A stretch of DNA of 64,000 bases, from assembly GCA_025163595.1 (NCBI GenBank), contig CP104100.1, forward strand, positions 3,224,001 to 3,288,000, read 5' to 3'. The notes beneath the pieces are model-generated. The model ran no database searches, was not told the origin of the DNA, and saw only the letters and a program-made list of their open reading frames with translations. The translations under genes were made by a program, and so were the position numbers. Source of the stretch: Phaeobacter sp. G2. GTDB lineage: Bacteria; Pseudomonadota; Alphaproteobacteria; Rhodobacterales; Rhodobacteraceae. Shown piece after piece: positions 1 to 64,000 of this stretch (positions are counted from its first letter, which is position 1; every line of letters starts with the position of its first letter).

Positions 1-294
1 GAGAGCCATATCGTAGACAGCCGCAACCTCCAGAAAAAACACTTCCATCCGGGAGACCATCTGGCGCGTTTCAGCTGCGGAAACGGTCTCTAGCACTGCA
101 ACGCAGGCCCGATGATGCAGGCTGGCCAGTTCCGAGAACGTCAACCGTTTCCCAAGCGCTGATCGCGAAAAAAGATGTGCGGAATCAAGAACATCCTCAT
201 CCTGACTGACCAGATACTTCCTCAGGGCTCCGCTGTAAAAGGCGCCGAAGTCGCTGATTTCCGTCTCAGTTATTTCATCTGCGCTATTGATCAT
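1..294 (-). CDS. RsbT-partner protein, RsbU-type N-terminal domain (partial)
   Basis: The gene starts at 294 and is open to the left edge, so only the first 98 codons are visible. They read as a helical domain with the pattern FYSGALRKYL, LFSRSALGKRLT and ELASLHHRA, which matches the N-terminal domain of RsbU-type phosphatases that docks the kinase RsbT. Its ATG overlaps the rsbX stop as ATGA, so translation is probably coupled to the stressosome genes. The missing C-terminus could be a PP2C phosphatase, a histidine kinase or a diguanylate cyclase; the visible part does not decide this. Gram-negative stressosome loci such as those of Vibrio have a histidine kinase with an RsbU-like N-terminus at this place. 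The domain call is fairly secure and the output is unknown. Confidence 0.6.
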   Translation of the reverse strand, partial: MINSADEITETEISDFGAFYSGALRKYLVSQDEDVLDSAHLFSRSALGKRLTFSELASLHHRACVAVLETVSAAETRQMVSRMEVFFLEVAAVYDMAL

Positions 295-905
295 GGCGCA
301 GCACCGATTTTCACGGCCAGTGCGATCGCATCGTCATTCTGGCGGCCGTGTTGCAACACTGTATTGTGCGCCAGATCTGCTGCACTTTCATAGGCGTCCA
401 ATTGGCTGCGATAGCTGGCAGATATGCCATCACTGACCAGCACGATCGTGGCAGGCGGCTGCAAAGCCAGTCTCTGGGGCAGCAGCGATCCAAAGGCCAA
501 CCCCAGTGTGCCGCCGCACTGGATAACCGAGTCTGTCTGAGACCTGCCCTGAAGCAGGACACCATCAATATCGCCCATGGCAGCCCAGTCCAGTGTCAGA
601 GTTTCAAGGGAAATCAAAGCAACACCAAGAGCCGCCCCGCGAGTTCCTTTCAAGGCTTGATGCGACAGCGCAAAGATCTGGCGCAGGTCCGGGTGCTCCG
701 CTTCGCTCAACCGTCTGAGACACTGATTGGCGGCCTGCGCTGCTGCTGTTCCGCTACCCGTGCCATCGACCACTGCCGCGACAAGTACGGGGCCAATAAA
801 ACGCAGCAAATAGCCATCCCCGCAGGCTGACCCTGAATGCTTCGAGCGGTGCTCGATTGCCCAGCTGATACTGTAACCTTGCTTATCCAGCACACCTTGT
901 TTCAT
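291..905 (-). CDS. rsbX: RsbX-type PP2C serine/threonine phosphatase
   Basis: This is a small PP2C/SpoIIE-fold phosphatase of about 204 residues with no other domain, as in RsbX, which resets the stressosome by dephosphorylating RsbS and RsbR. Metal-binding motifs are visible in order: VVDGTGSG near the N-terminus, GDIDG in the middle, then LVSDGIS and the final NDDAIAL. I place the start at 905 because that ATG overlaps the rsbT stop codon as ATGA; an in-frame ATG twelve bases upstream (917) is the alternative. The 3' end overlaps the next gene the same way. Position directly after rsbT supports RsbX rather than RsbU. The family is near certain and the precise role is inferred from context. 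Confidence 0.8.
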   Translation of the reverse strand: MKQGVLDKQGYSISWAIEHRSKHSGSACGDGYLLRFIGPVLVAAVVDGTGSGTAAAQAANQCLRRLSEAEHPDLRQIFALSHQALKGTRGAALGVALISLETLTLDWAAMGDIDGVLLQGRSQTDSVIQCGGTLGLAFGSLLPQRLALQPPATIVLVSDGISASYRSQLDAYESAADLAHNTVLQHGRQNDDAIALAVKIGAAP

Positions 906-1324
906 GGCTTGCACCACATGGCGGCGACCACGAGCACGCCTTCACCTGGCTGGGAAGAAATGTCAAATTCGTCCATGATACGCTTGGTTCCCGGCAGGCC
1001 GAGCCCCAGGCTGTTCCCGGTAGAAAACCCGTCCTGCATCGCTTTGGAAAGGTCTTTGATGCCCGGGCCTTGATCACTGGCCCGGACCAGAATACCAGCC
1101 CCTTTTGTGTCCTGGATCACTGCAATCTGGATTTCTCCTTTGCCCGCATAATTGACGATATTGCGGGCCAGTTCGGAAATCGCAGTCGCCACCAGTGCTT
1201 GGTCTGGCCGACTGAACCCAAGAGATTCCGCAATGTTGCGCCCCAACTTCCGAGCCGCAACAATATCACTGTCCGTGGTGATCCGACGAAGCTGAATGTC
1301 GGGAACTCCGCCAGCCATTTTCAT
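902..1324 (-). CDS. rsbT: RsbT-type serine kinase / switch protein
   Basis: A 140-residue GHKL ATPase of the anti-sigma-factor kinase family. The N box is ELARNIVNYA, the G1 box DQGPGI and the G2 box GLGLPG. RsbT phosphorylates RsbS and RsbR in the stressosome and, once released, activates a partner carrying an RsbU-type N-terminal domain; such a partner is the last gene of this operon. The start overlaps the rsbS stop by ATGA; a second ATG two codons later is also possible. RsbW-type anti-sigma kinases have the same fold, but the setting between rsbS and rsbX and the absence of a sigma factor gene nearby favour RsbT. Confidence 0.85.
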   Translation of the reverse strand: MKMAGGVPDIQLRRITTDSDIVAARKLGRNIAESLGFSRPDQALVATAISELARNIVNYAGKGEIQIAVIQDTKGAGILVRASDQGPGIKDLSKAMQDGFSTGNSLGLGLPGTKRIMDEFDISSQPGEGVLVVAAMWCKP

Positions 1325-1680
1325 GCGCCTGACCGATCCAATAGCGCCATGCCGCGGTCAAGATCCAGCGCGGTCTCAACATCCTTCAGAGTCAGCCCCA
1401 GAAGAACCAGAGCCATGGCGACTTCAGGCTGAATGCCGACAAGGACCAGCTTTGCGCCCCGCAGGTACACGCCGCCTGCAATCTCGGATAAGGTGCGGCT
1501 GCTGAAACTGTCCAGGACATCCACAGCACTGACATCAATGATGACGCCAGTCACGCCTTTTGTCACCACCATATCCAGCAGCCTGCTCTGCAGATCCAGA
1601 ATTTCCTGATCTGACAGATCTTCCTGAATAGACGCAATCAAACGCCGGTTCTGTTGCAGGATGGGAACGCGTACAGCCAT
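1321..1680 (-). CDS. rsbS: RsbS-type STAS scaffold protein
   Basis: A single STAS domain of 119 residues, the size of RsbS. The motif VLDSFSSRTL contains Ser58, which lines up with the RsbS serine phosphorylated by RsbT in Bacillus subtilis (Ser59). The following segment LVGIQPEVAMALVLLGL is the conserved second half of the STAS fold. RsbS and RsbR co-assemble into the stressosome core that sequesters RsbT. The gene begins 5 bases after the rsbR stop and overlaps rsbT by ATGA, so the three are almost certainly co-translated. SpoIIAA-type anti-anti-sigma factors look similar, but the neighbours and the DSF motif support RsbS. Confidence 0.85.
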   Translation of the reverse strand: MAVRVPILQQNRRLIASIQEDLSDQEILDLQSRLLDMVVTKGVTGVIIDVSAVDVLDSFSSRTLSEIAGGVYLRGAKLVLVGIQPEVAMALVLLGLTLKDVETALDLDRGMALLDRSGA

Positions 1681-1685
1681 CGGGA

Positions 1686-2606
1686 TCAGGTACCGATCAA
1701 CTTTTCAGCGATCTTAATTCCCTGCTGCAAATCCCCGGCAGTATTAAGCTGCTGGCCCGATACACCGATCTTGACCAGGGCCTGGGCCACCTCTGCAGAA
1801 ATGCCAGTCAGAACAGAGGCCGCCCCCATCAGGCGCGCGGCGCTCATGGATTGGATCAGATGGTTGGCCACAGCGCTGTCCACTCCGGCCACACCGGTGA
1901 TATCCAAGACAACGACCTGGGCGCGATGTTCGCGGATGCCTTCAAGAAGCTCCACGGTCAGCGACCGGGCCCGGTGGCTGTCAAGCGTTCCCACGACAGG
2001 TATCAGCAAGAGGCCCTCGCGCAATTTCAGCACCGGAGTCGGCAGTTCGCTCAGTTCGCGCTCACGATTCTGGATCGTCTCCTCGCGGGTTTCCACGTAG
2101 GTTTCCAGCGCCAGGGACATGTCGAAATGGGATATCTTCAACAGCGCCAGCATCAACCGGAAGGCCTCTTCTGGTTTTTCGGCAAGCTTGTCCAGTATGA
2201 CGTGCCCAAGGCGGTGCATATAAAAGGCGTATGCCCCGATATAGAGCGTGGGTGTTACCCCAGCCTGTTCATGGATGCGGCCAATCAAACGACGGTTCTC
2301 GATATAGGCATCATCAATATCGGCTGATACAAATTCCTCAAAATACCGGACTTGCGCGCGTTTCACCCGATTGATGTGTTCCTCATCCTGAAAATGTTTT
2401 GAGGCCTGATCAAAAGATAGAATATGGTCGTAAAACGCTTCGATGATTTCTCCGGCCATTTGCTCTGCAATACCGGACAGCCGCCGCCTTTCCTCTTGGT
2501 CTGATGCGGTAATATCAAACCATGCCAGCGCATCGGCCAACGCATTAGCATGTGTCGTGGTATCTGCCAGATTCCCGGTGATAGACGAGGAAACAACATC
2601 AGACAT
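1686..2606 (-). CDS. rsbR: RsbR-type stressosome sensor: globin domain + STAS domain
   Basis: 306 residues. Positions about 20-180 form a globin-coupled-sensor domain; the segment IGRIHEQAGVTPTLYIGAY carries His112 where such sensors have the haem-ligating proximal histidine. Positions about 192-304 are a STAS domain. The phosphorylatable threonine of the DITGV motif is present (Thr237), but the second RsbR site of B. subtilis (Thr in PEIAQTIV) is replaced by Ala276 in AEVAQALV. In the stressosome, RsbR rings present the sensor domain outward and hold RsbT until stress. Retention of the proximal histidine suggests oxygen or another haem ligand as signal, as for the haem-containing RsbR of Vibrio; this is inference. 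It is the first gene of the operon. Confidence 0.85.
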   Translation of the reverse strand: MSDVVSSSITGNLADTTTHANALADALAWFDITASDQEERRRLSGIAEQMAGEIIEAFYDHILSFDQASKHFQDEEHINRVKRAQVRYFEEFVSADIDDAYIENRRLIGRIHEQAGVTPTLYIGAYAFYMHRLGHVILDKLAEKPEEAFRLMLALLKISHFDMSLALETYVETREETIQNRERELSELPTPVLKLREGLLLIPVVGTLDSHRARSLTVELLEGIREHRAQVVVLDITGVAGVDSAVANHLIQSMSAARLMGAASVLTGISAEVAQALVKIGVSGQQLNTAGDLQQGIKIAEKLIGT

Positions 2607-3043
2607 AAAACGCTCCTGAGTTTCTGTTTGGCTTCCCCTGACACTAAATTGGTTTGGTTAATAAACTTGCATAAAATCCTGCGGGGGAATTATTTTACGC
2701 TGCCCTAACGGCTCGTCCGCATTAAATACAGGACCCAATCACCCTGCACGCAGGCAAGCCATTCCGCCAAATCTCAAAAACTGGCAACGCTTGGCAATAC
2801 GCTATCATCGCTCTTCAAAATTATGCACCTCTTCCATCTCGCGCGGCTCCTGCTATTTATTGGTTATAGGTTCTGACCTAAATAATTCCATGAATGCGGC
2901 ATTCAAATACATACACTCCCATTAGGTGTTAAAGCTGCTCGAAAGACAAGTCATAACAAATCAATTTATTAATACAATCATTTAGAAATCTTCCCGTGTT
3001 TAGTGTTAGTTTCAAATGTACCCGTAAAGAGTGGAGTTGTTTT
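2607..3043. promoter_or_regulatory. Divergent AT-rich intergenic region of rsbR and a response regulator
   Basis: About 440 bases without a gene, clearly richer in A+T than the flanks, between rsbR (minus) and the response regulator (plus). Two small dyads stand out: TAGGT-TCTG-ACCTA at 2867-2880 and GAATG-CGG-CATTC at 2892-2904. Either could be an operator. I cannot assign a promoter with confidence. Confidence 0.35.
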
Positions 3044-3736
3044 ATGCAGTTAACACATATCGACCATCACAAGCAGGGCTTGCTCGCAGCGCAGACCGCT
3101 TTGGAAATACTCGTTTTTGATGATGATGACTTTGACCTGACACGTCTTCAGCGCCTGTTGCAAAAGGTCGACAAGAAGGTGGAAGTTCACGCCTGTTCTT
3201 CAGTCGAGCAGATGAATGACGTTTTGGATCATCAGGTCATTGACCTATGCCTACTGGATTTGAGAATGGGGGATCTCGACGGGTGCGAAGTCATGCAGTC
3301 TCTGCGCAGAAGGCCTGACAGCGCAGAACTGCCTGTCGTCATGGTGTCTGGCATGCAGGATACAGAATCTGTTGTCAGAACCATCAAGGCTGGCTGCACC
3401 GACTTTCTGGAAAAAGACCACCTGACCGCAGATAAACTGCGCCAAACCATCTTCCAGGCGCTGACCTCTTCGATGCCGGATCCGGACCTGACTTACAGAT
3501 TGCATGAAGCGTCAGAGGCCGTTGTAAAGGGGATTGCCAAAGGCTGCATTGCAGAACTCCAGCCCCGGCTTCGCCAGATTTATCGCCAGGTCAGCTTTAT
3601 TCGGAATTGCCATAACATGGGTCTTTTGCCAGATCCGCAGGCGCTTGATAAAATCGAGCAAAACTGCCTCGCAGTTTGGCGGTTCTTTGATGAGGTAGAA
3701 GCCTACGCCGATGGGTTCAGCAAACCGGTTCACTAG
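3044..3736 (+). CDS. Response regulator with C-terminal helical domain
   Basis: 230 residues. A CheY-like receiver occupies about residues 20-145, with the acidic cluster VFDDDDFD, the phosphoacceptor Asp72 in LLDLRMGDLDG and the conserved lysine in FLEKDHL. The remaining ~85 residues (LHEASEAVVKGIAKGCIAEL and onward) are helical, with no recognised DNA-binding or enzymatic motif. An ATG 16 codons upstream (2996) is in frame, but a GTGGAG ribosome binding site and loss of conservation before residue 1 favour 3044. Likely partners are the soluble histidine kinase at 4030-4824 and possibly the stressosome output. What the C-terminal part binds is unknown. Confidence 0.75.
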   Translation: MQLTHIDHHKQGLLAAQTALEILVFDDDDFDLTRLQRLLQKVDKKVEVHACSSVEQMNDVLDHQVIDLCLLDLRMGDLDGCEVMQSLRRRPDSAELPVVMVSGMQDTESVVRTIKAGCTDFLEKDHLTADKLRQTIFQALTSSMPDPDLTYRLHEASEAVVKGIAKGCIAELQPRLRQIYRQVSFIRNCHNMGLLPDPQALDKIEQNCLAVWRFFDEVEAYADGFSKPVH

Positions 3737-3874
3737 GGTCGGAACCCGATAATCCTGCGTCGGCAGCCGAATTTTATAAAATTTCAGTGGTTTGGGGCCT
3801 GCCGTGAATAGTCGCTCTATGTGCAAGCCACCCAAGACGCTGAAATGAAGTGAAGTAGAGTGACCACCGATCAC

Positions 3875-3912
3875 CCCAAAGGGGGGCCGACAAGACATCG
3901 GCCCCCTTTGGC
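3875..3912. terminator. Strong hairpin between convergent genes
   Basis: A long GC-rich inverted repeat: CCAAAGGGGG...CCGA, loop CAAGACA, TCGG...CCCCCTTTGG. It lies between the response regulator (plus) and the histidine kinase (minus), which converge here. Neither strand has a long T run directly after it, so termination efficiency is uncertain. Confidence 0.55.
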
Positions 3913-4029
3913 GTGGCAGGTTTAACGAATTTTGCTGCTGCCCGCGTCACATCTGGTTGAAATATAACAACTACAGCTGAACAAACGCGTCTTGTCAGAG
4001 ACCCGATCTGACAAACTGACGGTGCAGGA

Positions 4030-4824
4030 TTAATGGGTCCTGACCCTAGACGGTGATTGCATCTGTGTTTCATCTGATACAGGCAGGGCCAAGCACAATG
4101 ACGCGCCCTGCATGTCTCTTGAAGGTCGGGCAACCCATGCGCGCCCGCCGCAGTGCAGGGCGATCTTGTCCAAGATGGCCAATCCCATGCCAACACCTTT
4201 GTCATCGCTGGCGGCATGCAGCGAGACCATAGGTTTGAAAACTTCTGTCCAATGGCGTTCGGGGATTCCGGGGCCATTGTCCCTGACTTTCAACACCCAG
4301 AAATCCCCAAGTCCGGTCTCTGGGCTGCCCTGTTCAATAGACCCGGTTATGGCAATTCTTGTGTCAGGGGACCCATGTATCAACGCATTGCTGATCAGCA
4401 CGTCGACAGCCATCTCCAGATCAGGCATGGAAATCTGCACCGCGCCTTTTTGCAGTTTGCAGCGCAGCCGCGCTGTGTCTGGCAATGTGCGGCGCGTCAG
4501 AACCTTTCTGACTGCCTGCCCACCATCCATCACCTCCGCTGGACTGCGACCTACGCGGGAATGCAACAGCAATCCATCGATCATTTTGTTAAGCCGCTGC
4601 GTATGATTTTGCATCAAATGCAGGCAATCTTGGACTGAATCGGGTAACTCCAGCCCGGCTTCTGCCAAGTCTTCCTGTATCCAAGTAGGCAAATCCGACA
4701 GCGCCCGCGTTGACCCGCGCAGATCATGTGACAGGCGGTAGATGATCTCATCCGCTGTCTGCTGTTGCGAACCAGGCTGCAGCAGACCCGCTTCTGCGTC
4801 ATTCCGTGCCCCTTCTGGCGTCAT
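4030..4824 (-). CDS. Soluble sensor histidine kinase
   Basis: 264 residues without membrane segments. The first 25 residues have no sensor domain. The dimerisation and phosphotransfer helix reads YRLSHDLRGSTRAL with His33 as the probable phosphorylated histidine. The HATPase domain follows with an N box (ISNALIHGS), G1 box DNGPGIP and G2 box GVGMGLAI. It is flanked by two response regulators, one converging (3044) and one divergent (5200), so it probably phosphorylates one or both. With no sensory domain it may be driven by a protein partner, and the stressosome operon next door is a candidate source. That link is inference from position only. Confidence 0.8.
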   Translation of the reverse strand: MTPEGARNDAEAGLLQPGSQQQTADEIIYRLSHDLRGSTRALSDLPTWIQEDLAEAGLELPDSVQDCLHLMQNHTQRLNKMIDGLLLHSRVGRSPAEVMDGGQAVRKVLTRRTLPDTARLRCKLQKGAVQISMPDLEMAVDVLISNALIHGSPDTRIAITGSIEQGSPETGLGDFWVLKVRDNGPGIPERHWTEVFKPMVSLHAASDDKGVGMGLAILDKIALHCGGRAWVARPSRDMQGASLCLALPVSDETQMQSPSRVRTH

Positions 4825-5086
4825 CGCAACAGGCCTCCTGGTATGTTTCTGGCGACCGGCGTAGCGCTGGTCGCCTTAGGCGTTTTAGCCGCTAAACATA
4901 GGGTGCCGCCCCACCGATAAGAATGCGTTAACACCCCTTCATTTTGCGATAAATTATTGAAAACTTTATAGTTCAAACTCTACAGTCATACATTCAAAAT
5001 TCTGCAATTAACAGACAGGCAACCTTTCATGTCTAATGTATTAAGGAAGCAAAGGGGCAGTTCCGGCAAACAGCCCATGGCTAATA

Positions 5087-5203
5087 ATGATACGGGTGGC
5101 TGATTTGAAGCATGGGGCAAATGGTAACATCGGTGGGACACTCACCCAGTCCTTGGGGCCAAAGCCAGGCATGCTGCTGCTCGGCGAGGCTCGTGCGCAA
5201 TGA
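5087..5203 (+). CDS. Small ORF coupled to the downstream response regulator
   Basis: A 38-codon frame beginning MIRVADLKHGANG and ending LLLGEARAQ. Its TGA overlaps the ATG of the response regulator at 5200 as ATGA, the usual sign of translational coupling. The frame is open upstream to about 5042 without another ATG. The ribosome binding site is poor. It could be a short coupling peptide, the remnant of a larger gene, or chance. I recognise no family. Confidence 0.25.
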   Translation: MIRVADLKHGANGNIGGTLTQSLGPKPGMLLLGEARAQ

Positions 5204-5646
5204 AACAGCCGCAAGAGATAACACTGCTCATCGTTGACGACGATGACATCGGCGTCGCTTCGGTACAGCGGGCCATGCGCAAACTTGGCATGAGCAACCC
5301 TGTGCGCGTCGGCCGGAACGGGCTGGAAGCGCTGGAACAATTGCAGGTGTTGAACGATACCCCAGGCCGCAATCCCTGCCTTGTTCTGTTGGATTTGAAC
5401 ATGCCCCGGATGAACGGCCTAGAATTTCTTGCTGAACTGCGCAGCAGGCCGGAATTGGCGCATACCATCGTTTTTGTCCTGACGACCTCCGAGGATCCGG
5501 CTGATGTTGCCAACTCCAACCGCTACAACGTGGCCGGATATGTAGTGAAAAAGAATGCCTATCAAAGCGTCTTGGCGACCGTGGAAATGCTACAGCACTA
5601 TCTGCGCATTGCTTGTCCTGGTGTGATTGCGCCATCCGCAATGTAG
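5200..5646 (+). CDS. Single-domain response regulator (Rcp1-like CheY)
   Basis: 148 residues consisting only of a receiver domain. Acidic pocket IVDDDDIG, phosphoacceptor Asp65 in LLDLNMPRMNG, the Thr-containing strand FVLTTSEDPADV and the lysine in VVKKNAY are all present. The DPADV/NRYNVAGYVVK pattern resembles the Rcp1 group that works with phytochrome or other soluble histidine kinases. A GAGG ribosome binding site is 10 bases before the ATG. It has no output domain, so it should act by protein contact or as a phosphate shuttle. The divergent histidine kinase at 4030-4824 is the obvious donor. Confidence 0.85.
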   Translation: MKQPQEITLLIVDDDDIGVASVQRAMRKLGMSNPVRVGRNGLEALEQLQVLNDTPGRNPCLVLLDLNMPRMNGLEFLAELRSRPELAHTIVFVLTTSEDPADVANSNRYNVAGYVVKKNAYQSVLATVEMLQHYLRIACPGVIAPSAM

Positions 5647-5768
5647 GGACAGGCCCTGGCCTCTCTTTGGTTTGGTCTGTCTTTCAATGGGAGTGAACCA
5701 AGAACCATTCTGCGTGCTTTATGCATCCTGCGACAACACTTGGCGGAGCCTCAGGCCCCGCCAGGGTC

Positions 5769-6734
5769 TTAGGCAAGCCCCGCAAGCCAGAGGTACAGGG
5801 GAAGACCGACTGTGATGTTAAACGGAAAGGTCACCCCCAAAGACAGCGTCAGGTAAATGCCTGCCTCGGCCTGCGGCAGCGCGATCTTCATTGCTGCTGG
5901 CACCGCGATATAAGAGGCCGAAGCGGCAAGAACCATCAACAGAAACAGGCTGCCAGTCTGCAAACCGATCATCGCGCCCATGCCCCAGGCCAGCACCGCG
6001 CCGAGGATTGGCATCATGATGCCAAAGGCAAACAGCCCTGTGCTTAGCAGGTGCCGGTTGCGCAACAGGCTGCGGCCCGCGGACAGGCCCATGTCCAGCA
6101 GGAACAGACAGAGTATGCCGGTGAAGGGCGTCACGACAAAGGGCGCGATCATCTCCATGCCCCTGTCCTGCGTCAGCACGCCAATCACAAACGCACCAGT
6201 CAAAAGCACGATGGAGCCATTGGCAAAAAGCTCTCGCATGGGCATGTGTTCCGCCACCCCCTCCCGTCCAAAGCGATGGGCAATCCACAACGCCGAGAGG
6301 ATCGCAGGGACCTCCATCGTTGCGGCCACAGCAACCATGTAGCCATCCGAAGCAATGCCAGTCAGCTCCAGCAGGCTGGAGGCCGCGACGAAAGTAACGA
6401 TTGAGATTGAGCCATAGTGACCTGCCACAGCGGCTGCATTCAGCGCATTCAACCGGGTCATGCCGCGCAGCAGGGCGTAGGCAATGAAGGGGATCAAAAA
6501 GGACAGCACCAACCCCGCACCCAGTGCCGTGAAGACCTCTGGGCTCAGGCCGTTTTCTGCCAGGCTGTGCCCCCCTTTGAAGCCAATTGCCAAGAGCAGG
6601 TAGAGCGACATGAATTTAGCCGCACCTTCGGGGATCGAAAGGTCGCTGCGCACCACCGCAGCCAAAAGACCAAGGACAAAGAACAATATCGTCGGCACCA
6701 TCAGGTTGCCCACAAGGCTTTCAAAAATCTGCAT
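5769..6734 (-). CDS. sbtA: Sodium-dependent bicarbonate transporter, SbtA family
   Basis: A 321-residue inner-membrane protein with about ten hydrophobic segments in two repeats, including FKGGHSLAENGLS near residue 55 and NAAAVAGHYGSISIVTF near residue 100. This length and pattern match the SbtA (DUF897) permease family, whose cyanobacterial members import bicarbonate with sodium. In a heterotroph the role would be supply of bicarbonate for carboxylases; substrate specificity here is inferred from family only. The gene is divergent from a LysR regulator 97 bases away, its probable regulator. No gene for the small SbtB partner is visible next to it. Confidence 0.8.
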   Translation of the reverse strand: MQIFESLVGNLMVPTILFFVLGLLAAVVRSDLSIPEGAAKFMSLYLLLAIGFKGGHSLAENGLSPEVFTALGAGLVLSFLIPFIAYALLRGMTRLNALNAAAVAGHYGSISIVTFVAASSLLELTGIASDGYMVAVAATMEVPAILSALWIAHRFGREGVAEHMPMRELFANGSIVLLTGAFVIGVLTQDRGMEMIAPFVVTPFTGILCLFLLDMGLSAGRSLLRNRHLLSTGLFAFGIMMPILGAVLAWGMGAMIGLQTGSLFLLMVLAASASYIAVPAAMKIALPQAEAGIYLTLSLGVTFPFNITVGLPLYLWLAGLA

Positions 6735-6831
6735 GATTTGTATCTCCGCAACAGGTTTACCGCCTGTTGCCCGAATTCATCTGATAGTTTAAATACAATC
6801 TAACGTCATAAAATATAGCTTGAGATTATGG

Positions 6832-7743
6832 ATGCGACCAACACTGCGCCAAATGGAGTATATCGTCACGATCCATCAGCTGGGCAGTTTTGGCCTTGCT
6901 GCGGAAACGCTGCACGTCAGTCAACCCAGCCTTTCGAACCAGGTGGCCGCAGTAGAAACCGACCTTGGTGTGCGGCTTTTTGACCGAGGGCGCGCCGGTG
7001 CACGCACGACCGCCCGGGGTCTGGAATTTGTCACCCGCGCCCGTCGCATCCTGTCCGAGGTCGAAGCTCTGCGCGGCAGTATGCTGTCGGACCTGCCGTT
7101 TGGCGGCAGACTACGGTTGGGCGTGCTACCGTCAATTGGGCCATATCTTTTGCCGCAAGCGATGAAGGCTTTGCACGCAGCCGAGCCCAACCTGCGCGTC
7201 ATTGTACGCGAGGAAAACACACTAAGCCTCGATGAGGGCATAAGAAACGGGCGTTTCGACGCGATTATCTCGACACCCGAGGATCACCCCAACACCTTTC
7301 AGCATCACCTGTTTGTCGAACCGCTCTGGGTTGCGGTGGCGCAGGACCATCCGCTGGCAGGGCGCAGCCAGGTCGTGGCAGCAGACCTCGCAGGGCAACG
7401 GCTACTGACGCTCGATACCGGCCACAGGCTGGCGCGTATTGTCTATGGCATCGCCGGCGCAAGCGGCGCCATGGTATCCAACGATTACGAGGGCACAAGT
7501 CTCGACTCGATTGTGCTGATGGCCGCGACGGGAGCAGGCATTGGCATCCTCCCTGACCTTTTTACCCGACGACAAGGGATCCACCGCAACGAAGTCCGTG
7601 TCATGCCGCTGGCCATACCCGGTGCGGATCGAACCATCAGCATCCTGGTTCCAAACGATAATCCAGAGCATTTTTCCGGCGCACTTGCGACGATCCTTCG
7701 CCGTGCCGCCGAAGCGCTCGAATTAGAAGTAAACGCGGCGTAA
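6832..7743 (+). CDS. LysR-family regulator, OxyR-like but cysteine-free
   Basis: 303 residues. The N-terminal winged helix includes LGSFGLAAETLHVSQPSLSNQ, followed by a LysR effector domain. The sequence aligns well with OxyR (for example LAGQRLLTLDTGH and GTSLDSIVLMAATGAGIGILP), yet the redox cysteines are absent: Arg199 replaces Cys199 and Ala208 replaces Cys208, and I see no cysteine anywhere in the protein. Peroxide sensing by disulfide is therefore unlikely. I start at the ATG at 6832; a TTG four codons upstream is in frame. Its divergent arrangement with the SbtA gene suggests it controls bicarbonate uptake, perhaps by binding a metabolite. Confidence 0.85.
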   Translation: MRPTLRQMEYIVTIHQLGSFGLAAETLHVSQPSLSNQVAAVETDLGVRLFDRGRAGARTTARGLEFVTRARRILSEVEALRGSMLSDLPFGGRLRLGVLPSIGPYLLPQAMKALHAAEPNLRVIVREENTLSLDEGIRNGRFDAIISTPEDHPNTFQHHLFVEPLWVAVAQDHPLAGRSQVVAADLAGQRLLTLDTGHRLARIVYGIAGASGAMVSNDYEGTSLDSIVLMAATGAGIGILPDLFTRRQGIHRNEVRVMPLAIPGADRTISILVPNDNPEHFSGALATILRRAAEALELEVNAA

Positions 7744-8154
7744 AGAGCGCGGCAGAGGCAGGGGAAGCTGCCGCAGCTATCTGGCGGCCCCCCCGCATCA
7801 TTCGGTGGCCAAGGTGCCGAAAGTAGTCCGTCAATCGCTTTGAAACGCGCAGTGCTTCGCTGCCATCAGCGTCAGGGTCACTCAGCAGGCGTACAGTATC
7901 ATCCACGGTGTCAACGTGTCCGACCGCGCGGCGCAGGGCCAGGGGCGCGCTAAGATCTGTCCCCTGACGCCGTCGCTTTAGGCACCCGTATCGTTTTAGG
8001 CCCCGTATCGGTTGAGCGAAACAAAATGTAAAAAAGATTCACATGCGGGCTTGAAGCAGGGCGCAGTCACTCCAATATGAAGTAATGTGAACACGATTTA
8101 CATCGAGCAAACGCAGTTACCCAGTCGCAAGACTGCAACCCCTGGAGATGAATT
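7744..8154. other. Intergenic region with weak remnant-like open frame on the minus strand
   Basis: About 410 bases after the LysR gene. A minus-strand frame is open from about 8040 into the LysR 3' end and reads in part RAVGHVDTVDDTVRLL and SKRLTDYFRHLGHRM, which looks protein-like, but there is no good ATG or ribosome binding site. Near 7979-8014 a short repeat, CCCGTATCG, occurs twice. It could be debris of a lost gene. Otherwise I see nothing. Confidence 0.3.
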
Positions 8155-8601
8155 ATGACAGCAATGACCTCCCCCACCCCTGCCCACAGTCAACAGGGAT
8201 GGTTTACCCGTAGCGAAGCGTGGCTGGACCAAAAGGGCAAAGGTGCCTGGATCGCCGCAATGGTTCTTGGCTTTGTCTTTTTCTGGCCCATCGGCCTCGC
8301 CCTTCTCTTTTACATGATCTGGAGCAAACGTATGTTCAACAAGTCCTGCCGCAGCCACAGCCGTAAACCCTGGGCCAGCCATGGTATGTCGGCAATGAAA
8401 CCCTCCGGGAACTCTGCCTTTGACGCCTACAAAGAAGACACTCTGCGCCGGCTTGAGCAGGAACAGAACGATTTTGAAGGCTTTATGCAGCGACTTCGCG
8501 ATGCCAAGGACAAGGCCGAGTTCGACCAATTCATGGATGAACGCAGCACAATGCCTGCGGAAGATTCCAGCGACGAAGACCGCGCTGAAAAGTCCCACTA
8601 A
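8155..8601 (+). CDS. DUF2852 family membrane protein
   Basis: 148 residues. One hydrophobic segment, about residues 32-56 (AWIAAMVLGFVFFWPIGLAL), is followed by a basic, Ser-rich linker and a highly charged helical C-terminus with KEDTLRRLEQEQNDFEGFMQ, probably a coiled coil. This arrangement is typical of DUF2852 proteins, small inner-membrane proteins of Alphaproteobacteria with no known function. The ATG at 8155 follows a CTGGAG ribosome binding site. An RDD-family membrane protein follows after a strong stem-loop, so the two may be co-transcribed. Confidence 0.75.
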   Translation: MTAMTSPTPAHSQQGWFTRSEAWLDQKGKGAWIAAMVLGFVFFWPIGLALLFYMIWSKRMFNKSCRSHSRKPWASHGMSAMKPSGNSAFDAYKEDTLRRLEQEQNDFEGFMQRLRDAKDKAEFDQFMDERSTMPAEDSSDEDRAEKSH

Positions 8602-8616
8602 CCTCTGTTCAAGACC

Positions 8617-8656
8617 GCGCCGCCCCCTTAGCCTAGGCTTAGGCCGGGGGCGGCGC
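8617..8656. repeat. Long GC stem-loop between two membrane-protein genes
   Basis: An 11-bp perfect stem, GCGCCGCCCCC pairing with GGGGGCGGCGC, closes a loop that contains the palindrome GCCTAGGC. There is no T run after it on either strand. It may be a weak terminator or an mRNA-stabilising structure between the DUF2852 and RDD genes. Confidence 0.5.
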
Positions 8657-8690
8657 CCTCTATGTCATCCACATTCAAAAAGGCATCCCC

Positions 8691-9122
8691 ATGACCTCCC
8701 TGCCCGACCCCGATTATCAGGCCGAATTCTACGCGCTCACCGCCCCGAAACGTCTCGTGGCATGGGTTGTCGATAGTATTCTGATCATCGTGTTGAGCCT
8801 TGTAATAGTGCTTTTGACGGCTTTTGTTGGCCTCCTCATTTGGCCGCTGCTCTATTTGGTGATCGGTTTTATCTACCGAACCATTACCCTCACAAACAGC
8901 TCTGCCACTCTGGGTATGCGCTTTGCCGGGATTGAACTGCGCGACCTGTCCGGGCGCCGTTTGAATGCGCAGCAGGCCATGCTGCACACCCTTGGTTTTA
9001 CCTTTTCTGTCGCAGTTCCCGTGTTGCAGGTGATTTCGATCATCATGATGCTGACCACCTCCAGAGGACAGGGGCTGAGCGACGCTCTGTTGGGGACTGT
9101 CATGCTCAACCGGCGCGCTTAA
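8691..9122 (+). CDS. RDD family membrane protein
   Basis: 143 residues with an RDD domain. The sequence near the start, APKRLVAWVVDSILIIVLSL, holds the Arg and Asp that name the family, and a second hydrophobic hairpin follows (LTAFVGLLIWPLLYLVIGF). The central stretch TLGMRFAGIELRDLSGRRL is also characteristic, and a third membrane segment lies at about residues 105-125. Function of RDD proteins is poorly defined; some act in ion or solute transport. It lies 89 bases after the DUF2852 gene in the same direction. Confidence 0.8.
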   Translation: MTSLPDPDYQAEFYALTAPKRLVAWVVDSILIIVLSLVIVLLTAFVGLLIWPLLYLVIGFIYRTITLTNSSATLGMRFAGIELRDLSGRRLNAQQAMLHTLGFTFSVAVPVLQVISIIMMLTTSRGQGLSDALLGTVMLNRRA

Positions 9123-9434
9123 GCCTGCTGGCCGAGCGGGGAAACCGTGTTTGCTCTGCTGCGGCCAGATAGCCCCCTAGCCATTCGCCAGAGCCCCAGA
9201 GCGGCAGGTATGAGGCGCCGCTTGGACCTTCTTTGCACCAGGCAGCATACATCTAAGGGGCTTCAATCCAGGCAGCGCACATCTGGTGCACGCTGTGCAG
9301 CATCTTTTGCAGCGCGACCGCTTGTCTCGCGATTTTAACCAGTTTCCATTGGCCGCTTGGAGTCTGGCTTTGCCATTGCTATCTTGTGGTTGTTTCTTAT
9401 GATCAAGAAATCCTGTTTGTTAGTCTAGCCTCAG
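9123..9434. other. Intergenic region with short imperfect direct repeat
   Basis: About 310 bases with no convincing gene. The 17-base segment CCAGGCAGCATACATCT at 9238-9254 recurs with two differences at 9268-9284, 30 bases apart. The last 100 bases are AT-richer and probably contain the bpt promoter. Confidence 0.35.
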
Positions 9435-10259
9435 ATGCGTCACACACTTCCCATTGCTCCTCAGTTCTATGTCACGGCCCCCCAGCCCTGCCCCTATCTG
9501 GAAAACCGGATGGAGCGGAAGCTGTTCACCTCACTACAGGGTGAAGGTGCCGATCAGCTGAACAATAGCCTGTCGCATCAAGGGTTTCGCCGGTCTCAAA
9601 ACGTGCTCTATCGTCCTTCATGCTCGGATTGTTCTGCCTGCATGTCGGCCCGCATTGATGTCAGCGCCTTTGTAAAGACCCGCAGCCAGAAACGCATCCT
9701 CAAGCGCAATGCCTCCTTGTTGCGCCGCGCCACCTCTCCCTGGGCGACAGAAGATCAATACACCCTGTTCCGGCGCTACCTTGACAGCCGCCATTCTGAC
9801 GGTGGCATGGCGGATATGGATGTCTTTGAATATGCGGCAATGATCGAGGAAACCCCGATCCGAAGCCGGGTTATCGAATACACCGAACCCCAGTTCAGCG
9901 GCCTTGTTGCGGTCTCTTTGACCGATGTGCTGGAAGACGGGTTGAGCATGGTGTATTCCTTCTACGACCCGGACCAGCCGCAAAACTCCATCGGCACCTA
10001 TATGATCCTGGATCATATCGCCATCGCACTGGAGACCGGACTTCCCTATGTCTATCTTGGCTACTGGGTGCCCGGCAGCAGCAAGATGAGCTACAAAGAA
10101 AAGTTTTCCGGCCTTGAAGTCTATCATCAGGGGGCGTGGAAACAGATGCGCGATCCGGCAGAATTTGCCGAAAGCAGCCATCCATTGTCCACAGATCCCA
10201 TCGCCGAACAGGTGGCTAATATCCACTTGCCCGAGCAGCCAGTTCATCGCCGCAGATGA
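9435..10259 (+). CDS. bpt: Leucyl-tRNA--protein transferase of the Bpt/Ate family
   Basis: 274 residues. The N-terminal part holds [16 protein letters not shown] and the cysteine motif [15 protein letters not shown], both hallmarks of Bpt and its eukaryotic relative ATE1. The C-terminal acetyltransferase-like half carries [12 protein letters not shown] and [15 protein letters not shown]. Bpt transfers leucine from Leu-tRNA to proteins with N-terminal Asp or Glu, marking them for ClpAP via the N-degron route, in the cytoplasm. Length is normal for the family. It overlaps the following VOC gene by ATGA. Confidence 0.9.
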
Positions 10260-10663
10260 GCAAGCCCAGCCCAGTTCAGGCACTGCATGCGGTTGCTTTG
10301 CTCGTACCGGACTATGATGCGGCGATCGCCTATTACTGTGATCTTCTGGGCTGGCAGCTGGTCGAGGACATCGACCAGGGCCACAAACGCTGGGTGCGCA
10401 TCCTGCCCCCAGGTGCCACCCAGGGCAGCCTGATCCTGGCGCGGGCAACAGGGCCTGTCCAAGATGCCGCCATTGGCAACCAGTTTGGCGGCCGCGTCGG
10501 GCTATTCCTGACAACAGATGATTTTGCCCGTGACCATGCCCGGATGCTTGCCCTTGGTGTCCTGTTTGAAGAAGCCCCACGTCAGGAGCCCTATGGCACA
10601 GTGGCCGTCTGGCAAGATCCCTTTGGCAATCGCTGGGACTTGCTGGAATTCACAACAGATTAG
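10256..10663 (+). CDS. VOC (glyoxalase/bleomycin-resistance) family protein
   Basis: 135 residues forming one VOC domain with two beta-alpha-beta units: [23 protein letters not shown] at the start and [14 protein letters not shown] at the end. VOC proteins are usually dimeric metal enzymes or binding proteins of the cytoplasm; the substrate cannot be told. The start codon overlaps the bpt stop (ATGA), so the two are translationally coupled, though no functional link is known to me. Confidence 0.8.
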
Positions 10664-10687
10664 CGCAGGAGGCCAGCCAGGTCGCGC

Positions 10688-11251
10688 CTAGCCGGGGATC
10701 TCGTTGCGCTGCAGGTAGTCATGCACCGCGCGGCTGCGCTGAGTGATTTTTTTCAGAAGTGTGGCGTGGTCCAGCCGCAGGGCCAGTTTTTCTTCCATAT
10801 TTGCCCGTTTATTGATGAACTCCTCAAAAACATCCCCGGCATCCATCAGCCGATGGGCGCTGCGGTCATAGACCTCCCGGTATTGGCTCCATTGCGCAGC
10901 AGAAACCTCGCCTTTGGCCATCAGCTCTTCTGCGGCTTCCAGGATTTGCTCCAATGCTGCAAGCGTTCTTTCGATCCCCGCTTCAGGGCGACACTCGATT
11001 GCAGTCAGGTTCTCCAGCTCACGAAACAGTGCAGCTTGAATTGTCTCGATACTGTCGGGGGAAAACTCATCCAGATAGGCGTCAATCTTGCGCATATGCG
11101 CCTGATCAGAGAGTTTATCGTCGCGCAACGCATGCAGATAATACTCTACCGCGGAGAGCTTGGTATTTAAGGCCTGGATCTGTTTTTGCGCTTGGGTATG
11201 GGCCGCGTCATACCGTTTCTTGGCCAACCGCCATTCTCGCACTAAGGACAT
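10688..11251 (-). CDS. Hypothetical coiled-coil protein
   Basis: 187 residues with no membrane segment or signal peptide. It is almost entirely helical by eye: the first 40 residues (REWRLAKKRYDAAHTQAQKQ) and residues 90-120 look like coiled coil. I recognise no family. A strong AAAGGAG ribosome binding site precedes the ATG, so the gene is likely real. It converges on the VOC gene with 24 bases between stops and lies upstream of nothing on its own strand. Confidence 0.6.
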   Translation of the reverse strand: MSLVREWRLAKKRYDAAHTQAQKQIQALNTKLSAVEYYLHALRDDKLSDQAHMRKIDAYLDEFSPDSIETIQAALFRELENLTAIECRPEAGIERTLAALEQILEAAEELMAKGEVSAAQWSQYREVYDRSAHRLMDAGDVFEEFINKRANMEEKLALRLDHATLLKKITQRSRAVHDYLQRNEIPG

Positions 11252-11369
11252 GGAATACCACTCCTTTTATTTGCCCCAGCCCCCACCAGAACACAGGCCC
11301 CAGACTAATGCCTATCCTGACTTTGTAAAGCCACCTGTCAGACCGGCCCCTTCCGCCCCCTGCGCAATC

Positions 11370-11402
11370 GCAAAAGGGGCCCCAAACCGGAGCCCCTTTG
11401 CA
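11370..11402 (-). terminator. Intrinsic terminator of the TRAP operon
   Basis: On the minus strand GCAAAGGGGCTCC, a short loop and GGGGCCCCTTTTGC form a stem just after the dctM stop at 11429. The T run is only four bases but is in the right place for the end of the dctPQM operon. Confidence 0.6.
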
Positions 11403-11428
11403 ATCGTTTAGTTCTAGGATCGTCCTGA

Positions 11429-13783
11429 TCAGTTGGGGATCAGCGCCGGAATGATGGTCACAATCGAGGGGAAGAACCACAGCAGCGCCAGCCCTGCCAC
11501 CTGGATCAATACGAAGGGCAGAACCCCACGATAGATATGTCCGGTGGTCACCTCTTTTGGTGCGACCCCACGCAGATAGAACAGCGCAAAGCCAAAAGGT
11601 GGTGTCAGGAAGGAGGTCTGCAGGTTCACCGCAACCATGATCGTCACCCATTTGGGATCAAAGGAACCGCCATAGATGACCGGCCCAACAATCGGGATCA
11701 CGATGTAGATGATCTCGAGGAAGTCGAGCACAAAGCCCAGGAAGAACAGCACCAACATCACGATCAGGAAGACCGTCATCTCATTGTCAAAGCTCTTCAG
11801 GAACTGCTGGATGTAGTGTTCACCACCAAAGGAAATCACCACCAGATTGAGCAGCTGCGAGCCGATCAGGATGGTAAAGACCATGGAGGTAACCTTGGCT
11901 GTTTCCCGCACAATGGGTGTCAGAACAGCGCCTTTGTACAGAACCCAGCAGCCATAAAGCAGGCCAAACAGAGCAAACAGATAGGCACCATAGGCAACAC
12001 CAAAGGCGATCCAGCTTTCGACGCTGACATCAGACTGGTTGATCCGCAGATCAAAGTTCACCCCGATCAGGATCGCAATCATCACGGCAAAGGTGGCCCA
12101 GATGATGATCTTGCCCGACTTGCCTTGGTCCTGCAGCTTGCGGTAGGCCGCCAGCATGATTGCACCACCGGCGCCAAGCGCCGCAGCGGGCGTTGGGTTG
12201 GTAATACCACCAAGGATCGACCCAAGCACGGCAACAATCAGAACCAGCGGTGGGAAAACCACCCGGATCAGATCATTGCGCGCACAGCGGGCGGCAGCTT
12301 CGCGCGCACCATACAGCGCCAACAGCGCAGGCAGAGCCAACAACAGCACCGTGACACCGGGCGTTGTCGTAGGTGCAATCAACAGCACATCGACGAGCAA
12401 AACCAGCAACAGGCCAATGGCCCCCAGGATCAGCGGCTTGGTGTCCCGCGACGGAGCAACCCCACGACCAATGGCCAGAACCAGCCCCAGCATGATCACC
12501 AGGATGGTAACGCCTGTGCCAATCGGAGCAGCTGCCGCGATCTTGTCGACACCTGCCTGAGCAAACTCTTCCTCAGTCAGCTTGGTTGCCTGTGCAACGC
12601 CGCCAGCCGCATCAATCGCAGTCTGTTCCGCAACTGCGGCATCCCAGGCCTCTTGACCGTGCAGGTCAATCATTGCCGCTTGGCACTGAGGTCCGACATT
12701 GGTCCGCAAAGAGGCGGTTTGACCTGCGTCAGAAAATGCCGAGACCGTAATGTTCTGCGAACCGATCACCCCAAAGGAGCCCAACAGCATGGCACCGCCA
12801 ATGATGGCAGCAGGTGCACCAAGGAACCACAGCAGCGCTTCGTTGCGCGTCACCGGCTCATTGGAGCTGGCCTCCAGCGCAACAGCTGGCGCTTTTTCCG
12901 GGTTCAGCATCGCATAGCCAAAGGCATAAAGCGCATAGAGCAGCGCCAGCATGATCCCCGGCAGCAAAGCCGCCTGGAACAATGTGCCCACAGAGACAAC
13001 CGCCGGTTCACCCAGATAGGTCAAAGCGTCGGAACAGCCTGCCTCCATCGCCCGGCTTTCCTGTGCGGTGGAATACAGATCCCCCGCCAGGGTCCCCAGA
13101 AGAACGATCACGATCGAGGGTGGAATGATTTGCCCCAGGGTACCAGAGGCCGCGATCACACCAGTTGCCAGTTCAGGCGAGTAGTTGTTGCGCAACATGG
13201 TCGGCAGAGCCAGCAGGCCCATGGTCACCACGGTGGCACCAACGATCCCGGTGGAGGCCGCCAGGAAGGCACCAACCACAACGATAGACACCGCAAGACC
13301 ACCCGGCAGCGGGCCAAAGACCCGCGCCATTGTTGTCAGCAGGTCATTGGCAATTTTCGACCGTTCCAGGGTGATCCCCATCAGAACGAACATCAAAACT
13401 GCCAGCAGGGTTTCAATCGATGCCCCGGCCAGAACCCGCTCGTTCATCCGGTTCACAATGAACGAGACATTGCGATCCATCGCATATTCCCAACCCTGTA
13501 CAAACACAGGCTCGGCAATGCGCGGCAGTTCCGGATATCGGAAGATTGAAATTGCATCGGGTTTCACCCCGCTATCCACAAGGCTGCGATAGACCTCGGA
13601 GGAGGTATCAATGGCCTGGTGGATCAGCAGTCCGGCACTGTCCAGTGCCGCGATGATCCCAAAGGAGATGATACCGGCACCACCGATGGCAAAAGCCACC
13701 GGGAAACCGGAGAGGATGCCTCCAAAAAGGCAAAGAAATACGATGAGCAGGCCGAGTTCGACGCCATCAAGACCGAATAGCAT
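11429..13783 (-). CDS. dctM: TRAP transporter large permease (DctM-like, enlarged)
   Basis: 784 residues, nearly twice the usual ~430 of DctM. The N-terminus (LLIVFLCLFGGILSGFPVAFA) and the block GATVVTMGLLALPTMLRNNY with IIPPSIVIVLLG are typical DctM. Two insertions are visible: about residues 50-115 (YRSLVDSGVKPDAISIF) and a larger one, about 300-590, which adds several membrane segments and a soluble loop (NITVSAFSDAGQ). DctM sequence resumes with DFLEIIYIVIPIVGPVIYG. With DctP and DctQ it forms a sodium-driven importer of organic acids in the inner membrane. Large versions occur in TRAP systems for 2-oxoacids or lactate. It begins 17 bases after dctQ. Confidence 0.85.
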   Translation of the reverse strand: MLFGLDGVELGLLIVFLCLFGGILSGFPVAFAIGGAGIISFGIIAALDSAGLLIHQAIDTSSEVYRSLVDSGVKPDAISIFRYPELPRIAEPVFVQGWEYAMDRNVSFIVNRMNERVLAGASIETLLAVLMFVLMGITLERSKIANDLLTTMARVFGPLPGGLAVSIVVVGAFLAASTGIVGATVVTMGLLALPTMLRNNYSPELATGVIAASGTLGQIIPPSIVIVLLGTLAGDLYSTAQESRAMEAGCSDALTYLGEPAVVSVGTLFQAALLPGIMLALLYALYAFGYAMLNPEKAPAVALEASSNEPVTRNEALLWFLGAPAAIIGGAMLLGSFGVIGSQNITVSAFSDAGQTASLRTNVGPQCQAAMIDLHGQEAWDAAVAEQTAIDAAGGVAQATKLTEEEFAQAGVDKIAAAAPIGTGVTILVIMLGLVLAIGRGVAPSRDTKPLILGAIGLLLVLLVDVLLIAPTTTPGVTVLLLALPALLALYGAREAAARCARNDLIRVVFPPLVLIVAVLGSILGGITNPTPAAALGAGGAIMLAAYRKLQDQGKSGKIIIWATFAVMIAILIGVNFDLRINQSDVSVESWIAFGVAYGAYLFALFGLLYGCWVLYKGAVLTPIVRETAKVTSMVFTILIGSQLLNLVVISFGGEHYIQQFLKSFDNEMTVFLIVMLVLFFLGFVLDFLEIIYIVIPIVGPVIYGGSFDPKWVTIMVAVNLQTSFLTPPFGFALFYLRGVAPKEVTTGHIYRGVLPFVLIQVAGLALLWFFPSIVTIIPALIPN

Positions 13784-13800
13784 ATCAGCTGTCCCTTAGG

Positions 13801-14727
13801 TTAATGAGCGCCTTCATAGGCTTCTTCGCCCTCTCCAAGGGTATCCTTGTCGAGGTATTTATTTTCACTGCCCTGGCCTTCGATGAACTCCAGCATGGAG
13901 CGGTAGAAGAAGGCGATGGCATGCATAAAGACGATACCGGCAAAGGTCACCAGCAAGATCTTGAAGAGAAAGTATCCGTTAAAGCCATTGGGACTGAACC
14001 CGATGGTTTCGACATTCCAGCGCAGCGCGCGGGCTTTCATCACCAGGCGCTCCAGACTGTCGGATGCCGACGGCTTTGGCACGATGAGGTGGCGCCACAG
14101 GAAATACCAGCCATACATCCAGGTCAGCACGGCGGCCGGCATCATGAAGATCAGCGATCCCACCATGTCGATCACACGTTTGGTGCGGAAGCTGACACCG
14201 GAATAGACAAGATCAACCCGCACATGGCCGCCCTGCACAAAGGTGTAGCTCACACAGAGGCAGACCACCAAGGCGTTGTAGAGCTTGAGCTCTTCAGCAA
14301 ACCAGCTGATGTCTTTTTCCAAGGCAATCCCAAGACCAAAACTCATGTCGGGGCGGGCAAAGATCCGCTGCATGAACACAATGACAATTTGCTGGATCAC
14401 CATGATCAGACCAGCCCAGGCAAAAAAGCGCCCGATGCCATTGGCAAAACCTTCAAGGCCACGCACCATGCCCCACATGACCTGGCGGCGGTAAAGGCCA
14501 ACAGCCGTCAGCATCAGGAACACAGTAAAGACTACAAAAAAGAACTCCACCGAGCCGCCATAGTAGACAAAGCGCATGATCGAAGTCTTGTCAGACCAAT
14601 CAAGCCACAGCTGCGGATGGGTTACGGCGTAGCCGAAATTGTAAAAGGCGCCAGCGATGTTCTGAACCAGCCAGATCAGACCGTTGAACAGGGCGCCGAA
14701 AAAGGAAATGCCTGTATCGTCCTGCAT
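13801..14727 (-). CDS. dctQ: TRAP transporter small permease (DctQ-like)
   Basis: About 308 residues, longer than the usual 160-200. Four main hydrophobic segments are visible, the last pairs around LYNALVVCLCVSYTFVQGGHVRVDL, a conserved DctQ motif, and MVGSLIFMMPAAVLTWMYGWYFLW. I choose the ATG at 14727 because GAGGGAAC precedes it closely; an in-frame ATG seven codons upstream lacks a ribosome binding site. The protein links the DctM permease to the periplasmic binding protein. It follows dctP after a stem-loop and is tightly followed by dctM. Confidence 0.85.
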   Translation of the reverse strand: MQDDTGISFFGALFNGLIWLVQNIAGAFYNFGYAVTHPQLWLDWSDKTSIMRFVYYGGSVEFFFVVFTVFLMLTAVGLYRRQVMWGMVRGLEGFANGIGRFFAWAGLIMVIQQIVIVFMQRIFARPDMSFGLGIALEKDISWFAEELKLYNALVVCLCVSYTFVQGGHVRVDLVYSGVSFRTKRVIDMVGSLIFMMPAAVLTWMYGWYFLWRHLIVPKPSASDSLERLVMKARALRWNVETIGFSPNGFNGYFLFKILLVTFAGIVFMHAIAFFYRSMLEFIEGQGSENKYLDKDTLGEGEEAYEGAH

Positions 14728-14820
14728 TGTTCCCTCGGATGATTGCATGCTGCGGCATCAAGCGACAGTTCCGCCCAGAATGCGTGATACGCGGGCGACC
14801 ACTGCCTTCTGGCCTGCGGC

Positions 14821-14860
14821 AAAAATGAAAAAGGGATCCCCCGCACCTGGCGGGAGATCC
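14821..14860 (-). terminator. Stem-loop with T run between dctP and dctQ
   Basis: On the minus strand GGATCTCCCGC, loop CAGGT and GCGGGGGATCC are followed by CTTTTTCATTTTT. It sits 20 bases after the dctP stop and before dctQ. Such a partial terminator would make more binding protein than permease, as is common in binding-protein transporters. Confidence 0.65.
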
Positions 14861-14880
14861 AAAAGAGGCTTCGGGTTGGG

Positions 14881-15963
14881 TTAACCCAGAACGCGGTCGC
14901 GCTGTGCGGTGTAAACACCGGACGACAGGTTCTGCCAGCCAGAAGAAGACTTCATCGACTTCATGGCGCTGTCGTAGATCTTTTTGTACAGATCATCACC
15001 CAGGTTTTCTTCGTGCACTTCTTTCGAAGCCTGACCAAAGGCATCCCAGACCGAGTCAGGGAATTCCATGACCTTTACGCCGCCAGCCTGCAGACGCTGC
15101 AGAGCTGCACCGTTATTGGCCAGGAACTGTGTCAGGTTCCACTGGTGGCATTCAGCCGAAGCGATTTCGATGATCTTCTGGTGCGCAGGCGACAGGCTTT
15201 CAAAGACGTCACGGTTGGTCGCAACCGACAGACCGGCGCCTGGCTCGTGGAAGCCGGCGGTGTAGTAGGTCTTGGTGATTTCCTGGAAACCAGCCTTTTC
15301 ATCCGCCCAGGGGCCGATCCACTCGGTGCCGTCGATGGCACCAGAGGACAGCGCCTGATACACTTCGGAACCAGGGATGTTCTGAACGGAAGCGCCCAGT
15401 TTACCCAAAGCTTTACCGCCGAGGCCAGGCATACGGAACTTCAGACCGTTGAAGTCTTCGGGGCTGTTGATCTCTTTCGAGAACCAGCCACCAGCCTGGG
15501 CGCCGGTGTTGCCGCCGAGGAAGGATTTCAGACCAAAGATCTGACCCAGCTCGTCGTGCAGTTCCATGCCGCCATCCTGGTAATACCAGTTGGACAGTTC
15601 CTGAGCGGTCATGCCAAAGGGCACAGCAGTAAAGAAGGCATAGCCTGGGTGCTGACCCACAAAGTAGTAGTCGGCGCCGTGATACATATCGGCCTGACCG
15701 GAAGAAACCGCATCAAACACTTCAAACGCGCCAACCAGCTCACCGGCGGCTTTGATGTCGACGGTCAGCTGACCATCGGACATGGCGGTAACGTTGTCGG
15801 CAACGCGCTGTGCAGCGTCAAACACGCCCGCCAGACCACGGCCCCAGGTGGTAACCATGGTCAGGGTGCGTTTACCCTGTGCATATGCCGGTGCGGCCAA
15901 AGTGGTTGCAGCTGCGGCGGTCCCGCCCAGCGCAGAGGTTTTCAAAAAAGAACGACGATCCAT
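14881..15963 (-). CDS. dctP: TRAP transporter periplasmic substrate-binding protein (DctP/TakP-like)
   Basis: 360 residues. The N-terminus MDRRSFLKTSALGGTAAAAT is a twin-arginine signal with cleavage probably after AYA. The mature part has the DctP pattern, with KFRMPGLGGKALGKLGASVQ (the conserved carboxylate-binding arginine region) and GSEVYQALSSGAIDGTEW. The latter and GAGLSVATNRDVFESL resemble the TakP branch that binds 2-oxoacids or lactate; the actual ligand is not proven. It is the first gene of the operon, divergent from a Cache histidine kinase, with an inverted repeat in the shared promoter region. Confidence 0.9.
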   Translation of the reverse strand: MDRRSFLKTSALGGTAAAATTLAAPAYAQGKRTLTMVTTWGRGLAGVFDAAQRVADNVTAMSDGQLTVDIKAAGELVGAFEVFDAVSSGQADMYHGADYYFVGQHPGYAFFTAVPFGMTAQELSNWYYQDGGMELHDELGQIFGLKSFLGGNTGAQAGGWFSKEINSPEDFNGLKFRMPGLGGKALGKLGASVQNIPGSEVYQALSSGAIDGTEWIGPWADEKAGFQEITKTYYTAGFHEPGAGLSVATNRDVFESLSPAHQKIIEIASAECHQWNLTQFLANNGAALQRLQAGGVKVMEFPDSVWDAFGQASKEVHEENLGDDLYKKIYDSAMKSMKSSSGWQNLSSGVYTAQRDRVLG

Positions 15964-16059
15964 TATAGTGCTCCTCCCATAAGTAGTCCCTATGTCCAGC
16001 TTGGGCCGGACGGATCTTTTCGAGTGGCGTCAACGTAGCGGTGCTGCGCCCCTTGTGAA

Positions 16060-16079
16060 TACCTAGTACTGCGTAGGTA
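16060..16079. promoter_or_regulatory. Candidate operator, inverted repeat TACCTA-N8-TAGGTA
   Basis: A perfect 6-bp inverted repeat with an 8-base spacer, centred about 107 bases upstream of dctP and 144 upstream of the histidine kinase. NarL/LuxR-type response regulators bind dyads of this general form, and such a regulator is encoded at 17709. Function is inferred. Confidence 0.5.
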
Positions 16080-16212
16080 CGCCGAAAAACCCCAAAATCC
16101 TGCGCTCAAAGACAGGATTTTTGTGGAACCGCAGCGAATCTCGGCCGTCACGTCCGGAAAATGCGCTTCCAGCCCTTTGATTCGGTTGCGGGATTGCGTA
16201 ACGATTCGGCAC

Positions 16213-17655
16213 ATGGCCTTATTCCGCCCACCTTTTCGACCGAACTACGCACAGAAGCTATCGATTCTGGCGACACTGCCGCTTGTTGTTGCGGTGGCGG
16301 CAATTGCCCTGCTGGTCGCGTTTGAATCAAGGAGCTCAGCTGAGCGCGAGATCCAGGCGCTGCAACAGCAATTGCTGGCTGCCAAGAAGGCCGAACTGCG
16401 CAACTATGTGACTCAGGCGCGCAATGGGTTTTCCTTTATCTACGGTCGTGCCTCACCTGATGACAACGAGGCCAAGGAACAGGTCGCCCAGATTCTGTCT
16501 TCGATGATCTATGGCACGGATGGGTTCTTTTTTGTCTATGACTATGACGGCACCAATCTCGTCAGTCCGCGGCAGACAGAGTTCATCACACGAAACTGGT
16601 CGGGCCTCAAAGACAGCCAGGGCACCCCCGTAGTGGATGAATTCATCCGGCTGGCACGGCAAGGTGCCGGGTGGCACAGCTTTATGTGGCAAAAGCCCTC
16701 TACCGGGGAAGAAGCCCGGATGGTTGCCTATGTTGTTGGCCTGCAGGATTGGCAATGGGCTGTGGGCACTGGCGTGTTTATCGACGATGTGCTGGCTTCG
16801 GTCGCGGTTGCCCGTGCCGAGGTTGAAGCCCGGGTACAGCGTACCTTTTTGTATATTGGCGTCATCACCTTGGCCGCCCTGATCGTGGTTTTTGCCTCAG
16901 GTATGGTTCTCAACATCCGCGAACGTCGCCTGGCCGATGCCAAGCTCAAGGAGCTGACCCAACGTGTCTTTGACGCCCAGGAAGAAGAGCGCGGGCGGGT
17001 GGCGCGGGAATTGCACGACGGCATCAGTCAAATCCTGGTCGGGGTACGCTACGCGCTGGACAATGCCAGTCGCCGTCTCAAGCGCGGCGAACTGGATCGC
17101 GGATTGCCCCCCCTGGACAAAGGCATCGACGATCTGGCCAACGCAATTACCGAGGTCCGTCGCATCAGCCGTGACCTGCGCCCCCGCGTGCTGGATGACC
17201 TGGGGTTGGGCCCCGCACTCAAGGCCTTGACCGATGATTTTTCTACCCGCACCGGCATCCACTCAGAATTCAGCACTGTGGTCTTTCGCAACCGGCTCGA
17301 CCCGGAGGCCAAGATCGCGCTCTACCGGATTGCCCAAGAGGCCCTAATGAATATCGAGCGCCATTCTGATGCTAGTGAAATGACCATGGATCTGCGCGGC
17401 CACGCCAAGGGCGTTACCATGCGTATCACCGATAACGGTCGCGGATTGCCGCTCGATCAGGACCGCACCGGCCCAGGGATTGGCCTGCGCAACATCCAGG
17501 AACGGATAGAGCAGCTTGACGGCACCTTACGCATTCTGTCATCACGTGGCACCCAAAGCGGCACCATGATCGAAGCCACCCTCCCCCTTAGCCACCTTCT
17601 GGCCCCGGGGGAATCCCTTGGCGCGGATCTGGGGAGCAAGTCGGTTGAAGGCTGA
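16213..17655 (+). CDS. Cache-domain sensor histidine kinase, NarX/DegS type
   Basis: 480 residues. Membrane segments lie at about 17-37 and 215-240; between them a periplasmic single-Cache domain includes GTDGFFFVYDYDGTNLVSP and WQWAVGTGVFIDDV. The cytoplasmic part has a HisKA_3 helix, EERGRVARELHDGISQILVG, with His268, then a HATPase domain with ITDNGRGLP and GIGLRNIQERIEQLDG. I start at 16213 (MALFRPPF); an ATG 30 codons upstream gives a non-conserved extension. Single-Cache domains commonly sense small carboxylates. Its place opposite the TRAP operon suggests it detects the transported acid and signals to the NarL-type regulator 53 bases downstream. Confidence 0.85.
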   Translation: MALFRPPFRPNYAQKLSILATLPLVVAVAAIALLVAFESRSSAEREIQALQQQLLAAKKAELRNYVTQARNGFSFIYGRASPDDNEAKEQVAQILSSMIYGTDGFFFVYDYDGTNLVSPRQTEFITRNWSGLKDSQGTPVVDEFIRLARQGAGWHSFMWQKPSTGEEARMVAYVVGLQDWQWAVGTGVFIDDVLASVAVARAEVEARVQRTFLYIGVITLAALIVVFASGMVLNIRERRLADAKLKELTQRVFDAQEEERGRVARELHDGISQILVGVRYALDNASRRLKRGELDRGLPPLDKGIDDLANAITEVRRISRDLRPRVLDDLGLGPALKALTDDFSTRTGIHSEFSTVVFRNRLDPEAKIALYRIAQEALMNIERHSDASEMTMDLRGHAKGVTMRITDNGRGLPLDQDRTGPGIGLRNIQERIEQLDGTLRILSSRGTQSGTMIEATLPLSHLLAPGESLGADLGSKSVEG

Positions 17656-17708
17656 CGCCTCTGCTTCAGTACAAGACCGATGCGCCGCTTTCGACCAAAG
17701 GGAAAGAG

Positions 17709-18353
17709 ATGAGCACCACAGTTCGCGTTTTAATCGTCGATGATCACCCGATGGTCGCCGAAGGCATCCAATCGATCCTAGAGAGCTATGACGACATTGA
17801 GGTGCTCGCCTGCCTCAAGGATGGAGCTGAGGCGGTGGAACAAGCCCCGGCTCTTGCACCGGACGTTATTCTGATGGACCTGAACATGCCCCGGCTTGGC
17901 GGTTTAAGCGCCACCGAGATGATTTTGGAGCGCCAACCAGAAACCCGAATTGTCATCCTGACGATGCATGACAGCCCTGAATATATCTCCACTGCGCTGA
18001 GCCATGGCGCGCTGGGGTATATCCTAAAAGATGTGCCCACCGAAGAGATCAAGCAGGCCATTGATACAGTAATGAGCGGTGAACGGTATCTCTGCACAGG
18101 CGCCCAGGGCTCGCTCGAACCCAAGGATGGCGAGACGCGCGAAGCGCTCACCGGGCGCGAGCAGACCATCCTGTTGGAACTGGCCCAGGGTAAATCAAAC
18201 AAGGAAGTCGCCCTGGCACTGGATATCTCGGTGCGCACGGTTGAGACCCACCGCAAAAACATCAAGCGCAAGCTGGGCATTTCCTCAACCGCAGGCCTGA
18301 CCCGCTATGCGCTGGAACATGGCGTCCTGCAGGGCACCGGCCACGAATTCTGA
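17709..18353 (+). CDS. NarL/FixJ-family response regulator
   Basis: 214 residues. The receiver domain has VDDHPMVAEGI, phosphoacceptor Asp57 in LMDLNMPRLGG and Lys107 in YILKDVPTEEI. A LuxR-type HTH follows: LTGREQTILLELAQGKSNKE and VRTVETHRKNIKRKLG. It is the partner of the Cache histidine kinase just upstream and very probably regulates the divergent TRAP operon through the dyad at 16060-16079. Confidence 0.9.
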   Translation: MSTTVRVLIVDDHPMVAEGIQSILESYDDIEVLACLKDGAEAVEQAPALAPDVILMDLNMPRLGGLSATEMILERQPETRIVILTMHDSPEYISTALSHGALGYILKDVPTEEIKQAIDTVMSGERYLCTGAQGSLEPKDGETREALTGREQTILLELAQGKSNKEVALALDISVRTVETHRKNIKRKLGISSTAGLTRYALEHGVLQGTGHEF

Positions 18354-18593
18354 GGCCGCGCGCGCGCCGGTTTTGCCCCGCTCCAGAGCGCCATTTCCTT
18401 GCCGTCACAGCTGAGGCACCTTAGGCGCAAAGACCCCGGTTCGGCCACTTTCGGCGGGCAAAACAGCGCTGGGGAATGGAAAGAAGGGAACGAAAGATCA
18501 CAATTCGCACCCAAACATTCCGATAATTCCCAAAAACCGACCCCTTGCGCAAGAAAATGTCCGAAATGAGAGGGCTTTCGATCCTTTTGCCTG

Positions 18594-18620
18594 TTGACGC
18601 CCCGCCAAAGCAATCATAAT
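18594..18620 (+). promoter_or_regulatory. Probable ilvBN promoter
   Basis: TTGACG at 18594-18599 and CATAAT at 18615-18620 resemble -35 and -10 boxes, with a short 15-base spacer (16-17 if the -10 is shifted by one or two bases). They lie just ahead of the leader peptide, whose ribosome binding site AAAGGAG is at 18638-18644. Between 18354 and here I see no gene. Confidence 0.5.
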
Positions 18621-18653
18621 GTCCGCTGCAACGCAGTAAAGGAGAGCCTGGCA

Positions 18654-18701
18654 ATGACCAGCCTAGTCGTAATTGTAGGAACCAAGCGCATGGGCCGGTA
18701 A
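18654..18701 (+). CDS. ilvBN leader peptide
   Basis: A 15-codon ORF, MTSLVVIVGTKRMGR, with a good AAAGGAG ribosome binding site nine bases upstream. Five consecutive codons are Leu-Val-Val-Ile-Val, the three branched-chain amino acids made by the downstream pathway. Ribosome stalling here when these are scarce would control the attenuator that follows. Such leaders are well known for ilv operons of proteobacteria. Confidence 0.85.
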   Translation: MTSLVVIVGTKRMGR

Positions 18702-18757
18702 CGGTAGACCACAATCAAACCCATGCGCCTCCCCTAGAATTAGCGGAGGCTTTTTTT
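18686..18757 (+). promoter_or_regulatory. ilvBN transcription attenuator
   Basis: The terminator is GCCTCC-C-CTA, loop GAAT, TAG-C-GGAGGC followed by seven T at 18751-18757. A competing 9-bp helix pairs GCGCATGGG (18686-18694, inside the end of the leader ORF) with CCCATGCGC (18720-18728), whose last bases overlap the terminator arm. A ribosome stalled on the Leu/Val/Ile codons leaves the first segment free, favouring readthrough; a ribosome reaching the stop covers it, favouring termination. Confidence 0.8.
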
Positions 18758-18797
18758 ATGCGTAATGGACGATGCCGCCAATTGGAGCAAAAAGCAG

Positions 18798-20549
18798 ATG
18801 ACACGTGAAATGACCGGCGCAAAGATGATAGTCGAAGCCCTGAAGGAACAGGGCGTCGACACAGTTTTCGGATACCCAGGTGGCGCCGTACTTCCGATCT
18901 ACGACGAAATTTTCCTGCAAAATGACATTCGCCACATCCTGGTGCGTCACGAGCAGGGCGCGGTCCATGCCGCCGAAGGCTATGCCCGCTCCACCGGCAA
19001 GCCCGGCGTTGTGCTGGTGACCTCTGGCCCCGGCGCTACCAATGCGGTGACCGGCCTGACCGATGCGTTGCTGGATTCCATTCCGCTGGTGGTTCTCACC
19101 GGCCAGGTTCCCACCTTTATGATCGGCTCGGATGCCTTTCAGGAGGCCGACACTGTTGGCATCACCCGCCCCTGCACCAAGCACAACTGGCTGGTGAAAG
19201 ACACCGACAAGCTGGCCGCAACCCTGCACGAAGGCTTTCATGTCGCCACCTCGGGTCGCCCCGGCCCCGTTCTGATCGACATCCCCAAAGATGTGCAGTT
19301 TGCCACCGGCACCTATGAGCCAGCCAAACCAAGCGCTTCGCGCTATCAGCCCATCGTCAAAGGCGATATGGAAGAAATCACCGAACTGGTCGCCGCGATT
19401 GAGGCCGCTGAACGCCCCGTTTTCTATACCGGCGGTGGCGTGATCAACTCCGGCCCTGCCGCCTGCCAACTGCTGCGCGAACTGGTGGATAGCACCGGCA
19501 TTCCAATCACCTCGACCCTGATGGGATTGGGGGCCTATCCGGCCTCAGGCGAGAACTGGTTGGGCATGCTGGGCATGCATGGGCTTTATGAGGCCAACCT
19601 GGCGATGCATGACTGCGATCTGATGATCAATATCGGCGCCCGTTTTGACGACCGGATCACTGGCCGTATCGATGCCTTCAGCCCAAATTCCAAAAAGGCC
19701 CACATCGATATCGACCCCTCTTCGATCAACAAGGTGATCCGCATCGACATCCCAATTGTCGGTGACGTGGGCCATGTTCTGGAGGATCTGCTCAAGGTTT
19801 GGAAGGCGCGTGGCCGCAAGGTGAACCGCGAAGCCATTGCCAAATGGCAAAAACAGATCAGCGAATGGCGTGGGGTCAATTGCTTGGCCTATACCGGGTC
19901 GCAAAAGACCATCAAGCCACAGTATGCCCTGGAACGGCTCGAAGCCCTGACCAAGGACCATGATCGCTATATCACCACCGAGGTTGGCCAGCATCAGATG
20001 TGGGCGGCGCAATACCTCAACTTTGAAGACCCAAACCGCTGGATGACCTCCGGCGGGCTTGGCACCATGGGCTATGGCTTCCCCGCTTCGATCGGGGTGC
20101 AGATGGCGCACCCGGACGCGTTGGTGATCAACGTCGCCGGTGAAGCCTCGTGGTTGATGAACATGCAGGAGATGGGCACCGCTGCCCAGTATCGCCTGCC
20201 GGTGAAACAGTTCATCCTCAACAACGAACGTCTGGGCATGGTGCGCCAGTGGCAGGAGCTGCTGCACGGCGAACGGTACAGCCATTCCTGGTCTGAATCG
20301 CTGCCTGATTTTGTAAAACTGGCCGAGGCCTTTGGCGCCAAGGGCATCTTGTGCTCTGACCCCGCTGATCTGGACGACGCCATCATGGAAATGATCAACC
20401 ACGACGGGCCAGTGATCTTTGACTGTCTGGTGGAAAAGCACGAGAACTGCTTCCCGATGATCCCATCAGGCAAGGCCCATAATGAGATGCTGATGGGCGA
20501 AGCCGACACCCAGGGCGTGATCCAGTCCGGTGGCGCGGTTTTGGTCTAA
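18798..20549 (+). CDS. ilvB: Acetolactate synthase, large catalytic subunit
   Basis: 583 residues. Acetohydroxyacid synthase joins two pyruvates, or pyruvate and 2-oxobutyrate, in the first shared step of Val, Leu and Ile synthesis. Visible motifs are FGYPGGAVLPIYDEIF, the catalytic glutamate in RHEQGAVHAAEGYARS, the FAD/ThDP segments GLGAYPASGENWLGMLGMHG and the metal/ThDP motif around NVAGEASWLMNMQEMGTAAQ. In that last motif the usual GD is GE, a substitution to note. I start at 18798, where GGAGC lies upstream and the conserved MTGAKMIVEAL follows; an ATG 11 codons upstream sits right after the terminator. The small subunit follows. Confidence 0.92.
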   Translation: MTREMTGAKMIVEALKEQGVDTVFGYPGGAVLPIYDEIFLQNDIRHILVRHEQGAVHAAEGYARSTGKPGVVLVTSGPGATNAVTGLTDALLDSIPLVVLTGQVPTFMIGSDAFQEADTVGITRPCTKHNWLVKDTDKLAATLHEGFHVATSGRPGPVLIDIPKDVQFATGTYEPAKPSASRYQPIVKGDMEEITELVAAIEAAERPVFYTGGGVINSGPAACQLLRELVDSTGIPITSTLMGLGAYPASGENWLGMLGMHGLYEANLAMHDCDLMINIGARFDDRITGRIDAFSPNSKKAHIDIDPSSINKVIRIDIPIVGDVGHVLEDLLKVWKARGRKVNREAIAKWQKQISEWRGVNCLAYTGSQKTIKPQYALERLEALTKDHDRYITTEVGQHQMWAAQYLNFEDPNRWMTSGGLGTMGYGFPASIGVQMAHPDALVINVAGEASWLMNMQEMGTAAQYRLPVKQFILNNERLGMVRQWQELLHGERYSHSWSESLPDFVKLAEAFGAKGILCSDPADLDDAIMEMINHDGPVIFDCLVEKHENCFPMIPSGKAHNEMLMGEADTQGVIQSGGAVLV

Positions 20550-20626
20550 CTTTAGCCCAGCTACAGAATTTGCAGGGCGGTTGCGCCCTGCCCCGTACTT
20601 TGGCCCGAATTCAGAAAGGGACATAA

Positions 20627-21187
20627 ATGTCTGCCCTACATATCAAAAAAGGCTCCACCCGCCATTCTGCCTATAACCTACGCCCCACATTTTCGGATGT
20701 TCAGGAAAAACACACTCTGGCGGTTCTGGTCGAAAACGAACCCGGCGTTCTGGCCCGTGTCATCGGCCTGTTTGCCGGTCGTGGCTATAACATCGAAAGC
20801 CTCACCGTCGCCGAAGTGGATCACACCGGGCATCTGTCCCGCATCACTGTGGTGACCACCGGCACCCCTCAGGTGATCGAGCAGATCAAGGCTCAGCTTG
20901 GCCGTATCGTATCGGTCTATGAGGTCCATGACCTCACCGTTGAGGGCGCATCGGTCGAGCGCGAGCTGGCCATTTTCAAAGTGGCCGGAGAGGGTGACAA
21001 GCGGGTCGAAGCCCTGCGCCTGGCCGATATTTTCCGGGCCAATGTGGTCGACAGCACCTTGAACAGCTTCATCTTCGAAATCACCGGAGCACCGGAGAAG
21101 ATTGACGCCTTTGCCGATCTGATGCGGCCTTTGGGTCTGACAGAAGTTGCGCGAACCGGCGTTGCAGCGCTGCTGCGCGGCGCCTGA
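20627..21187 (+). CDS. ilvN: Acetolactate synthase, small regulatory subunit
   Basis: 186 residues. An ACT domain near the N-terminus (HTLAVLVENEPGVLARVIGLFAGRGYNIESLTV) is followed by the typical C-terminal domain with ELAIFKVAG and IFEITGAPEKIDAFADLM. The subunit activates the catalytic subunit and confers valine feedback inhibition. It has a strong AAAGGGA ribosome binding site and starts 77 bases after ilvB; a clear terminator follows. Confidence 0.93.
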   Translation: MSALHIKKGSTRHSAYNLRPTFSDVQEKHTLAVLVENEPGVLARVIGLFAGRGYNIESLTVAEVDHTGHLSRITVVTTGTPQVIEQIKAQLGRIVSVYEVHDLTVEGASVERELAIFKVAGEGDKRVEALRLADIFRANVVDSTLNSFIFEITGAPEKIDAFADLMRPLGLTEVARTGVAALLRGA

Positions 21188-21212
21188 CAGCACGAACAAG
21201 AAAACGAGATGT

Positions 21213-21244
21213 AAAAAAGGCCGGTCCAATGACCGGCCTTTTTG
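21213..21244 (+). terminator. Intrinsic terminator of ilvBN
   Basis: AAAAAAGGCCGGTC, loop CAAT, GACCGGCCTTTTT: a perfect GC stem flanked by A and T runs 26 bases after the ilvN stop. The symmetric A/T flanks could also work on the other strand. Confidence 0.92.
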
Positions 21245-21389
21245 TGTTTTAGACTTACTGTCTCTCCTTGGCGATTCTCTCCAGGCCGTCCCTCCTTGCC
21301 GAAGGAGATCCAACACCATCAGAAGCCAGGCACCAGAACTGAGGCCACACCTAAGGCCAAGGCCCGGTTGCCGTCACCTCAGACAAAGC

Positions 21390-21899
21390 TCAGGCGCGAC
21401 GCAACCGACCAGCTGCATCCAATGGAAAGGCAATGATGTTCTGCGCCTCATCGTCATCGGTCAAAGGCGAAACGCGGCTGTGGGATTGCTCCGCCTCTTC
21501 CCGTCTCACCCCAGCCGCGCTTGTCCGCTCCAACCGAACGGGGGACACTGGCCTTTCCGCGACCGCGACGCATGTTGCAGCGGTGGCTGTGACAGGTATG
21601 TCGCATGACGCCCCCTCCTGCGCCACCAGCTTAAGCGATGAGCCCGCACATGCCTTTTTGCTGGCAACAGCAAGATCCTCTGCCAGACTAGGACAGCCAG
21701 GTTCCTGAAGAACCTGAATATCCAACGCCACACGTAGATCATTTTCCAACGTCAACTCGAACGACACCCAGTCACCAGAACGGATTGCAAAATTATCAAA
21801 GGTACCCACATGGGTGTAGAATGCCAAATCCCCCTGATCTTCGCACCAAATAATTGCTTTTCCAGCTGTCGCGTCACTCCAAAGAACAATTCCAATCAT
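21390..21899 (-). CDS. Hypothetical protein with degenerate cold-shock-like N-terminus
   Basis: 169 residues. I start at 21899, where GAGGA lies six bases before the ATG; a frame extension to 21983 lacks a ribosome binding site. Residues 1-70 follow the cold-shock-domain pattern: GIVLWSDATAGKAIIW in place of the first strand and RNP1, GDLAFYTH in place of RNP2, then IRSGDWVSFEL and DIQVL. The aromatic RNP residues are mostly changed, so nucleic-acid binding is uncertain. The C-terminal 100 residues are low in hydrophobic residues and seem disordered. It converges on ilvN. No known family recognised with confidence. Confidence 0.55.
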   Translation of the reverse strand: MIGIVLWSDATAGKAIIWCEDQGDLAFYTHVGTFDNFAIRSGDWVSFELTLENDLRVALDIQVLQEPGCPSLAEDLAVASKKACAGSSLKLVAQEGASCDIPVTATAATCVAVAERPVSPVRLERTSAAGVRREEAEQSHSRVSPLTDDDEAQNIIAFPLDAAGRLRRA

Positions 21900-22100
21900 A
21901 ACAGTCCTCGCATTCTGGACAGATCGAGTTTGGTTCAAAAGGCTCTGTTTCAACATCGTCAAAAATGCATCGACCCATTGCATTTTGTGTCTGCACCCCT
22001 AAGACTCTGACACAACTTAGAGACGGCATGACACGGATTAGCGTCCATACCCTCGAAATTCGTGACTATTCCGCCCAGAAAACAGGATACACAGGCTGCC

Positions 22101-22931
22101 ATGTCAGACACACTGGACCTCATAGGTCAAACAGACACTGCTTCGACACGGTCGCCGGCACAACTGCGCAATATGTTTGGCACCAATCTGCGTCACCTCG
22201 CGCAGCACTATCCTTCGGTTTCGGAACTGGCGCGGCGGCTTGGGATCAACAGAACCCAGTTCAACCGCTACATGTCCGGCGAGAGCTTTCCACGGCCGGA
22301 CATTCTTGACCGGATATGTAATTTTTTCGAAGTGGACGCCCGCATTTTGTTGGAACCGGTTGAGACAATCGGGCATCAGGGGAACATCCTTAACGGCCCG
22401 TTTCTCGCCGATTTTCTTGGCCACGGTATCCGCCAGGTCAACGAGGCAATGTTCCCGACAGGGTTCTATCGGTTCACCCGACGCAGTTTTGTCAACAGCG
22501 ACAAGTTTGTTATCGGGCTGGTCCATGTGTTCCGCTCTGGCAAGGCTGCAACCTTTATCAAAGGCTACGAGGCGCGCGAAGCGATGCGCTACCAGGGCCT
22601 GTCCGACGCCCCCAAGCGGCGCGAGTTTCGAGGTATTCTGACCTCCCATGAGGACGGCGTTGCCTTTGTCATCTCACGACGCCACGCTATGACCTATTCG
22701 TTCAACTACCTGGCGCGGGTTGGGTCTTTGGAAAACAACTTCTGGCTTGGCTATGTGGCGCGCACCGTGCGCGACGGCAGCGGTGAGCGGGTTACACGTA
22801 TGGTCTACGAACATCTGGGGAGGGACATAGGCAGCGCGCTCAAGGTGGCACGCACAGCCGGATTTTCCACCGCCGAAGATCTGCTGCCCTACCACCGCCA
22901 CCTGCTGCGCCCGGATGACCCCTTCAGCTAA
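22101..22931 (+). CDS. XRE-family helix-turn-helix regulator
   Basis: 276 residues. A helix-turn-helix is at about 30-75: LRHLAQHYPSVSELARRLGINRTQFNRYMSGESFPRPDIL. The remaining 200 residues are a separate domain with FRSGKAATFIKGYEAREAMR and GVAFVISRRHAMTYSFNYLA that I do not recognise but which looks globular and ligand-binding. I choose the ATG at 22101 (MSDTLDL); another, 13 codons upstream, adds a proline-rich, unlikely extension. It stands alone, converging with the DUF2189 gene, so its targets are unknown. Confidence 0.75.
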   Translation: MSDTLDLIGQTDTASTRSPAQLRNMFGTNLRHLAQHYPSVSELARRLGINRTQFNRYMSGESFPRPDILDRICNFFEVDARILLEPVETIGHQGNILNGPFLADFLGHGIRQVNEAMFPTGFYRFTRRSFVNSDKFVIGLVHVFRSGKAATFIKGYEAREAMRYQGLSDAPKRREFRGILTSHEDGVAFVISRRHAMTYSFNYLARVGSLENNFWLGYVARTVRDGSGERVTRMVYEHLGRDIGSALKVARTAGFSTAEDLLPYHRHLLRPDDPFS

Positions 22932-22979
22932 GGCCATAGCCCCAGGCGCTCCCCTTTGCCGTTGCCGGGCGCAGCTTGG

Positions 22980-23744
22980 TCAACGGGCAATCTGGCGGTA
23001 GATATGCCAGGTGGCATGCCCCAGCAGAGGCAGCACCAGGAACAGCCCGGCAAACCCGGGCAAGAGCGCCGCGAAGGTCAAAACCGAAATCGCCCCCGCC
23101 CAGAACATCATCAACAGGAAGTTTCTCTGCACGTAGGTAAAACTGGCGATCATCGCGGTGACAAAATCAACTTCGCGGTCCAGAAGCAGCGGCAGCGAAA
23201 TCACCGTAATCATATAGAGCAGCAACGCAAAAAGCGCCCCAACCAGGCTGCCGACGCCCAGCATCAGCGCCCCGTTCAGCGACAAAAACACCTCCAGCGA
23301 GCTGGAAATATTGGTCATCGTCGAAAGCCCCAGAAACAGCGCAAAGATCATATGGCCCAAAAAGAACCAGAACAGAAACACCACAATAATAATGGCGCAG
23401 ATCGAGGGCAGCTGGCGTCGGCTTTGAAGCAGAATTACGCCCAGAATACCCCCGGCATCCATTGGCTCCCCCTGTTCCAGACGATGCGAAACCTCATAGA
23501 GCCCAACCGCGGCAAAGGGGCCGATCAATGGAAAGCCAATGGCGGCAAGCACCAGCCAGAATGTGGTTCCCGTTTGCAGGGTTATCCAGATCATCGCCCA
23601 GCCAGCCAGCACATAGACCCCGGAGAAAAACAGCCCGTATCCGGGTTTTTTGCAAAAATCCTGCCAGCCACATTTTAGCGCCTGCGCCAAAATCTCGGCC
23701 CGCATTGGCTGCAGGTCCGGCACTCCAAAAGCTTTCTCACTCAC
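22980..23744 (-). CDS. DUF2189 family integral membrane protein
   Basis: 254 residues with about six hydrophobic segments. The start ([23 protein letters not shown]) and [43 protein letters not shown] and [18 protein letters not shown] match the DUF2189 pattern, a group of inner-membrane proteins common in Alphaproteobacteria with no established function. The gene lies 49 bases after the amidase start region on the same strand and may be co-transcribed with the amidase. Confidence 0.8.
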
Positions 23745-23793
23745 TCAATTCTCCTCCCCAGAAAAATGTCTCGTGTTCTGTTTTCCCCTAGGA

Positions 23794-25191
23794 TCACCCC
23801 AGGGGCGGCGGGGCGTTCTGTGGCAGCAGGCTGGCTTGATGATAGCCCTGCCCCAGCGCCAGCAGGTTTTGATCCTGTCCCTGCGCCGCAAAGATCTGCA
23901 CCCCCATAGGCAGCCCGGTTTGGCCAAAACCGGCAGGAACCGCCAGACAGGGCAGCCCCAGCAGGCTGACCGGTGTCACAACCTGCATCCAACGGTGATA
24001 GCTGTCCATCGCGACGCCATTGATGTCACGCGGATAGTCCAGATCCAGCGCAAAGGGCCAGACCTGCGCCGATGGCAAAACCAGCGCATCATAGCTTTGA
24101 AACAACTCCGTGGCCCGGCGCTGCCAATCAGAGCGCAGATCCGAGGCCTGCTGTATCTGCTGGGCGCTAAATGACAGGCCCCGGTCCAACTCCCAGATCG
24201 CCGTCTCTTTCAGGCTTGCCCGGTGCCCCTCAAGGGCACGCAGGCCGGCAGCCACCGCAAAAGACCGCAGGGTAATCCAGGACTCCCAGATCTGCTCTGC
24301 GGAAAATGGTGCAGGCACAGTTTCGACCCGGTGACCGAGGTTGCGCAGATGCGCCAGGGCCTTTTCGCTGGTTTCAAGCACACCAGGCTCCATCGGGAAG
24401 GCCCCGCCCCAATCGCCCAGCCAGCCGATACGCATCGGCGCGGGCTCTGGAAGCGGCAGCATTGTCTCGCGGCTTCGCGACAGCGGTTGGCGCGGATCAG
24501 GCCCGGACATCACGTCCAGCAACAGGGCAAGGTCTTCAGGGCTGCGTGCCATCGGGCCTGCGGTTGCCAGCTGATGCAGGAACAGGTCCCCGGTTGGTTC
24601 TGACGGAATCATGCCCCAGGTCGGGCGAAAGCCGTAGACATTGTTCCAGCCCGCCGGGTTGCGCAGGGATCCCATCATGTCAGAGCCATCGGCCAATGCG
24701 ACCAGCCCGGCAGACAGCGCCACCGCAGCCCCGCCAGAGGATCCGCCACAGCTACGGCCTGTGTCGAACGGATTGCGGGTGGCGCCATAAACAGGGTTGA
24801 ACGTATGAGAGCCCAGGCCAAACTCTGGCGTATTGGTTTTGCCAATAAAAATGGCCCCGGCGGCGCGCAGACGCGCCACAAAAAGCTCATCCTGTTGCGG
24901 CACAAAATCCCTGAACATGGGCGAGCCTTGGGTAGAGGCTATGCCTTTGACATTGGCCAGGTCCTTGATTGCCATTGGCAAACCATGCAGCACGCCGCGG
25001 GATTTGGCCTGATCAGCGGCAGCGGCTTCGGCCATCAGCACATCCCGGTCACGCAGGGCGACAATGGCATTCAGCTGCGGATTGACTGCATCAATCCGGT
25101 CCAGGGTTTCCTGCATCACCTGCACCGCGCTAAGCGCACCACTGCGCAGCTGTGTCACCAGCTCCAACGCCGATCCAAAGGGGTCATACAT
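23794..25191 (-). CDS. Amidase signature family protein
   Basis: 465 residues. The Ser-cisSer-Lys triad is visible: Lys in LPMAIKDLANVKGI, the Ser-rich loop GRSCGGSSGGAAVALSAG, and the nucleophile region GSDMMGSLRNPAGW. The family hydrolyses amide bonds of diverse substrates, from amino-acid amides to carbamates; GatA is a relative, but this gene lacks gatB/gatC neighbours, so it is more likely catabolic or detoxifying. Length is normal. The DUF2189 gene follows in the same direction. Confidence 0.85.
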   Translation of the reverse strand: MYDPFGSALELVTQLRSGALSAVQVMQETLDRIDAVNPQLNAIVALRDRDVLMAEAAAADQAKSRGVLHGLPMAIKDLANVKGIASTQGSPMFRDFVPQQDELFVARLRAAGAIFIGKTNTPEFGLGSHTFNPVYGATRNPFDTGRSCGGSSGGAAVALSAGLVALADGSDMMGSLRNPAGWNNVYGFRPTWGMIPSEPTGDLFLHQLATAGPMARSPEDLALLLDVMSGPDPRQPLSRSRETMLPLPEPAPMRIGWLGDWGGAFPMEPGVLETSEKALAHLRNLGHRVETVPAPFSAEQIWESWITLRSFAVAAGLRALEGHRASLKETAIWELDRGLSFSAQQIQQASDLRSDWQRRATELFQSYDALVLPSAQVWPFALDLDYPRDINGVAMDSYHRWMQVVTPVSLLGLPCLAVPAGFGQTGLPMGVQIFAAQGQDQNLLALGQGYHQASLLPQNAPPPLG

Positions 25192-25393
25192 GAAAATGCT
25201 CCTGCTATACTTATGGATCAGCCTAGCGCTGGAATTTACGTCTGAAAAGCTGCACCCAAGGCTAACCTTTTCATTCGCCTGGAAAAACGACTGTATCTGG
25301 CGGAAAATCCACCACCACTCACCCAGATCAGTGGCTACATCCTAAAAATCAGACAGGCAGGTAGACGGGCGGGTAGACAGGCACACAAGTAAC

Positions 25394-25423
25394 AAAAGGG
25401 TGCAGGGATTCTCCCTGCACCCG
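25394..25423 (-). terminator. Intrinsic terminator of prfB
   Basis: A 10-bp perfect stem GGGTGCAGGG / CCCTGCACCC with a five-base loop; on the minus strand it is followed by TTTTGTT. It lies 64 bases after the prfB stop. The stretch 25331-25383 next to it has short repeats of GGTAGAC and GACAGGC. Confidence 0.8.
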
Positions 25424-25486
25424 GACCTGTGTTCTTTGCCCCTTTTGAATGACGCCTTGTTTGCAAAACAAGGCACCCAAAACAGC

Positions 25487-26611
25487 TTAGTCGCCCTGCG
25501 CTTGCGAACGGCTTTTGCCCGCGACATTCATCGCCAGCGTCGCTGCCATAAACCCATCCAGATCTCCGTCGAGCACCCCTTTGGTGTCAGAGGTCTCGTG
25601 GCTGGTACGCAGATCTTTGACCATTTGGTACGGCTGCAACACATACGACCGGATCTGGCTGCCCCAGCCTGCATCGCCCTTGTTTTCATGGGCCTCGTTG
25701 ATGGCCGCGTTACGGCGGTCCAGTTCTTGCTGATACAGCCGGGATTTCAGTGCTTTCATCGCGATGTCGCGGTTTTGGTGCTGTGACTTCTCTGACGAGG
25801 TCACCACAATACCGGTGGGGTGGTGGGTGATCCGGACCGCCGAGTCGGTGGTGTTTACGTGCTGACCACCCGCCCCGGACGACCGGTAGGTATCAATGCG
25901 AATATCCGCCGGGTTCACTTCAATCTCGATATTGTCGTCCACCACCGGGTAGACCCAAACCGAACAAAAAGACGTATGGCGTTTGGCGGCAGAATCAAAA
26001 GGTGAGATCCGCACCAGGCGATGCACACCGCTTTCGGATTTCAGCCAGCCATAGGCATTATGCCCGGTGATCTTGTAAGCGGCGGATTTAATGCCGGCTT
26101 CTTCGCCCGCACTTTCGGATTGCAGCTCGACCTTGTAGCCTTTTTTCTCAGCCCAGCGCACATACATCCGGGCCAGCATCGAGGCCCAGTCACAGCTCTC
26201 GGTGCCACCGGCGCCCGAGTTGATCTCAAGGAAGGTGTCATTGCTGTCGGCTTCCCCATCCAGCAAGGCTTCCAGCTCTTTTTCTGCAGCAGAAACCTGC
26301 AGCGTTTTCAGGGCCTCTTCGGCGTCGGAGATGACCTCTTGGTCCTCCTCCATCTCGCCCAGTTCAATAAGTTCGATATTATCGGCCAAGTCTTGCTTGA
26401 TGCCCTTGTAGGTGTCGATCGCATCAACCAGATTTTGACGCTCGCGCATCAGCTTTTGCGCCGCCTCAGCGTCATCCCACAGGTTAGGGTCCTCGACACG
26501 GGCGTTGAATTCTTCCAGCCGGTACTCTGCTGTTTCCCAATTCAGACGCTGGGCCAGAAGCTCCAGAGATTTCTCGATCTCGGCCACGGTATTTTGGGTC
26601 TCAGCGCGCAT
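25487..26611 (-). CDS. prfB: Peptide chain release factor 2
   Basis: 374 residues, one uninterrupted frame. RF2 recognises UGA and UAA and triggers peptide release on the ribosome. The stop-codon-reading motif SPF occurs in [13 protein letters not shown], and the catalytic GGQ in [17 protein letters not shown]. The helical N-terminal domain ([20 protein letters not shown]) is complete. The in-frame UGA and +1 frameshift that autoregulate prfB in many bacteria are not present, as in many Alphaproteobacteria. Confidence 0.95.
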
Positions 26612-26943
26612 GTGATGTCCTTGAACTTACGTATCAAGCAAGGGTGATAGACCACAGAGCCCTTGCGAGCAAGCCGGGCTGCGGACAAAGCCGCGACTGC
26701 CGCAGCCGCTCCGGATCGCCCCCTGTCGCTGACGCCTCGTTAAAAGTTGAAACAAAAACTTCCCCCGAGAAACCACCGAGAAACCCTAGGGAAATTTTTC
26801 ACACCTATGGATGATCTGGTTCCCCACAGGACATCTTTGCGCCGATCTGGACCAATCACAGCACCGCCCCGGAATGACGCCGCACCACTAACAGTTCAGG
26901 AAGCCGTAAAGGCGGCTCTCTGAATCAACAAAGGAATACCAAC
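26612..26943. promoter_or_regulatory. Divergent promoter region of prfB and the RTX-Hint gene
   Basis: About 330 bases. A small hairpin, AGCCG-TAAAGG-CGGCT, at 26902-26917 lies in the 5' leader of the RTX-Hint gene, which has a strong AAAGGAA ribosome binding site. Near 26760-26800 the sequence CGAGAAACC is repeated twice. No clear -35/-10 assigned. Confidence 0.35.
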
Positions 26944-28785
26944 GTGCCCTCTGGTTATTTAGTCTCGCTTGGCGATAGCGCCCTGAACTCAGGAGATTCC
27001 ATTTCCGGCGGTTATACCGCCTTTACGACGGATCAGGCACTTGGTTCCGGCACCTGGACCTGGAGCGGCAGTTCCGGTGGCACCACCTACACCAACGAGA
27101 CCGAACCCGGCACCTACGCCCTGGGCGATGATGGCAACGTCTATTTCACCCCGGATGCCGGGCCGGTTGGCACCATTAGCTCTGCCTCTGCAACCAACCC
27201 TCCCTCATATACCTCCTCCGAGGGCACCGTCGACGGCACGGATTCGGATGATTATATTTCGGCAACCCACACGGATGCCGATGGCGACAGCATGAACGAC
27301 GGGATCGGCGGTGGCGCTTCGGGAAATGGCGACACTGTGCTGGCGGGCGCTGGGAACGACACGGTCTTTGGCGCGGGCGGCGATGATTCACTAGTCGGCG
27401 GCACAGGAAACGACTCGCTTCATGGCCAGGATGGCGATGATACCCTGGAGGGGGGCAGCGGCGCGGACCACCTGAGTGGCGGCACCGGGCTCGACTATGC
27501 GGATTATTCCAACTCTGCGGAGGCTGTGGACGTGAACCTGGCAACGGGTGCGGCCAGTGGCGGCGAAGCGGCTGGTGATACCTATTCCGGTATTGACGGC
27601 GTCATCGGTACGGATGGCAACGACACGATTGTCGGCTTTGACAACGAAGGCACCAGCGCGGGTGACACCTACACCAACGATTTCTATGGCGGCGACGGCG
27701 ATGACTACATGGATGGGGCCGGCGGACGCGATACATTGCATGGAGACGCAGGCGACGACACCCTGCTTGGGGGCGCGGGCGACGACCGCATTCTTGGCGG
27801 CGACGGTGCTGACAGCATTCTTGGCGGCAGTGGCGACGACACGCTGGATGGCAACGCGGGTCATGATACAATGTCCGGCGGCACTGGCAGCGATCTCATG
27901 TCAGGTGGCGCGGGCAAGGACCAGATTGCGGTAGCAAAGGGCGATACCGTCTTTGGCGGCGATGATCAGGATACCTTTACCCTTGTCGATCTGGGTGAAA
28001 CCGGCGATGCAGGTATTGTCATTGATGGCAATGAAGGCGGCACCGATTGGGACACGCTGGATCTTGGTGGATTAATAGATCGCAGCACGCTGGATGTCAC
28101 CACAACAGAAGATGGCACCATGAGCGGAACCGCCACCTTGCTGGATGGTTCTAGTCTGACATTTTCCAATATTGAAAAAATCATCTGCTTTGCCGCCGGC
28201 ACCAGGATCTCCACCGCTGCCGGGGCGATCCCGGTTGACGAGCTGGCCCAGGGAGATCTGGTCCTTACCCGTGACAATGGGTTTCAGCCAGTCCGCTGGG
28301 TGGGCAAAACAACTGTTCCGGCGATGGGGGACTGGGCCCCGATCCGCATTCAGGCAGGGACACTTGGCACCAGCCGTGATCTTCTGGTGTCGCCACAGCA
28401 CCGCATGTTGCTCACCGGGGCGACGACGCGGATGCTGTTTGACACCAATGAGGTTCTGTCGGCGGCGCATCACCTGGTCAACGATCACAGCATTCGCCGC
28501 CAGCCGGGTGGCATGGTCACCTATGTTCACCTGCTGCTGGATCAGCATGAGATTATCTATGCGGAGAACTGTCCCACCGAGAGCTTCTTTCCCGGCGATC
28601 AGGCGCTTGAGGCCCTAGGCCCACCGGCCCTGTTTAGCCTGTTTGATTGTATGCCTGAGCTGCGTGGCCACCCCAAGGGCTTTGGCCCCACAGCGCGGCA
28701 CTGTCTAACGCGGCGCGAAACTCTGGCCTTAATGGCCACCGCCCCCGCGACATCGCCGGAAACGCCTGCTTTGCCCCTGGGGTGA
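26944..28785 (+). CDS. RTX calcium-binding repeat protein with C-terminal Hint domain
   Basis: 613 residues with a GTG start after AAAGGAA. Residues ~1-95 are Gly/Ser/Thr-rich with no Sec signal. Residues ~110-330 hold arrays of the RTX nonapeptide (GAGNDTVFG, GGTGNDSL, GGAGDDRILGG), which bind calcium and normally direct type I secretion. From Cys415 a Hint domain begins (CFAAGTRISTAAGAIPVDEL), with the conserved His in LVSPQHRML; Hint domains catalyse self-cleavage or splicing. Such RTX-Hint proteins are frequent in Roseobacter group genomes, probably surface or secreted. No ABC exporter or TolC gene is in the window. The gene stands alone, opposite to its neighbours. Confidence 0.85.
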   Translation: MPSGYLVSLGDSALNSGDSISGGYTAFTTDQALGSGTWTWSGSSGGTTYTNETEPGTYALGDDGNVYFTPDAGPVGTISSASATNPPSYTSSEGTVDGTDSDDYISATHTDADGDSMNDGIGGGASGNGDTVLAGAGNDTVFGAGGDDSLVGGTGNDSLHGQDGDDTLEGGSGADHLSGGTGLDYADYSNSAEAVDVNLATGAASGGEAAGDTYSGIDGVIGTDGNDTIVGFDNEGTSAGDTYTNDFYGGDGDDYMDGAGGRDTLHGDAGDDTLLGGAGDDRILGGDGADSILGGSGDDTLDGNAGHDTMSGGTGSDLMSGGAGKDQIAVAKGDTVFGGDDQDTFTLVDLGETGDAGIVIDGNEGGTDWDTLDLGGLIDRSTLDVTTTEDGTMSGTATLLDGSSLTFSNIEKIICFAAGTRISTAAGAIPVDELAQGDLVLTRDNGFQPVRWVGKTTVPAMGDWAPIRIQAGTLGTSRDLLVSPQHRMLLTGATTRMLFDTNEVLSAAHHLVNDHSIRRQPGGMVTYVHLLLDQHEIIYAENCPTESFFPGDQALEALGPPALFSLFDCMPELRGHPKGFGPTARHCLTRRETLALMATAPATSPETPALPLG

Positions 28786-28850
28786 ACTTTCCCGAGCCAC
28801 CCCTTGGTTGCGACGGAACGAGAATGCAAAGCTTCAGCGCCTAATAGCGC

Positions 28851-31355
28851 CTAATACTGGCCGCCTGAAGTGACAGTGCCAAAGGTGGCCTTTGGTCCCA
28901 GAACTGCGGTGCCGCCGCTAGAGGTGGTCACCTGACGGCCAGATTGCTGCACCTCTTCCAATAGCGGCAGATCAGACCCCATGGCAAAACCGCCGTCAAA
29001 AGCCAAACCAAAGATGGGCTCAGCCCCGTCGCGGAAATACTCGGCCACCACATAGGCGCCCGAAGCACTGTCGGGCAGGCGCGCACCAGTATAGCGGTCG
29101 ATCTTGATAAAATGACCACCCTCGGGCACTTCGAAGGGTCCACCGCCAAATTTCTCGGTGGCCACCTTCATGAACTGCTGGAACACCGGACCACACATGG
29201 TGCCGCCATAGGCGCCCCGCCCCATCGGACGGGGTTGGTCAAACCCCATGTAGCAGCCCGCGACAATATTGGAGGTAAAGCCCACAAACCACACATCGCG
29301 GGAATCATTGGTGGTCCCGGTCTTGCCTGCGGTGGGAACCGGCAGGTTGATCACACTGGAGGCGGTGCCGCGCTCCACCACGCCTCGCATCATCGAGCTA
29401 AGCTGATAGGCGGTGATTGGATCCATCACCTGTTCGCGGTCCGTGGCGATACGGGGCGCTTGCCCGGCTGGCAGGTCAGGCGCTGCGCAATCGACGCAGT
29501 CACGATCATCATGGCGATAGATCGTGCGCCCGTAGCGATCCTGCACCCGGTCCACCAGGGTGGGCTGCACCCGCTCGCCGCCATTGGCGAACATCGCATA
29601 GGCCGCCACCATCTTGTACAGCGTGGTTTCTTCTGCACCCAAGGAGTTGGCCAGGAAGGTGCCCATATTGTCGTAGACCCCAAAGCGTTCAGCATATCCC
29701 GCCACAACCGGCATCCCAACCTCTTGTGCCAGACGAATGGTCATTAGGTTCCGGCTCCGCTCGATGCCGGTGCGCAGGGGCGTTGGTCCATAGAATTTGT
29801 TCGATGAGTTCTTGGGACGCCACAGCCCCTGTGGGGTGTTGATCTCGATGGGCGCATCAATAACGATGGTCGCCGGGCTATAGCCACTGTCCAGGGCCGC
29901 CGCATAAACAAAAGGTTTAAAGCTGGAGCCCGGTTGGCGTTGCGCCTGTGTTGCGCGGTTGAACACGGAATCCTGATAGGAAAACCCACCCTGCATCGCT
30001 AGAACCCGGCCGGTGTTCACATCCATCGCCACAAAGCCACCCTGCACCTCGGGCACCTGACGCAGCGACCAATGCTTAATACTGCCGTCATCCGCCGTAA
30101 CAGCGCGCACCAGCACCACATCGCCACGGGTGATATTGTCCTTAAAGCTGCCCTTCATCCATTTGATGTCATCGCGCGGCACTGCACCGGTGCCGGTCTG
30201 TTCCTCGACGCCAACAATAAGGGCCTTGTCACCGACCTCTAGTGCCACAGCCGGATACCATTTACCGCCCAGCGTAATATCGCGGGGGACCTCGGCCTCT
30301 GACAGGGCTTCGCGCCAGCTTGCCTCATCCGCCAGCACTTCCTCTTCCAGGGTAACGCCAGTGCCGATCCAGACCCCACGCGAACGGTCATACTTTTGCA
30401 ATCCCGTGCGCAGCGCATCGGCCGCCTCGGTTTGCATCTCGGCATCAATGGTCGCGCGCACCGACAGGCCGCCCGTAAAGAACTCGCCTTCGCCAAAGTT
30501 CTCAGACAGCTGGCGGCGGATTTCATCAGTAAAATAATCACGGGGCGGCAGGGTGGTGCGGAAACTGGGGAAATCCCCATTCTGCACCGAGCGCAGCGGC
30601 TGCTGGACTTCAACTTTATAAACGGCGTCGGAGATGTAGCCGTTTTCAAACATTTCCCGCAGCACATAGTCGCGCCGTTCCTTCAGGCGCGCCTTACCTC
30701 GCACCGGATGGAATTTCCCCGGCGCCTTGGGCATCGAGGCCAGCGTCGCCGCCTCATGGGGGGCCAGCTCACCCAGGGTCTTGTTGAAATAGCTCTGCGC
30801 CGCTGCCGTCACCCCGTAGGAGTTCTGCCCGAGAAAAATCTCGTTGAGATAGAGCTCAAGGATCTGGTCCTTGTTCAGCGTCTCCTCCAGCCGGGTGGCG
30901 AGGATGATCTCTTTGACCTTGCGCGCCGCCTTACGGTCGCCGGACAGCAGGAAGTTTTTCATCACCTGCTGGGTGATCGTCGACGCCCCGCGCACGTTGT
31001 CCCCGCGCGAGCGCACCGCCTCAACTGCGGCGGCGGCAATACCACGGGCATCATAGCCATTGTGGGAGTAGAAATTCTTGTCCTCAGCCGAGATAAACGC
31101 CTGTTTCACCAAATCCGGAATCTCCGCCGAAGGGGTGAACAGGCGTCGTTCCTTGGCAAACTCATCGATCATCCGCCCCTCGCCAGAATAAATCCGGCTG
31201 ATGGTTGGTGGCTGATACTGCGACAGGGATTCATGACTGGGCAGATCGCGCCCGTAGATCCAGAAAATCGCTCCCAGTGTCAGCGCAACCATGGCAATGC
31301 CCAGGGTTACGGTGCTGAAGATCGAACCAAAGAAGGATAGAATAAACCTGAGCAC
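28851..31355 (-). CDS. mrcA: Penicillin-binding protein 1A (bifunctional)
   Basis: 834 residues. An N-terminal membrane anchor (residues ~1-30) precedes the GT51 glycosyltransferase domain with AEDKNFYSHNGYDARGIA and STITQQVMKNF. The transpeptidase domain follows with the SxxK serine in QPGSSFKPF, an SRN motif in ERSRNLMTIR and KTGTTNDSRDVWFVG. It polymerises and cross-links peptidoglycan at the periplasmic face of the inner membrane. Length is usual for PBP1A of this group. The cell-wall amidase gene is just upstream on the same strand. Confidence 0.93.
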   Translation of the reverse strand: MLRFILSFFGSIFSTVTLGIAMVALTLGAIFWIYGRDLPSHESLSQYQPPTISRIYSGEGRMIDEFAKERRLFTPSAEIPDLVKQAFISAEDKNFYSHNGYDARGIAAAAVEAVRSRGDNVRGASTITQQVMKNFLLSGDRKAARKVKEIILATRLEETLNKDQILELYLNEIFLGQNSYGVTAAAQSYFNKTLGELAPHEAATLASMPKAPGKFHPVRGKARLKERRDYVLREMFENGYISDAVYKVEVQQPLRSVQNGDFPSFRTTLPPRDYFTDEIRRQLSENFGEGEFFTGGLSVRATIDAEMQTEAADALRTGLQKYDRSRGVWIGTGVTLEEEVLADEASWREALSEAEVPRDITLGGKWYPAVALEVGDKALIVGVEEQTGTGAVPRDDIKWMKGSFKDNITRGDVVLVRAVTADDGSIKHWSLRQVPEVQGGFVAMDVNTGRVLAMQGGFSYQDSVFNRATQAQRQPGSSFKPFVYAAALDSGYSPATIVIDAPIEINTPQGLWRPKNSSNKFYGPTPLRTGIERSRNLMTIRLAQEVGMPVVAGYAERFGVYDNMGTFLANSLGAEETTLYKMVAAYAMFANGGERVQPTLVDRVQDRYGRTIYRHDDRDCVDCAAPDLPAGQAPRIATDREQVMDPITAYQLSSMMRGVVERGTASSVINLPVPTAGKTGTTNDSRDVWFVGFTSNIVAGCYMGFDQPRPMGRGAYGGTMCGPVFQQFMKVATEKFGGGPFEVPEGGHFIKIDRYTGARLPDSASGAYVVAEYFRDGAEPIFGLAFDGGFAMGSDLPLLEEVQQSGRQVTTSSGGTAVLGPKATFGTVTSGGQY

Positions 31356-31585
31356 GGATGCTGCCTTTCTCGCGGGGTGCCGCCTATATAGGAGGGCGAC
31401 GGCCTGGGGTCAAAAGCGGAAACAGCGGAAAGATGCCGTCACAGGGGGAAAAACGCTTTGCAATGCCCCTCGGGTCTTTGCCTTTTCTCTTCAAAACCTG
31501 CAACCACCGGAAACAAAAAAATCCATGCAGAGCCCGCTACGTCTGTCGCAGGGCTGTCATCAGGTCTGACGACAGCGCATTTGGC

Positions 31586-32821
31586 CTATTGGCGTACCAG
31601 AGCGCGACGCGCGTCATCCTCTATCCGCCAATCAATCAGACCTTTCAGCATCGCAGTTGCGGTTTGTCGGCGCCAATCAGGATCTTGCAGATTGGCCAGG
31701 TCGCGGGGGCTGGACAAAAATCCGACCTCCACCAGAACTGATGGGATATCGGCGGATTTCAACACCGAAAACCCGGCAGATCGCAACGGCTTACGATTAA
31801 GCGGCCCGCCCTGCTCCTTCAGCCCGGTAACCAAGGCCCGTGCCAGGGCTTCGCTGCGGGGCTGGGTTTCCTGTCGCGCCAGATCCAGCATCACCCCGGC
31901 AACCAGATCATCCGTGTGGCTCAGATCGGTGCCCGACAGCAGATCGGCGCGATCATGGCGCTCTGCCAAGCTGGCCGAGGCCGCATCCGTGGCCTCTTGC
32001 GACAGGGTGTAGACGGTAGAGCCATGCGCGTGCCCCTGTGTCAGCGAATCCGCATGTAAGGAAATAAACAAATCCGCTCCGGCCTGATGCGCCAGCGCAG
32101 TGCGCCGCTCAAGCGAGACAAAATAATCCCCATCCCGGGTGACCTGAACCGCAAACTGACCCGAGCGCACCAAAACCTCGCCCAGCTCCAGCGCAAACTG
32201 CAACATCAGATCTTTTTCGACGACACCGTTCGCAGCCTTGGCCCCAGGATCAATACCACCATGCCCCGGATCCAGCACCACCAGCAGCGGCGCGTTTTCA
32301 TCCCGGTGCGGCGCGACGTCCAAAACCTGTGGCGCGGGCAAATCCCAACGGGCATCCTGCGGCGCGCCCGCCGCTTTGGCAAAATCTTCTGCTGTGCTGG
32401 CCTGCAAGTCCAGCTTGAGCACCGCAGCCGCGGTCACCGGATCGACCTCCAGCGCTGCCGCGGCAACCACCATCGGTTCAGAGAGTTCCAGCACCAGCCG
32501 CGACCAGCCGGGCACATAGGTGCCAAATTGCACCGCAGCCACAGCCTCGCCGCTCAAAAATGCTTCCGGGTCGAGCCCGTTCCAGTCGACCTCCTGAAAG
32601 TCCAGCACCAGCCGGGCGGGCTCATCCAGGGTGAACAGCCGATACGGCACTCCCTGGCTCAGCCCCAGCTGCAGGCGCGCGCCGTCACCAGTATCGCTGA
32701 TCTGCGAGACCTCGCTGGTGACGCGTGCCAGGCCGCTAAATTCCTGCGCTGAGGCCAAAGACCCCATAACGCATAGCCCGCCCAACCAAAGGGCCGTCAC
32801 CGCCGCGTTCAATCTGCCCAT
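31586..32821 (-). CDS. amiC: N-acetylmuramoyl-L-alanine amidase with AMIN domain
   Basis: 411 residues. A Sec signal peptide ends near ASAQ (residue ~26). Residues ~30-140 form an AMIN domain, which targets AmiC-type enzymes to the septum. The zinc amidase domain follows: VLDPGHGGIDPGA, the glutamate in NGVVEKDLML, LFISLHADSL and the catalytic glutamate in VLVEVGFLSSP. It cleaves the bond between MurNAc and the stem peptide during cell separation, in the periplasm. It lies 230 bases upstream of the PBP1A gene, on the same strand. Confidence 0.92.
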   Translation of the reverse strand: MGRLNAAVTALWLGGLCVMGSLASAQEFSGLARVTSEVSQISDTGDGARLQLGLSQGVPYRLFTLDEPARLVLDFQEVDWNGLDPEAFLSGEAVAAVQFGTYVPGWSRLVLELSEPMVVAAAALEVDPVTAAAVLKLDLQASTAEDFAKAAGAPQDARWDLPAPQVLDVAPHRDENAPLLVVLDPGHGGIDPGAKAANGVVEKDLMLQFALELGEVLVRSGQFAVQVTRDGDYFVSLERRTALAHQAGADLFISLHADSLTQGHAHGSTVYTLSQEATDAASASLAERHDRADLLSGTDLSHTDDLVAGVMLDLARQETQPRSEALARALVTGLKEQGGPLNRKPLRSAGFSVLKSADIPSVLVEVGFLSSPRDLANLQDPDWRRQTATAMLKGLIDWRIEDDARRALVRQ

Positions 32822-32912
32822 GTACTGCCCCTGACCTGTGTTTATGGCTTTGTCCTATCCTAGCCGCCGCGCGGAGGAGAGATCAAACTGCCAGCCTAAC
32901 CGTTTGCATCTT

Positions 32913-34058
32913 TCAGCCACGCGCCGCCATGAAGGCCTTGAGCCGGGAAAGGCCCTCTTTGATATCCGCCGTGCCGCGTGCATAGGAAAACCGCAGCGTG
33001 GTGGCGCCGCGCACCGGATCAAAATCCAGACCCGGCGTCACAGCCACACCCGCCTTTTCAAGGATTTCAGCGGCAAAGCTGCGGCTGTCTGTGGTCAAGT
33101 CAGACACATCGGCATAGACATAAAAGGCACCATCCGGTGGCGCGATCTTGTCAAAGCCAGCTGCAGGCAGCCCCTCCAGCATCAGCTGGCGATTGCGGGC
33201 ATAAACCGCAAGGTTTTCGCGCATCTCATCCTGGCAATCCAGCGCCGCAAGGGCTGCGACCTGGCTGGCATGTGGGGCGCAGATAAACATATTCTGCGCC
33301 AGACGTTCGATCACCCGCACTTGATCTTCGGGCACCACCATCCAGCCAACCCGCCAGCCGGTCATGGAAAAGAACTTGGAAAAGGAATTAATCACATAGC
33401 AATCATCCGTCAGCTCCAGCGCTGTGACCGCCTTGGCCTCATATTCCAGGCCGTGGTAGATCTCATCCGAAATAAAAGACGCGTCCTGCGCCCGCGCCGC
33501 GTCGATGAGGCTGCCCATTGCCCCGCGATCAAGCATCGTGCCCGTGGGATTGCCCGGCGACGCCACCATCAGCCCGTCCAGGTTCAGCCCCTCAAGATCA
33601 GCGGCCACCGGCTGCAGCCGGTTTCCCGGCGCGGTCTCGATATCAACAGGGGTCAGCCCCAGCGCCGACAGGATCTGACGATAGGAGGGATAGCCCGGCG
33701 CGCCAATGCCAACCCGGTCGCCGCTGTCGAACAGGGCGGTAAAGCCCAGTAGAAAAGCGCCGGACGACCCTGGCGTAACCACCACCCGGTCCGGGTTCAG
33801 ATCAACATTATACCATTCGCCATACAGCCGTGCGATGCGGCGTCGCAGGGCAGGCAAACCCAGCGCCACGGTATAGCCCAAACTATTGTCCTCCAGCGCA
33901 TCCGCCAGAGCCCGCCGCGCCGCCATCGGCGCCCCGGTCGAGGGCTGCCCCACCTCCATATGGATAATGTGGCGCCCCTGCTCTTCAGCCTGGCGGGCTG
34001 CCTCCATCACATCCATCACAATGAAGGGATCGACGTTTGATCTGCTTGAGTTTCGCAT
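32913..34058 (-). CDS. PLP-dependent aminotransferase, class I/II
   Basis: About 381 residues of fold type I. HMEVGQPSTGAP near the start, VVTPGSSGAFLLGFTALFD, SPGNPTGTMLD, the aspartate in FISDEIYHGLEY and the Schiff-base lysine in SFSKFFSMTGWRVGW are clear. The C-terminal arginine is in LRFSYARG. It probably acts on aspartate or an aromatic/branched amino acid; specificity is not clear. I choose 34058 (MRNSSRSN) because GGGAGA lies just before it. Its start is only 22 bases from that of the divergent M48 protease, an unusually small space for two promoters. Confidence 0.85.
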   Translation of the reverse strand: MRNSSRSNVDPFIVMDVMEAARQAEEQGRHIIHMEVGQPSTGAPMAARRALADALEDNSLGYTVALGLPALRRRIARLYGEWYNVDLNPDRVVVTPGSSGAFLLGFTALFDSGDRVGIGAPGYPSYRQILSALGLTPVDIETAPGNRLQPVAADLEGLNLDGLMVASPGNPTGTMLDRGAMGSLIDAARAQDASFISDEIYHGLEYEAKAVTALELTDDCYVINSFSKFFSMTGWRVGWMVVPEDQVRVIERLAQNMFICAPHASQVAALAALDCQDEMRENLAVYARNRQLMLEGLPAAGFDKIAPPDGAFYVYADVSDLTTDSRSFAAEILEKAGVAVTPGLDFDPVRGATTLRFSYARGTADIKEGLSRLKAFMAARG

Positions 34059-34080
34059 GATGATCTCCCATGGTGCGCGC

Positions 34081-35433
34081 ATGACTTTTGACCGTTTCTC
34101 TCGGCTGGCGTCAATCCCGGCCGTGGTGTTTTGCCTGCTCGTCTATACCGCCACCTGTGTCCAGGCGGCGACGATCACGCTATTGCGGGATGCGGATATC
34201 GAACAGGGCCTGACCAGGCTGGCCGCCCCTGTGCTGCGCGCCGCTGGTCTGAACGCAAAACGCCTGCGCATTCTGGTGGTGAATGACTCCCAGTTTAATG
34301 CCTTTGTTTTGGACAGCCGTGCAATTTTTATCAACTACGGCCTGATCCTAAAGGTCTCCAGCCCTGAAATGCTGCAGGCGGTGATTGCCCATGAGGCGGC
34401 CCATATTACCAATGGGCACATCGCCCGAAGAATGCAAAACCTGCAATCCGCCGGCACCGCTGCCGGGCTGGGTCTGGCCCTTGCCGCCCTGGCCGCTGCT
34501 GCAGGCGCCGGTGAGGCCGCAGGCGGCATCGCCATAGGCACGCAGACCTCTGCCTTGCGGGGGTTTCTGTCCCATACCCGCGCCGAAGAATCCTCAGCGG
34601 ATCGGGCCGCCGCACGCTACCTCAAGGCGGCTGGCATTGATCCACAGGGGCTGGTGGACCTGCACAAGATTTTTGCCGGCCAGGAAGTGCTCAGCGCCGC
34701 GCACCAGGATCCCTACATGCGCTCGCACCCCTTAAGCCGGGACCGGATCCGCGCCGCCGAGGCCTTTGTGACCTCCCATGGCCGCGTGAGCGCCCCTGAC
34801 CCTCAGGACGAGTATTGGTTTGCCCGCATACGCGGCAAGCTCTCTGCCTTCAAACGCGCCCCCAAATGGAGCCTGCGCCGTGCCAAGGAAGAGCCGCACA
34901 GGGATATTCGCCTGATGCGTGAGGCCATTGCCTACCATCGGCGCAGGGACCTACAAAAGGCACTGCGCGGCATTAATGGGGCCCTCTCTATCCGCCCCAA
35001 TGATGCCTTCTACCATGAACTCAAAGGTCAAATTCTGTTTGAAAACCGCCGCTGGAACGCGGCCAAAAACAGCTTTGCCCGTGCGGTGCAACTTGCCGCT
35101 TCTGAACCCCTGGTTCTGGCCAACTATGGGCGGGCGCAACTGGCGGCTGGTGCGGCAACTGCGGCCTTAAAAACAATGGAGAGGTCCCGCAGTCTGGATT
35201 TTCGCAATGCACTGTTGTTGCGGGATATGTCACAGGCCTATGCCAAGACCGGACAAAACGGTATGGCAGCTTTGGTGACTGCCGAACGCTACGCTCTTGC
35301 CGGGCGTTTTGAAGATGCAGGCCTTCACGCAAAACGTGCAGTGGCGCTGCTGCCACGTGGCTCTGCCACCTGGCGCCGCGCGCAGGATGTTGTGCTGGCC
35401 TATGAACAAAGTCAAAAAAGGAAACGACGATGA
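34081..35433 (+). CDS. Periplasmic M48-family metalloprotease with TPR-like C-terminus (BepA-like)
   Basis: 450 residues from the ATG at 34081. A signal peptide (VVFCLLVYTATCVQA) precedes the mature chain. The zinc site is IAHEAAHITNGH (HExxH), with the third ligand likely in SHTRAEESSADRAAARYL. The C-terminal 180 residues are TPR-like helices (FYHELKGQILFENRRWNAAK). BepA-type proteins degrade or assist assembly of outer-membrane proteins. The open frame extends 65 codons upstream over the divergent aminotransferase; the signal peptide fixes the start near 34081, but its ribosome binding site is weak. It overlaps the DsbA-like gene by ATGA. Confidence 0.85.
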   Translation: MTFDRFSRLASIPAVVFCLLVYTATCVQAATITLLRDADIEQGLTRLAAPVLRAAGLNAKRLRILVVNDSQFNAFVLDSRAIFINYGLILKVSSPEMLQAVIAHEAAHITNGHIARRMQNLQSAGTAAGLGLALAALAAAAGAGEAAGGIAIGTQTSALRGFLSHTRAEESSADRAAARYLKAAGIDPQGLVDLHKIFAGQEVLSAAHQDPYMRSHPLSRDRIRAAEAFVTSHGRVSAPDPQDEYWFARIRGKLSAFKRAPKWSLRRAKEEPHRDIRLMREAIAYHRRRDLQKALRGINGALSIRPNDAFYHELKGQILFENRRWNAAKNSFARAVQLAASEPLVLANYGRAQLAAGAATAALKTMERSRSLDFRNALLLRDMSQAYAKTGQNGMAALVTAERYALAGRFEDAGLHAKRAVALLPRGSATWRRAQDVVLAYEQSQKRKRR

Positions 35434-36200
35434 AACCTCTTTCGCGCATGGCCACTGGGGTCGCAACTGCTGCGGCGCTCGCTTTGGGTAGCCTTCCGGC
35501 GCAGGCCTTTGAACTGGGTGCAATGACCGCAGAGGAACGCGCTGCCTTTGGGGCCGAAGTGCGGGCCTATCTGATGGAACACCCTGAGGTGATCCTGGAG
35601 GCTGTCAATCTGCTGGAACAGCAACAGGCAGCAGACGAGGCCAACCGGGATGTAGCCATGGTCGCTGCCAATTTGGAAGAGCTGCACAACGATGGCTATT
35701 CCTGGGTCGGTGGCAACCCTGAGGGCGATATTACCCTGGTTGAATTTATGGACTACCGCTGTGGCTACTGCCGCAAAGCAGCACCAGAAGTTGCCAAGCT
35801 CCTTCAGGCTGACGGAAATATCCGGCTCATCGTCAAAGAATTCCCCATTCTGGGAGAGGCCTCGGTCTTTGCCTCCCGGTTTGCGGTTGCCACAAAACAG
35901 GTGGCCGGGGATGAGGCCTATGAACAGGTCCATGACGCGCTGATTGAAATAAGCAGCGAATTGAATGAAGTCACCCTGCGCCGCTTGGCCGAAGGGCTGT
36001 CGCTCGACGCGGATGCCATTTTGGCCGCGATGGATTCCGATGCCGTCACCGATGAGCTGCGCCGCACCCGCGATCTGGCACAGAACCTGGCCATTTCCGG
36101 CACGCCAACCTTTGTGCTCGGCAACCAACTGCTGCGGGGATATCTGCCTGCGGATCAGATGAAAATCCTTGTGGATGAACAGCGCGAAGAAAACAGCTGA
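35430..36200 (+). CDS. DsbA-family thiol:disulfide oxidoreductase
   Basis: 256 residues. A signal peptide ends near AQA (residue ~26). A helical segment (AEVRAYLMEHPEVILEAVNLLE) precedes the thioredoxin fold, with the active site CGYC in MDYRCGYCRKAAPEV and the cis-proline in SGTPTFVLGNQL. It forms, breaks or isomerises disulfides in the periplasm. The start overlaps the protease stop (ATGA) with a good AAAAAAGGAAA ribosome binding site, so it may serve protein quality control together with the M48 protein. A terminator follows. Confidence 0.9.
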   Translation: MKPLSRMATGVATAAALALGSLPAQAFELGAMTAEERAAFGAEVRAYLMEHPEVILEAVNLLEQQQAADEANRDVAMVAANLEELHNDGYSWVGGNPEGDITLVEFMDYRCGYCRKAAPEVAKLLQADGNIRLIVKEFPILGEASVFASRFAVATKQVAGDEAYEQVHDALIEISSELNEVTLRRLAEGLSLDADAILAAMDSDAVTDELRRTRDLAQNLAISGTPTFVLGNQLLRGYLPADQMKILVDEQREENS

Positions 36201-36226
36201 CCTAACCAGACAAACAAAACAAACAA

Positions 36227-36250
36227 GGGCGCCTGAACTGGCGCCCTTTT
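36227..36250 (+). terminator. Intrinsic terminator after the DsbA-like gene
   Basis: GGGCGCC, loop TGAACT, GGCGCCC, then TTTT, 27 bases after the stop codon. Confidence 0.85.
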
Positions 36251-36291
36251 GCATGTGGAGACAGGCCCGCCTGGGCCAACTGGGAGCGGGA

Positions 36292-37422
36292 TCAGTCCCC
36301 CGCGGCCTCCAGCGCCTCTTTGGCGGCGATCTCAGAAGCCTTTTTCTCCACCTCTTCGACGATGTGATCCACCATGGCTTCGTTGCTCATCTTGTGGCTG
36401 GCCTTGCCTGCCAGATAGACCATACCAGAGCCGGCACCGCCGCCGGTAAAGCCGACATCGGTCATCAATGCCTCACCTGGTCCGTTGACCACGCAGCCGA
36501 TGATCGACAGGCTGAGCGGCGTGTGGATATGGGCAAGCCGCTGTTCCAGCGCCTCGACGGTTTTGATCACGTCAAACCCCTGCCGTGCGCAGGAGGGGCA
36601 GGAGATAATATTGACGCCGCGATGACGCAGCCCAAGGGATTTGAGGATCTCAAAACCCACTTTCACCTCTTCGACCGGATCCGCCGAGAGGCTGACGCGC
36701 AGGGTGTCGCCAATGCCCATCCACAACAACTGGCCCAGCCCGATGGCTGATTTGATGGTACCGGACACAAAGCCGCCGGCCTCGGTCACCCCAATATGGA
36801 TTGGTGCGTCGGTGGCATCGGCCAATTGCTGATAGGCGGTGGCGGTCATAAAGACATCGGACGCCTTGAGGGAGATCTTGAAATTGTGGAAATCATGATC
36901 CTCAAGGATCTTGATGTGGTCCAGACCACTTTCAACCATGGCGGCGGGACAGGGCTCACCATATTTTTCCAGCAGGTGTTTTTCCAATGAGCCAGCGTTG
37001 ACGCCAATACGGATGGCACAGTCATGGTCGCGCGCCGCCTTGATCACCTCGGCCACCCGTTTTTCGTCGCCAATATTGCCGGGATTGATCCGCAGGCAGG
37101 CCGCGCCCGCCTCGGCGGCCTCGATGCCACGTTTGTAGTGAAAATGGATATCCGCAACAATGGGAACCGGGCTTTCGGCGACAATCTCTTTCAAGGCTTT
37201 GGAGGAGGCTTCATCCGGCACCGAGACCCGTACCAGATCCGCCCCAGCCTCGGCTGCGGCCTGAACCTGGGCAATGGTGGCCGCAATATCCGTGGTCAGC
37301 GTATTGGTCATGGTCTGCACCGCGATGGGAGCATCCCCGCCAATGGGGACCTTACCGACATGGATCTGACGGCTTTTGCGGCGCTCAATATTGCGCCAGG
37401 GGCGAATGTGATTCATCGACAT
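36292..37422 (-). CDS. ispG: 4-hydroxy-3-methylbut-2-enyl diphosphate synthase (flavodoxin)
   Basis: 376 residues. IspG converts MEcPP to HMBPP in the MEP isoprenoid pathway. The 4Fe-4S cysteines are in [13 protein letters not shown] and [11 protein letters not shown]; the TIM-barrel part has [19 protein letters not shown] and [18 protein letters not shown]. Length is that of the bacterial type without the plant insertion. It follows the RodZ-like gene with a 170-base gap; rodZ next to ispG is also the arrangement in Escherichia coli. Confidence 0.95.
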
Positions 37423-37592
37423 GCAGGCTGATCCCGGTTGACCCTCGTTGGGGTTTAACTAAGGGCTCTGCACTGGCGCTGCAATGGGTGGGAGCCTACC
37501 GCACCCACAACAGACGGGTTTTCTTTTGCCGGGAAGATGTCAACTCAGGGCAGATCGGCGGTGGCCGCCAATATAGCAAGGTTTTATGGTCT

Positions 37593-38807
37593 CTATTCAG
37601 AGGCAGGCTGGGTTTGCAGGGCCGCAACCATAGTTGCAAGGGCGCTGTTTTTCCCGTCGCTCAAATCGGCAACCTCAAAGCGGTCCAAGACGCCATCCAC
37701 CGATAGATCGACATTTTTGCTTACCTGACCACGGTTGCCAACCGGACCAAAATGATCACCATTGACAGCAAAATAGATTGCGCCGCTTTCGCCGGTGCGC
37801 AGCTTAGGCGCCTCTTCTGTCAGCGGAACCGAGAAACTGTCGCCTGCATTCATGATGGCTTCAAAGATAACAGAGCCATCCGCAGCAGTGACCTGCACCC
37901 AAGAGGGACGCACGGCCACCATTTCGACGCCAGGCGATACCGGTTCAACAACCTGTGGAACTGCCAGTCCAGCTGGTTCTGACGACGACAGGCTTGCCTC
38001 AGCCAGTGTGAAGCTGGGCAATTCCGGCACGGCAAAATTGCCAAGGCTACCAGGGTTCAGCGTCGCAATAGGCGCGTCGCGCGCTACCAGAACCGGCACA
38101 TCCAGCGCCTGTGGGCGATACAGACGGTCCAGCGCGGCCGCCGCGATATCTGTTTCATCCACGGAAACGGACGACGCATCGGAACTGCGCCGCGCGCCCT
38201 GAAGCGGGTCAACATCGGCCAAAACCAGTGGCGTTTGCTCAACCGGCGCAAATTGCACCTGCTGCACTTCTTTCAGGATGCTCAAACCGCCGTATCCAAT
38301 CCCGGCGATCAATCCCACCAGCACCATCAGCGAACCAATGGCACGTGGTTCAATCTGGGCAAAAACACCACTCGCTGCGGGGGCAAAAGGCGTCGTTGGC
38401 GATGTGAAGGCACCGTTTCCCAACCCACCACTCGTGGTAATCGGAGCGGCAACCACCTTGCGCGAAGAGGCCTCGGAAGACATGCCATGGGCAACGGCAA
38501 AACCGCTTTCGCGGCAGAAGGTATCAAAGGCGACTTCGGGATCCATATTGAGATACCGCGCATAAGACCGCACATAGCCCGCGATGAAACCGGGGGTATC
38601 AAAAACGGAAGGATCTGAATTTTCAATTGCGGCTATATAGGACGCCTTGATGCGGAGCTCGCGCTGAACGTCCAGAAGGGATTTCCCCATGGTCGCCCGT
38701 TCGCCACGCATCATATCACCGAGGCGCAACTCATAGTCATCAAAACTCTTCGGAGCTGAGATTTGCTCATGCTCCTTCGACTTGCGCAAAGTGAGGCGCC
38801 TAATCAT
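37593..38807 (-). CDS. rodZ: RodZ-like HTH membrane protein
   Basis: About 404 residues from the ATG at 38807; in-frame starts exist up to 38909. A cytoplasmic HTH lies near residues 30-95 (GKSLLDVQRELRIKASYIAAIEN, then TPGFIAGYVRSYARYLNMD). One membrane segment is at about 180-200 (AIGSLMVLVGLIAGIGYGG). The periplasmic end is a DUF4115 domain (VQVTAADGSVIFEAIMNAGD). RodZ links MreB to the elongation machinery for cell shape. The gene is between hemA and ispG on the same strand. Confidence 0.85.
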   Translation of the reverse strand: MIRRLTLRKSKEHEQISAPKSFDDYELRLGDMMRGERATMGKSLLDVQRELRIKASYIAAIENSDPSVFDTPGFIAGYVRSYARYLNMDPEVAFDTFCRESGFAVAHGMSSEASSRKVVAAPITTSGGLGNGAFTSPTTPFAPAASGVFAQIEPRAIGSLMVLVGLIAGIGYGGLSILKEVQQVQFAPVEQTPLVLADVDPLQGARRSSDASSVSVDETDIAAAALDRLYRPQALDVPVLVARDAPIATLNPGSLGNFAVPELPSFTLAEASLSSSEPAGLAVPQVVEPVSPGVEMVAVRPSWVQVTAADGSVIFEAIMNAGDSFSVPLTEEAPKLRTGESGAIYFAVNGDHFGPVGNRGQVSKNVDLSVDGVLDRFEVADLSDGKNSALATMVAALQTQPASE

Positions 38808-38937
38808 GCCCGCTGTCCCATCATAGCCTGCCGCATTCGACATCTTCGGCGCTAAACGAATCACCCCGCGATTCGTTCGCACCTTTTCATTAATGGAAAT
38901 ATAACACACTCAAGTGTTTTGAACACAAATCTGTGCT

Positions 38938-40173
38938 CTAGCCCGCCAATTCGGCACGATTTAGCGCACAATGCGACCAAAGACTGTCCATCGCCTGTAC
39001 TAGGTGGTCGACTTCGGAAGGTCCATGGACGGGTGACGGGGTAAACCGCAGCCGTTCAGTACCCCGTGGCACGGTGGGAAAATTGATCGGCTGCACGTAA
39101 AGGCCGAACTCGGAGAGCAGCATATCGCTGAGCTTTTTGGTGTGAACAGGATCGCCGACAATCACCGGAACGATATGGCTGCCGTGATCAATAATTGGCA
39201 GTCCCAGACCTTTCAGGCGCAGTTTCAGAACCTTGGCCAGTTCCTGGTGTTTCTCACGCAGTTCTGGGTGCTCTTTCAGATAGGCCACAGAGGCCGCCGC
39301 CCCAGCTGCAACCGCAGGGGACAAGGATGTGGTGAAGATAAAGCCGGGCGCATAGGAGCGAATCGCGTCGCACATTTTTGCTGAGGCCGCAATATATCCG
39401 CCCATGACGCCAAAGGCCTTGGCCAGAGTTCCGTTAATAATGTCGATGCGATGGACCAAATTGTCCCGCTCGGCAACGCCACCACCGCGGGGGCCGTACA
39501 AACCCACGGCATGGACCTCGTCGATATAGGTCAGGGCGCCAAATTCATCCGCCAGATCGCAGATCTCTTCAATTGGGCCAAAATCACCATCCATCGAATA
39601 CACAGATTCAAAGGCGATCAGTTTGGGCGCTGCAGGATCGTCCGCTTCCAGAAGCTCCCGCAGGTGCGCAACGTCATTGTGGCGGAACACCCGCTTGTCG
39701 CCGCCATTCCGGCGCACCCCTTCGATCATCGAGGCATGGTTCAACGCGTCAGAATAAATGATCAGGCCCGGAAACAATTTTGGCAGCGTCGAAAGCGTCG
39801 CATCATTGGCGATATAGGCAGAGGTGAACAGCAGCGCCGCCTCTTTGTCGTGCAGATCCGCAAGTTCGGCCTCCAGACGTTTATGATAAACCGTGGTGCC
39901 GGAAATATTGCGGGTGCCGCCAGACCCCGCGCCGGTGGCATCGATGGCCTCATGCATGGCCTGCAACACAACCGGGTTCTGCCCCATTCCGAGATAGTCG
40001 TTGCCGCACCAAACCGTGATGTCCTGGCTGCCGCCGTCAGGGCGCGTCCAGACCGCGTGGGGAAACTGGCCATTCTTACGTTCAATGTCGATAAAGGTGC
40101 GGTAGCGCCCCTCTTCGTGCAGACGATCAATGGCGGCATCAAGTTTCGCGGAATAGTCCACCGGCTTCTCCAT
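38938..40173 (-). CDS. hemA: 5-aminolevulinate synthase
   Basis: 411 residues. The enzyme condenses glycine with succinyl-CoA, using PLP, in the first step of tetrapyrrole synthesis by the C4 (Shemin) route, a hallmark of Alphaproteobacteria. Motifs are [43 protein letters not shown] and the PLP lysine in [12 protein letters not shown]. Length is normal. The 5' region carries an FnrL-like box at 40319-40332, as for hemA of Rhodobacter. Confidence 0.95.
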
Positions 40174-40688
40174 AGCTATCTAAGGCGCCGATCGTTAAGC
40201 AGCGCGGGCTGTGTATATGTCACGCAGTTTGCAGGTCGCTGACCCATTCGCATTCGTGAATGAGTAACAAATGCGCACTCTTATATCAACCGGATACGCA
40301 CCGCAGCCCTGCACTACTTTGATACAGGTCAAATAGACCTATAACCAAAGATCGACAAGAAGCCCCGCGCCCCCTTTACCGCCATTTGCGCCACAAGGGC
40401 TGCGACAAATGGTAGGCTTGCTGCCTATTGGAAACCCAATCCCCGCTGCTGCTCCCCATGATCCGGGGCATTTCCGCTGGAAAGCTGCCCTGAAATTTGG
40501 CGCAATCCATGGCAAAACCTGGGGATTCGCGCCCCCTTTATCAGGTCTGCGATGGCTGAAAATAGCGCCGCCCCCTTTCTGACAGAATCCTCTCCCGTTT
40601 ATCCCCCGCGCAGATCTGGCCCCCCGCCTGGGAGGCTGCTAGGGTCCGGTCAATCGAAACTTTGACACCCTATTTGCCGGAGACCCGA
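40174..40688. promoter_or_regulatory. Divergent regulatory region of hemA and an M20 peptidase
   Basis: About 515 bases without a gene. The hemA-proximal half includes an FnrL-like site (listed separately). The half near the peptidase is rich in C runs (several CCCCC tracts between 40370 and 40640) and shows no other clear motif. Confidence 0.4.
40319..40332. promoter_or_regulatory. FnrL-like box upstream of hemA
   Basis: TTGATACAGGTCAA matches the FNR/FnrL consensus TTGAT-N4-ATCAA at 9 of 10 positions. Its centre is about 152 bases upstream of the hemA ATG. FnrL regulates hemA in Rhodobacter sphaeroides, so a low-oxygen response is plausible here. Confidence 0.6.
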
Positions 40689-42077
40689 ATGTCGCTCAAC
40701 GACGTGCTTGACCGAATTGATACAGACCTGGACGCCGCGACCCAGCGGCTGCTGGAGCTTTTGCGAATCCAGTCCATTTCCACTGATCCCGCCTATAAGG
40801 CAGAATGTGACAAGGCAGCCGACTGGTTGGTTTCGGACCTGAACAGCATTGGCATCAAAGCCGAAAAACGCCCCACCCCCGGCCACCCCATGGTGGTGGG
40901 CCATATCGGTGAGGACAATACAGATGCCCCACATGTGCTGTTTTACGGCCACTATGATGTGCAGCCCGTTGACCCGCTGAACCTGTGGAAAACAGCGCCC
41001 TTTGAGCCCCAGCTGGAAGAGACCGAAAACGGCACGGTGATCCGGGGCCGCGGCGCTTCGGATGACAAAGGCCAGCTGATGACCTTTGTCGAAGCTTGCC
41101 GTGCCTGGAAAGCCATTCATGGCACCCTGCCCTGCCGCATCACCTTCTTCTTTGAAGGCGAGGAAGAGAGCGGCTCTCCTTCGCTGATCCCCTTCATGCA
41201 AGAGCACGCGGCAGAGCTGAAAGCGGACCTAGCGCTGATCTGCGACACCTCGATGGTTTCCCGCGGGGTGCCATCAATTTCGTCGCAGCTGCGCGGTATG
41301 CTGAAGGATGAATTCACTCTGGTCGGCCCGCGGATTGATCTGCATTCCGGCCATTACGGCGGTCCAGGCCTCAACCCGCTGCGGGAAATGTCGCGTATCA
41401 TTGCGTCCTTCTACAACGAGGAAACCGGCGCCGTTGCAGTTGATGGCTTTTATGAAGGTGTCGAAAAGGTTCCCGCCGAACTGCTGCGCCAATGGGAAGC
41501 ATCGGGGTTTGAGGCCAAAGACTACCTCGACAATGCGGGCTACACCCAGGCCCATGGCGAAAAGGACTATTCCATCCTTGAACAGCAATGGGCGCGCCCA
41601 ACGCTGGAAATCAACGGCATCTGGGGCGGCTACAATGGCGCCGGCTCCAAAACCGTGATCCCCTCCGAGGCCCATTGCAAGATCACCTGCCGTCTGGTGG
41701 GGGACATGGATCCGGATGCCCTGCGCACCAAGCTGCGCAATCACGTCGAGGCCCAGCTGAAACCCGATTGCAAGGTCATCTGGGATAATGACATGGAAGG
41801 CTCGCGCGCCTCGGTGATGGATATCACCCGCCCTGAATTTGAAGCCGCGCGTGGTGCGCTCAGTGACGAATGGAACCGCGAAGCCGTGTTCTGCGGCATG
41901 GGTGGATCCATCCCGATTGCTGGATTTTTCAAATCCATTTTGGGTATGGAATCAATGCTGGTGGGATACGCAAATGAAGATGACGCGATCCATTCCCCAA
42001 ATGAGAAATACGACCTCAAGAGCTTCCACAAAGGCACCCGTTCCTGGGCCCGCATCCTGGACGCCTTGACCAAGTAA
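40689..42077 (+). CDS. M20 family dipeptidase
   Basis: 462 residues from the ATG at 40689, which has GGAG seven bases upstream; an ATG nine codons earlier is less likely. Two-zinc peptidase motifs are clear: LFYGHYDVQPVDP, RGASDDKGQLM, the catalytic and ligand glutamates in FEGEEESGSPS, the aspartate in ICDTSMVSRG and the C-terminal DAIHSPNEKYDL. The inserted dimerisation domain is present. It probably hydrolyses dipeptides or related amides in the cytoplasm. It stands alone. Confidence 0.88.
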   Translation: MSLNDVLDRIDTDLDAATQRLLELLRIQSISTDPAYKAECDKAADWLVSDLNSIGIKAEKRPTPGHPMVVGHIGEDNTDAPHVLFYGHYDVQPVDPLNLWKTAPFEPQLEETENGTVIRGRGASDDKGQLMTFVEACRAWKAIHGTLPCRITFFFEGEEESGSPSLIPFMQEHAAELKADLALICDTSMVSRGVPSISSQLRGMLKDEFTLVGPRIDLHSGHYGGPGLNPLREMSRIIASFYNEETGAVAVDGFYEGVEKVPAELLRQWEASGFEAKDYLDNAGYTQAHGEKDYSILEQQWARPTLEINGIWGGYNGAGSKTVIPSEAHCKITCRLVGDMDPDALRTKLRNHVEAQLKPDCKVIWDNDMEGSRASVMDITRPEFEAARGALSDEWNREAVFCGMGGSIPIAGFFKSILGMESMLVGYANEDDAIHSPNEKYDLKSFHKGTRSWARILDALTK

Positions 42078-42285
42078 TCAATGACGCGCAGGGGCTGGTG
42101 GCCAAACCGGCCCCTGCAAACAGGTGATCCGACACGAATTTGTCAGCTTGCCCTCGCAGAAACCAAATTCACGCGCGATATACGCTCTCCCTCTCCCGCC
42201 AGATCAACCTGCTTAAGACAAGTTTAGCCAGTTCTTGCGAGACTGCGCTGAACAGCACAGATCGATGCGAATGGAGAAACAGGTA

Positions 42286-42507
42286 ATGCCACATAGCAAA
42301 TACAAACGTCCCGCCGGCTTTGAAGGCATCCAGAGCGATCCAGAAGAAAGCTACCGCGCGGGCTATCAACATGGGGTGCGCGTATTGCTACGCCACCTGG
42401 AAAGCGAACAGAAACTGGATATGGATCGACTGACCAAATGGGTCAATTCCGATCTAACCGCCTGGCGCCATGACACTGAGGCAGAGCCCACTCCTCCCAC
42501 CCCCTAA
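42286..42507 (+). CDS. Small hypothetical protein
   Basis: 73 residues beginning MPHSKYKRPAGFEG. It is charged and helical (ESYRAGYQHGVRVLLRHLES) and ends in a Pro/Thr tail. The start at 42286 has a GGAG sequence about ten bases upstream; in-frame ATGs 5-17 codons earlier are possible. A terminator follows at 42554. No family recognised. Coding is likely but not certain. Confidence 0.5.
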   Translation: MPHSKYKRPAGFEGIQSDPEESYRAGYQHGVRVLLRHLESEQKLDMDRLTKWVNSDLTAWRHDTEAEPTPPTP

Positions 42508-42553
42508 GAGGCGCGGGAATTTGCCGACCCCTACATCAATAGATCGCCATACT

Positions 42554-42576
42554 GCAGCCCCTTCGGGGGCTGTTTT
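42554..42576 (+). terminator. Intrinsic terminator after the small hypothetical gene
   Basis: CAGCCCC, loop TTC, GGGGGCTG, then TTTT, about 50 bases after the stop codon. Confidence 0.8.
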
Positions 42577-42679
42577 CCGTTTCGCAGGCGCGTATCCTTG
42601 GGCAGACCAGATCGCGCCCACGCAACAGGAACGGCCGATCTAGACATTCATAAGTTCAACACGTGATGAATGAGAAAAG

Positions 42680-42756
42680 TGGCGCGGTTGACGGGGCTCG
42701 AACCCGCGACCCCCGGCGTGACAGGCCGGTACTCTAACCAGCTGAGCTACAACCGC
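42680..42756 (-). tRNA. tRNA-Asp (GTC), copy 1
   Basis: A 77-base cloverleaf with encoded CCA. The acceptor stem is GCGGTTG/CAACCGC, the D-arm region is TAGCTCAGCTGG, and the anticodon stem CCGGC/GCCGG encloses the loop CTGTCAC, giving anticodon GTC. The T arm contains GGTTCGAGCCC. It is identical to copies 2 and 3. Confidence 0.97.
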
Positions 42757-42802
42757 GCATCTATACCTTTTCAGGCACCCCAAGAGGGGCAAAGTGAAGA
42801 AG

Positions 42803-42879
42803 TGGCGCGGTTGACGGGGCTCGAACCCGCGACCCCCGGCGTGACAGGCCGGTACTCTAACCAGCTGAGCTACAACCGC
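42803..42879 (-). tRNA. tRNA-Asp (GTC), copy 2
   Basis: Identical to copy 1 over all 77 bases, including the CCA end, with 46 bases between them. Flanking sequences differ, so only the tRNA itself is duplicated. Confidence 0.97.
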
Positions 42880-42972
42880 GCATTTTCTTCATAGTGGCCT
42901 TAACCACCACCCTCATCCGAGGAGGCCCCATCCGGAGCGGGATTTGATATGTCCAAATCAGACAGGCAGCAG

Positions 42973-43049
42973 TGGCGCGGTTGACGGGGCTCGAACCCGC
43001 GACCCCCGGCGTGACAGGCCGGTACTCTAACCAGCTGAGCTACAACCGC
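42973..43049 (-). tRNA. tRNA-Asp (GTC), copy 3
   Basis: Third identical 77-base copy, 93 bases upstream of copy 2 in the transcription direction. The three copies and the tRNA-Val further upstream lie on one strand and may be one transcript. Confidence 0.97.
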
Positions 43050-43504
43050 GTGCTGCCCATCCAGCATCGCTGCTGAATGTTGGGCTGTAATATTCCCAGC
43101 GCTCGGGGATCGTCAAGCGGTGTTTTGGTATTTTCGCTGCTTTGGTCGAAAAAAATGCCAAAAACAATGTAACTATTTGATTTTCATCATTTCAAATAGG
43201 GCGCCCCGGCCGAAAAGGCATCCACCAAATCCGGCGCCCACCTGTGGCAGCCCTGCCCTGCCAGCGTCGCGCGCATTTCACAGCCTACCTGCAGCAGCAA
43301 AGCGGCCAAGGATGTGCAGCCCTCTGGGAGAAACACAAAAGGAAGGGCCAAAGCCCCCCACGATGCAAGGTTTGACGTTAACCTTGTGCCGCAACAGCGA
43401 CTCACTGCCCGCCTGGAGAGCGACAACATACGGCCCCGCTATTTACCACAAGACACCGCCCCGAAGGGTGGGGATATTTTGTTCATTTCTTGGGGGGGGG
43501 GGTA
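43050..43504. other. Spacer between tRNA-Val and tRNA-Asp genes
   Basis: About 455 bases with no convincing gene. It ends in a hairpin-like CCCC-GAAGGGT-GGGG followed by ATATTTT (43459-43480) and an uninterrupted run of 11 G at 43492-43502. Open frames here have no ribosome binding site or family resemblance. Confidence 0.4.
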
Positions 43505-43580
<76 letters not shown>

Positions 43581-43653
43581 GATAAGCGGGGATTTAGACA
43601 AAGACCGAGGCAGGCGCAAGAGGGGAAAAGGCATTTTTTGCAAAAAAGTCAGA

Positions 43654-44226
43654 TTACTGCAAAAGCTGTTCACGCCCCTCCTCCAGAACATAGATACAGC
43701 CCTGCTGGTTTGACAGTTTTGCCATCTCCTGGCGCGACAGCCCTAGAACAATTCCGCGCATCACCTGGCCCAGCAATCCATGGGCAACCACAACCGACGG
43801 CTCGGTCAATACCTGCATGAAAGACAGGATGCGGGCATGGAAGTTGCCATAGCCTTCGCCATTGGGGGCGGCGCAGAATAGATCCAGATGAGAGGGGTTT
43901 GCCGCCCAGATTTCAGGGAGCTGCGCCTCCACCTCTGGCAAGGTCATGCCCTGCAGATCGCCGGCATGGGCCTCAGCCAGGCGCGGGTCGATGATGCACT
44001 CAGCCCCGCCCAGGGCAATCTCCGCCGTTTCCCGCGCCCGCCCCAATGGCGATACGTAGCAGGTCGGCTCCTGTGCCAATATGGGCCGCATCAGCTCCGC
44101 CTGCTGGCGCGCATGGGACCGCCCCAGGGGGCTCAGCTGTGATTCCAGCTGCCCCTGAATACGTTTCTCGGCGTTCCACTCGGTTTGCCCGTGACGCAAA
44201 AACCAGATTTTGGGAAAGGACGTCAT
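43654..44226 (-). CDS. Histidine phosphatase family protein
   Basis: 190 residues. The phosphohistidine motif is FLRHGQTEWNAEKRIQG at the start, the second histidine is in VVVAHGLLGQVMRG, and SPLGRARETAEIAL is conserved in the phosphoglycerate-mutase-like family. It may be a phosphatase of small metabolites such as cobalamin or sugar phosphates; its exact substrate cannot be read. Length is typical of the small branch. It lies upstream of the tRNA genes on the same strand, 73 bases before tRNA-Val. Confidence 0.85.
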   Translation of the reverse strand: MTSFPKIWFLRHGQTEWNAEKRIQGQLESQLSPLGRSHARQQAELMRPILAQEPTCYVSPLGRARETAEIALGGAECIIDPRLAEAHAGDLQGMTLPEVEAQLPEIWAANPSHLDLFCAAPNGEGYGNFHARILSFMQVLTEPSVVVAHGLLGQVMRGIVLGLSRQEMAKLSNQQGCIYVLEEGREQLLQ

Positions 44227-44419
44227 GTGACCTCAAATCCTGTTATTAATACCTTGGTGAAAACCCCGTCATATTTAGCGCTGCACCGCCTGGAAGGAAA
44301 GCCCCGGAGAACTATCCCCCGCCCCAAGAAAACTGCCTCTCGACAAGGCGAGAAAACTGCGGCCTTTTAGACAGGATCAAAGACCTGCTCTTTACCAGAA
44401 ACAGAAAACGCAGCTGCCC

Positions 44420-45037
44420 ATGACCCACACGCTCTATTCCTTTCGCAGATGCCCCTACGCCATGCGGGCGCGCCTCGCCCTGGCCTCGGCTGCACAGCCT
44501 GTTGAACTGCGCGAAATTGTGCTGCGCGACAAGCCTGCCGCTTTTCTGGCGGCCTCGCCCAGCGCCACTGTGCCCTGTTTGCAGACCGCTGAGCAGGTGA
44601 TTGATGAAAGTCTCGACATTATGGTCTGGGCACTGCGCCGCAACGATCCAGAACAGTGGCTGGCAATGCCCGAGACTGGCTGGGGCTGGATTGCCAAAGC
44701 CGATGGCCCCTTCAAACAGGCCCTAGACCGAACCAAATATGCCAGCCGCTACCCGGATGAGGACGCAACCGAACAGCGCCAAAAAGCCGCCGGGTTCCTC
44801 TCAGATCTTGACCAGACGATTGACCGTTGGATCTTTACCGAGGCCTCCCTCGCGGATTACGCCATTTTGCCCTTCGTGCGACAGTTCGCATTCATCGACA
44901 AGCCCTGGTTCGATCAACAGCCCTGGCCCCACCTTCAGGCCTGGCTGGACCGCTTTATCAGCAGCAGCAGGTTTGAGGCGATCATGCATAAGTACCCCAA
45001 ATGGCAAGACGGCGACGCGGCGACGCTGTTTCCCTAG
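44420..45037 (+). CDS. Glutathione S-transferase family protein
   Basis: 205 residues. The N-terminal thioredoxin-like domain begins LYSFRRCPYAMRARLAL, with a CPYA motif like glutaredoxins and omega-class enzymes, and has the cis-proline and glutathione motif in SATVPCLQTAEQVIDESLDI. The C-terminal helical domain ends in WPHLQAWLDRF. A redox or conjugating role in the cytoplasm is likely. It stands alone between convergent genes. Confidence 0.85.
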   Translation: MTHTLYSFRRCPYAMRARLALASAAQPVELREIVLRDKPAAFLAASPSATVPCLQTAEQVIDESLDIMVWALRRNDPEQWLAMPETGWGWIAKADGPFKQALDRTKYASRYPDEDATEQRQKAAGFLSDLDQTIDRWIFTEASLADYAILPFVRQFAFIDKPWFDQQPWPHLQAWLDRFISSSRFEAIMHKYPKWQDGDAATLFP

Positions 45038-45071
45038 GCACCGACCAAGCGGCAACGGGGGCTGGGAAGGG

Positions 45072-45665
45072 TCAGACCGCGGTCTGGCCCCCGCGCGGGC
45101 ACAGCCAAGCCCGCAGATAGACCACCAGCCTGGCCTCCATGCTTTGATCCTCATGCAGGGCACAGAAATACAACGCCATCGCCTGCGTAACAAAGCCCTG
45201 CATGCCCTCAGCCTGTAATTCGGCGGAAATATCCTGGCGGAACTGCCCTTCTTCGAACCAACGGGTTGTGAGCTCAAGGTATCGGCCAAAGGTGGTGGCG
45301 ATTGTGCCAATCTCTGCCACGGCGGCGGCGCCGGACAATCGCAAAATCACATCAAAAACATAGCGCTCCTGCGTCATGTAGCGCAGCAACGGTTGCTGCA
45401 ACGCAACCAGCTCCTCAACGGTTCTGGGCGCAGGCGCCTTGGCCAGCTGATCCAGATGCTGATCGATGCCAGTCCCGATCAACAGGTCCATCAACGCGTC
45501 CTTATCTTTGAAATGCGCAAAGAACGTGCCCTTGGCAACACCTGCGCCTTGAACAACCTCTTCTGTGCGCAGGGCACCATAGCCGTTTTCCGCCACCAAA
45601 GCCGTTGCAACAGCGACAAGCCGGGCCCGCGTCTCCAGAGTTCTCTTTTGCATCTGTCTCACCAT
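45072..45665 (-). CDS. TetR-family transcriptional regulator
   Basis: About 197 residues from the ATG at 45665 (AGGAG upstream); in-frame starts at 45713 and 45653 are alternatives. The N-terminal HTH is EEVVQGAGVAKGTFFAHFKDKDALM, and the rest is a helical ligand-binding domain. It is divergent from an NAD(P)H oxidoreductase gene, and three copies of one palindrome lie between them, so it almost certainly represses itself and that gene until an unknown ligand binds. Confidence 0.88.
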   Translation of the reverse strand: MVRQMQKRTLETRARLVAVATALVAENGYGALRTEEVVQGAGVAKGTFFAHFKDKDALMDLLIGTGIDQHLDQLAKAPAPRTVEELVALQQPLLRYMTQERYVFDVILRLSGAAAVAEIGTIATTFGRYLELTTRWFEEGQFRQDISAELQAEGMQGFVTQAMALYFCALHEDQSMEARLVVYLRAWLCPRGGQTAV

Positions 45666-45726
45666 GCTCTCCTGCTGCCACGTTCGGTTGGAATGGTCAA
45701 ATTTCAAACCCAAACCTTACAAAAAA

Positions 45727-45789
45727 TTGACCGCAGTCATTTTTTAATTGACCGCAGTCAGTTTTTACACCAATAAATGACCGTAGTCA
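45727..45789. promoter_or_regulatory. Three TetR operator copies
   Basis: The palindrome TGAC-CGCA-GTCA occurs at 45728-45739 and 45749-45760, and as TGAC-CGTA-GTCA at 45778-45789. Start-to-start spacing is 21 and 29 bases. They fill the promoter region shared by the TetR gene and the oxidoreductase. Confidence 0.85.
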
Positions 45790-45814
45790 ATTATTAGCCA
45801 GTTTGGAGCCCCGA

Positions 45815-46399
45815 ATGACCCGAATCTTTATCTTGAACGGCCACCCCGCCGAGACGTCTCTCAACAAAGCGATGAGCCTTTCCTATGCACGCACCGCAGA
45901 GGCACATGGCCATGAAGTACGCATCCTGCACCTGCATGATCTGGATTTTGATATCGACCATGGCTATGCGGGCTATACTGAGGTCAAACCACTTGAGCCG
46001 GATTTAAATAGCTTTTTCAACAACCTGGAATGGTGCGAGCACTTTGTGATGACCACCCCTATGTGGTGGGGAGGATTGCCGGGAAAACTGAAAGGCTTGT
46101 TTGATCGCGCCTTATTGCCGGGCAAGGCCTTTGACACCCGCAACACCAAGATGGGCATGCCGGCCCCGATGCTAAAGGGACGCAGTGGTCGCGTCATTGT
46201 CACGGCAGACACCCCCAAGTTTCTCATGTGGCTGCTTTACAGCAACGCCATGCTGCGCCAAACCGAGCGCCAAATTCTTGGGTTTATCGGTCTAAAACCG
46301 GTCAAAAGCAGTTTTTTTGCAGCTGCATCCCACCCAAAGCCCACAACTGTAAAACGCTGGCTTACGCAGATCGGAAAACTGGCCGCAAAGGCCACGTAA
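45815..46399 (+). CDS. NAD(P)H-dependent oxidoreductase, flavodoxin-like fold
   Basis: 194 residues from the ATG at 45815, with GGAG seven bases upstream. The fold is that of NQO1/MdaB-type quinone reductases: FILNGHPAETSLNKAMS binds the flavin phosphate, and TTPMWWGGLPGKLKGLFDRALLPGKAF is the family hallmark. It likely reduces quinones or electrophiles with NAD(P)H in the cytoplasm. The divergent TetR gene and its triple operator suggest induction by a toxic substrate. Confidence 0.88.
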   Translation: MTRIFILNGHPAETSLNKAMSLSYARTAEAHGHEVRILHLHDLDFDIDHGYAGYTEVKPLEPDLNSFFNNLEWCEHFVMTTPMWWGGLPGKLKGLFDRALLPGKAFDTRNTKMGMPAPMLKGRSGRVIVTADTPKFLMWLLYSNAMLRQTERQILGFIGLKPVKSSFFAAASHPKPTTVKRWLTQIGKLAAKAT

Positions 46400-46465
46400 G
46401 GTGGACAACGGATTGGGGCCGGATCTTGCCACATCACGGCGTAGCGATCCTCCGGCCCCCTCTGC

Positions 46466-48085
46466 CTACTGCGCGGCCTTCAAGCGAAAACGCTGGATCT
46501 TGCCAGTTTCGGTCTTTGGTAACTCCTTGGCAAAAACCACCGAGCGGGGATATTTGAACGGCGCGATACTGCCCTTCACGTGATCCTGCAACAGCTTCAC
46601 CAGGGCTTCTGATGGCATATGCCCTGCGGAGAGGACCACATGGGCCTCGACGATAGAGCCGCGCGCCTCGTTTGGCGCCGCAATCACCGCGCATTCCGCC
46701 ACCGCCTCATGGGACAGCAGCGCGGCCTCCACCTCCGGGCCCGCAATATTGTAGCCAGCCGAGACGATCATATCATCATTGCGGGCGGCAAAATGCAGAT
46801 AGCCCGCCTCATCCATCCTGAAACTGTCCCCCGTCACATTCCAGCCATCCTGCACATAGGCGGCCTGGCGATCATCCGCCAGATAGCGACAGCCGGTCGG
46901 GCCTTTGACAGCCAGCCGTCCAATCTCTCCGTGCGGGGCCTCAGTGCCGTCGCTGTTGAGGATGCGCACCTGATAGCCGTTTACAGGCTTGCCTGTACAG
47001 GCGGGGCGGTGGTCGGAAAACCGGTTGGTGATAAAGATATGCAGCATCTCGGTGGCACCGATCCCGTCCAGCATCGGCTTGCCGGTCTGGGCGATCCAGG
47101 CCTCATAGACCGGCGAAGGCAGGGTCTCGCCTGCGGAAACCGCCGCCCGCAGCGAAGACAGATCCGCCCCCTCCTCCATCGCCTGCAACATCACCCGGTA
47201 GGCCGTCGGCGCGGTAAAACAAACCGTTGCGCGGTATTTCTCGATGATCTCGATCAGATTGGGGGGGGACGCATTCTCCAACAAGGTTGCAGCGGCGCCA
47301 AACCGCAGCGGAAAAATCGCCAAGCCCCCCAGCCCAAAGGTAAAGGCCAAAGGTGGCGAACCCACAAAGACATCATCTGGCTGCACATCCAACACTTCGC
47401 GGGCATAGCCATCGGCAATGATCAACAGATCCCGGTGAAAATGCATCGTCGCCTTGGGAGAGCCGGTGGTTCCCGAGGTAAAGCCCAAAAGCGCCACATC
47501 ATCGCGCCCGGTCTGCACCGCCTCATAGCTCACCGGCTTTTCCAGCGCCAAACGGTCCAGCTCGGCGTCATGGTTAGAGGTGCCATCAAAGCCAACAACC
47601 GATTTCAGATGCTCCGAGGTTTTGGCACAGGTCACCAGCTCATCCATTAGCCGGGTATCACAAAGCGCATGAGTGATTTCAGCCTTGTCGACGATCTGCC
47701 CCAGCTCTCCGGCGCGCAGCATCGGCATGGTATTGACCACCACCGCCCCAGCCTTGGTGGCAGCCAGCCAACAGGCGACCATGGCAGGGTTGTTGGCAGA
47801 GCGGATCAACACACGATTTCCCGGCTTTACGCCCAGATCCTCGCTCAGCACATGGGCCAGCCGATTGGTCCAATCCGCCAGCTCCTTATAGGTGCGCCGT
47901 CTGCCATTGCCGATCAGCGCAATGTGATCGCCAAATCCTTTGGCCACCATGGCATCTGTCAGCTCAACCCCGACATTCAGCCGCTCAGGATAGTCAAATC
48001 CCGCCAGCATGAACTCCGGCCATTGCTCCTCTGGCGGTAGGTTATCGCGGGTGAATGTATCGCTATGTGCCGAAACTCCCAACAT
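46466..48085 (-). CDS. Aryl-CoA ligase, probably 2-aminobenzoate--CoA ligase
   Basis: 539 residues from the ATG at 48085, preceded by AGGAGGGG. It is an acyl-adenylate-forming enzyme with the ATP loop FTSGTTGSPKATMHFH, the motif TGDSFRMDEAGYLHF and the catalytic lysine in PKTETGKIQRFR. The overall sequence (LPPEEQWPEFMLAGFDYP) is of the benzoate/2-aminobenzoate-CoA ligase type. It would activate the aromatic acid that the flavin monooxygenase of this operon then attacks as CoA thioester. It is the last gene of the operon, one base after the acyl-CoA dehydrogenase. Confidence 0.8.
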   Translation of the reverse strand: MLGVSAHSDTFTRDNLPPEEQWPEFMLAGFDYPERLNVGVELTDAMVAKGFGDHIALIGNGRRRTYKELADWTNRLAHVLSEDLGVKPGNRVLIRSANNPAMVACWLAATKAGAVVVNTMPMLRAGELGQIVDKAEITHALCDTRLMDELVTCAKTSEHLKSVVGFDGTSNHDAELDRLALEKPVSYEAVQTGRDDVALLGFTSGTTGSPKATMHFHRDLLIIADGYAREVLDVQPDDVFVGSPPLAFTFGLGGLAIFPLRFGAAATLLENASPPNLIEIIEKYRATVCFTAPTAYRVMLQAMEEGADLSSLRAAVSAGETLPSPVYEAWIAQTGKPMLDGIGATEMLHIFITNRFSDHRPACTGKPVNGYQVRILNSDGTEAPHGEIGRLAVKGPTGCRYLADDRQAAYVQDGWNVTGDSFRMDEAGYLHFAARNDDMIVSAGYNIAGPEVEAALLSHEAVAECAVIAAPNEARGSIVEAHVVLSAGHMPSEALVKLLQDHVKGSIAPFKYPRSVVFAKELPKTETGKIQRFRLKAAQ

Positions 48086-48086
48086 T

Positions 48087-49247
48087 TTACGCCCCTCCTT
48101 GATAGGCACCAAGGGTCTGCCGGGCAATCACCACCCGTTGCACATCCGAGGCCCCCTCATAGATGCGCAAAGCCCGGATATCGCGGTACAGCTCCTCGAC
48201 TTTCTGACCATGGCGCACACCATCGCCACCGTGCAACTGCACCGCCTTGTCGATGACCTGTTGCGCCTGATCCGTGGAAAACAGCTTGGCCATGGCGGCC
48301 TCGCGGGTGACACGCGCCGCGCCGCTGTCCTTGGCCCAGGCAGCGCGGTACACCAGCAACGCCGCTGCATCCACGTCCAGCGCCATATCGGCGATATGTC
48401 CCTGCACCATCTGCAAATCAAACAGCGGCGCCCCTTGCACCTGCCGGGTTGAAACCCGCTCCAGCGCCTCATCCAACGCCCGCCGAGCAAAGCCAAGCGC
48501 CGCCGCCGCTACCGTCGAACGGAACACATCCAACACCGACATGGCAATTTTGAAACCACCCCCCGCCTGGCCCAACAGGGCCGACTTGGGGATGCGACAG
48601 TTGGTAAACCGCAGGGTGGCCAGGGGGTGCGGCGCAATCACCTGCTGTCGCTCCACCACCTCAAAGCCCGGCAGACCTGCAGGCACGATAAAGGCAGAAA
48701 GCCCCTTGGCCCCCGGCGCCTCACCACTGCGGGCAAACACCGTGTAAACATCGGCAATGCCGCCATTGGAGATCCAGGTCTTTTCCCCGTTCAGCAGATA
48801 GTCGTCGCCATCCAGTGTCGCGGTCATGGTGGAATTGGCCACATCCGATCCCGACTGCGGCTCGGTCAAGGCAAAGGCGGAAATCGCCTGACCGCTGCGG
48901 GTCAACGGCAACCATTCCGCCTGCTGGGCCTCAGAGCCAAACAGCGAAATCGCCCCAGTGCCAAGCCCCTGCATCGCAAAGGCAAAATCAGCCAACCCGT
49001 CATGGCGCGCCAGGGTTTCCCGGATCAGGCAGAGGCTGCGCACATCCAAGCTCTCCCCCGCCATCGCACCACTGTGCTGCGCCCATCCGGCCTCCCCTAA
49101 GGCAGCAACCAGGTTGCGACAGGCCGTGTCCACATCCGCGTGATCAATGTCACCCAGATTCTGTCCAGCCCAAAGGTCCAACTCATGCGCCAGCTCCCGG
49201 TGCCGATCCTCAAAGAACGGCCAGCTCAAAAACGTCCGGTCTGCCAT
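48087..49247 (-). CDS. Acyl-CoA dehydrogenase
   Basis: 386 residues in the usual three-domain form. FAD and substrate motifs are [32 protein letters not shown] and the C-terminal [34 protein letters not shown]. In the aerobic 2-aminobenzoate pathway, ring-derived CoA esters go through a beta-oxidation-like series, and this enzyme fits the dehydrogenation step; a role in general acyl-CoA oxidation cannot be excluded. It starts 82 bases after the enoyl-CoA hydratase stop. Confidence 0.85.
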
Positions 49248-49280
49248 CTGTCACCCCTTCTCTTCATCTTACCTAAAATA

Positions 49281-49321
49281 CCTCCGCCGGAGGCATCCAA
49301 CCGCCGCACCACGTGCTGCGG
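49281..49321. repeat. Two small palindromes, Rhodobacterales-type intergenic element
   Basis: CCTCC-GCC-GGAGG (49281-49293) is followed by a near-perfect palindrome with CACGTG core, CCGCACCACGTGCTGCGG (49304-49321). Read on the minus strand, the first part is GCCTCCGGCGGAGGTATTTT, a form I recall from many gene ends in Rhodobacterales. It lies between the hydratase and dehydrogenase genes. Confidence 0.45.
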
Positions 49322-49329
49322 CTTGCGGA

Positions 49330-50133
49330 TTAATCGCCTTCAAAAACCGGTTTTTCCTTGTTTACAAAGGCATGATAGGCGCGCTCAAAATCTGCGGTCT
49401 GCATGCAGATCGCCTGGGCCTGCGCCTCGGCCTCGATCGCCTGCTCAATTGACATGGACCATTCTTGCGCCAGCATTGTCTTGGTCATCATGTTGCCAAA
49501 ATTCGGCCCTCCCGCGATGCGCGCCGCCAGTGCATGCGCCTCTGCGTCCAGATCAGCGGCGGCAACCAGCTTGTTATGAAACCCCCAGGCTGCTCCCTCT
49601 TCTGCGCTCATCGAGCGGCCCGTATAAAGCAGCTCTGCGGCGCGTCCCTGGCCGATGATCCGGGGCAGAATTGCACAGGCGCCCATGTCACAGCCCGCCA
49701 GTCCAACGCGGGTAAACAAAAAGGCCGTCTTGGCCTCCGGCGTGGCAATCCGCAGGTCCGAGGCCATGGCAATAATCGCCCCTGCGCCCACACAGATGCC
49801 GTCAATCGCTGCAATAACTGGCTTGCCGCAATTGACGATCGCCTTGACCAGATCTCCGGTCATCCGGGTAAAGGCGAGCAGCTCTTTCATGCTCATCTTG
49901 GTCAACGGGCCGATGATATCATGTACATCGCCACCGGAGCTGAAATTGCCGCCATTAGAGGCAAAAACCACCGCCTTGACCTCATCATTATAGTGCAGAT
50001 CGCGAAACCAGTCGCGCAGCTCTGCATAGCTGTCAAAGGTCAGCGGGTTTTTGCGCTCCGGCCGGTCCAAAGAAACGGTGGCAATACCGTCTTCGATCTT
50101 GCAGAGAAAATGTTTGGTATCGACCTGGGTCAT
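49330..50133 (-). CDS. Enoyl-CoA hydratase/isomerase family protein
   Basis: 267 residues of the crotonase fold. The oxyanion-hole segments are [19 protein letters not shown] and [41 protein letters not shown] is the conserved helix-10 region. It would hydrate or isomerise an unsaturated CoA ester of the aromatic degradation route. The start overlaps the MarR stop by ATGA. Confidence 0.85.
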
Positions 50134-50591
50134 GGCGCAGTATCCTTGTTGTCCAAGCGCCGGGCCACTGCATCCAGCGCCTCGGCCATAGTCTGGGCCG
50201 CCTCAGGAGCGACACCGGTAAAAATCTGATCAATCCAGCTCTCATGGGCACTGGCCTGACGGGCAAACTCCGCGTCACCGGCTGAGGTCAACCGCACCCG
50301 GCTGGCCCGGCGATCTCCGGGAACTTTTTCGCGCAGCACATGGCCATCCTCGACCAGGCGTTCCACGATGCCCGTGACATTGCCATTGGAGACCTTCAGC
50401 ACGCTGGACAGCTCGCTCATCTTGAGCCCCTGCTGGTGCTGGGACAGCGCCGCCATCACATCAAAGCGCGGCAGCGTTGTGGTAAACTCCTGCCGCAGGT
50501 TCTCGCGCAAAGCGCTCTCCACGCTGCGTGTCGCCTTGAGCAGCCGCAGCCACAGCCGCAACCGATCCTTTGAAATATCCGTCTCGCTCAA
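50130..50591 (-). CDS. MarR-family transcriptional regulator
   Basis: 153 residues. The winged helix is visible in [46 protein letters not shown]. It lies in the middle of the aromatic-acid operon with ATGA overlaps on both sides, so it is made together with the enzymes and probably represses the operon until a CoA ester or the aromatic acid binds. A candidate binding site is at 53691-53716. Confidence 0.88.
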
Positions 50592-51343
50592 ATTTCACCT
50601 CCAGAAATGGGCAATGCTGTGCCATTCACCGACCCTGCCCCGTCGCCTGCCAGCCAAAGCGCGGCCGCTGCCACCTCTCCTGGTTGGATAAAGCGATCCT
50701 GTGGGTTGCCGCGACGCAGCGATTTAGCCGCCTGCTCTCGCGACATGCCGGTCTTTGCCACAATAAGGTCCAGCGAAGTTTCCAACAACGGCGTCTCGAT
50801 AAACCCCGGGCACAGGGCATTCACCGTCACCCCGGTTTTTGCCAGCTCAAGGGCCAGCGACCGGGTCAGGCCAAGCACACCGTGTTTTGCCGCGCAATAG
50901 CCCGACACATAGGGATATCCCTTGAGCCCGGCAGTGGAGGCCACAGCAATCAAACGCCCCCAGCCTGCCGCCTTCATCCCCGGCAGGCAAGCCTGCCAAA
51001 GATTGAAAACCCCCAGCAAATTGACCCCCAAAGCATCGGTGAAGTCCTCCACCGCCATCTGCTCAAATGCCTTGGAGGGCGCTGCCCCTGCATTGGCCAG
51101 AGCAATCGCCACCGCACCGTTTTCAACGCTGGCCTGCGCTATCGCCTGATCAAGGCTCTCCCGCAGGGTCACATCACACGCCAGCGGCAAAGCACCTGTT
51201 TCTGTTGCAACCTGCTGCAGCGCCTCCAAACGACGGCCAAGAATGGTCACCTTGGCCCCCTGCGCCGCAAACTGCCGGGCAAGCTCGGCACCGACACCAG
51301 ACCCTCCGCCAGTGATGACAACATGTTTGCCGTGAACGCTCAT
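50588..51343 (-). CDS. Short-chain dehydrogenase/reductase
   Basis: 251 residues. NAD(P) site [15 protein letters not shown], structural NAGAAPS, and the catalytic YCAAK in [23 protein letters not shown] are present. In this operon it fits oxidation of a hydroxyacyl-CoA intermediate or reduction of a ring ketone. ATGA overlaps link it to the flavin monooxygenase upstream and the MarR gene downstream. Confidence 0.87.
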
Positions 51344-53634
51344 GCCCGGATCACCTCAGCTTCGCGATCCGCAAGCCGCCAGGCCTGATCGCGCCCCGCC
51401 TCATAGGGCAAGGGCCAACGGCCAGAACGGTCACCGATCTTGCTGGCCTCATGGAGCGTCCAATACGGGTCCGCCAGATGCGGGCGGCCAACGCAAACCA
51501 GATCGGCGCGTCCGGCCATCAGGATCGAATTGGCGTGATCCGCCTCGTAGATGTTGCCCACCGCCATGGTCGCGAGGCCTGCCTCGTTGCGAATGCGGTC
51601 AGAAAAGGGCGTCTGGAACATGCGGCCATAAACCGGCTGGGCATCAATCGACGTCTGCCCTGCGGACACATCAATGATATCAACACCCGCCTCTGCAAAG
51701 GCACGGGCGATTTCCACTGCCTCGTCGGGCGTCACCCCGTCCTGCCCCAACCAATCGGTTGCAGAGATCCGCACCGACATTGGCTTATCCGCTGGCCAGA
51801 CCGCCCGCATGGCCTTAAAGACTTCAAGCGGATAACGCATCCGGTTGTCCAGAGACCCACCGTAAGAATCCGTCCGAATGTTCGATTTTGGCGAAATGAA
51901 CGAAGAAATCAGATAGCCGTGAGCCGCATGCAGTTCGATCATATCAAACCCACAGCGCGCCGCCATTTGCGCTGCGGCCACAAACTCCGCCTTGACCTGG
52001 TCCATTTCCGCCAGACTGATCTCACGCGGGGTGGCGTTATCCGGCGACCAGGGTAAGGGCGAGGCCGAGACCAAATCCCAGTTCCCATCCGTCAGCGGTG
52101 CATCCATGGTTTCCCAACCAACCTGGGTTGACCCCTTGCGCCCCGAATGGCCGATTTGGCAACAGATCTTTGCATCGGTTTCCTGGTGGACAAAATCCAC
52201 CAGCCGCGTCCAGGCCGCCTCATGCTCTGGTGCATATAGCCCGGGACAGCCCGGCGTGATCCGTCCCTGGGGACTGACGCAGGTCATTTCGGTATAAACC
52301 AGCCCTGCACCGCCTTTGGCCCGTTCCCCATAGTGGATCAGATGCCAGTCAGTTGGGCAGCCGTCCACTGCCTTATACTGTGCCATCGGCGACACCACGA
52401 TACGGTTTTGCAACCGCATATCCCGCAATTGATAGGGCGCAAACATTGGTGCCCGCACAGGCGCATCGCTTGGCGCGCCCGCATTTTCCTGGAACCATTT
52501 CTCTGCCGAGCTGAGCCACTTGGGATCCCGCAGGCGCAGATTTTCATGGGAAATTCGCTGACTACGGGTGAGCAAAGAATAGTTGAACTGTACCGGGTCC
52601 ATGCCCAGATAGCGTTCGACATCCTCAAACCATTCTAATGAGTTGCGCGCTGCTGATTGCAGCCGCAGCACATCCAGACGCCGCTCTTCCTGATAACGTT
52701 CAAAAGCGCGTTCCAGACTGTCTTCGCTGGTGATCAGCTCTGCCAGGGCAATGGCACTGTCAAAGGCCAGCCGTGAGCCGGAACCGATTGAAAAATGCGC
52801 AGTCGCCGAGGCATCCCCCAAAAGCACCACGTTTTCATGGTGCCATTTATCACAGAGCACCCTGGGAAAGTTGATCCACACCGCCGAGCCCCGCAGGTGA
52901 TCAGCGTTGGACATCAGGGCGTGACCGCCAAGGTGATCTGCAAAGATCTCTTCGCAGGTGCGAATGATCTCCTCCTTGGACATGTCTTCAAATCCCCAGC
53001 GCTCCCAGGTCTCGCCAGAGCACTCGACAATCACCGTCGCGGTCTCATCGTCGAACTGATAGGCGTGGATCCAAACCCAGCCATGTTTGGTTTTTTCAAA
53101 TACAAAGGTAAAAGCATCATCAAACTTCTGATGGGTGCCCAGCCAGATAAACTTGCAAGGGCGCACATCAATATTGGGTTTGAAGTGATCGGCAAATTCA
53201 CTGCGCACTGCCGAGTTCAGACCATCGCAGCCAACCACCACATCATAGTCTTGCTGATAGGCAGATGCAGGTTTGGCCCGGGCTTCGAAGCGCAGGTCGA
53301 CGCCAAGCTCCCGTGCTCGCTCCTGCAGGATCAAAAGCATCTTTTTGCGGCCAATTCCCGCAAAACCATGCCCTTGGGAGACAGTCCTCACGCCCTCCTG
53401 CACCACTGCGATATCATCCCAATAGGCGAAACTATCTTTGATCGCCTGCGCGGTTTGGGGGTCATTGCGGCTTAGGTTATCCAGGGCGTCATCAGACAGA
53501 ACCACTCCCCAACCAAAGGTATCGTCCGCCTTGTTTTGCTCAAAAACAGTAACCTGGGCCTCAGGTTGCCGCAGCTTTAGCGAGATTGCAAAATAGAGCC
53601 CCGCAGGCCCCCCTCCCAAACAAGCAATTTTCAT
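51340..53634 (-). CDS. Bifunctional FAD monooxygenase / old-yellow-enzyme reductase (anthraniloyl-CoA monooxygenase type)
   Basis: 764 residues in two parts. Residues 1-~375 are a class A FAD monooxygenase: [17 protein letters not shown] at the start and [30 protein letters not shown]. Residues ~390-764 are an old yellow enzyme with [37 protein letters not shown] and [18 protein letters not shown]. This fusion and length are those of 2-aminobenzoyl-CoA monooxygenase/reductase, which hydroxylates and reduces the ring of the CoA ester; annotation as salicylyl-CoA 5-hydroxylase is the usual alternative. It is the first gene of the operon, so it sets its identity. Confidence 0.85.
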
Positions 53635-54264
53635 GACCGTTCTTCCCTGAAACCAGAATATGAGATCAGGATAGGCCAGCTCAAAAAACTTTCAAGCTTA
53701 AAGTTTTATACTTGAAGTTTTATTCAGACACTTTTTACGATCTGCTGCCAAAATATGCAGACACCTCAGCGATCAAACCAAACAACATCTCGGTAATTTG
53801 AATGTGTGTGGGGGAAACCAAAACTCAGCATATTAACAAATAGTTAAGATCTATTTATGATGTGGATAACCCTGTGAACATCCAGGGATGTAAAGCGCCC
53901 AACGCAGGTTATTCTTAACAGTTGGTCCGCCCTAAAACCCGTATCAGCCACGCCTCCGGGACGCCAAATTCCCAATATCAGGCCTGCAGTCATTGCCACA
54001 GGGCACTAAAGCCTCGCCGATAGAGATCAAAAGTTGATAAATGTAAATTCTATGGATGATCTGTCGAATTTTTATTCATTTTTGACGACTATGTGAAACT
54101 GGAAATTTTAGAAAATCCAACAAACCAGAGGTCGACGGAAACTCATCAGACCAAGCGCCACCCTCTCTGCTTCCCTTAAATGCTGTGGAAAAGCAGCGAT
54201 ATGATCGACCCAGACAAGCGGTGCTAAAAAACGGATGGCGCTCTAATGTGAAGAGATCAGGGCG
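53635..54264. promoter_or_regulatory. AT-rich promoter region of the aromatic-acid operon
   Basis: About 630 bases with no gene, much richer in A+T than the surroundings. A dyad TTCAAG-N14-CTTGAA (53691-53716), about 57 bases before the first operon gene, is a good MarR operator candidate. Further out, 53830-53875 and 54030-54085 are very AT-rich but show no clear repeat. Confidence 0.45.
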
Positions 54265-56505
54265 TCATGTCTCACGCAGGTAACGCATCACAGCCCCGCG
54301 TACGGACTGATCTCCACGGTGGCGAGACTCAAAAATAACCTGCCGCAAGTCCTGAAGGTTCACACGCATTAACAAAGACTTAACAGGCCCAATTGAAGCA
54401 GGCCGCATCGAAAGCGTTCGCATCCCCATCGCCGCAAGACAGACGGCTTCAATGGGGCGCCCGGCGTCCTCGCCACAAAAACTCAGCGGGGTCTTTGAGA
54501 CAGAGCAACGCTCCACAATCTGTTCAATGAAGGTGAGAAAGCTCACATTCAGACTGTCATACCGCTTGCGAACGCGCTCATTTTCACGGTCTGCGGCAAA
54601 GAAAAACTGCTTCAGATCGTTGCCGCCGATAGAGATAAAGCCAACCTCATCAAAGAACTTTTGCGGCGCGAAAGCCAGCGAGGGAGTTTCGAGCATGGCC
54701 CCAATCTCCAGACTTTCAGGCAGCACATGTCCCAGGATACGTTCCCGCTCAAGGGTTTTGGTCACCTCATTTCGGGCTGCACGAAACTCCTCTGCCTGTG
54801 CCACAAAGGGAAACATCACTGTCAGCGGACGTCCTTCGGCGGCTCGCATCAGCGCCTGTAATTGCATCCGCATAATGCCGGGCTTGTCCAATCCAACCCG
54901 AATGGCACGCCAGCCCAAAGCCGGGTTAGGTTCGTCATTTGGCTTCATATAGGGCAGGACTTTATCCGAGCCGATATCCAAAGTTCGAAAGACAACGCGC
55001 TTGCCCTGCGCCGCATCCAGCACCCGTTTATAGAGCGCGACCAATTCTGATCGGCGCGGCATCTGGTTGCGCACCAGGAACTGCAGCTCGGTACGGAACA
55101 GGCCAACGCCCTCAGCACCGGAGCTTTCCAGAGAGGGGAGATCGGCCATAAGACCCGCATTCATCACCAGGTCAATTTTATGCCCATCCAGCGTCACGGC
55201 CGCCTTGTCACGGATCGAAACATAGCGCTCCTGCGCCTGGGCCAGCATGGCAATCTTGTCACGAAAGGCGCTCACGACGCTGTCATCAGGGCGTAAATGC
55301 ACCACGCCCTGTTCGCCATCGACCATGATGTGGTCGCCGTTCAGGGCCTCATTGGTGATGCGTTTGGCATTCACCACCAGCGGAATCGCCAAGGCGCGGG
55401 CAACGATGGCCGCATGCGAGCCCACCGAGCCCTCTTCGAGCACGATACCTTTGAGATTGCGGCCATATTCCAGCAGTTCCGCCGGGCCAATGTTGCGCGC
55501 AACCAAGATGGGATCATCCGGCAGCTCGGCACCGGTTTCGGCCCCCTGCCCGGTCAGAATACGCAGCAGGCGATTGGACAGGTCATCCAGATCACTGAGC
55601 CGCTCGCGCAGGTACGCATCCTGCACCTGCGACAACCGTGCACGCGCCTGCGACTGCTCCTTCTCCACCGCAGCCTCGGCACTCAGCCCGCGGGAGATGT
55701 CCTCTTCCATGCGCCGCATCCAGCCCTTGGAATTGGCAAACATGCGGTAGGCCTCAAGCACTTGCAGCTGCTCTTTATCGCCGTTTTGCGAGATCTCAAG
55801 CATCTTGTCGACACCAACGCGCAGCTGCTCAACCGCCTCATTGAGACGCTCCAGCTCTGTTTCCGGGTCATCGGCAATTGGGTTGGTTACCAGCACGCGC
55901 GGCTCATGCAGCCAGACATGGCCCTCTGCCGCGCCTTCCTGCGCCGCCGTTCCAGGCAACAAAACCGGCTGCTGGTGCAGCGGTGACAGGCCGGACTCTT
56001 CGCCAACAAAGGCGCCAAGTTCGGTCATCTCAGCGATGACCATAGCGACCACTTCTAAGGCATAGACCGCATCGGCAGAGAACTCGCGCGCCTCTTTGGA
56101 CTGCACAACCAAAACGCCCAGCATTTCACCAAGCCGTTGAATTGGTACGCCTAAGAAGGAGGAAAACCGCTCTTCGCCGGTTTCCGGCATATAGCGAAAC
56201 CCCTTGGAGTTGGGGGCATCAGGCGTGTTGATCACCTTGCCAAACTTGGCAACCCGCCCCACCAGACCTTCGCCAATGCGCATCCGGGTTTGGTGAACAG
56301 ATTCGATGTTCAAACCTTCACTTGCGCAAAGCTCCAGCGTCTCATCATCGCGAAACAGATAGACCGAACAAACCTCGGTCCCGATGCTGTCCCCTATCAG
56401 ATGGGTAATCTTGTCCAAACGGGCCTGGCCAGGGTCTTCCCCAGCCATGGCCTCACGCAAGCGGCCAAGCAGCTTGCGGCTTTCAGATTCAGTAGATTCG
56501 ACCAT
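54265..56505 (-). CDS. ptsP: Phosphoenolpyruvate--protein phosphotransferase PtsP (enzyme I-Ntr)
   Basis: 746 residues. Residues ~20-165 are a GAF domain (VCSVYLFRDDETLELCASEGLN). The enzyme I part follows, with the phosphorylated histidine in GSVGSHAAIVARALAIPLV and the PEP-binding barrel (FRTELQFLVRNQMP, MFPFVAQAEEFRAARNEV, FCGEDAGRPIEAVCLAAMGM). It passes phosphate from PEP to NPr and IIA-Ntr, a regulatory route linked to nitrogen and potassium status. The lysC gene lies just upstream in the same direction, a common order in this group. Confidence 0.93.
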   Translation of the reverse strand: MVESTESESRKLLGRLREAMAGEDPGQARLDKITHLIGDSIGTEVCSVYLFRDDETLELCASEGLNIESVHQTRMRIGEGLVGRVAKFGKVINTPDAPNSKGFRYMPETGEERFSSFLGVPIQRLGEMLGVLVVQSKEAREFSADAVYALEVVAMVIAEMTELGAFVGEESGLSPLHQQPVLLPGTAAQEGAAEGHVWLHEPRVLVTNPIADDPETELERLNEAVEQLRVGVDKMLEISQNGDKEQLQVLEAYRMFANSKGWMRRMEEDISRGLSAEAAVEKEQSQARARLSQVQDAYLRERLSDLDDLSNRLLRILTGQGAETGAELPDDPILVARNIGPAELLEYGRNLKGIVLEEGSVGSHAAIVARALAIPLVVNAKRITNEALNGDHIMVDGEQGVVHLRPDDSVVSAFRDKIAMLAQAQERYVSIRDKAAVTLDGHKIDLVMNAGLMADLPSLESSGAEGVGLFRTELQFLVRNQMPRRSELVALYKRVLDAAQGKRVVFRTLDIGSDKVLPYMKPNDEPNPALGWRAIRVGLDKPGIMRMQLQALMRAAEGRPLTVMFPFVAQAEEFRAARNEVTKTLERERILGHVLPESLEIGAMLETPSLAFAPQKFFDEVGFISIGGNDLKQFFFAADRENERVRKRYDSLNVSFLTFIEQIVERCSVSKTPLSFCGEDAGRPIEAVCLAAMGMRTLSMRPASIGPVKSLLMRVNLQDLRQVIFESRHRGDQSVRGAVMRYLRET

Positions 56506-56553
56506 GGGTCCTGTTCACATATTCTTTTTTTTGTGGCAGGCAATCCAAAGGTA

Positions 56554-57792
56554 TCAGGCTGCCTTGTCCAGTTCAAAAGCATCATGCAGTGCTTGCACGG
56601 CAAGTTCCATGTATTTTCGATCAACGAGCACGGAAATCTTAATCTCTGAGGTTGTAATGACCCTAATATTGATCCCCTCATCCGAGAGTACCTTGAACAT
56701 TTTGGCGGCCACACCTGATTGCGAGCGCATGCCAATGCCCACAACCGACACCTTGGCGACCTCGGTATCGGCAACCAGGTCGGCGTAGTTCAACCCGCCT
56801 TCTCCCTTGATACCCAACAGGGCCTTTTCGGCACGGGCCACCTGATCGGTAGGACAGGAGAAGGTCATATCCGTGCGACCGTCTTCTGAAATATTCTGCA
56901 CGATCATGTCGACATTCACCCCGGCTTCAGACAGGGCGTTAAAAATGATCGCAGCAATGCCTGGGCGGTCAGCAACCGACATCAGGGTCATCTTGGCTTC
57001 GTCGCGGGAATAGGCCACACCGGCCACAATATTGGATTCCATGATTTCCTCCTCATCGCAGACCAGTGTGCCGGCCTCGTCGGATTGTTCTTCAAAACTA
57101 GAGAGAACGCGCAGTTTCACCTTATACCGCATGGCCAGCTCAACCGAGCGGGTCTGCAGCACCTTGGCCCCCAGTGAGGCCAGTTCCAGCATTTCTTCAA
57201 AGGCGATCCTGTCGAGCTTACGCGCCTTGCCACAGATGCGCGGATCGGTGGTGTAGACCCCGTCCACATCTGTGTAGATATCACAGCGTTCGGCGTCAAA
57301 AGCGGCAGCAAAAGCTACAGCGGTGGTATCAGATCCGCCGCGCCCCAGGGTGGTGATGCGGCCCTCGGGGCTAATGCCCTGGAACCCGGCAACCACGGCC
57401 ACCCGCATGCCTTCACCAAACTTGGCATTGATGTTTTCCGGCGGGATCTCTTCGATCCGGGCCTGGCTATGGGCGCTGTTTGTTTTCAACGGCACCTGCC
57501 AGCCCTGCCAACTGCGCGCCGGCACATCCATTTCCTGCAGCGTCAGCGCCATCAGCCCGGCGGTGACATTTTCACCAGAAGACACCACCGCATCATATTC
57601 ACGGGCATCAAACATCGGCGAGGTCTCCTTGACCCAGCCGACCATTTCATTGGTTTTACCGGACATGGCAGAGACAATGACGATAACATCATAGCCCTTG
57701 GCTACTTCGACACCAACGCGCTTGGCTGCGCGCCGGATCCGGTCGAGGTTGGCGACCGAAGTGCCGCCAAATTTCATTACTAGAACGGGCAT
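56554..57792 (-). CDS. lysC: Aspartate kinase
   Basis: 412 residues. The kinase domain begins VMKFGGTSVANLDRI and contains TTLGRGGSDTTAVAFAAAF and YTDVDGVYTTDPRI; two ACT domains at the C-terminus (ADRPGIAAIIFNALSEAGVNV and VAKVSVVGIGMRSQSGVAAK) give feedback control by Lys and/or Thr. It makes aspartyl phosphate for Lys, Met, Thr and Ile synthesis. It is transcribed towards ptsP with a 48-base gap. Confidence 0.95.
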   Translation of the reverse strand: MPVLVMKFGGTSVANLDRIRRAAKRVGVEVAKGYDVIVIVSAMSGKTNEMVGWVKETSPMFDAREYDAVVSSGENVTAGLMALTLQEMDVPARSWQGWQVPLKTNSAHSQARIEEIPPENINAKFGEGMRVAVVAGFQGISPEGRITTLGRGGSDTTAVAFAAAFDAERCDIYTDVDGVYTTDPRICGKARKLDRIAFEEMLELASLGAKVLQTRSVELAMRYKVKLRVLSSFEEQSDEAGTLVCDEEEIMESNIVAGVAYSRDEAKMTLMSVADRPGIAAIIFNALSEAGVNVDMIVQNISEDGRTDMTFSCPTDQVARAEKALLGIKGEGGLNYADLVADTEVAKVSVVGIGMRSQSGVAAKMFKVLSDEGINIRVITTSEIKISVLVDRKYMELAVQALHDAFELDKAA

Positions 57793-57950
57793 GGGTAAAA
57801 GTCTCCGTGCGCTCGCAGTTTCCGATCACAGCCTCATAGGGGGTCAGGGTTTCAAGGGCAAGGCTGCGTATTGTAGCGATACAAGCGCCCAGCCCTGTTC
57901 GCGCCTTATTTAATGGGGCTTCCACCGCCAAAAAAGCAATGAAAACAGGG

Positions 57951-59405
57951 TCAGGCGCGCCAGAACCGCAGCGTCAAAATGGCATAGACCGCCATCAGCT
58001 CCAGCCGCCCAATCAACATGGCGCAGCTCAGGATCCACTTGGCTGTATCATTGAGCGAGGAGAAATTCCCCGCAGGTCCGATGGTCTCTCCCAGGCCCGG
58101 CCCCACATTGGCCACCGCCGTGGCAGCGCCTGAAATGGCGGTAACAAAATCCAAACCCGTGAGCGCCAGTGCCCAGGCCACGATGCCCAAGGTCACAATA
58201 AAGAACATGAAAAAGGAAATTACCGAGCTCAGAACATCCTGCCCCACTGGGCGGCCGTCAAACCGAGGCACAAAGACCCCATGCGGAGAGCGGATGCGCT
58301 GGATCTGCACCCGGATCGAGGCAAAAAGCAGCTGGTAGCGAAAGATCTTGATCGAACACGCGGTAGAGCCCGCACAGCCACCAATCAACCCGATAAAGAA
58401 AAACACCATAATGAGGAAGCTTCCCCATTCCATATAGTCAACACTGGCATAGCCTGTGCCGGAAATAATGGAGGTGATGTTAAACAGAGCCTCGCGGACA
58501 GCCTGTTCGGGATGATGGGGGAAAATCGTCACCAGAACGCTGGCCGTGACAACCACAAGAACAACAATTGTTCCGAGAAACGAACGTATCTGGCTATCGC
58601 GAAACAAAGGTGTTGCCTTGCCATTGATCAGCTGTACGTAGCGCACAAATGGCATGGCCGCGAAGATCATAAATATGGATGCCGCGTATTCGGCGGACCC
58701 AGAGAAGGTGCCAAAAGAGGCATCATAATTGGAAAATCCCCCCGTCGACATGGTGGTCATGGCATGCACAAGCGCATCAAAAAAACCCATGCCCAAGGCC
58801 AGATAAACCACCATGCAAGCGATCGTGAGCCCGAGGTAGATCAGCGAGATCTGTTTGGCGATAGCCTGCGCGCGCGGGAGGATTTTACCAAAGGTATCAA
58901 AGGCTTCGGATTTAAAGATCTGCATACCACCAACGCGCAGTTCTGGCAGAAAAACCATCGCAACAACAATAATACCGATCCCGCCCAACCATTGCAGGAT
59001 CCCGCGCCACAGCAGCAGCCCCTTTGGCAGGTCGTCCAATCCCGAAATCACGGTCGAACCGGTGGTGGTCAGGCCTGACATGGCCTCAAAAAACGCATCC
59101 GTAAAGCTGAGATCCGTCGCCCCCAGCATCAAAGGCAAGGCGCCAAAAAGTGGCAGCGCCCCCCAGACAGAGGTGGTCAGCAAAAACGTCTGCTGGATGC
59201 TCAGCCCCCGACTCGTCCCGCCACCGCTGCCGCAGCTGAGCGCCAAAAGCGCCCCGAACAACATGGTGATAACACCGCTTTCAAGAAACACCGGCCATTC
59301 CCCACGCCCCTCGATGAGGTCAGCGAGGAACGGGAACACCATCATGGCGCCCAGGATCAGAACCAGCAGGCCGATCACATATCCAATGGGTCGAAAATCC
59401 AACAT
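57951..59405 (-). CDS. trkH: TrkH-family potassium uptake protein
   Basis: 484 residues with about ten membrane segments in four channel-like repeats. The selectivity loops are TTTGSTVISG, MTTMSTGGFSNYDASF, SGTGYASVDYM and TAVANVGPGLG, each with the key glycine. It is the inner-membrane subunit of a Trk potassium importer; no trkA is in the window. It lies 158 bases before lysC in transcription order. Confidence 0.92.
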   Translation of the reverse strand: MLDFRPIGYVIGLLVLILGAMMVFPFLADLIEGRGEWPVFLESGVITMLFGALLALSCGSGGGTSRGLSIQQTFLLTTSVWGALPLFGALPLMLGATDLSFTDAFFEAMSGLTTTGSTVISGLDDLPKGLLLWRGILQWLGGIGIIVVAMVFLPELRVGGMQIFKSEAFDTFGKILPRAQAIAKQISLIYLGLTIACMVVYLALGMGFFDALVHAMTTMSTGGFSNYDASFGTFSGSAEYAASIFMIFAAMPFVRYVQLINGKATPLFRDSQIRSFLGTIVVLVVVTASVLVTIFPHHPEQAVREALFNITSIISGTGYASVDYMEWGSFLIMVFFFIGLIGGCAGSTACSIKIFRYQLLFASIRVQIQRIRSPHGVFVPRFDGRPVGQDVLSSVISFFMFFIVTLGIVAWALALTGLDFVTAISGAATAVANVGPGLGETIGPAGNFSSLNDTAKWILSCAMLIGRLELMAVYAILTLRFWRA

Positions 59406-59562
59406 AGGCGCGAGCGTTGGCCCGCTGAGCGGAAACTGTCAAGCCAAAGCCCATGCAGAGCGCCCCTGACGTGCTCGACAAACAACGATTTGTGTCAGCT
59501 GCGCCAGGTTGCTTTGCTGCTTGGCCTGTCAGTGCGCCCGTCAGTGCGCCTGTCAGGGTTTG

Positions 59563-60666
59563 TCAGCCCTGGTGAATCAGGGTGGAGAACAGCTTGGGAT
59601 CCAGGCTTTTGTTGGCAAAAAGCGGGCCTTGGGTCAGGACGCTGATCGCATCATGGCTGTGCAGGCTTTCCTGATGGCTGGCAACGATGCGGAAATCCTT
59701 GATTCGGGCGTCCTTCTGCAAAGCCTCGCAGAACAGCCGCGCCGCATCCTCGACAAAGATGGGATTGGCTGCGTTCAGCTCGGCAAAGGCCTGTTCATCC
59801 TCGCGCTTGACCATCACCTGGGTTTCGGTCGGCACCGCACCGCGGCAATGCTCAATCAAATCCTCAAACCACAGACACGCGCCATCAGGGTCGGTTGCGA
59901 CCGAAATCCGCGCCACCGAGCGCTGCGAATGCGGCGTAGCCAATTGCCCCCGCGCCTGGCGCGCATGTTCACTCAGCTCCAGCGAACACGGGCAGGTCGA
60001 CGAGTAGACATAGTCCAGATGCATCACCTTGTGGCGCACGCCTTCAGACTGCACCAGTTCCAGCGCGATGTCGTAATACTGATAGCCAGACAGGCCAGAG
60101 CGCAGGCTTTCAATCCGCAGCGGAAAGGAAAACCGCATCTGCAGCCGCGCATCCATGCTGTCCAGATCCTTGAGGTAGTCGCTCAGCGCCGCCTCCATCA
60201 CCTCAAAACTAAAGGTTTTTTCTGCGTGCTTGTAAAAAGACCGCATGATCCGGGACATGTTGATGCCCTTTTTATCGGCCTCCAGGCTGACAGAACCGGT
60301 GATGCTGGTTTCCAGTGTTTGATCGCCACCATCACGACTATGGAACCGGATCGGCAGGCGAAAATTCGAAATCCCGACGTGCTGGATCTGCTCCTTGGCC
60401 CCACGGATGAGGCTGGCAGGCCCGTTTTGCAGATCCGGCAGGGTGGCGCGGTAGGCCTCATCGGAGACAAAATCTGCCGGATAACTGCGGGACAGCTCGG
60501 GGTAGTTGCCCAGGTCGCGCCCCGGCAACAGACGTGCAACAGCCGGATCCAGCAGGGCCACCTCGGTGGGGTCTGCGGTTTCGGCCCACTGCCGCAGCAG
60601 CGCCAAAGCCGCCTCGGCGGCTTGACGATCAGGAGCCTCGGACAGATCACGCGTAGGAATATTCAT
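59563..60666 (-). CDS. folE2: GTP cyclohydrolase I, type IB (FolE2)
   Basis: 367 residues from the ATG at 60666 (GGAG upstream); an in-frame start 23 codons earlier is unlikely. Conserved segments are HVGISNFRLPIRF, EADKKGINMSRIMRS, the cysteine motif SSTCPCSLELSEHARQ and TPHSQRSVARISV. FolE2 makes dihydroneopterin triphosphate for folate or queuosine and does not need zinc. A Zur box is not visible upstream. It follows metZ on the same strand with a 160-base gap holding a stem-loop. Confidence 0.92.
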   Translation of the reverse strand: MNIPTRDLSEAPDRQAAEAALALLRQWAETADPTEVALLDPAVARLLPGRDLGNYPELSRSYPADFVSDEAYRATLPDLQNGPASLIRGAKEQIQHVGISNFRLPIRFHSRDGGDQTLETSITGSVSLEADKKGINMSRIMRSFYKHAEKTFSFEVMEAALSDYLKDLDSMDARLQMRFSFPLRIESLRSGLSGYQYYDIALELVQSEGVRHKVMHLDYVYSSTCPCSLELSEHARQARGQLATPHSQRSVARISVATDPDGACLWFEDLIEHCRGAVPTETQVMVKREDEQAFAELNAANPIFVEDAARLFCEALQKDARIKDFRIVASHQESLHSHDAISVLTQGPLFANKSLDPKLFSTLIHQG

Positions 60667-60772
60667 GGCAAAATGCACTCCGGTAGCGCCGCCCTGCAGG
60701 GGCCGCGTTAAACTGTTTAGACCTTTACGGCTCAAAACTCAAAACGGATCACTCAAATACGTCAGGTTTGTC

Positions 60773-60802
60773 CCCGGATCGGACGAAAGCATCCAATCCG
60801 GG
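60773..60802. terminator. Stem-loop after metZ
   Basis: CCCGGAT...ATCCGGG forms a 7-bp stem extended by GGA/TCC after one mismatch, 24 bases after the metZ stop. There is no T run, so it may be a weak terminator or an mRNA 3'-end structure. Confidence 0.45.
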
Positions 60803-60825
60803 AGCGCGAAAGGTCAGATCCAGCC

Positions 60826-62016
60826 CTACCCCTGTGCCGCCGCAAGCGCCTGGGTCAGGTCCGCAATCAAGTCAGCGCTGTCCTCCAGCCCCACGGAAAA
60901 GCGCACCAAACCGGGGGTAATCCCCAGGGCGGCCTTTTGATCATCCGGCAGCCGCTGGTGGGTGGTGGTCGCCGGGTGGGTGGCAATGGATTTGGCATCC
61001 CCAAGGTTGTTGGAAATCACCGGGATTGTCAGCGCATTGAGGAAACGAAACGCCGCCGCCTTGCCGCCTTTTATATCCAGCGACAGCACGGTTCCACCGT
61101 TGCCACCCAGTTGGCTTTGCACCAGCCCATGCTGCGCATGGGTCGAAAGCCCCGGGTATATGGTGCGTTCCAGCGCCGCGTGATCGGCAAAAGCCTGGGC
61201 AATCAACAGCGCGCTTTCAGCCTGCGCCCGGACCCGCAGGTCAATGGTTTCCAGACCTTTGAGCAGGGTCCAGGCATTAAACGGGCTGAGCGAGCCGCCA
61301 GTATGTTTCATATAGGGTTCCAAGGTGCCACGGATATAGTCCTTGCTGCCCAGAACCACACCGCCCAGCACCCGGCCCTGGCCGTCGATATGTTTGGTGG
61401 CTGAATAAACGACCACATCGGCGCCCTGGGCAATAGCCTTGGAAAACACCGGGGTGGAGAACACATTGTCCACCACCACCGTGGCGCCGACCTCATGCGC
61501 GAGCGCCGAAACAGCCGCAATGTCGATGACCTCCAATGTGGGGTTCGACATGCTTTCAAAAAACACCGCCTTGGTGTCGGGGCGCAGCGCCGCGCGCCAC
61601 TGATCCAAATCGGTGCCGTCCACAAACGTCACCTCAACCCCATAGCGGGACAAGACATTTTCCAGAATGTACAAACAGGACCCAAACAGCGCCTTGGCAG
61701 ACACCACGTGATCGCCCGCCTTGAGCAGCGAGGTCAGCGCACCGCTGACAGCCGCCATGCCAGAAGCGGTGGCAAAGGCATCCTCGGCCCCCTCCAACAG
61801 CGCAATACGCTCTTCGAACATCGCAACGGTTGGATTGCCATAGCGCGCATAGATGAACTCATCCGGGCCGGTTTCCAAAAACCGCGCCTCTGCCTGCTCA
61901 GCGCTGTCATAGACAAAACCCTGGGTCAGAAAGATCGCTTCGCTGACTTCATTGTATTGGCTGCGGCGGGTACCGCCATGCACCAGTTTGGTGCGGTTGT
62001 TCCAAGTCTCACTCAT
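60826..62016 (-). CDS. metZ: O-succinylhomoserine sulfhydrylase
   Basis: 396 residues from the ATG at 62016, which has GGAGG upstream. A PLP enzyme of the Cys/Met metabolism family: ARYGNPTVAMFEERIALLEGAE, ATASGMAAVSGALTSLLKAGD, the lysine in VYSATKHIDGQGRVLGG and SLSPFNAWTLLKGLETI are diagnostic. It makes homocysteine from O-succinylhomoserine (or the acetyl form) and sulfide. A SAM-II riboswitch and a terminator precede it, so it is probably shut off by S-adenosylmethionine. Confidence 0.92.
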   Translation of the reverse strand: MSETWNNRTKLVHGGTRRSQYNEVSEAIFLTQGFVYDSAEQAEARFLETGPDEFIYARYGNPTVAMFEERIALLEGAEDAFATASGMAAVSGALTSLLKAGDHVVSAKALFGSCLYILENVLSRYGVEVTFVDGTDLDQWRAALRPDTKAVFFESMSNPTLEVIDIAAVSALAHEVGATVVVDNVFSTPVFSKAIAQGADVVVYSATKHIDGQGRVLGGVVLGSKDYIRGTLEPYMKHTGGSLSPFNAWTLLKGLETIDLRVRAQAESALLIAQAFADHAALERTIYPGLSTHAQHGLVQSQLGGNGGTVLSLDIKGGKAAAFRFLNALTIPVISNNLGDAKSIATHPATTTHQRLPDDQKAALGITPGLVRFSVGLEDSADLIADLTQALAAAQG

Positions 62017-62044
62017 CTCAAGTCCTCCGCGCTGATCGCGCAAC

Positions 62045-62077
62045 AAAAAACCCCCGTCCGGCCAAGCGAAAGGGGGT
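62045..62077 (-). terminator. Terminator between the SAM-II aptamer and metZ
   Basis: On the minus strand ACCCCC, a 16-base loop, GGGGGT and then six T (62050-62045), upstream of the metZ ribosome binding site. It would stop transcription before metZ. Confidence 0.75.
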
Positions 62078-62091
62078 CCTTCACATCCTGA

Positions 62092-62146
62092 CCTCTTTAG
62101 CGGAATATTTAGCGTGGCCCGCAATCCGGTTACAAATCGCCACGGT
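62092..62146 (-). promoter_or_regulatory. SAM-II riboswitch
   Basis: On the minus strand CGTGGC (62144-62139) pairs with GCCACG (62118-62113). The loop contains GATTTGTAACCGGATTGC and the tail CTAAATATTCCGCTAAAGAGG, both matching the SAM-II consensus (GAUUU, CCG.AUUGC and GCUAAA). CGGA in the loop can pair with TCCG in the tail to form the pseudoknot. SAM-II aptamers precede metA, metX or metZ in Alphaproteobacteria. A -35-like TTGACC is at 62188-62183. Confidence 0.88.
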
Positions 62147-62321
62147 GGTAATGCAAAACCCGATACGCCTGTTGCGACGCTCGGTCAAGAATTTTGCGCG
62201 CCCTGAGCACGCAATCACACGGCTGTGACCTGTCGCCTTTGCAGCCAGGCTTGCTTGCATAGGGTCGCCATGTTGTTATCGGCCAGAGACTGTCGCAAAC
62301 AGATCATACAAAGGGCAAAGC

Positions 62322-63020
62322 ATGCAGGATCCAATCGCGTTACATTACTGGCCGACGCCAAACGGCTGGAAAATCGCCATCGCGCTGGAAGAAATGGGCC
62401 TGCCCTATGAGGTCAATCTGGTTGATATTTCCGCTGGGGATCAGTTTGCAGCGGATTTTCTAGCGATCGCACCCAACAATCGCATGCCCGCCATTACCGA
62501 TCCGGCTGGCCCCGATGGCGAACCCGTTTCCCTGTTTGAAAGCGGCGCAATCCTGCAATATCTGGCGCGCAAAACCGGGCAGTTCTACGGCGAAAGCGAA
62601 CGCCAGCGTCTGGTGGTGGAACAGTGGCTGATGTGGCAGATGGGTGGGCTGGGGCCGATGGCCGGTCAGGCGCATCATTTCCTGAAATATGCACCCGATC
62701 CCATCCCCTACGCCAAAGATCGCTACCGCACCGAGGTTGCCCGGCTTTACGGGGTACTGGACCGGCAGTTGGCGCAAAACCAATATGTGGCTGGTGACAG
62801 CTTTACCATTGCCGATATGGCGATCTGGCCCTGGGCCTCCTTGTGGGAAGGCCAGGAACAGTCGCTGGAGGACAAACCGCATATGGCGCGCTGGCTGGAC
62901 CAGCTTTGGGCGCGCCCCGGTGTTGTCGCCGGGCGCAGCCTGGAGGCCGCGCGGCGCGGTGATCGCTCTGACAGCCGTGCACAACAGGTGATTTTTGGCA
63001 AAGACAGGGCGGGACAATAG
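62322..63020 (+). CDS. Glutathione S-transferase (YfcG/Ure2-like)
   Basis: 232 residues. The N-terminal domain begins LHYWPTPNGWKIAIALEEMGLPYEV, with NNRMPAITDP (cis-proline) and FESGAILQYLARKTG (glutathione binding). The C-terminal domain has VEQWLMWQMGGLGPMAGQAHHF and TIADMAIWPW. This pattern is that of the YfcG-type disulfide-bond reductases. It is divergent from the metZ riboswitch region. Confidence 0.88.
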   Translation: MQDPIALHYWPTPNGWKIAIALEEMGLPYEVNLVDISAGDQFAADFLAIAPNNRMPAITDPAGPDGEPVSLFESGAILQYLARKTGQFYGESERQRLVVEQWLMWQMGGLGPMAGQAHHFLKYAPDPIPYAKDRYRTEVARLYGVLDRQLAQNQYVAGDSFTIADMAIWPWASLWEGQEQSLEDKPHMARWLDQLWARPGVVAGRSLEAARRGDRSDSRAQQVIFGKDRAGQ

Positions 63021-63052
63021 CCCCGCCTGTACCAGTGCTCAGGCCCTGCTGA

Positions 63053-63673
63053 TCAGACCTCGTCTTCGTCCGGTATACCGTGTTTCTGGAACACCTGCCC
63101 CTGGAACATAAAAAATGCAAACATCGCCACCGGCAGGCCAAAGGTTTTGAAATAGACCCAGGTGTCAGTGCTAAAGCTGCGCCAGATCACTTCGTTCGCC
63201 ACTGCCAGTGCGAGGAAAAACAGACAGATACGTCGGGTAAGGATCATCCAGCCCTCATGCTCCAGCGGCATCAGCTCTTCCATCACCAACTTGAGATAAC
63301 TTTGGCCGCGCAGCAGCCCTATCCCCAAAGCCCCGCCAAACAGCAGGTAAATCAGCGTCGGCTTCATCTTGAAAAACCGCTCATCATTGAGCCAGACCGA
63401 CAGCCCCCCCATAAAAACCACCAGCACCAGTGTGGCCAGCTGCATCTTTGACAGGTGGCCGGTGAGTTTCCACAACGCCAGCGTCGACAGCACCATCAAC
63501 GGGATGAAGGCCGCAGTAATGATGATAAAGCCTTTGTATTCTTGGCCGGCGATCAAAAACACCTCTTCGCGCAGTTTGATGTAGCCGATGAAAAACAAAA
63601 CAACAGGGCCAAGCTCCAACACCATTTTGAGGGTTGGATTGATCTTCTTGGCTGCACTTGTGTCGCGCGTCAT
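63053..63673 (-). CDS. yciB: Septation protein A / YciB family (IspZ)
   Basis: 206 residues with five to six membrane segments. Conserved segments are LELGPVVLFFIGY, GLSVWLNDERFFKMKPTLIYLLFGGAL, RRICLFFLALAVANEVIW and STDTWVYFKTFGLPV. YciB is an inner-membrane protein affecting cell envelope and division. It lies downstream of the EamA gene on the same strand with a 49-base gap. Confidence 0.9.
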   Translation of the reverse strand: MTRDTSAAKKINPTLKMVLELGPVVLFFIGYIKLREEVFLIAGQEYKGFIIITAAFIPLMVLSTLALWKLTGHLSKMQLATLVLVVFMGGLSVWLNDERFFKMKPTLIYLLFGGALGIGLLRGQSYLKLVMEELMPLEHEGWMILTRRICLFFLALAVANEVIWRSFSTDTWVYFKTFGLPVAMFAFFMFQGQVFQKHGIPDEDEV

Positions 63674-63722
63674 GGAATCTCCTGTAGCTCTTTGCCGCTA
63701 AGGGCCTATTGGCAGGCTGTTG

Positions 63723-64000
63723 TCAGCCGCCCATCTCCACTATCACGGCGCCCAGCGCGATCAAAGCCATCAAGGCAATGCGGCGGGGACCAACGGTTTC
63801 TTTCAGCACCAGCCAGCCGATGAGGGCGGCAAAAACGGTGGAGGTCTCGCGCAGAACTGCGGCCTCACCGACCTTGTCCAGCCGGGTAGCCAGCATCACC
63901 GCGCCAAAGGAGGCAAAGGCCACAAATCCGCCAAAGATGCCTTTGATGACCAAAGGCGTCAGCTCCGGTTTTTCGGCCATGCGGCGCCAGCGCATATAGG
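63723..64000 (-). CDS. EamA-family transporter (C-terminal part)
   Basis: Only the last ~92 codons are in the window; the frame is open to the right edge. The visible part begins in a charged loop (MRWRRMAEKPELTPLVIKG) followed by three hydrophobic helices, with VLRETSTVFAALIGWLVLKETVG, the typical second EamA repeat of drug/metabolite exporters. The ATG at 63995 is probably internal. Substrate unknown. yciB follows. Confidence 0.75.
   Translation of the reverse strand, partial: YMRWRRMAEKPELTPLVIKGIFGGFVAFASFGAVMLATRLDKVGEAAVLRETSTVFAALIGWLVLKETVGPRRIALMALIALGAVIVEMGG

Follow-up and report, generated by a model that had tools for sequence, protein, structure and literature searches.

In the available text of PMC9237108, phosphorelays built from HisKA and REC domains are described as downstream modules of globin-type stressosomes, those of Ruegeria included, and RsbU_N domains are reported for some alpha-, beta- and gammaproteobacteria. 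This account of HisKA/REC and RsbU_N is repeated in the corresponding part of PMC12143880, and a two-component output of the Vibrio stressosome is described in PMC10014275. The type of output at the locus analyzed here, called unknown in a first-pass annotation, had thus already been published. In a further kind of relay, sensor kinases signal through a single receiver to a phosphotransferase derived from a kinase and finally to an end regulator, as described for SdrG-PhyT-PhyR (PMC5898713) and MrrA-PhyK-PhyR (PMC5964349). A search of the open-access literature revealed no paper pairing 'stressosome' with 'Rhodobacteraceae' and, by title among the matches listed, no roseobacter stressosome study and none on the wREC1/wHK2 cassette considered below.

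The stretch analyzed (the window) comprises 64,000 nucleotides of contig CP104100.1 (C1:3224001-3288000) from the 4.96 Mb genome of Phaeobacter sp. G2. A full rsbR-rsbS-rsbT-rsbX set (RSTX) runs on the minus strand from window position 2606 to 291, followed by a histidine kinase (HK) gene that crosses the left edge and a receiver (REC) gene beyond it (Table 1). Adjacent genes overlap by 4 bases (rsbS/rsbT), 16 bases (rsbT/rsbX) and 4 bases (rsbX/kinase), and the ATG of the receiver, chosen by eye, overlaps the kinase stop codon by 4 bases. The next large ORF to the left of the receiver (L002:9071-9973) is on the other strand and was judged by eye to be of the LysR type. None of 36 loose FNR-type site matches fell in the rsbR-wREC1 gap (2607-2995), and a promoter and terminator scan of the region gave counts near those of shuffled sequence.

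Table 1. Features of the stressosome operon and its neighbours; positions are those of the window unless prefixed C1 (contig CP104100.1).
Feature	Position	Strand	Description
rsbR	1686..2606	-	306 aa; Protoglobin sensor + STAS; Pfam, PDB match
rsbS	1321..1680	-	119 aa; STAS; Pfam, PDB match
rsbT	902..1324	-	140 aa; switch kinase; Pfam, named relatives
rsbX	291..917	-	208 aa; PP2C feedback phosphatase; Pfam, PDB match
RsbU_N histidine kinase	1..294	-	N-terminal 98 residues in window; whole gene 391 aa, ends C1:3223119
operon receiver	C1:3222727-3223122		after kinase; 131 aa from ATG chosen by eye
wREC1	2996..3736	+	receiver + helical extension of ~90 residues; divergent from rsbR
wHK2	4030..4824	-	histidine kinase, 264 aa; kinase core from residue 26
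wREC2	5200..5646	+	single-domain receiver, 148 aa

RsbR comprises Protoglobin (2.9e-38) and STAS domains by Pfam, and its best PDB match by sequence is RsbR of V. vulnificus (7o0i, 4.5e-44). Inspection of this alignment by eye revealed two coincident residues, a histidine within the GRIH/GEIH motif and a tyrosine within the FYD motif, which we take to be haem-binding. The account of Vibrio RsbR in the available text of PMC4976288 is consistent with that role. Haem binding is predicted, and RsbR probably carries a haem-type globin like that of the oxygen-sensing Vibrio stressosome. No sign of a second RsbR was found in the genome; besides RbaV, the two further STAS matches are to proteins of 562 and 604 residues. 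RsbS is a STAS protein by Pfam with RsbS 6jhk as the best PDB match (2e-25), and the Ser of its DSF motif aligns with RsbS structures, as expected of the phosphorylatable Ser. RsbT, the gene for which adjoins rsbS, was identified by Pfam as HATPase_c_2/HATPase_c. A PDB search with the RsbT sequence gave zero matches at 1e-3, and the nearest NCBIfam entry, anti-sigma F kinase, matched weakly (1e-11) and far under the cut-off; among the best 120 listed relatives several are named RsbT in their source and others 'anti-sigma regulatory factor'. RsbX is a SpoIIE-type PP2C phosphatase by Pfam with PDB matches to SpoIIE-type 3zt9 (5.3e-12) and RsbX 3w40 (2.7e-9). From its genes, the operon is predicted to encode an RsbRST stressosome consisting of a sensor RsbR with C-terminal STAS domain, RsbS and RsbT, and the Protoglobin domain with its His and distal Tyr suggests that it is of the globin-coupled (Vibrio) type.

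Domain searches with the 391-residue kinase located RsbU_N at residues 20-97, HisKA at 168-231 and HATPase_c at 279-386. The RsbU_N match (36.0 bits versus a cut-off of 25.5) is the only one in the genome. A profile constructed from 20 kinase N-termini matched all four PDB entries for the N-terminal domain of B. subtilis RsbU, with values from 9.6e-10 (2j70) to 2e-8 (1w53). The predicted structure of residues 1-150 (pLDDT 93.9) contains four helices, the last of which extends from 73 to 149 without a break. Foldseek placed RsbU 1w53 at the top of its matches to this model, but with an E value of 0.12 and zero matches below 0.001. Asp replaces Tyr28, the residue of RsbU that contacts RsbT. By the sequence profiles the domain is judged a genuine RsbU_N. 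In 33 kinase relatives, hand-picked from the best 120 of 1816, the VYDMA motif and the phospho-His are invariably 84 residues apart, and the alignment contains 119 consecutive columns without a gap. This constancy fits the coiled-linker model as presented in the available text of PMC12143880. The receiver that follows the kinase stands alone, with about 131 residues and no output domain.

These results uphold the observation of the first-pass annotation, in which the RSTX set was regarded as complete and the next gene was assigned an RsbU-type docking domain, and partly support its interpretation. Neither the haem-type globin nor the second two-component set (2996-5646) figured in that annotation. 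The four ORFs are in place and identified by Pfam and PDB matches (Pfam only for RsbT), and the N-terminal 98 residues of the kinase fall within RsbU_N by both Pfam and the matches to RsbU structures, with binding of RsbT predicted. The annotation had also noted the lack of sigB, rsbV and rsbW nearby, which holds for the ORFs around the operon; an RsbV/RsbW-like pair and a REC-PP2C gene lie elsewhere in the genome. A SigB-type module, with an RsbU phosphatase, RsbV, RsbW and SigB encoded together, is not present in the operon. Finally, the output had been expected to differ from that of Bacillus and to lie just outside the window, and reading left of position 1 revealed the histidine kinase and receiver. 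The output of the stressosome is most likely a histidine kinase with a single-domain receiver, switched in place of freeing a sigma factor.

RsbU_N was found in 5 of 295 genomes of the family (4 above the cut-off) and RsbT at 59% identity or more in at least 4 of 295. Matches to RsbT at 35-43%, in 7 further genomes of the 11 with RsbT-like proteins, were left out of the stressosome count. The family-genome counts for RsbT, wREC1 and rbaY are lower bounds, only part of the candidates having been scored (9 of 39, for example). Of 12 genomes from the genus, the kinase occurs in 2, each belonging to the G2 species. Among 35 named loci retrieved, 17 were assigned to the Rhodobacteraceae from their titles and general taxonomy, and the order RSTX-HK-REC is kept in 14 of these. 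The exceptions are L068, with a partial RsbX match and neither HK nor REC in the flank; L074 from Poseidonocella, where the protein has RsbU_N and HATPase_c, no HisKA match and no adjoining receiver; and L075, with RsbU_N under the cut-off, no kinase match and no receiver. In L074 and L075 the kinase has decayed while RSTX looks intact, and RSTX there may serve other uses. Outside the Rhodobacteraceae, eight proteins encoded after RSTX were scanned. RsbU_N scores above the cut-off in six, and five of these six also contain kinase domains together with PAS or GAF; the remaining two of the eight are kinases lacking RsbU_N.

To the right of rsbR lie wREC1, wHK2 and wREC2. The kinase core of wHK2 begins at residue 26, leaving no space for a sensor domain. 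The model of wREC1 (mean pLDDT 71.2, 6 sequences) shows the extension as a helical hairpin, and a Foldseek search matched the receiver part only. The extension was considered as a HisKA-like domain and this identity was rejected, the profile alignment to two kinase families giving 3.1% and 1.9% and the control of wHK2 versus HK a probability of 98%. By Pfam, wREC1 is not PhyR. The PhyR-NepR-EcfG pathway was ruled out by the absence of NepR, for which no match was obtained in this genome and for which the control gave matches in Caulobacter.

The neighbourhood of these genes was evaluated in 19 stressosome loci, comprising the 17 named loci, L024 and L026, with the locus from strain G2 counted as L063. 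A wREC1-type gene is present in the available flank of 4 of the 19 and wHK2 as well in 3; the available flanks of the other 15 contain neither. In Mangrovicoccus sp. HB161399 (L069) the genes form the row RSTX-HK-REC-wHK2, and a relative of wREC1 lies 0.9 kb beyond it on the opposite strand; in L026 (genome G246) HK, REC, wHK2 and wREC1 are all in one row. L026 is decayed, with a frame-broken kinase and, by eye, a scrap like the end of rsbX beside sequence like a transposase end; RsbT was not found. In Poseidonocella (L074) a wREC1 relative lies 3.1 kb from the kinase, and wHK2 is absent. The number of wREC1 genes expected by chance in the 273 kb of flank is 0.012 when the lower-bound density is used and 0.13 if every genome is allotted two, and the probability of four or more is then 9e-10 and 1.2e-5, respectively. 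With the G2 locus dropped, as it had prompted the test, and L069 and L074 merged, two cases are left and the probability is about 0.008 at an expectation of 0.13.

The same genes recur away from stressosomes. At least 54 wREC1 matches were found in at least 40 of the 295 family genomes; a protein-database search returned only 3 relatives, a limit of that search in view of the 54 genome matches. The context of wREC1 was read in 23 stretches not adjoining a stressosome (including their extra matches), in the G2 locus and in L026. Of the 23 stretches, 13 contain a short kinase of the wHK2 type and 11 contain another kinase with a single receiver; 7 contain both. Within the genus, 4 of 12 genomes have wREC1 matches: the G2 species twice, G297 (1e-62) and, weakly, G301 (1.5e-15). 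In G297, which has no stressosome kinase, relatives of wREC1 (40%), wHK2 (33%) and wREC2 (42%) are located beside a 651-residue HAMP kinase; G301 has a looser set with no wHK2-type kinase. In G250, a wHK2 and a wREC1-like protein are accompanied by a PAS kinase and a receiver similar to those of the stressosome operon (39% and 38%), on a different contig from the stressosome of that genome. We read the occurrence of the cassette beside the stressosome here and beside HAMP or PAS kinases elsewhere as sensor exchange on a shared cassette. Gene neighbourhood thereby suggests that the cassette may accept a number of alternative inputs, the stressosome among them.

The main reading, to which we assign a probability of roughly 0.8, is that the stressosome signals to the RsbU_N kinase and the kinase to its receiver. 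By extension from work on Vibrio and Bacillus, the haem state of RsbR would set the activity of RsbT, which would phosphorylate RsbR and RsbS and then leave the core, with RsbX resetting the system. For V. brasiliensis, PMC4976288 reports, in the text available, phosphorylation by RsbT ~3.5-fold faster with unliganded Fe(II) RsbR than with the Fe(II)-O2 form, and low oxygen should by that reasoning release RsbT here too. Freed RsbT would dock on the kinase at its RsbU_N dimer, and docking could stiffen the continuous helix to HisKA, altering phosphorylation of His177 in either direction and in turn that of receiver Asp60 (numbered by eye). Against this reading stand the lost Tyr28 equivalent, the Foldseek E value and the decay of the kinase in L074 and L075; in addition, the available text of PMC9237108 states that binding of V. 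vulnificus RsbT to the downstream protein was not found.

Having no output domain, the receiver must act by contact or relay. By analogy with SdrG-PhyT-PhyR and MrrA-PhyK-PhyR, it may signal through wHK2 as a phosphotransferase to wREC1, a step we place slightly below even odds. Helix 1 of the stressosome receivers (14 of 15, one missed by the pattern being dropped) scored a mean of 1.4 versus wREC1 (n = 24) and 3.8 versus wREC2 (n = 13), a comparison not in favour of this step, and the 15 loci with no wREC1-type gene in the flank also count against it. Those loci, and the wide occurrence of wREC1 and wHK2 where there is no stressosome, speak for a stressosome that drives its own kinase and receiver only, with the receiver acting on some unlinked partner to which it binds (in motility or biofilm formation, or an enzyme) and the wREC1/wHK2/wREC2 set being independent. 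Contact-acting single-domain regulators are known in Rhodobacterales, Osp inhibiting CckA according to the available text of PMC9430884. We regard such independence as a tentative but serious possibility, opposed by linkage in 3 to 4 lineages that exceeds the chance figures and by the placement of HK-REC-wHK2 on one strand in two lineages.

Two other proposals involve the relatives of RbaV and RbaW, encoded at C1:324 kb far from the operon, and of RbaY, a REC-PP2C protein encoded at C1:151 kb with an adjoining HPt gene. The receiver could pass phosphate to this HPt protein and through it to RbaY, whose dephosphorylation of RbaV in turn affects RbaW. All four relatives are present in the genome, an HPt relative adjoins rbaY in 30 of 30 loci returned, and the sensor kinases for RbaY are described as unidentified in the available text of PMC3999984. 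This route is unlikely nonetheless, the genes being unlinked to the stressosome, helix 1 of RbaY scoring -9.7 versus the stressosome receivers (a weak test), and RbaY, found in at least 46 of 61 family genomes, being far too common to depend on stressosomes. Direct action of RsbT or RsbX on the RsbV/RsbW-like proteins, giving a Bacillus-like sigma-factor output, is very improbable even with such proteins encoded in the genome, as the sole RsbU_N is fused to a kinase rather than a phosphatase and RbaY, the only other SpoIIE-type phosphatase found, carries REC instead. Also unlikely is a scheme in which the soluble, gas-sensing stressosome replaces the HAMP/PAS kinases of other Rhodobacteraceae as the input of the cassette and the signal may re-enter RbaY-RbaV-RbaW via HPt; it would run from partner switch to phosphorelay and back to partner switch.

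Under the main reading, with the stressosome acting on the kinase and receiver, this marine bacterium provides a small system for studying the proposed driving of a histidine kinase by RsbT via a stiffened helix, one that is approachable with a set of two or three purified proteins. Should the cassette link prove true, sensors of the cytoplasm and of the membrane have replaced one another on a common set of downstream kinases in a single genus, and genes can be named for the output of stressosomes in Gram-negative bacteria, about which little is known.

Among known systems, the B. subtilis RsbRST-RsbU-RsbV-RsbW-SigB pathway shares RsbR, RsbS, RsbT, RsbX and the RsbU_N docking domain; however, its RsbR globin is non-haem, RsbU is a phosphatase and the sigma-factor output is in the same operon. 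The stressosomes of V. vulnificus and V. brasiliensis share an RsbR alignable over 280 residues including the haem His, RSTX and a two-component output, and differ in that RsbU_N was not detected in VvD1 and the output is tied to cyclic-di-GMP in the accounts available from PMC9237108 and PMC10014275. The Pak-SdrG-PhyT-PhyR and MrrA-PhyK-PhyR relays likewise combine sensor kinases, a single-domain receiver and a possible phosphotransferase derived from a kinase, as described in the parts of PMC5898713 and PMC5964349 available, whereas they use HWE/HisKA_2-type kinases and end at PhyR-NepR; in this genome NepR was not found, and wREC1 is not PhyR by Pfam. RbaVWY of R. capsulatus, in the available text of PMC3999984, has relatives in this genome that are unlinked to the operon and includes no stressosome part. 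The Ruegeria-type globin RSTX modules of PMC9237108 are alike in the globin RsbR, RSTX order, RsbU_N in some and kinase/receiver output, a comparison made by text description only, and wREC1/wHK2 neighbours do not appear in the portion of that text available. The operon with its kinase/receiver output is a further case of the published kind, and the tie to the wREC1/wHK2/wREC2 cassette looks new.

The RsbU_N gene located 3' of rsbX has lost its HisKA match in Poseidonocella (L074) and its whole kinase match in Mangrovicoccus algicola (L075). In the decayed locus of another Rhodobacteraceae genome, G246, the RsbU_N kinase gene is frame-broken, the sole other remnant of the operon's upstream part is an rsbX-like scrap adjoining an apparent transposase end, and no RsbT was found in the genome. 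Unlike the kinase gene, the reading frames for the single receiver REC, the sensorless histidine kinase wHK2 and the extended receiver wREC1 are open.

Loci noted besides the Phaeobacter sp. G2 (G000) stressosome operon
Feature	Position	Genome
Gene after rsbX, RsbU_N kept	L074:11031-12149	Poseidonocella
Gene after rsbX, RsbU_N kept	L075:11028-12020	Mangrovicoccus algicola
Decayed stressosome locus	L026:9121-12563	G246
rbaY (REC-PP2C) and adjoining HPt gene	L027:8274-10040 = G000:C1 about 151-153 kb	G000

In Trinickia/Paraburkholderia, both of the two post-rsbX gene products scanned were RsbU_N-PAS-HisKA_3 kinases. The stressosome loci (L081, L082, L085 and L090-L093) contain a second gene for an RsbT-like protein, 45-50% identical to RsbT of strain G2, and this second gene is convergent with the gene 3' of rsbX. 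Leisingera strains contain two distinct stressosome types, with RsbR 44-45% (L067, L071 and L073) versus 66% (L078) identical to that of strain G2, an observation hinting at horizontal transfer.

Three tandem tRNA-Asp genes and one tRNA-Val gene are located at 42680-43580 of the window.

An HPt gene adjoins rbaY, of the RbaVWY partner switch, in 30 of the 30 loci tested (L132-L161), a result suggesting that RbaY receives its input from a phosphorelay.
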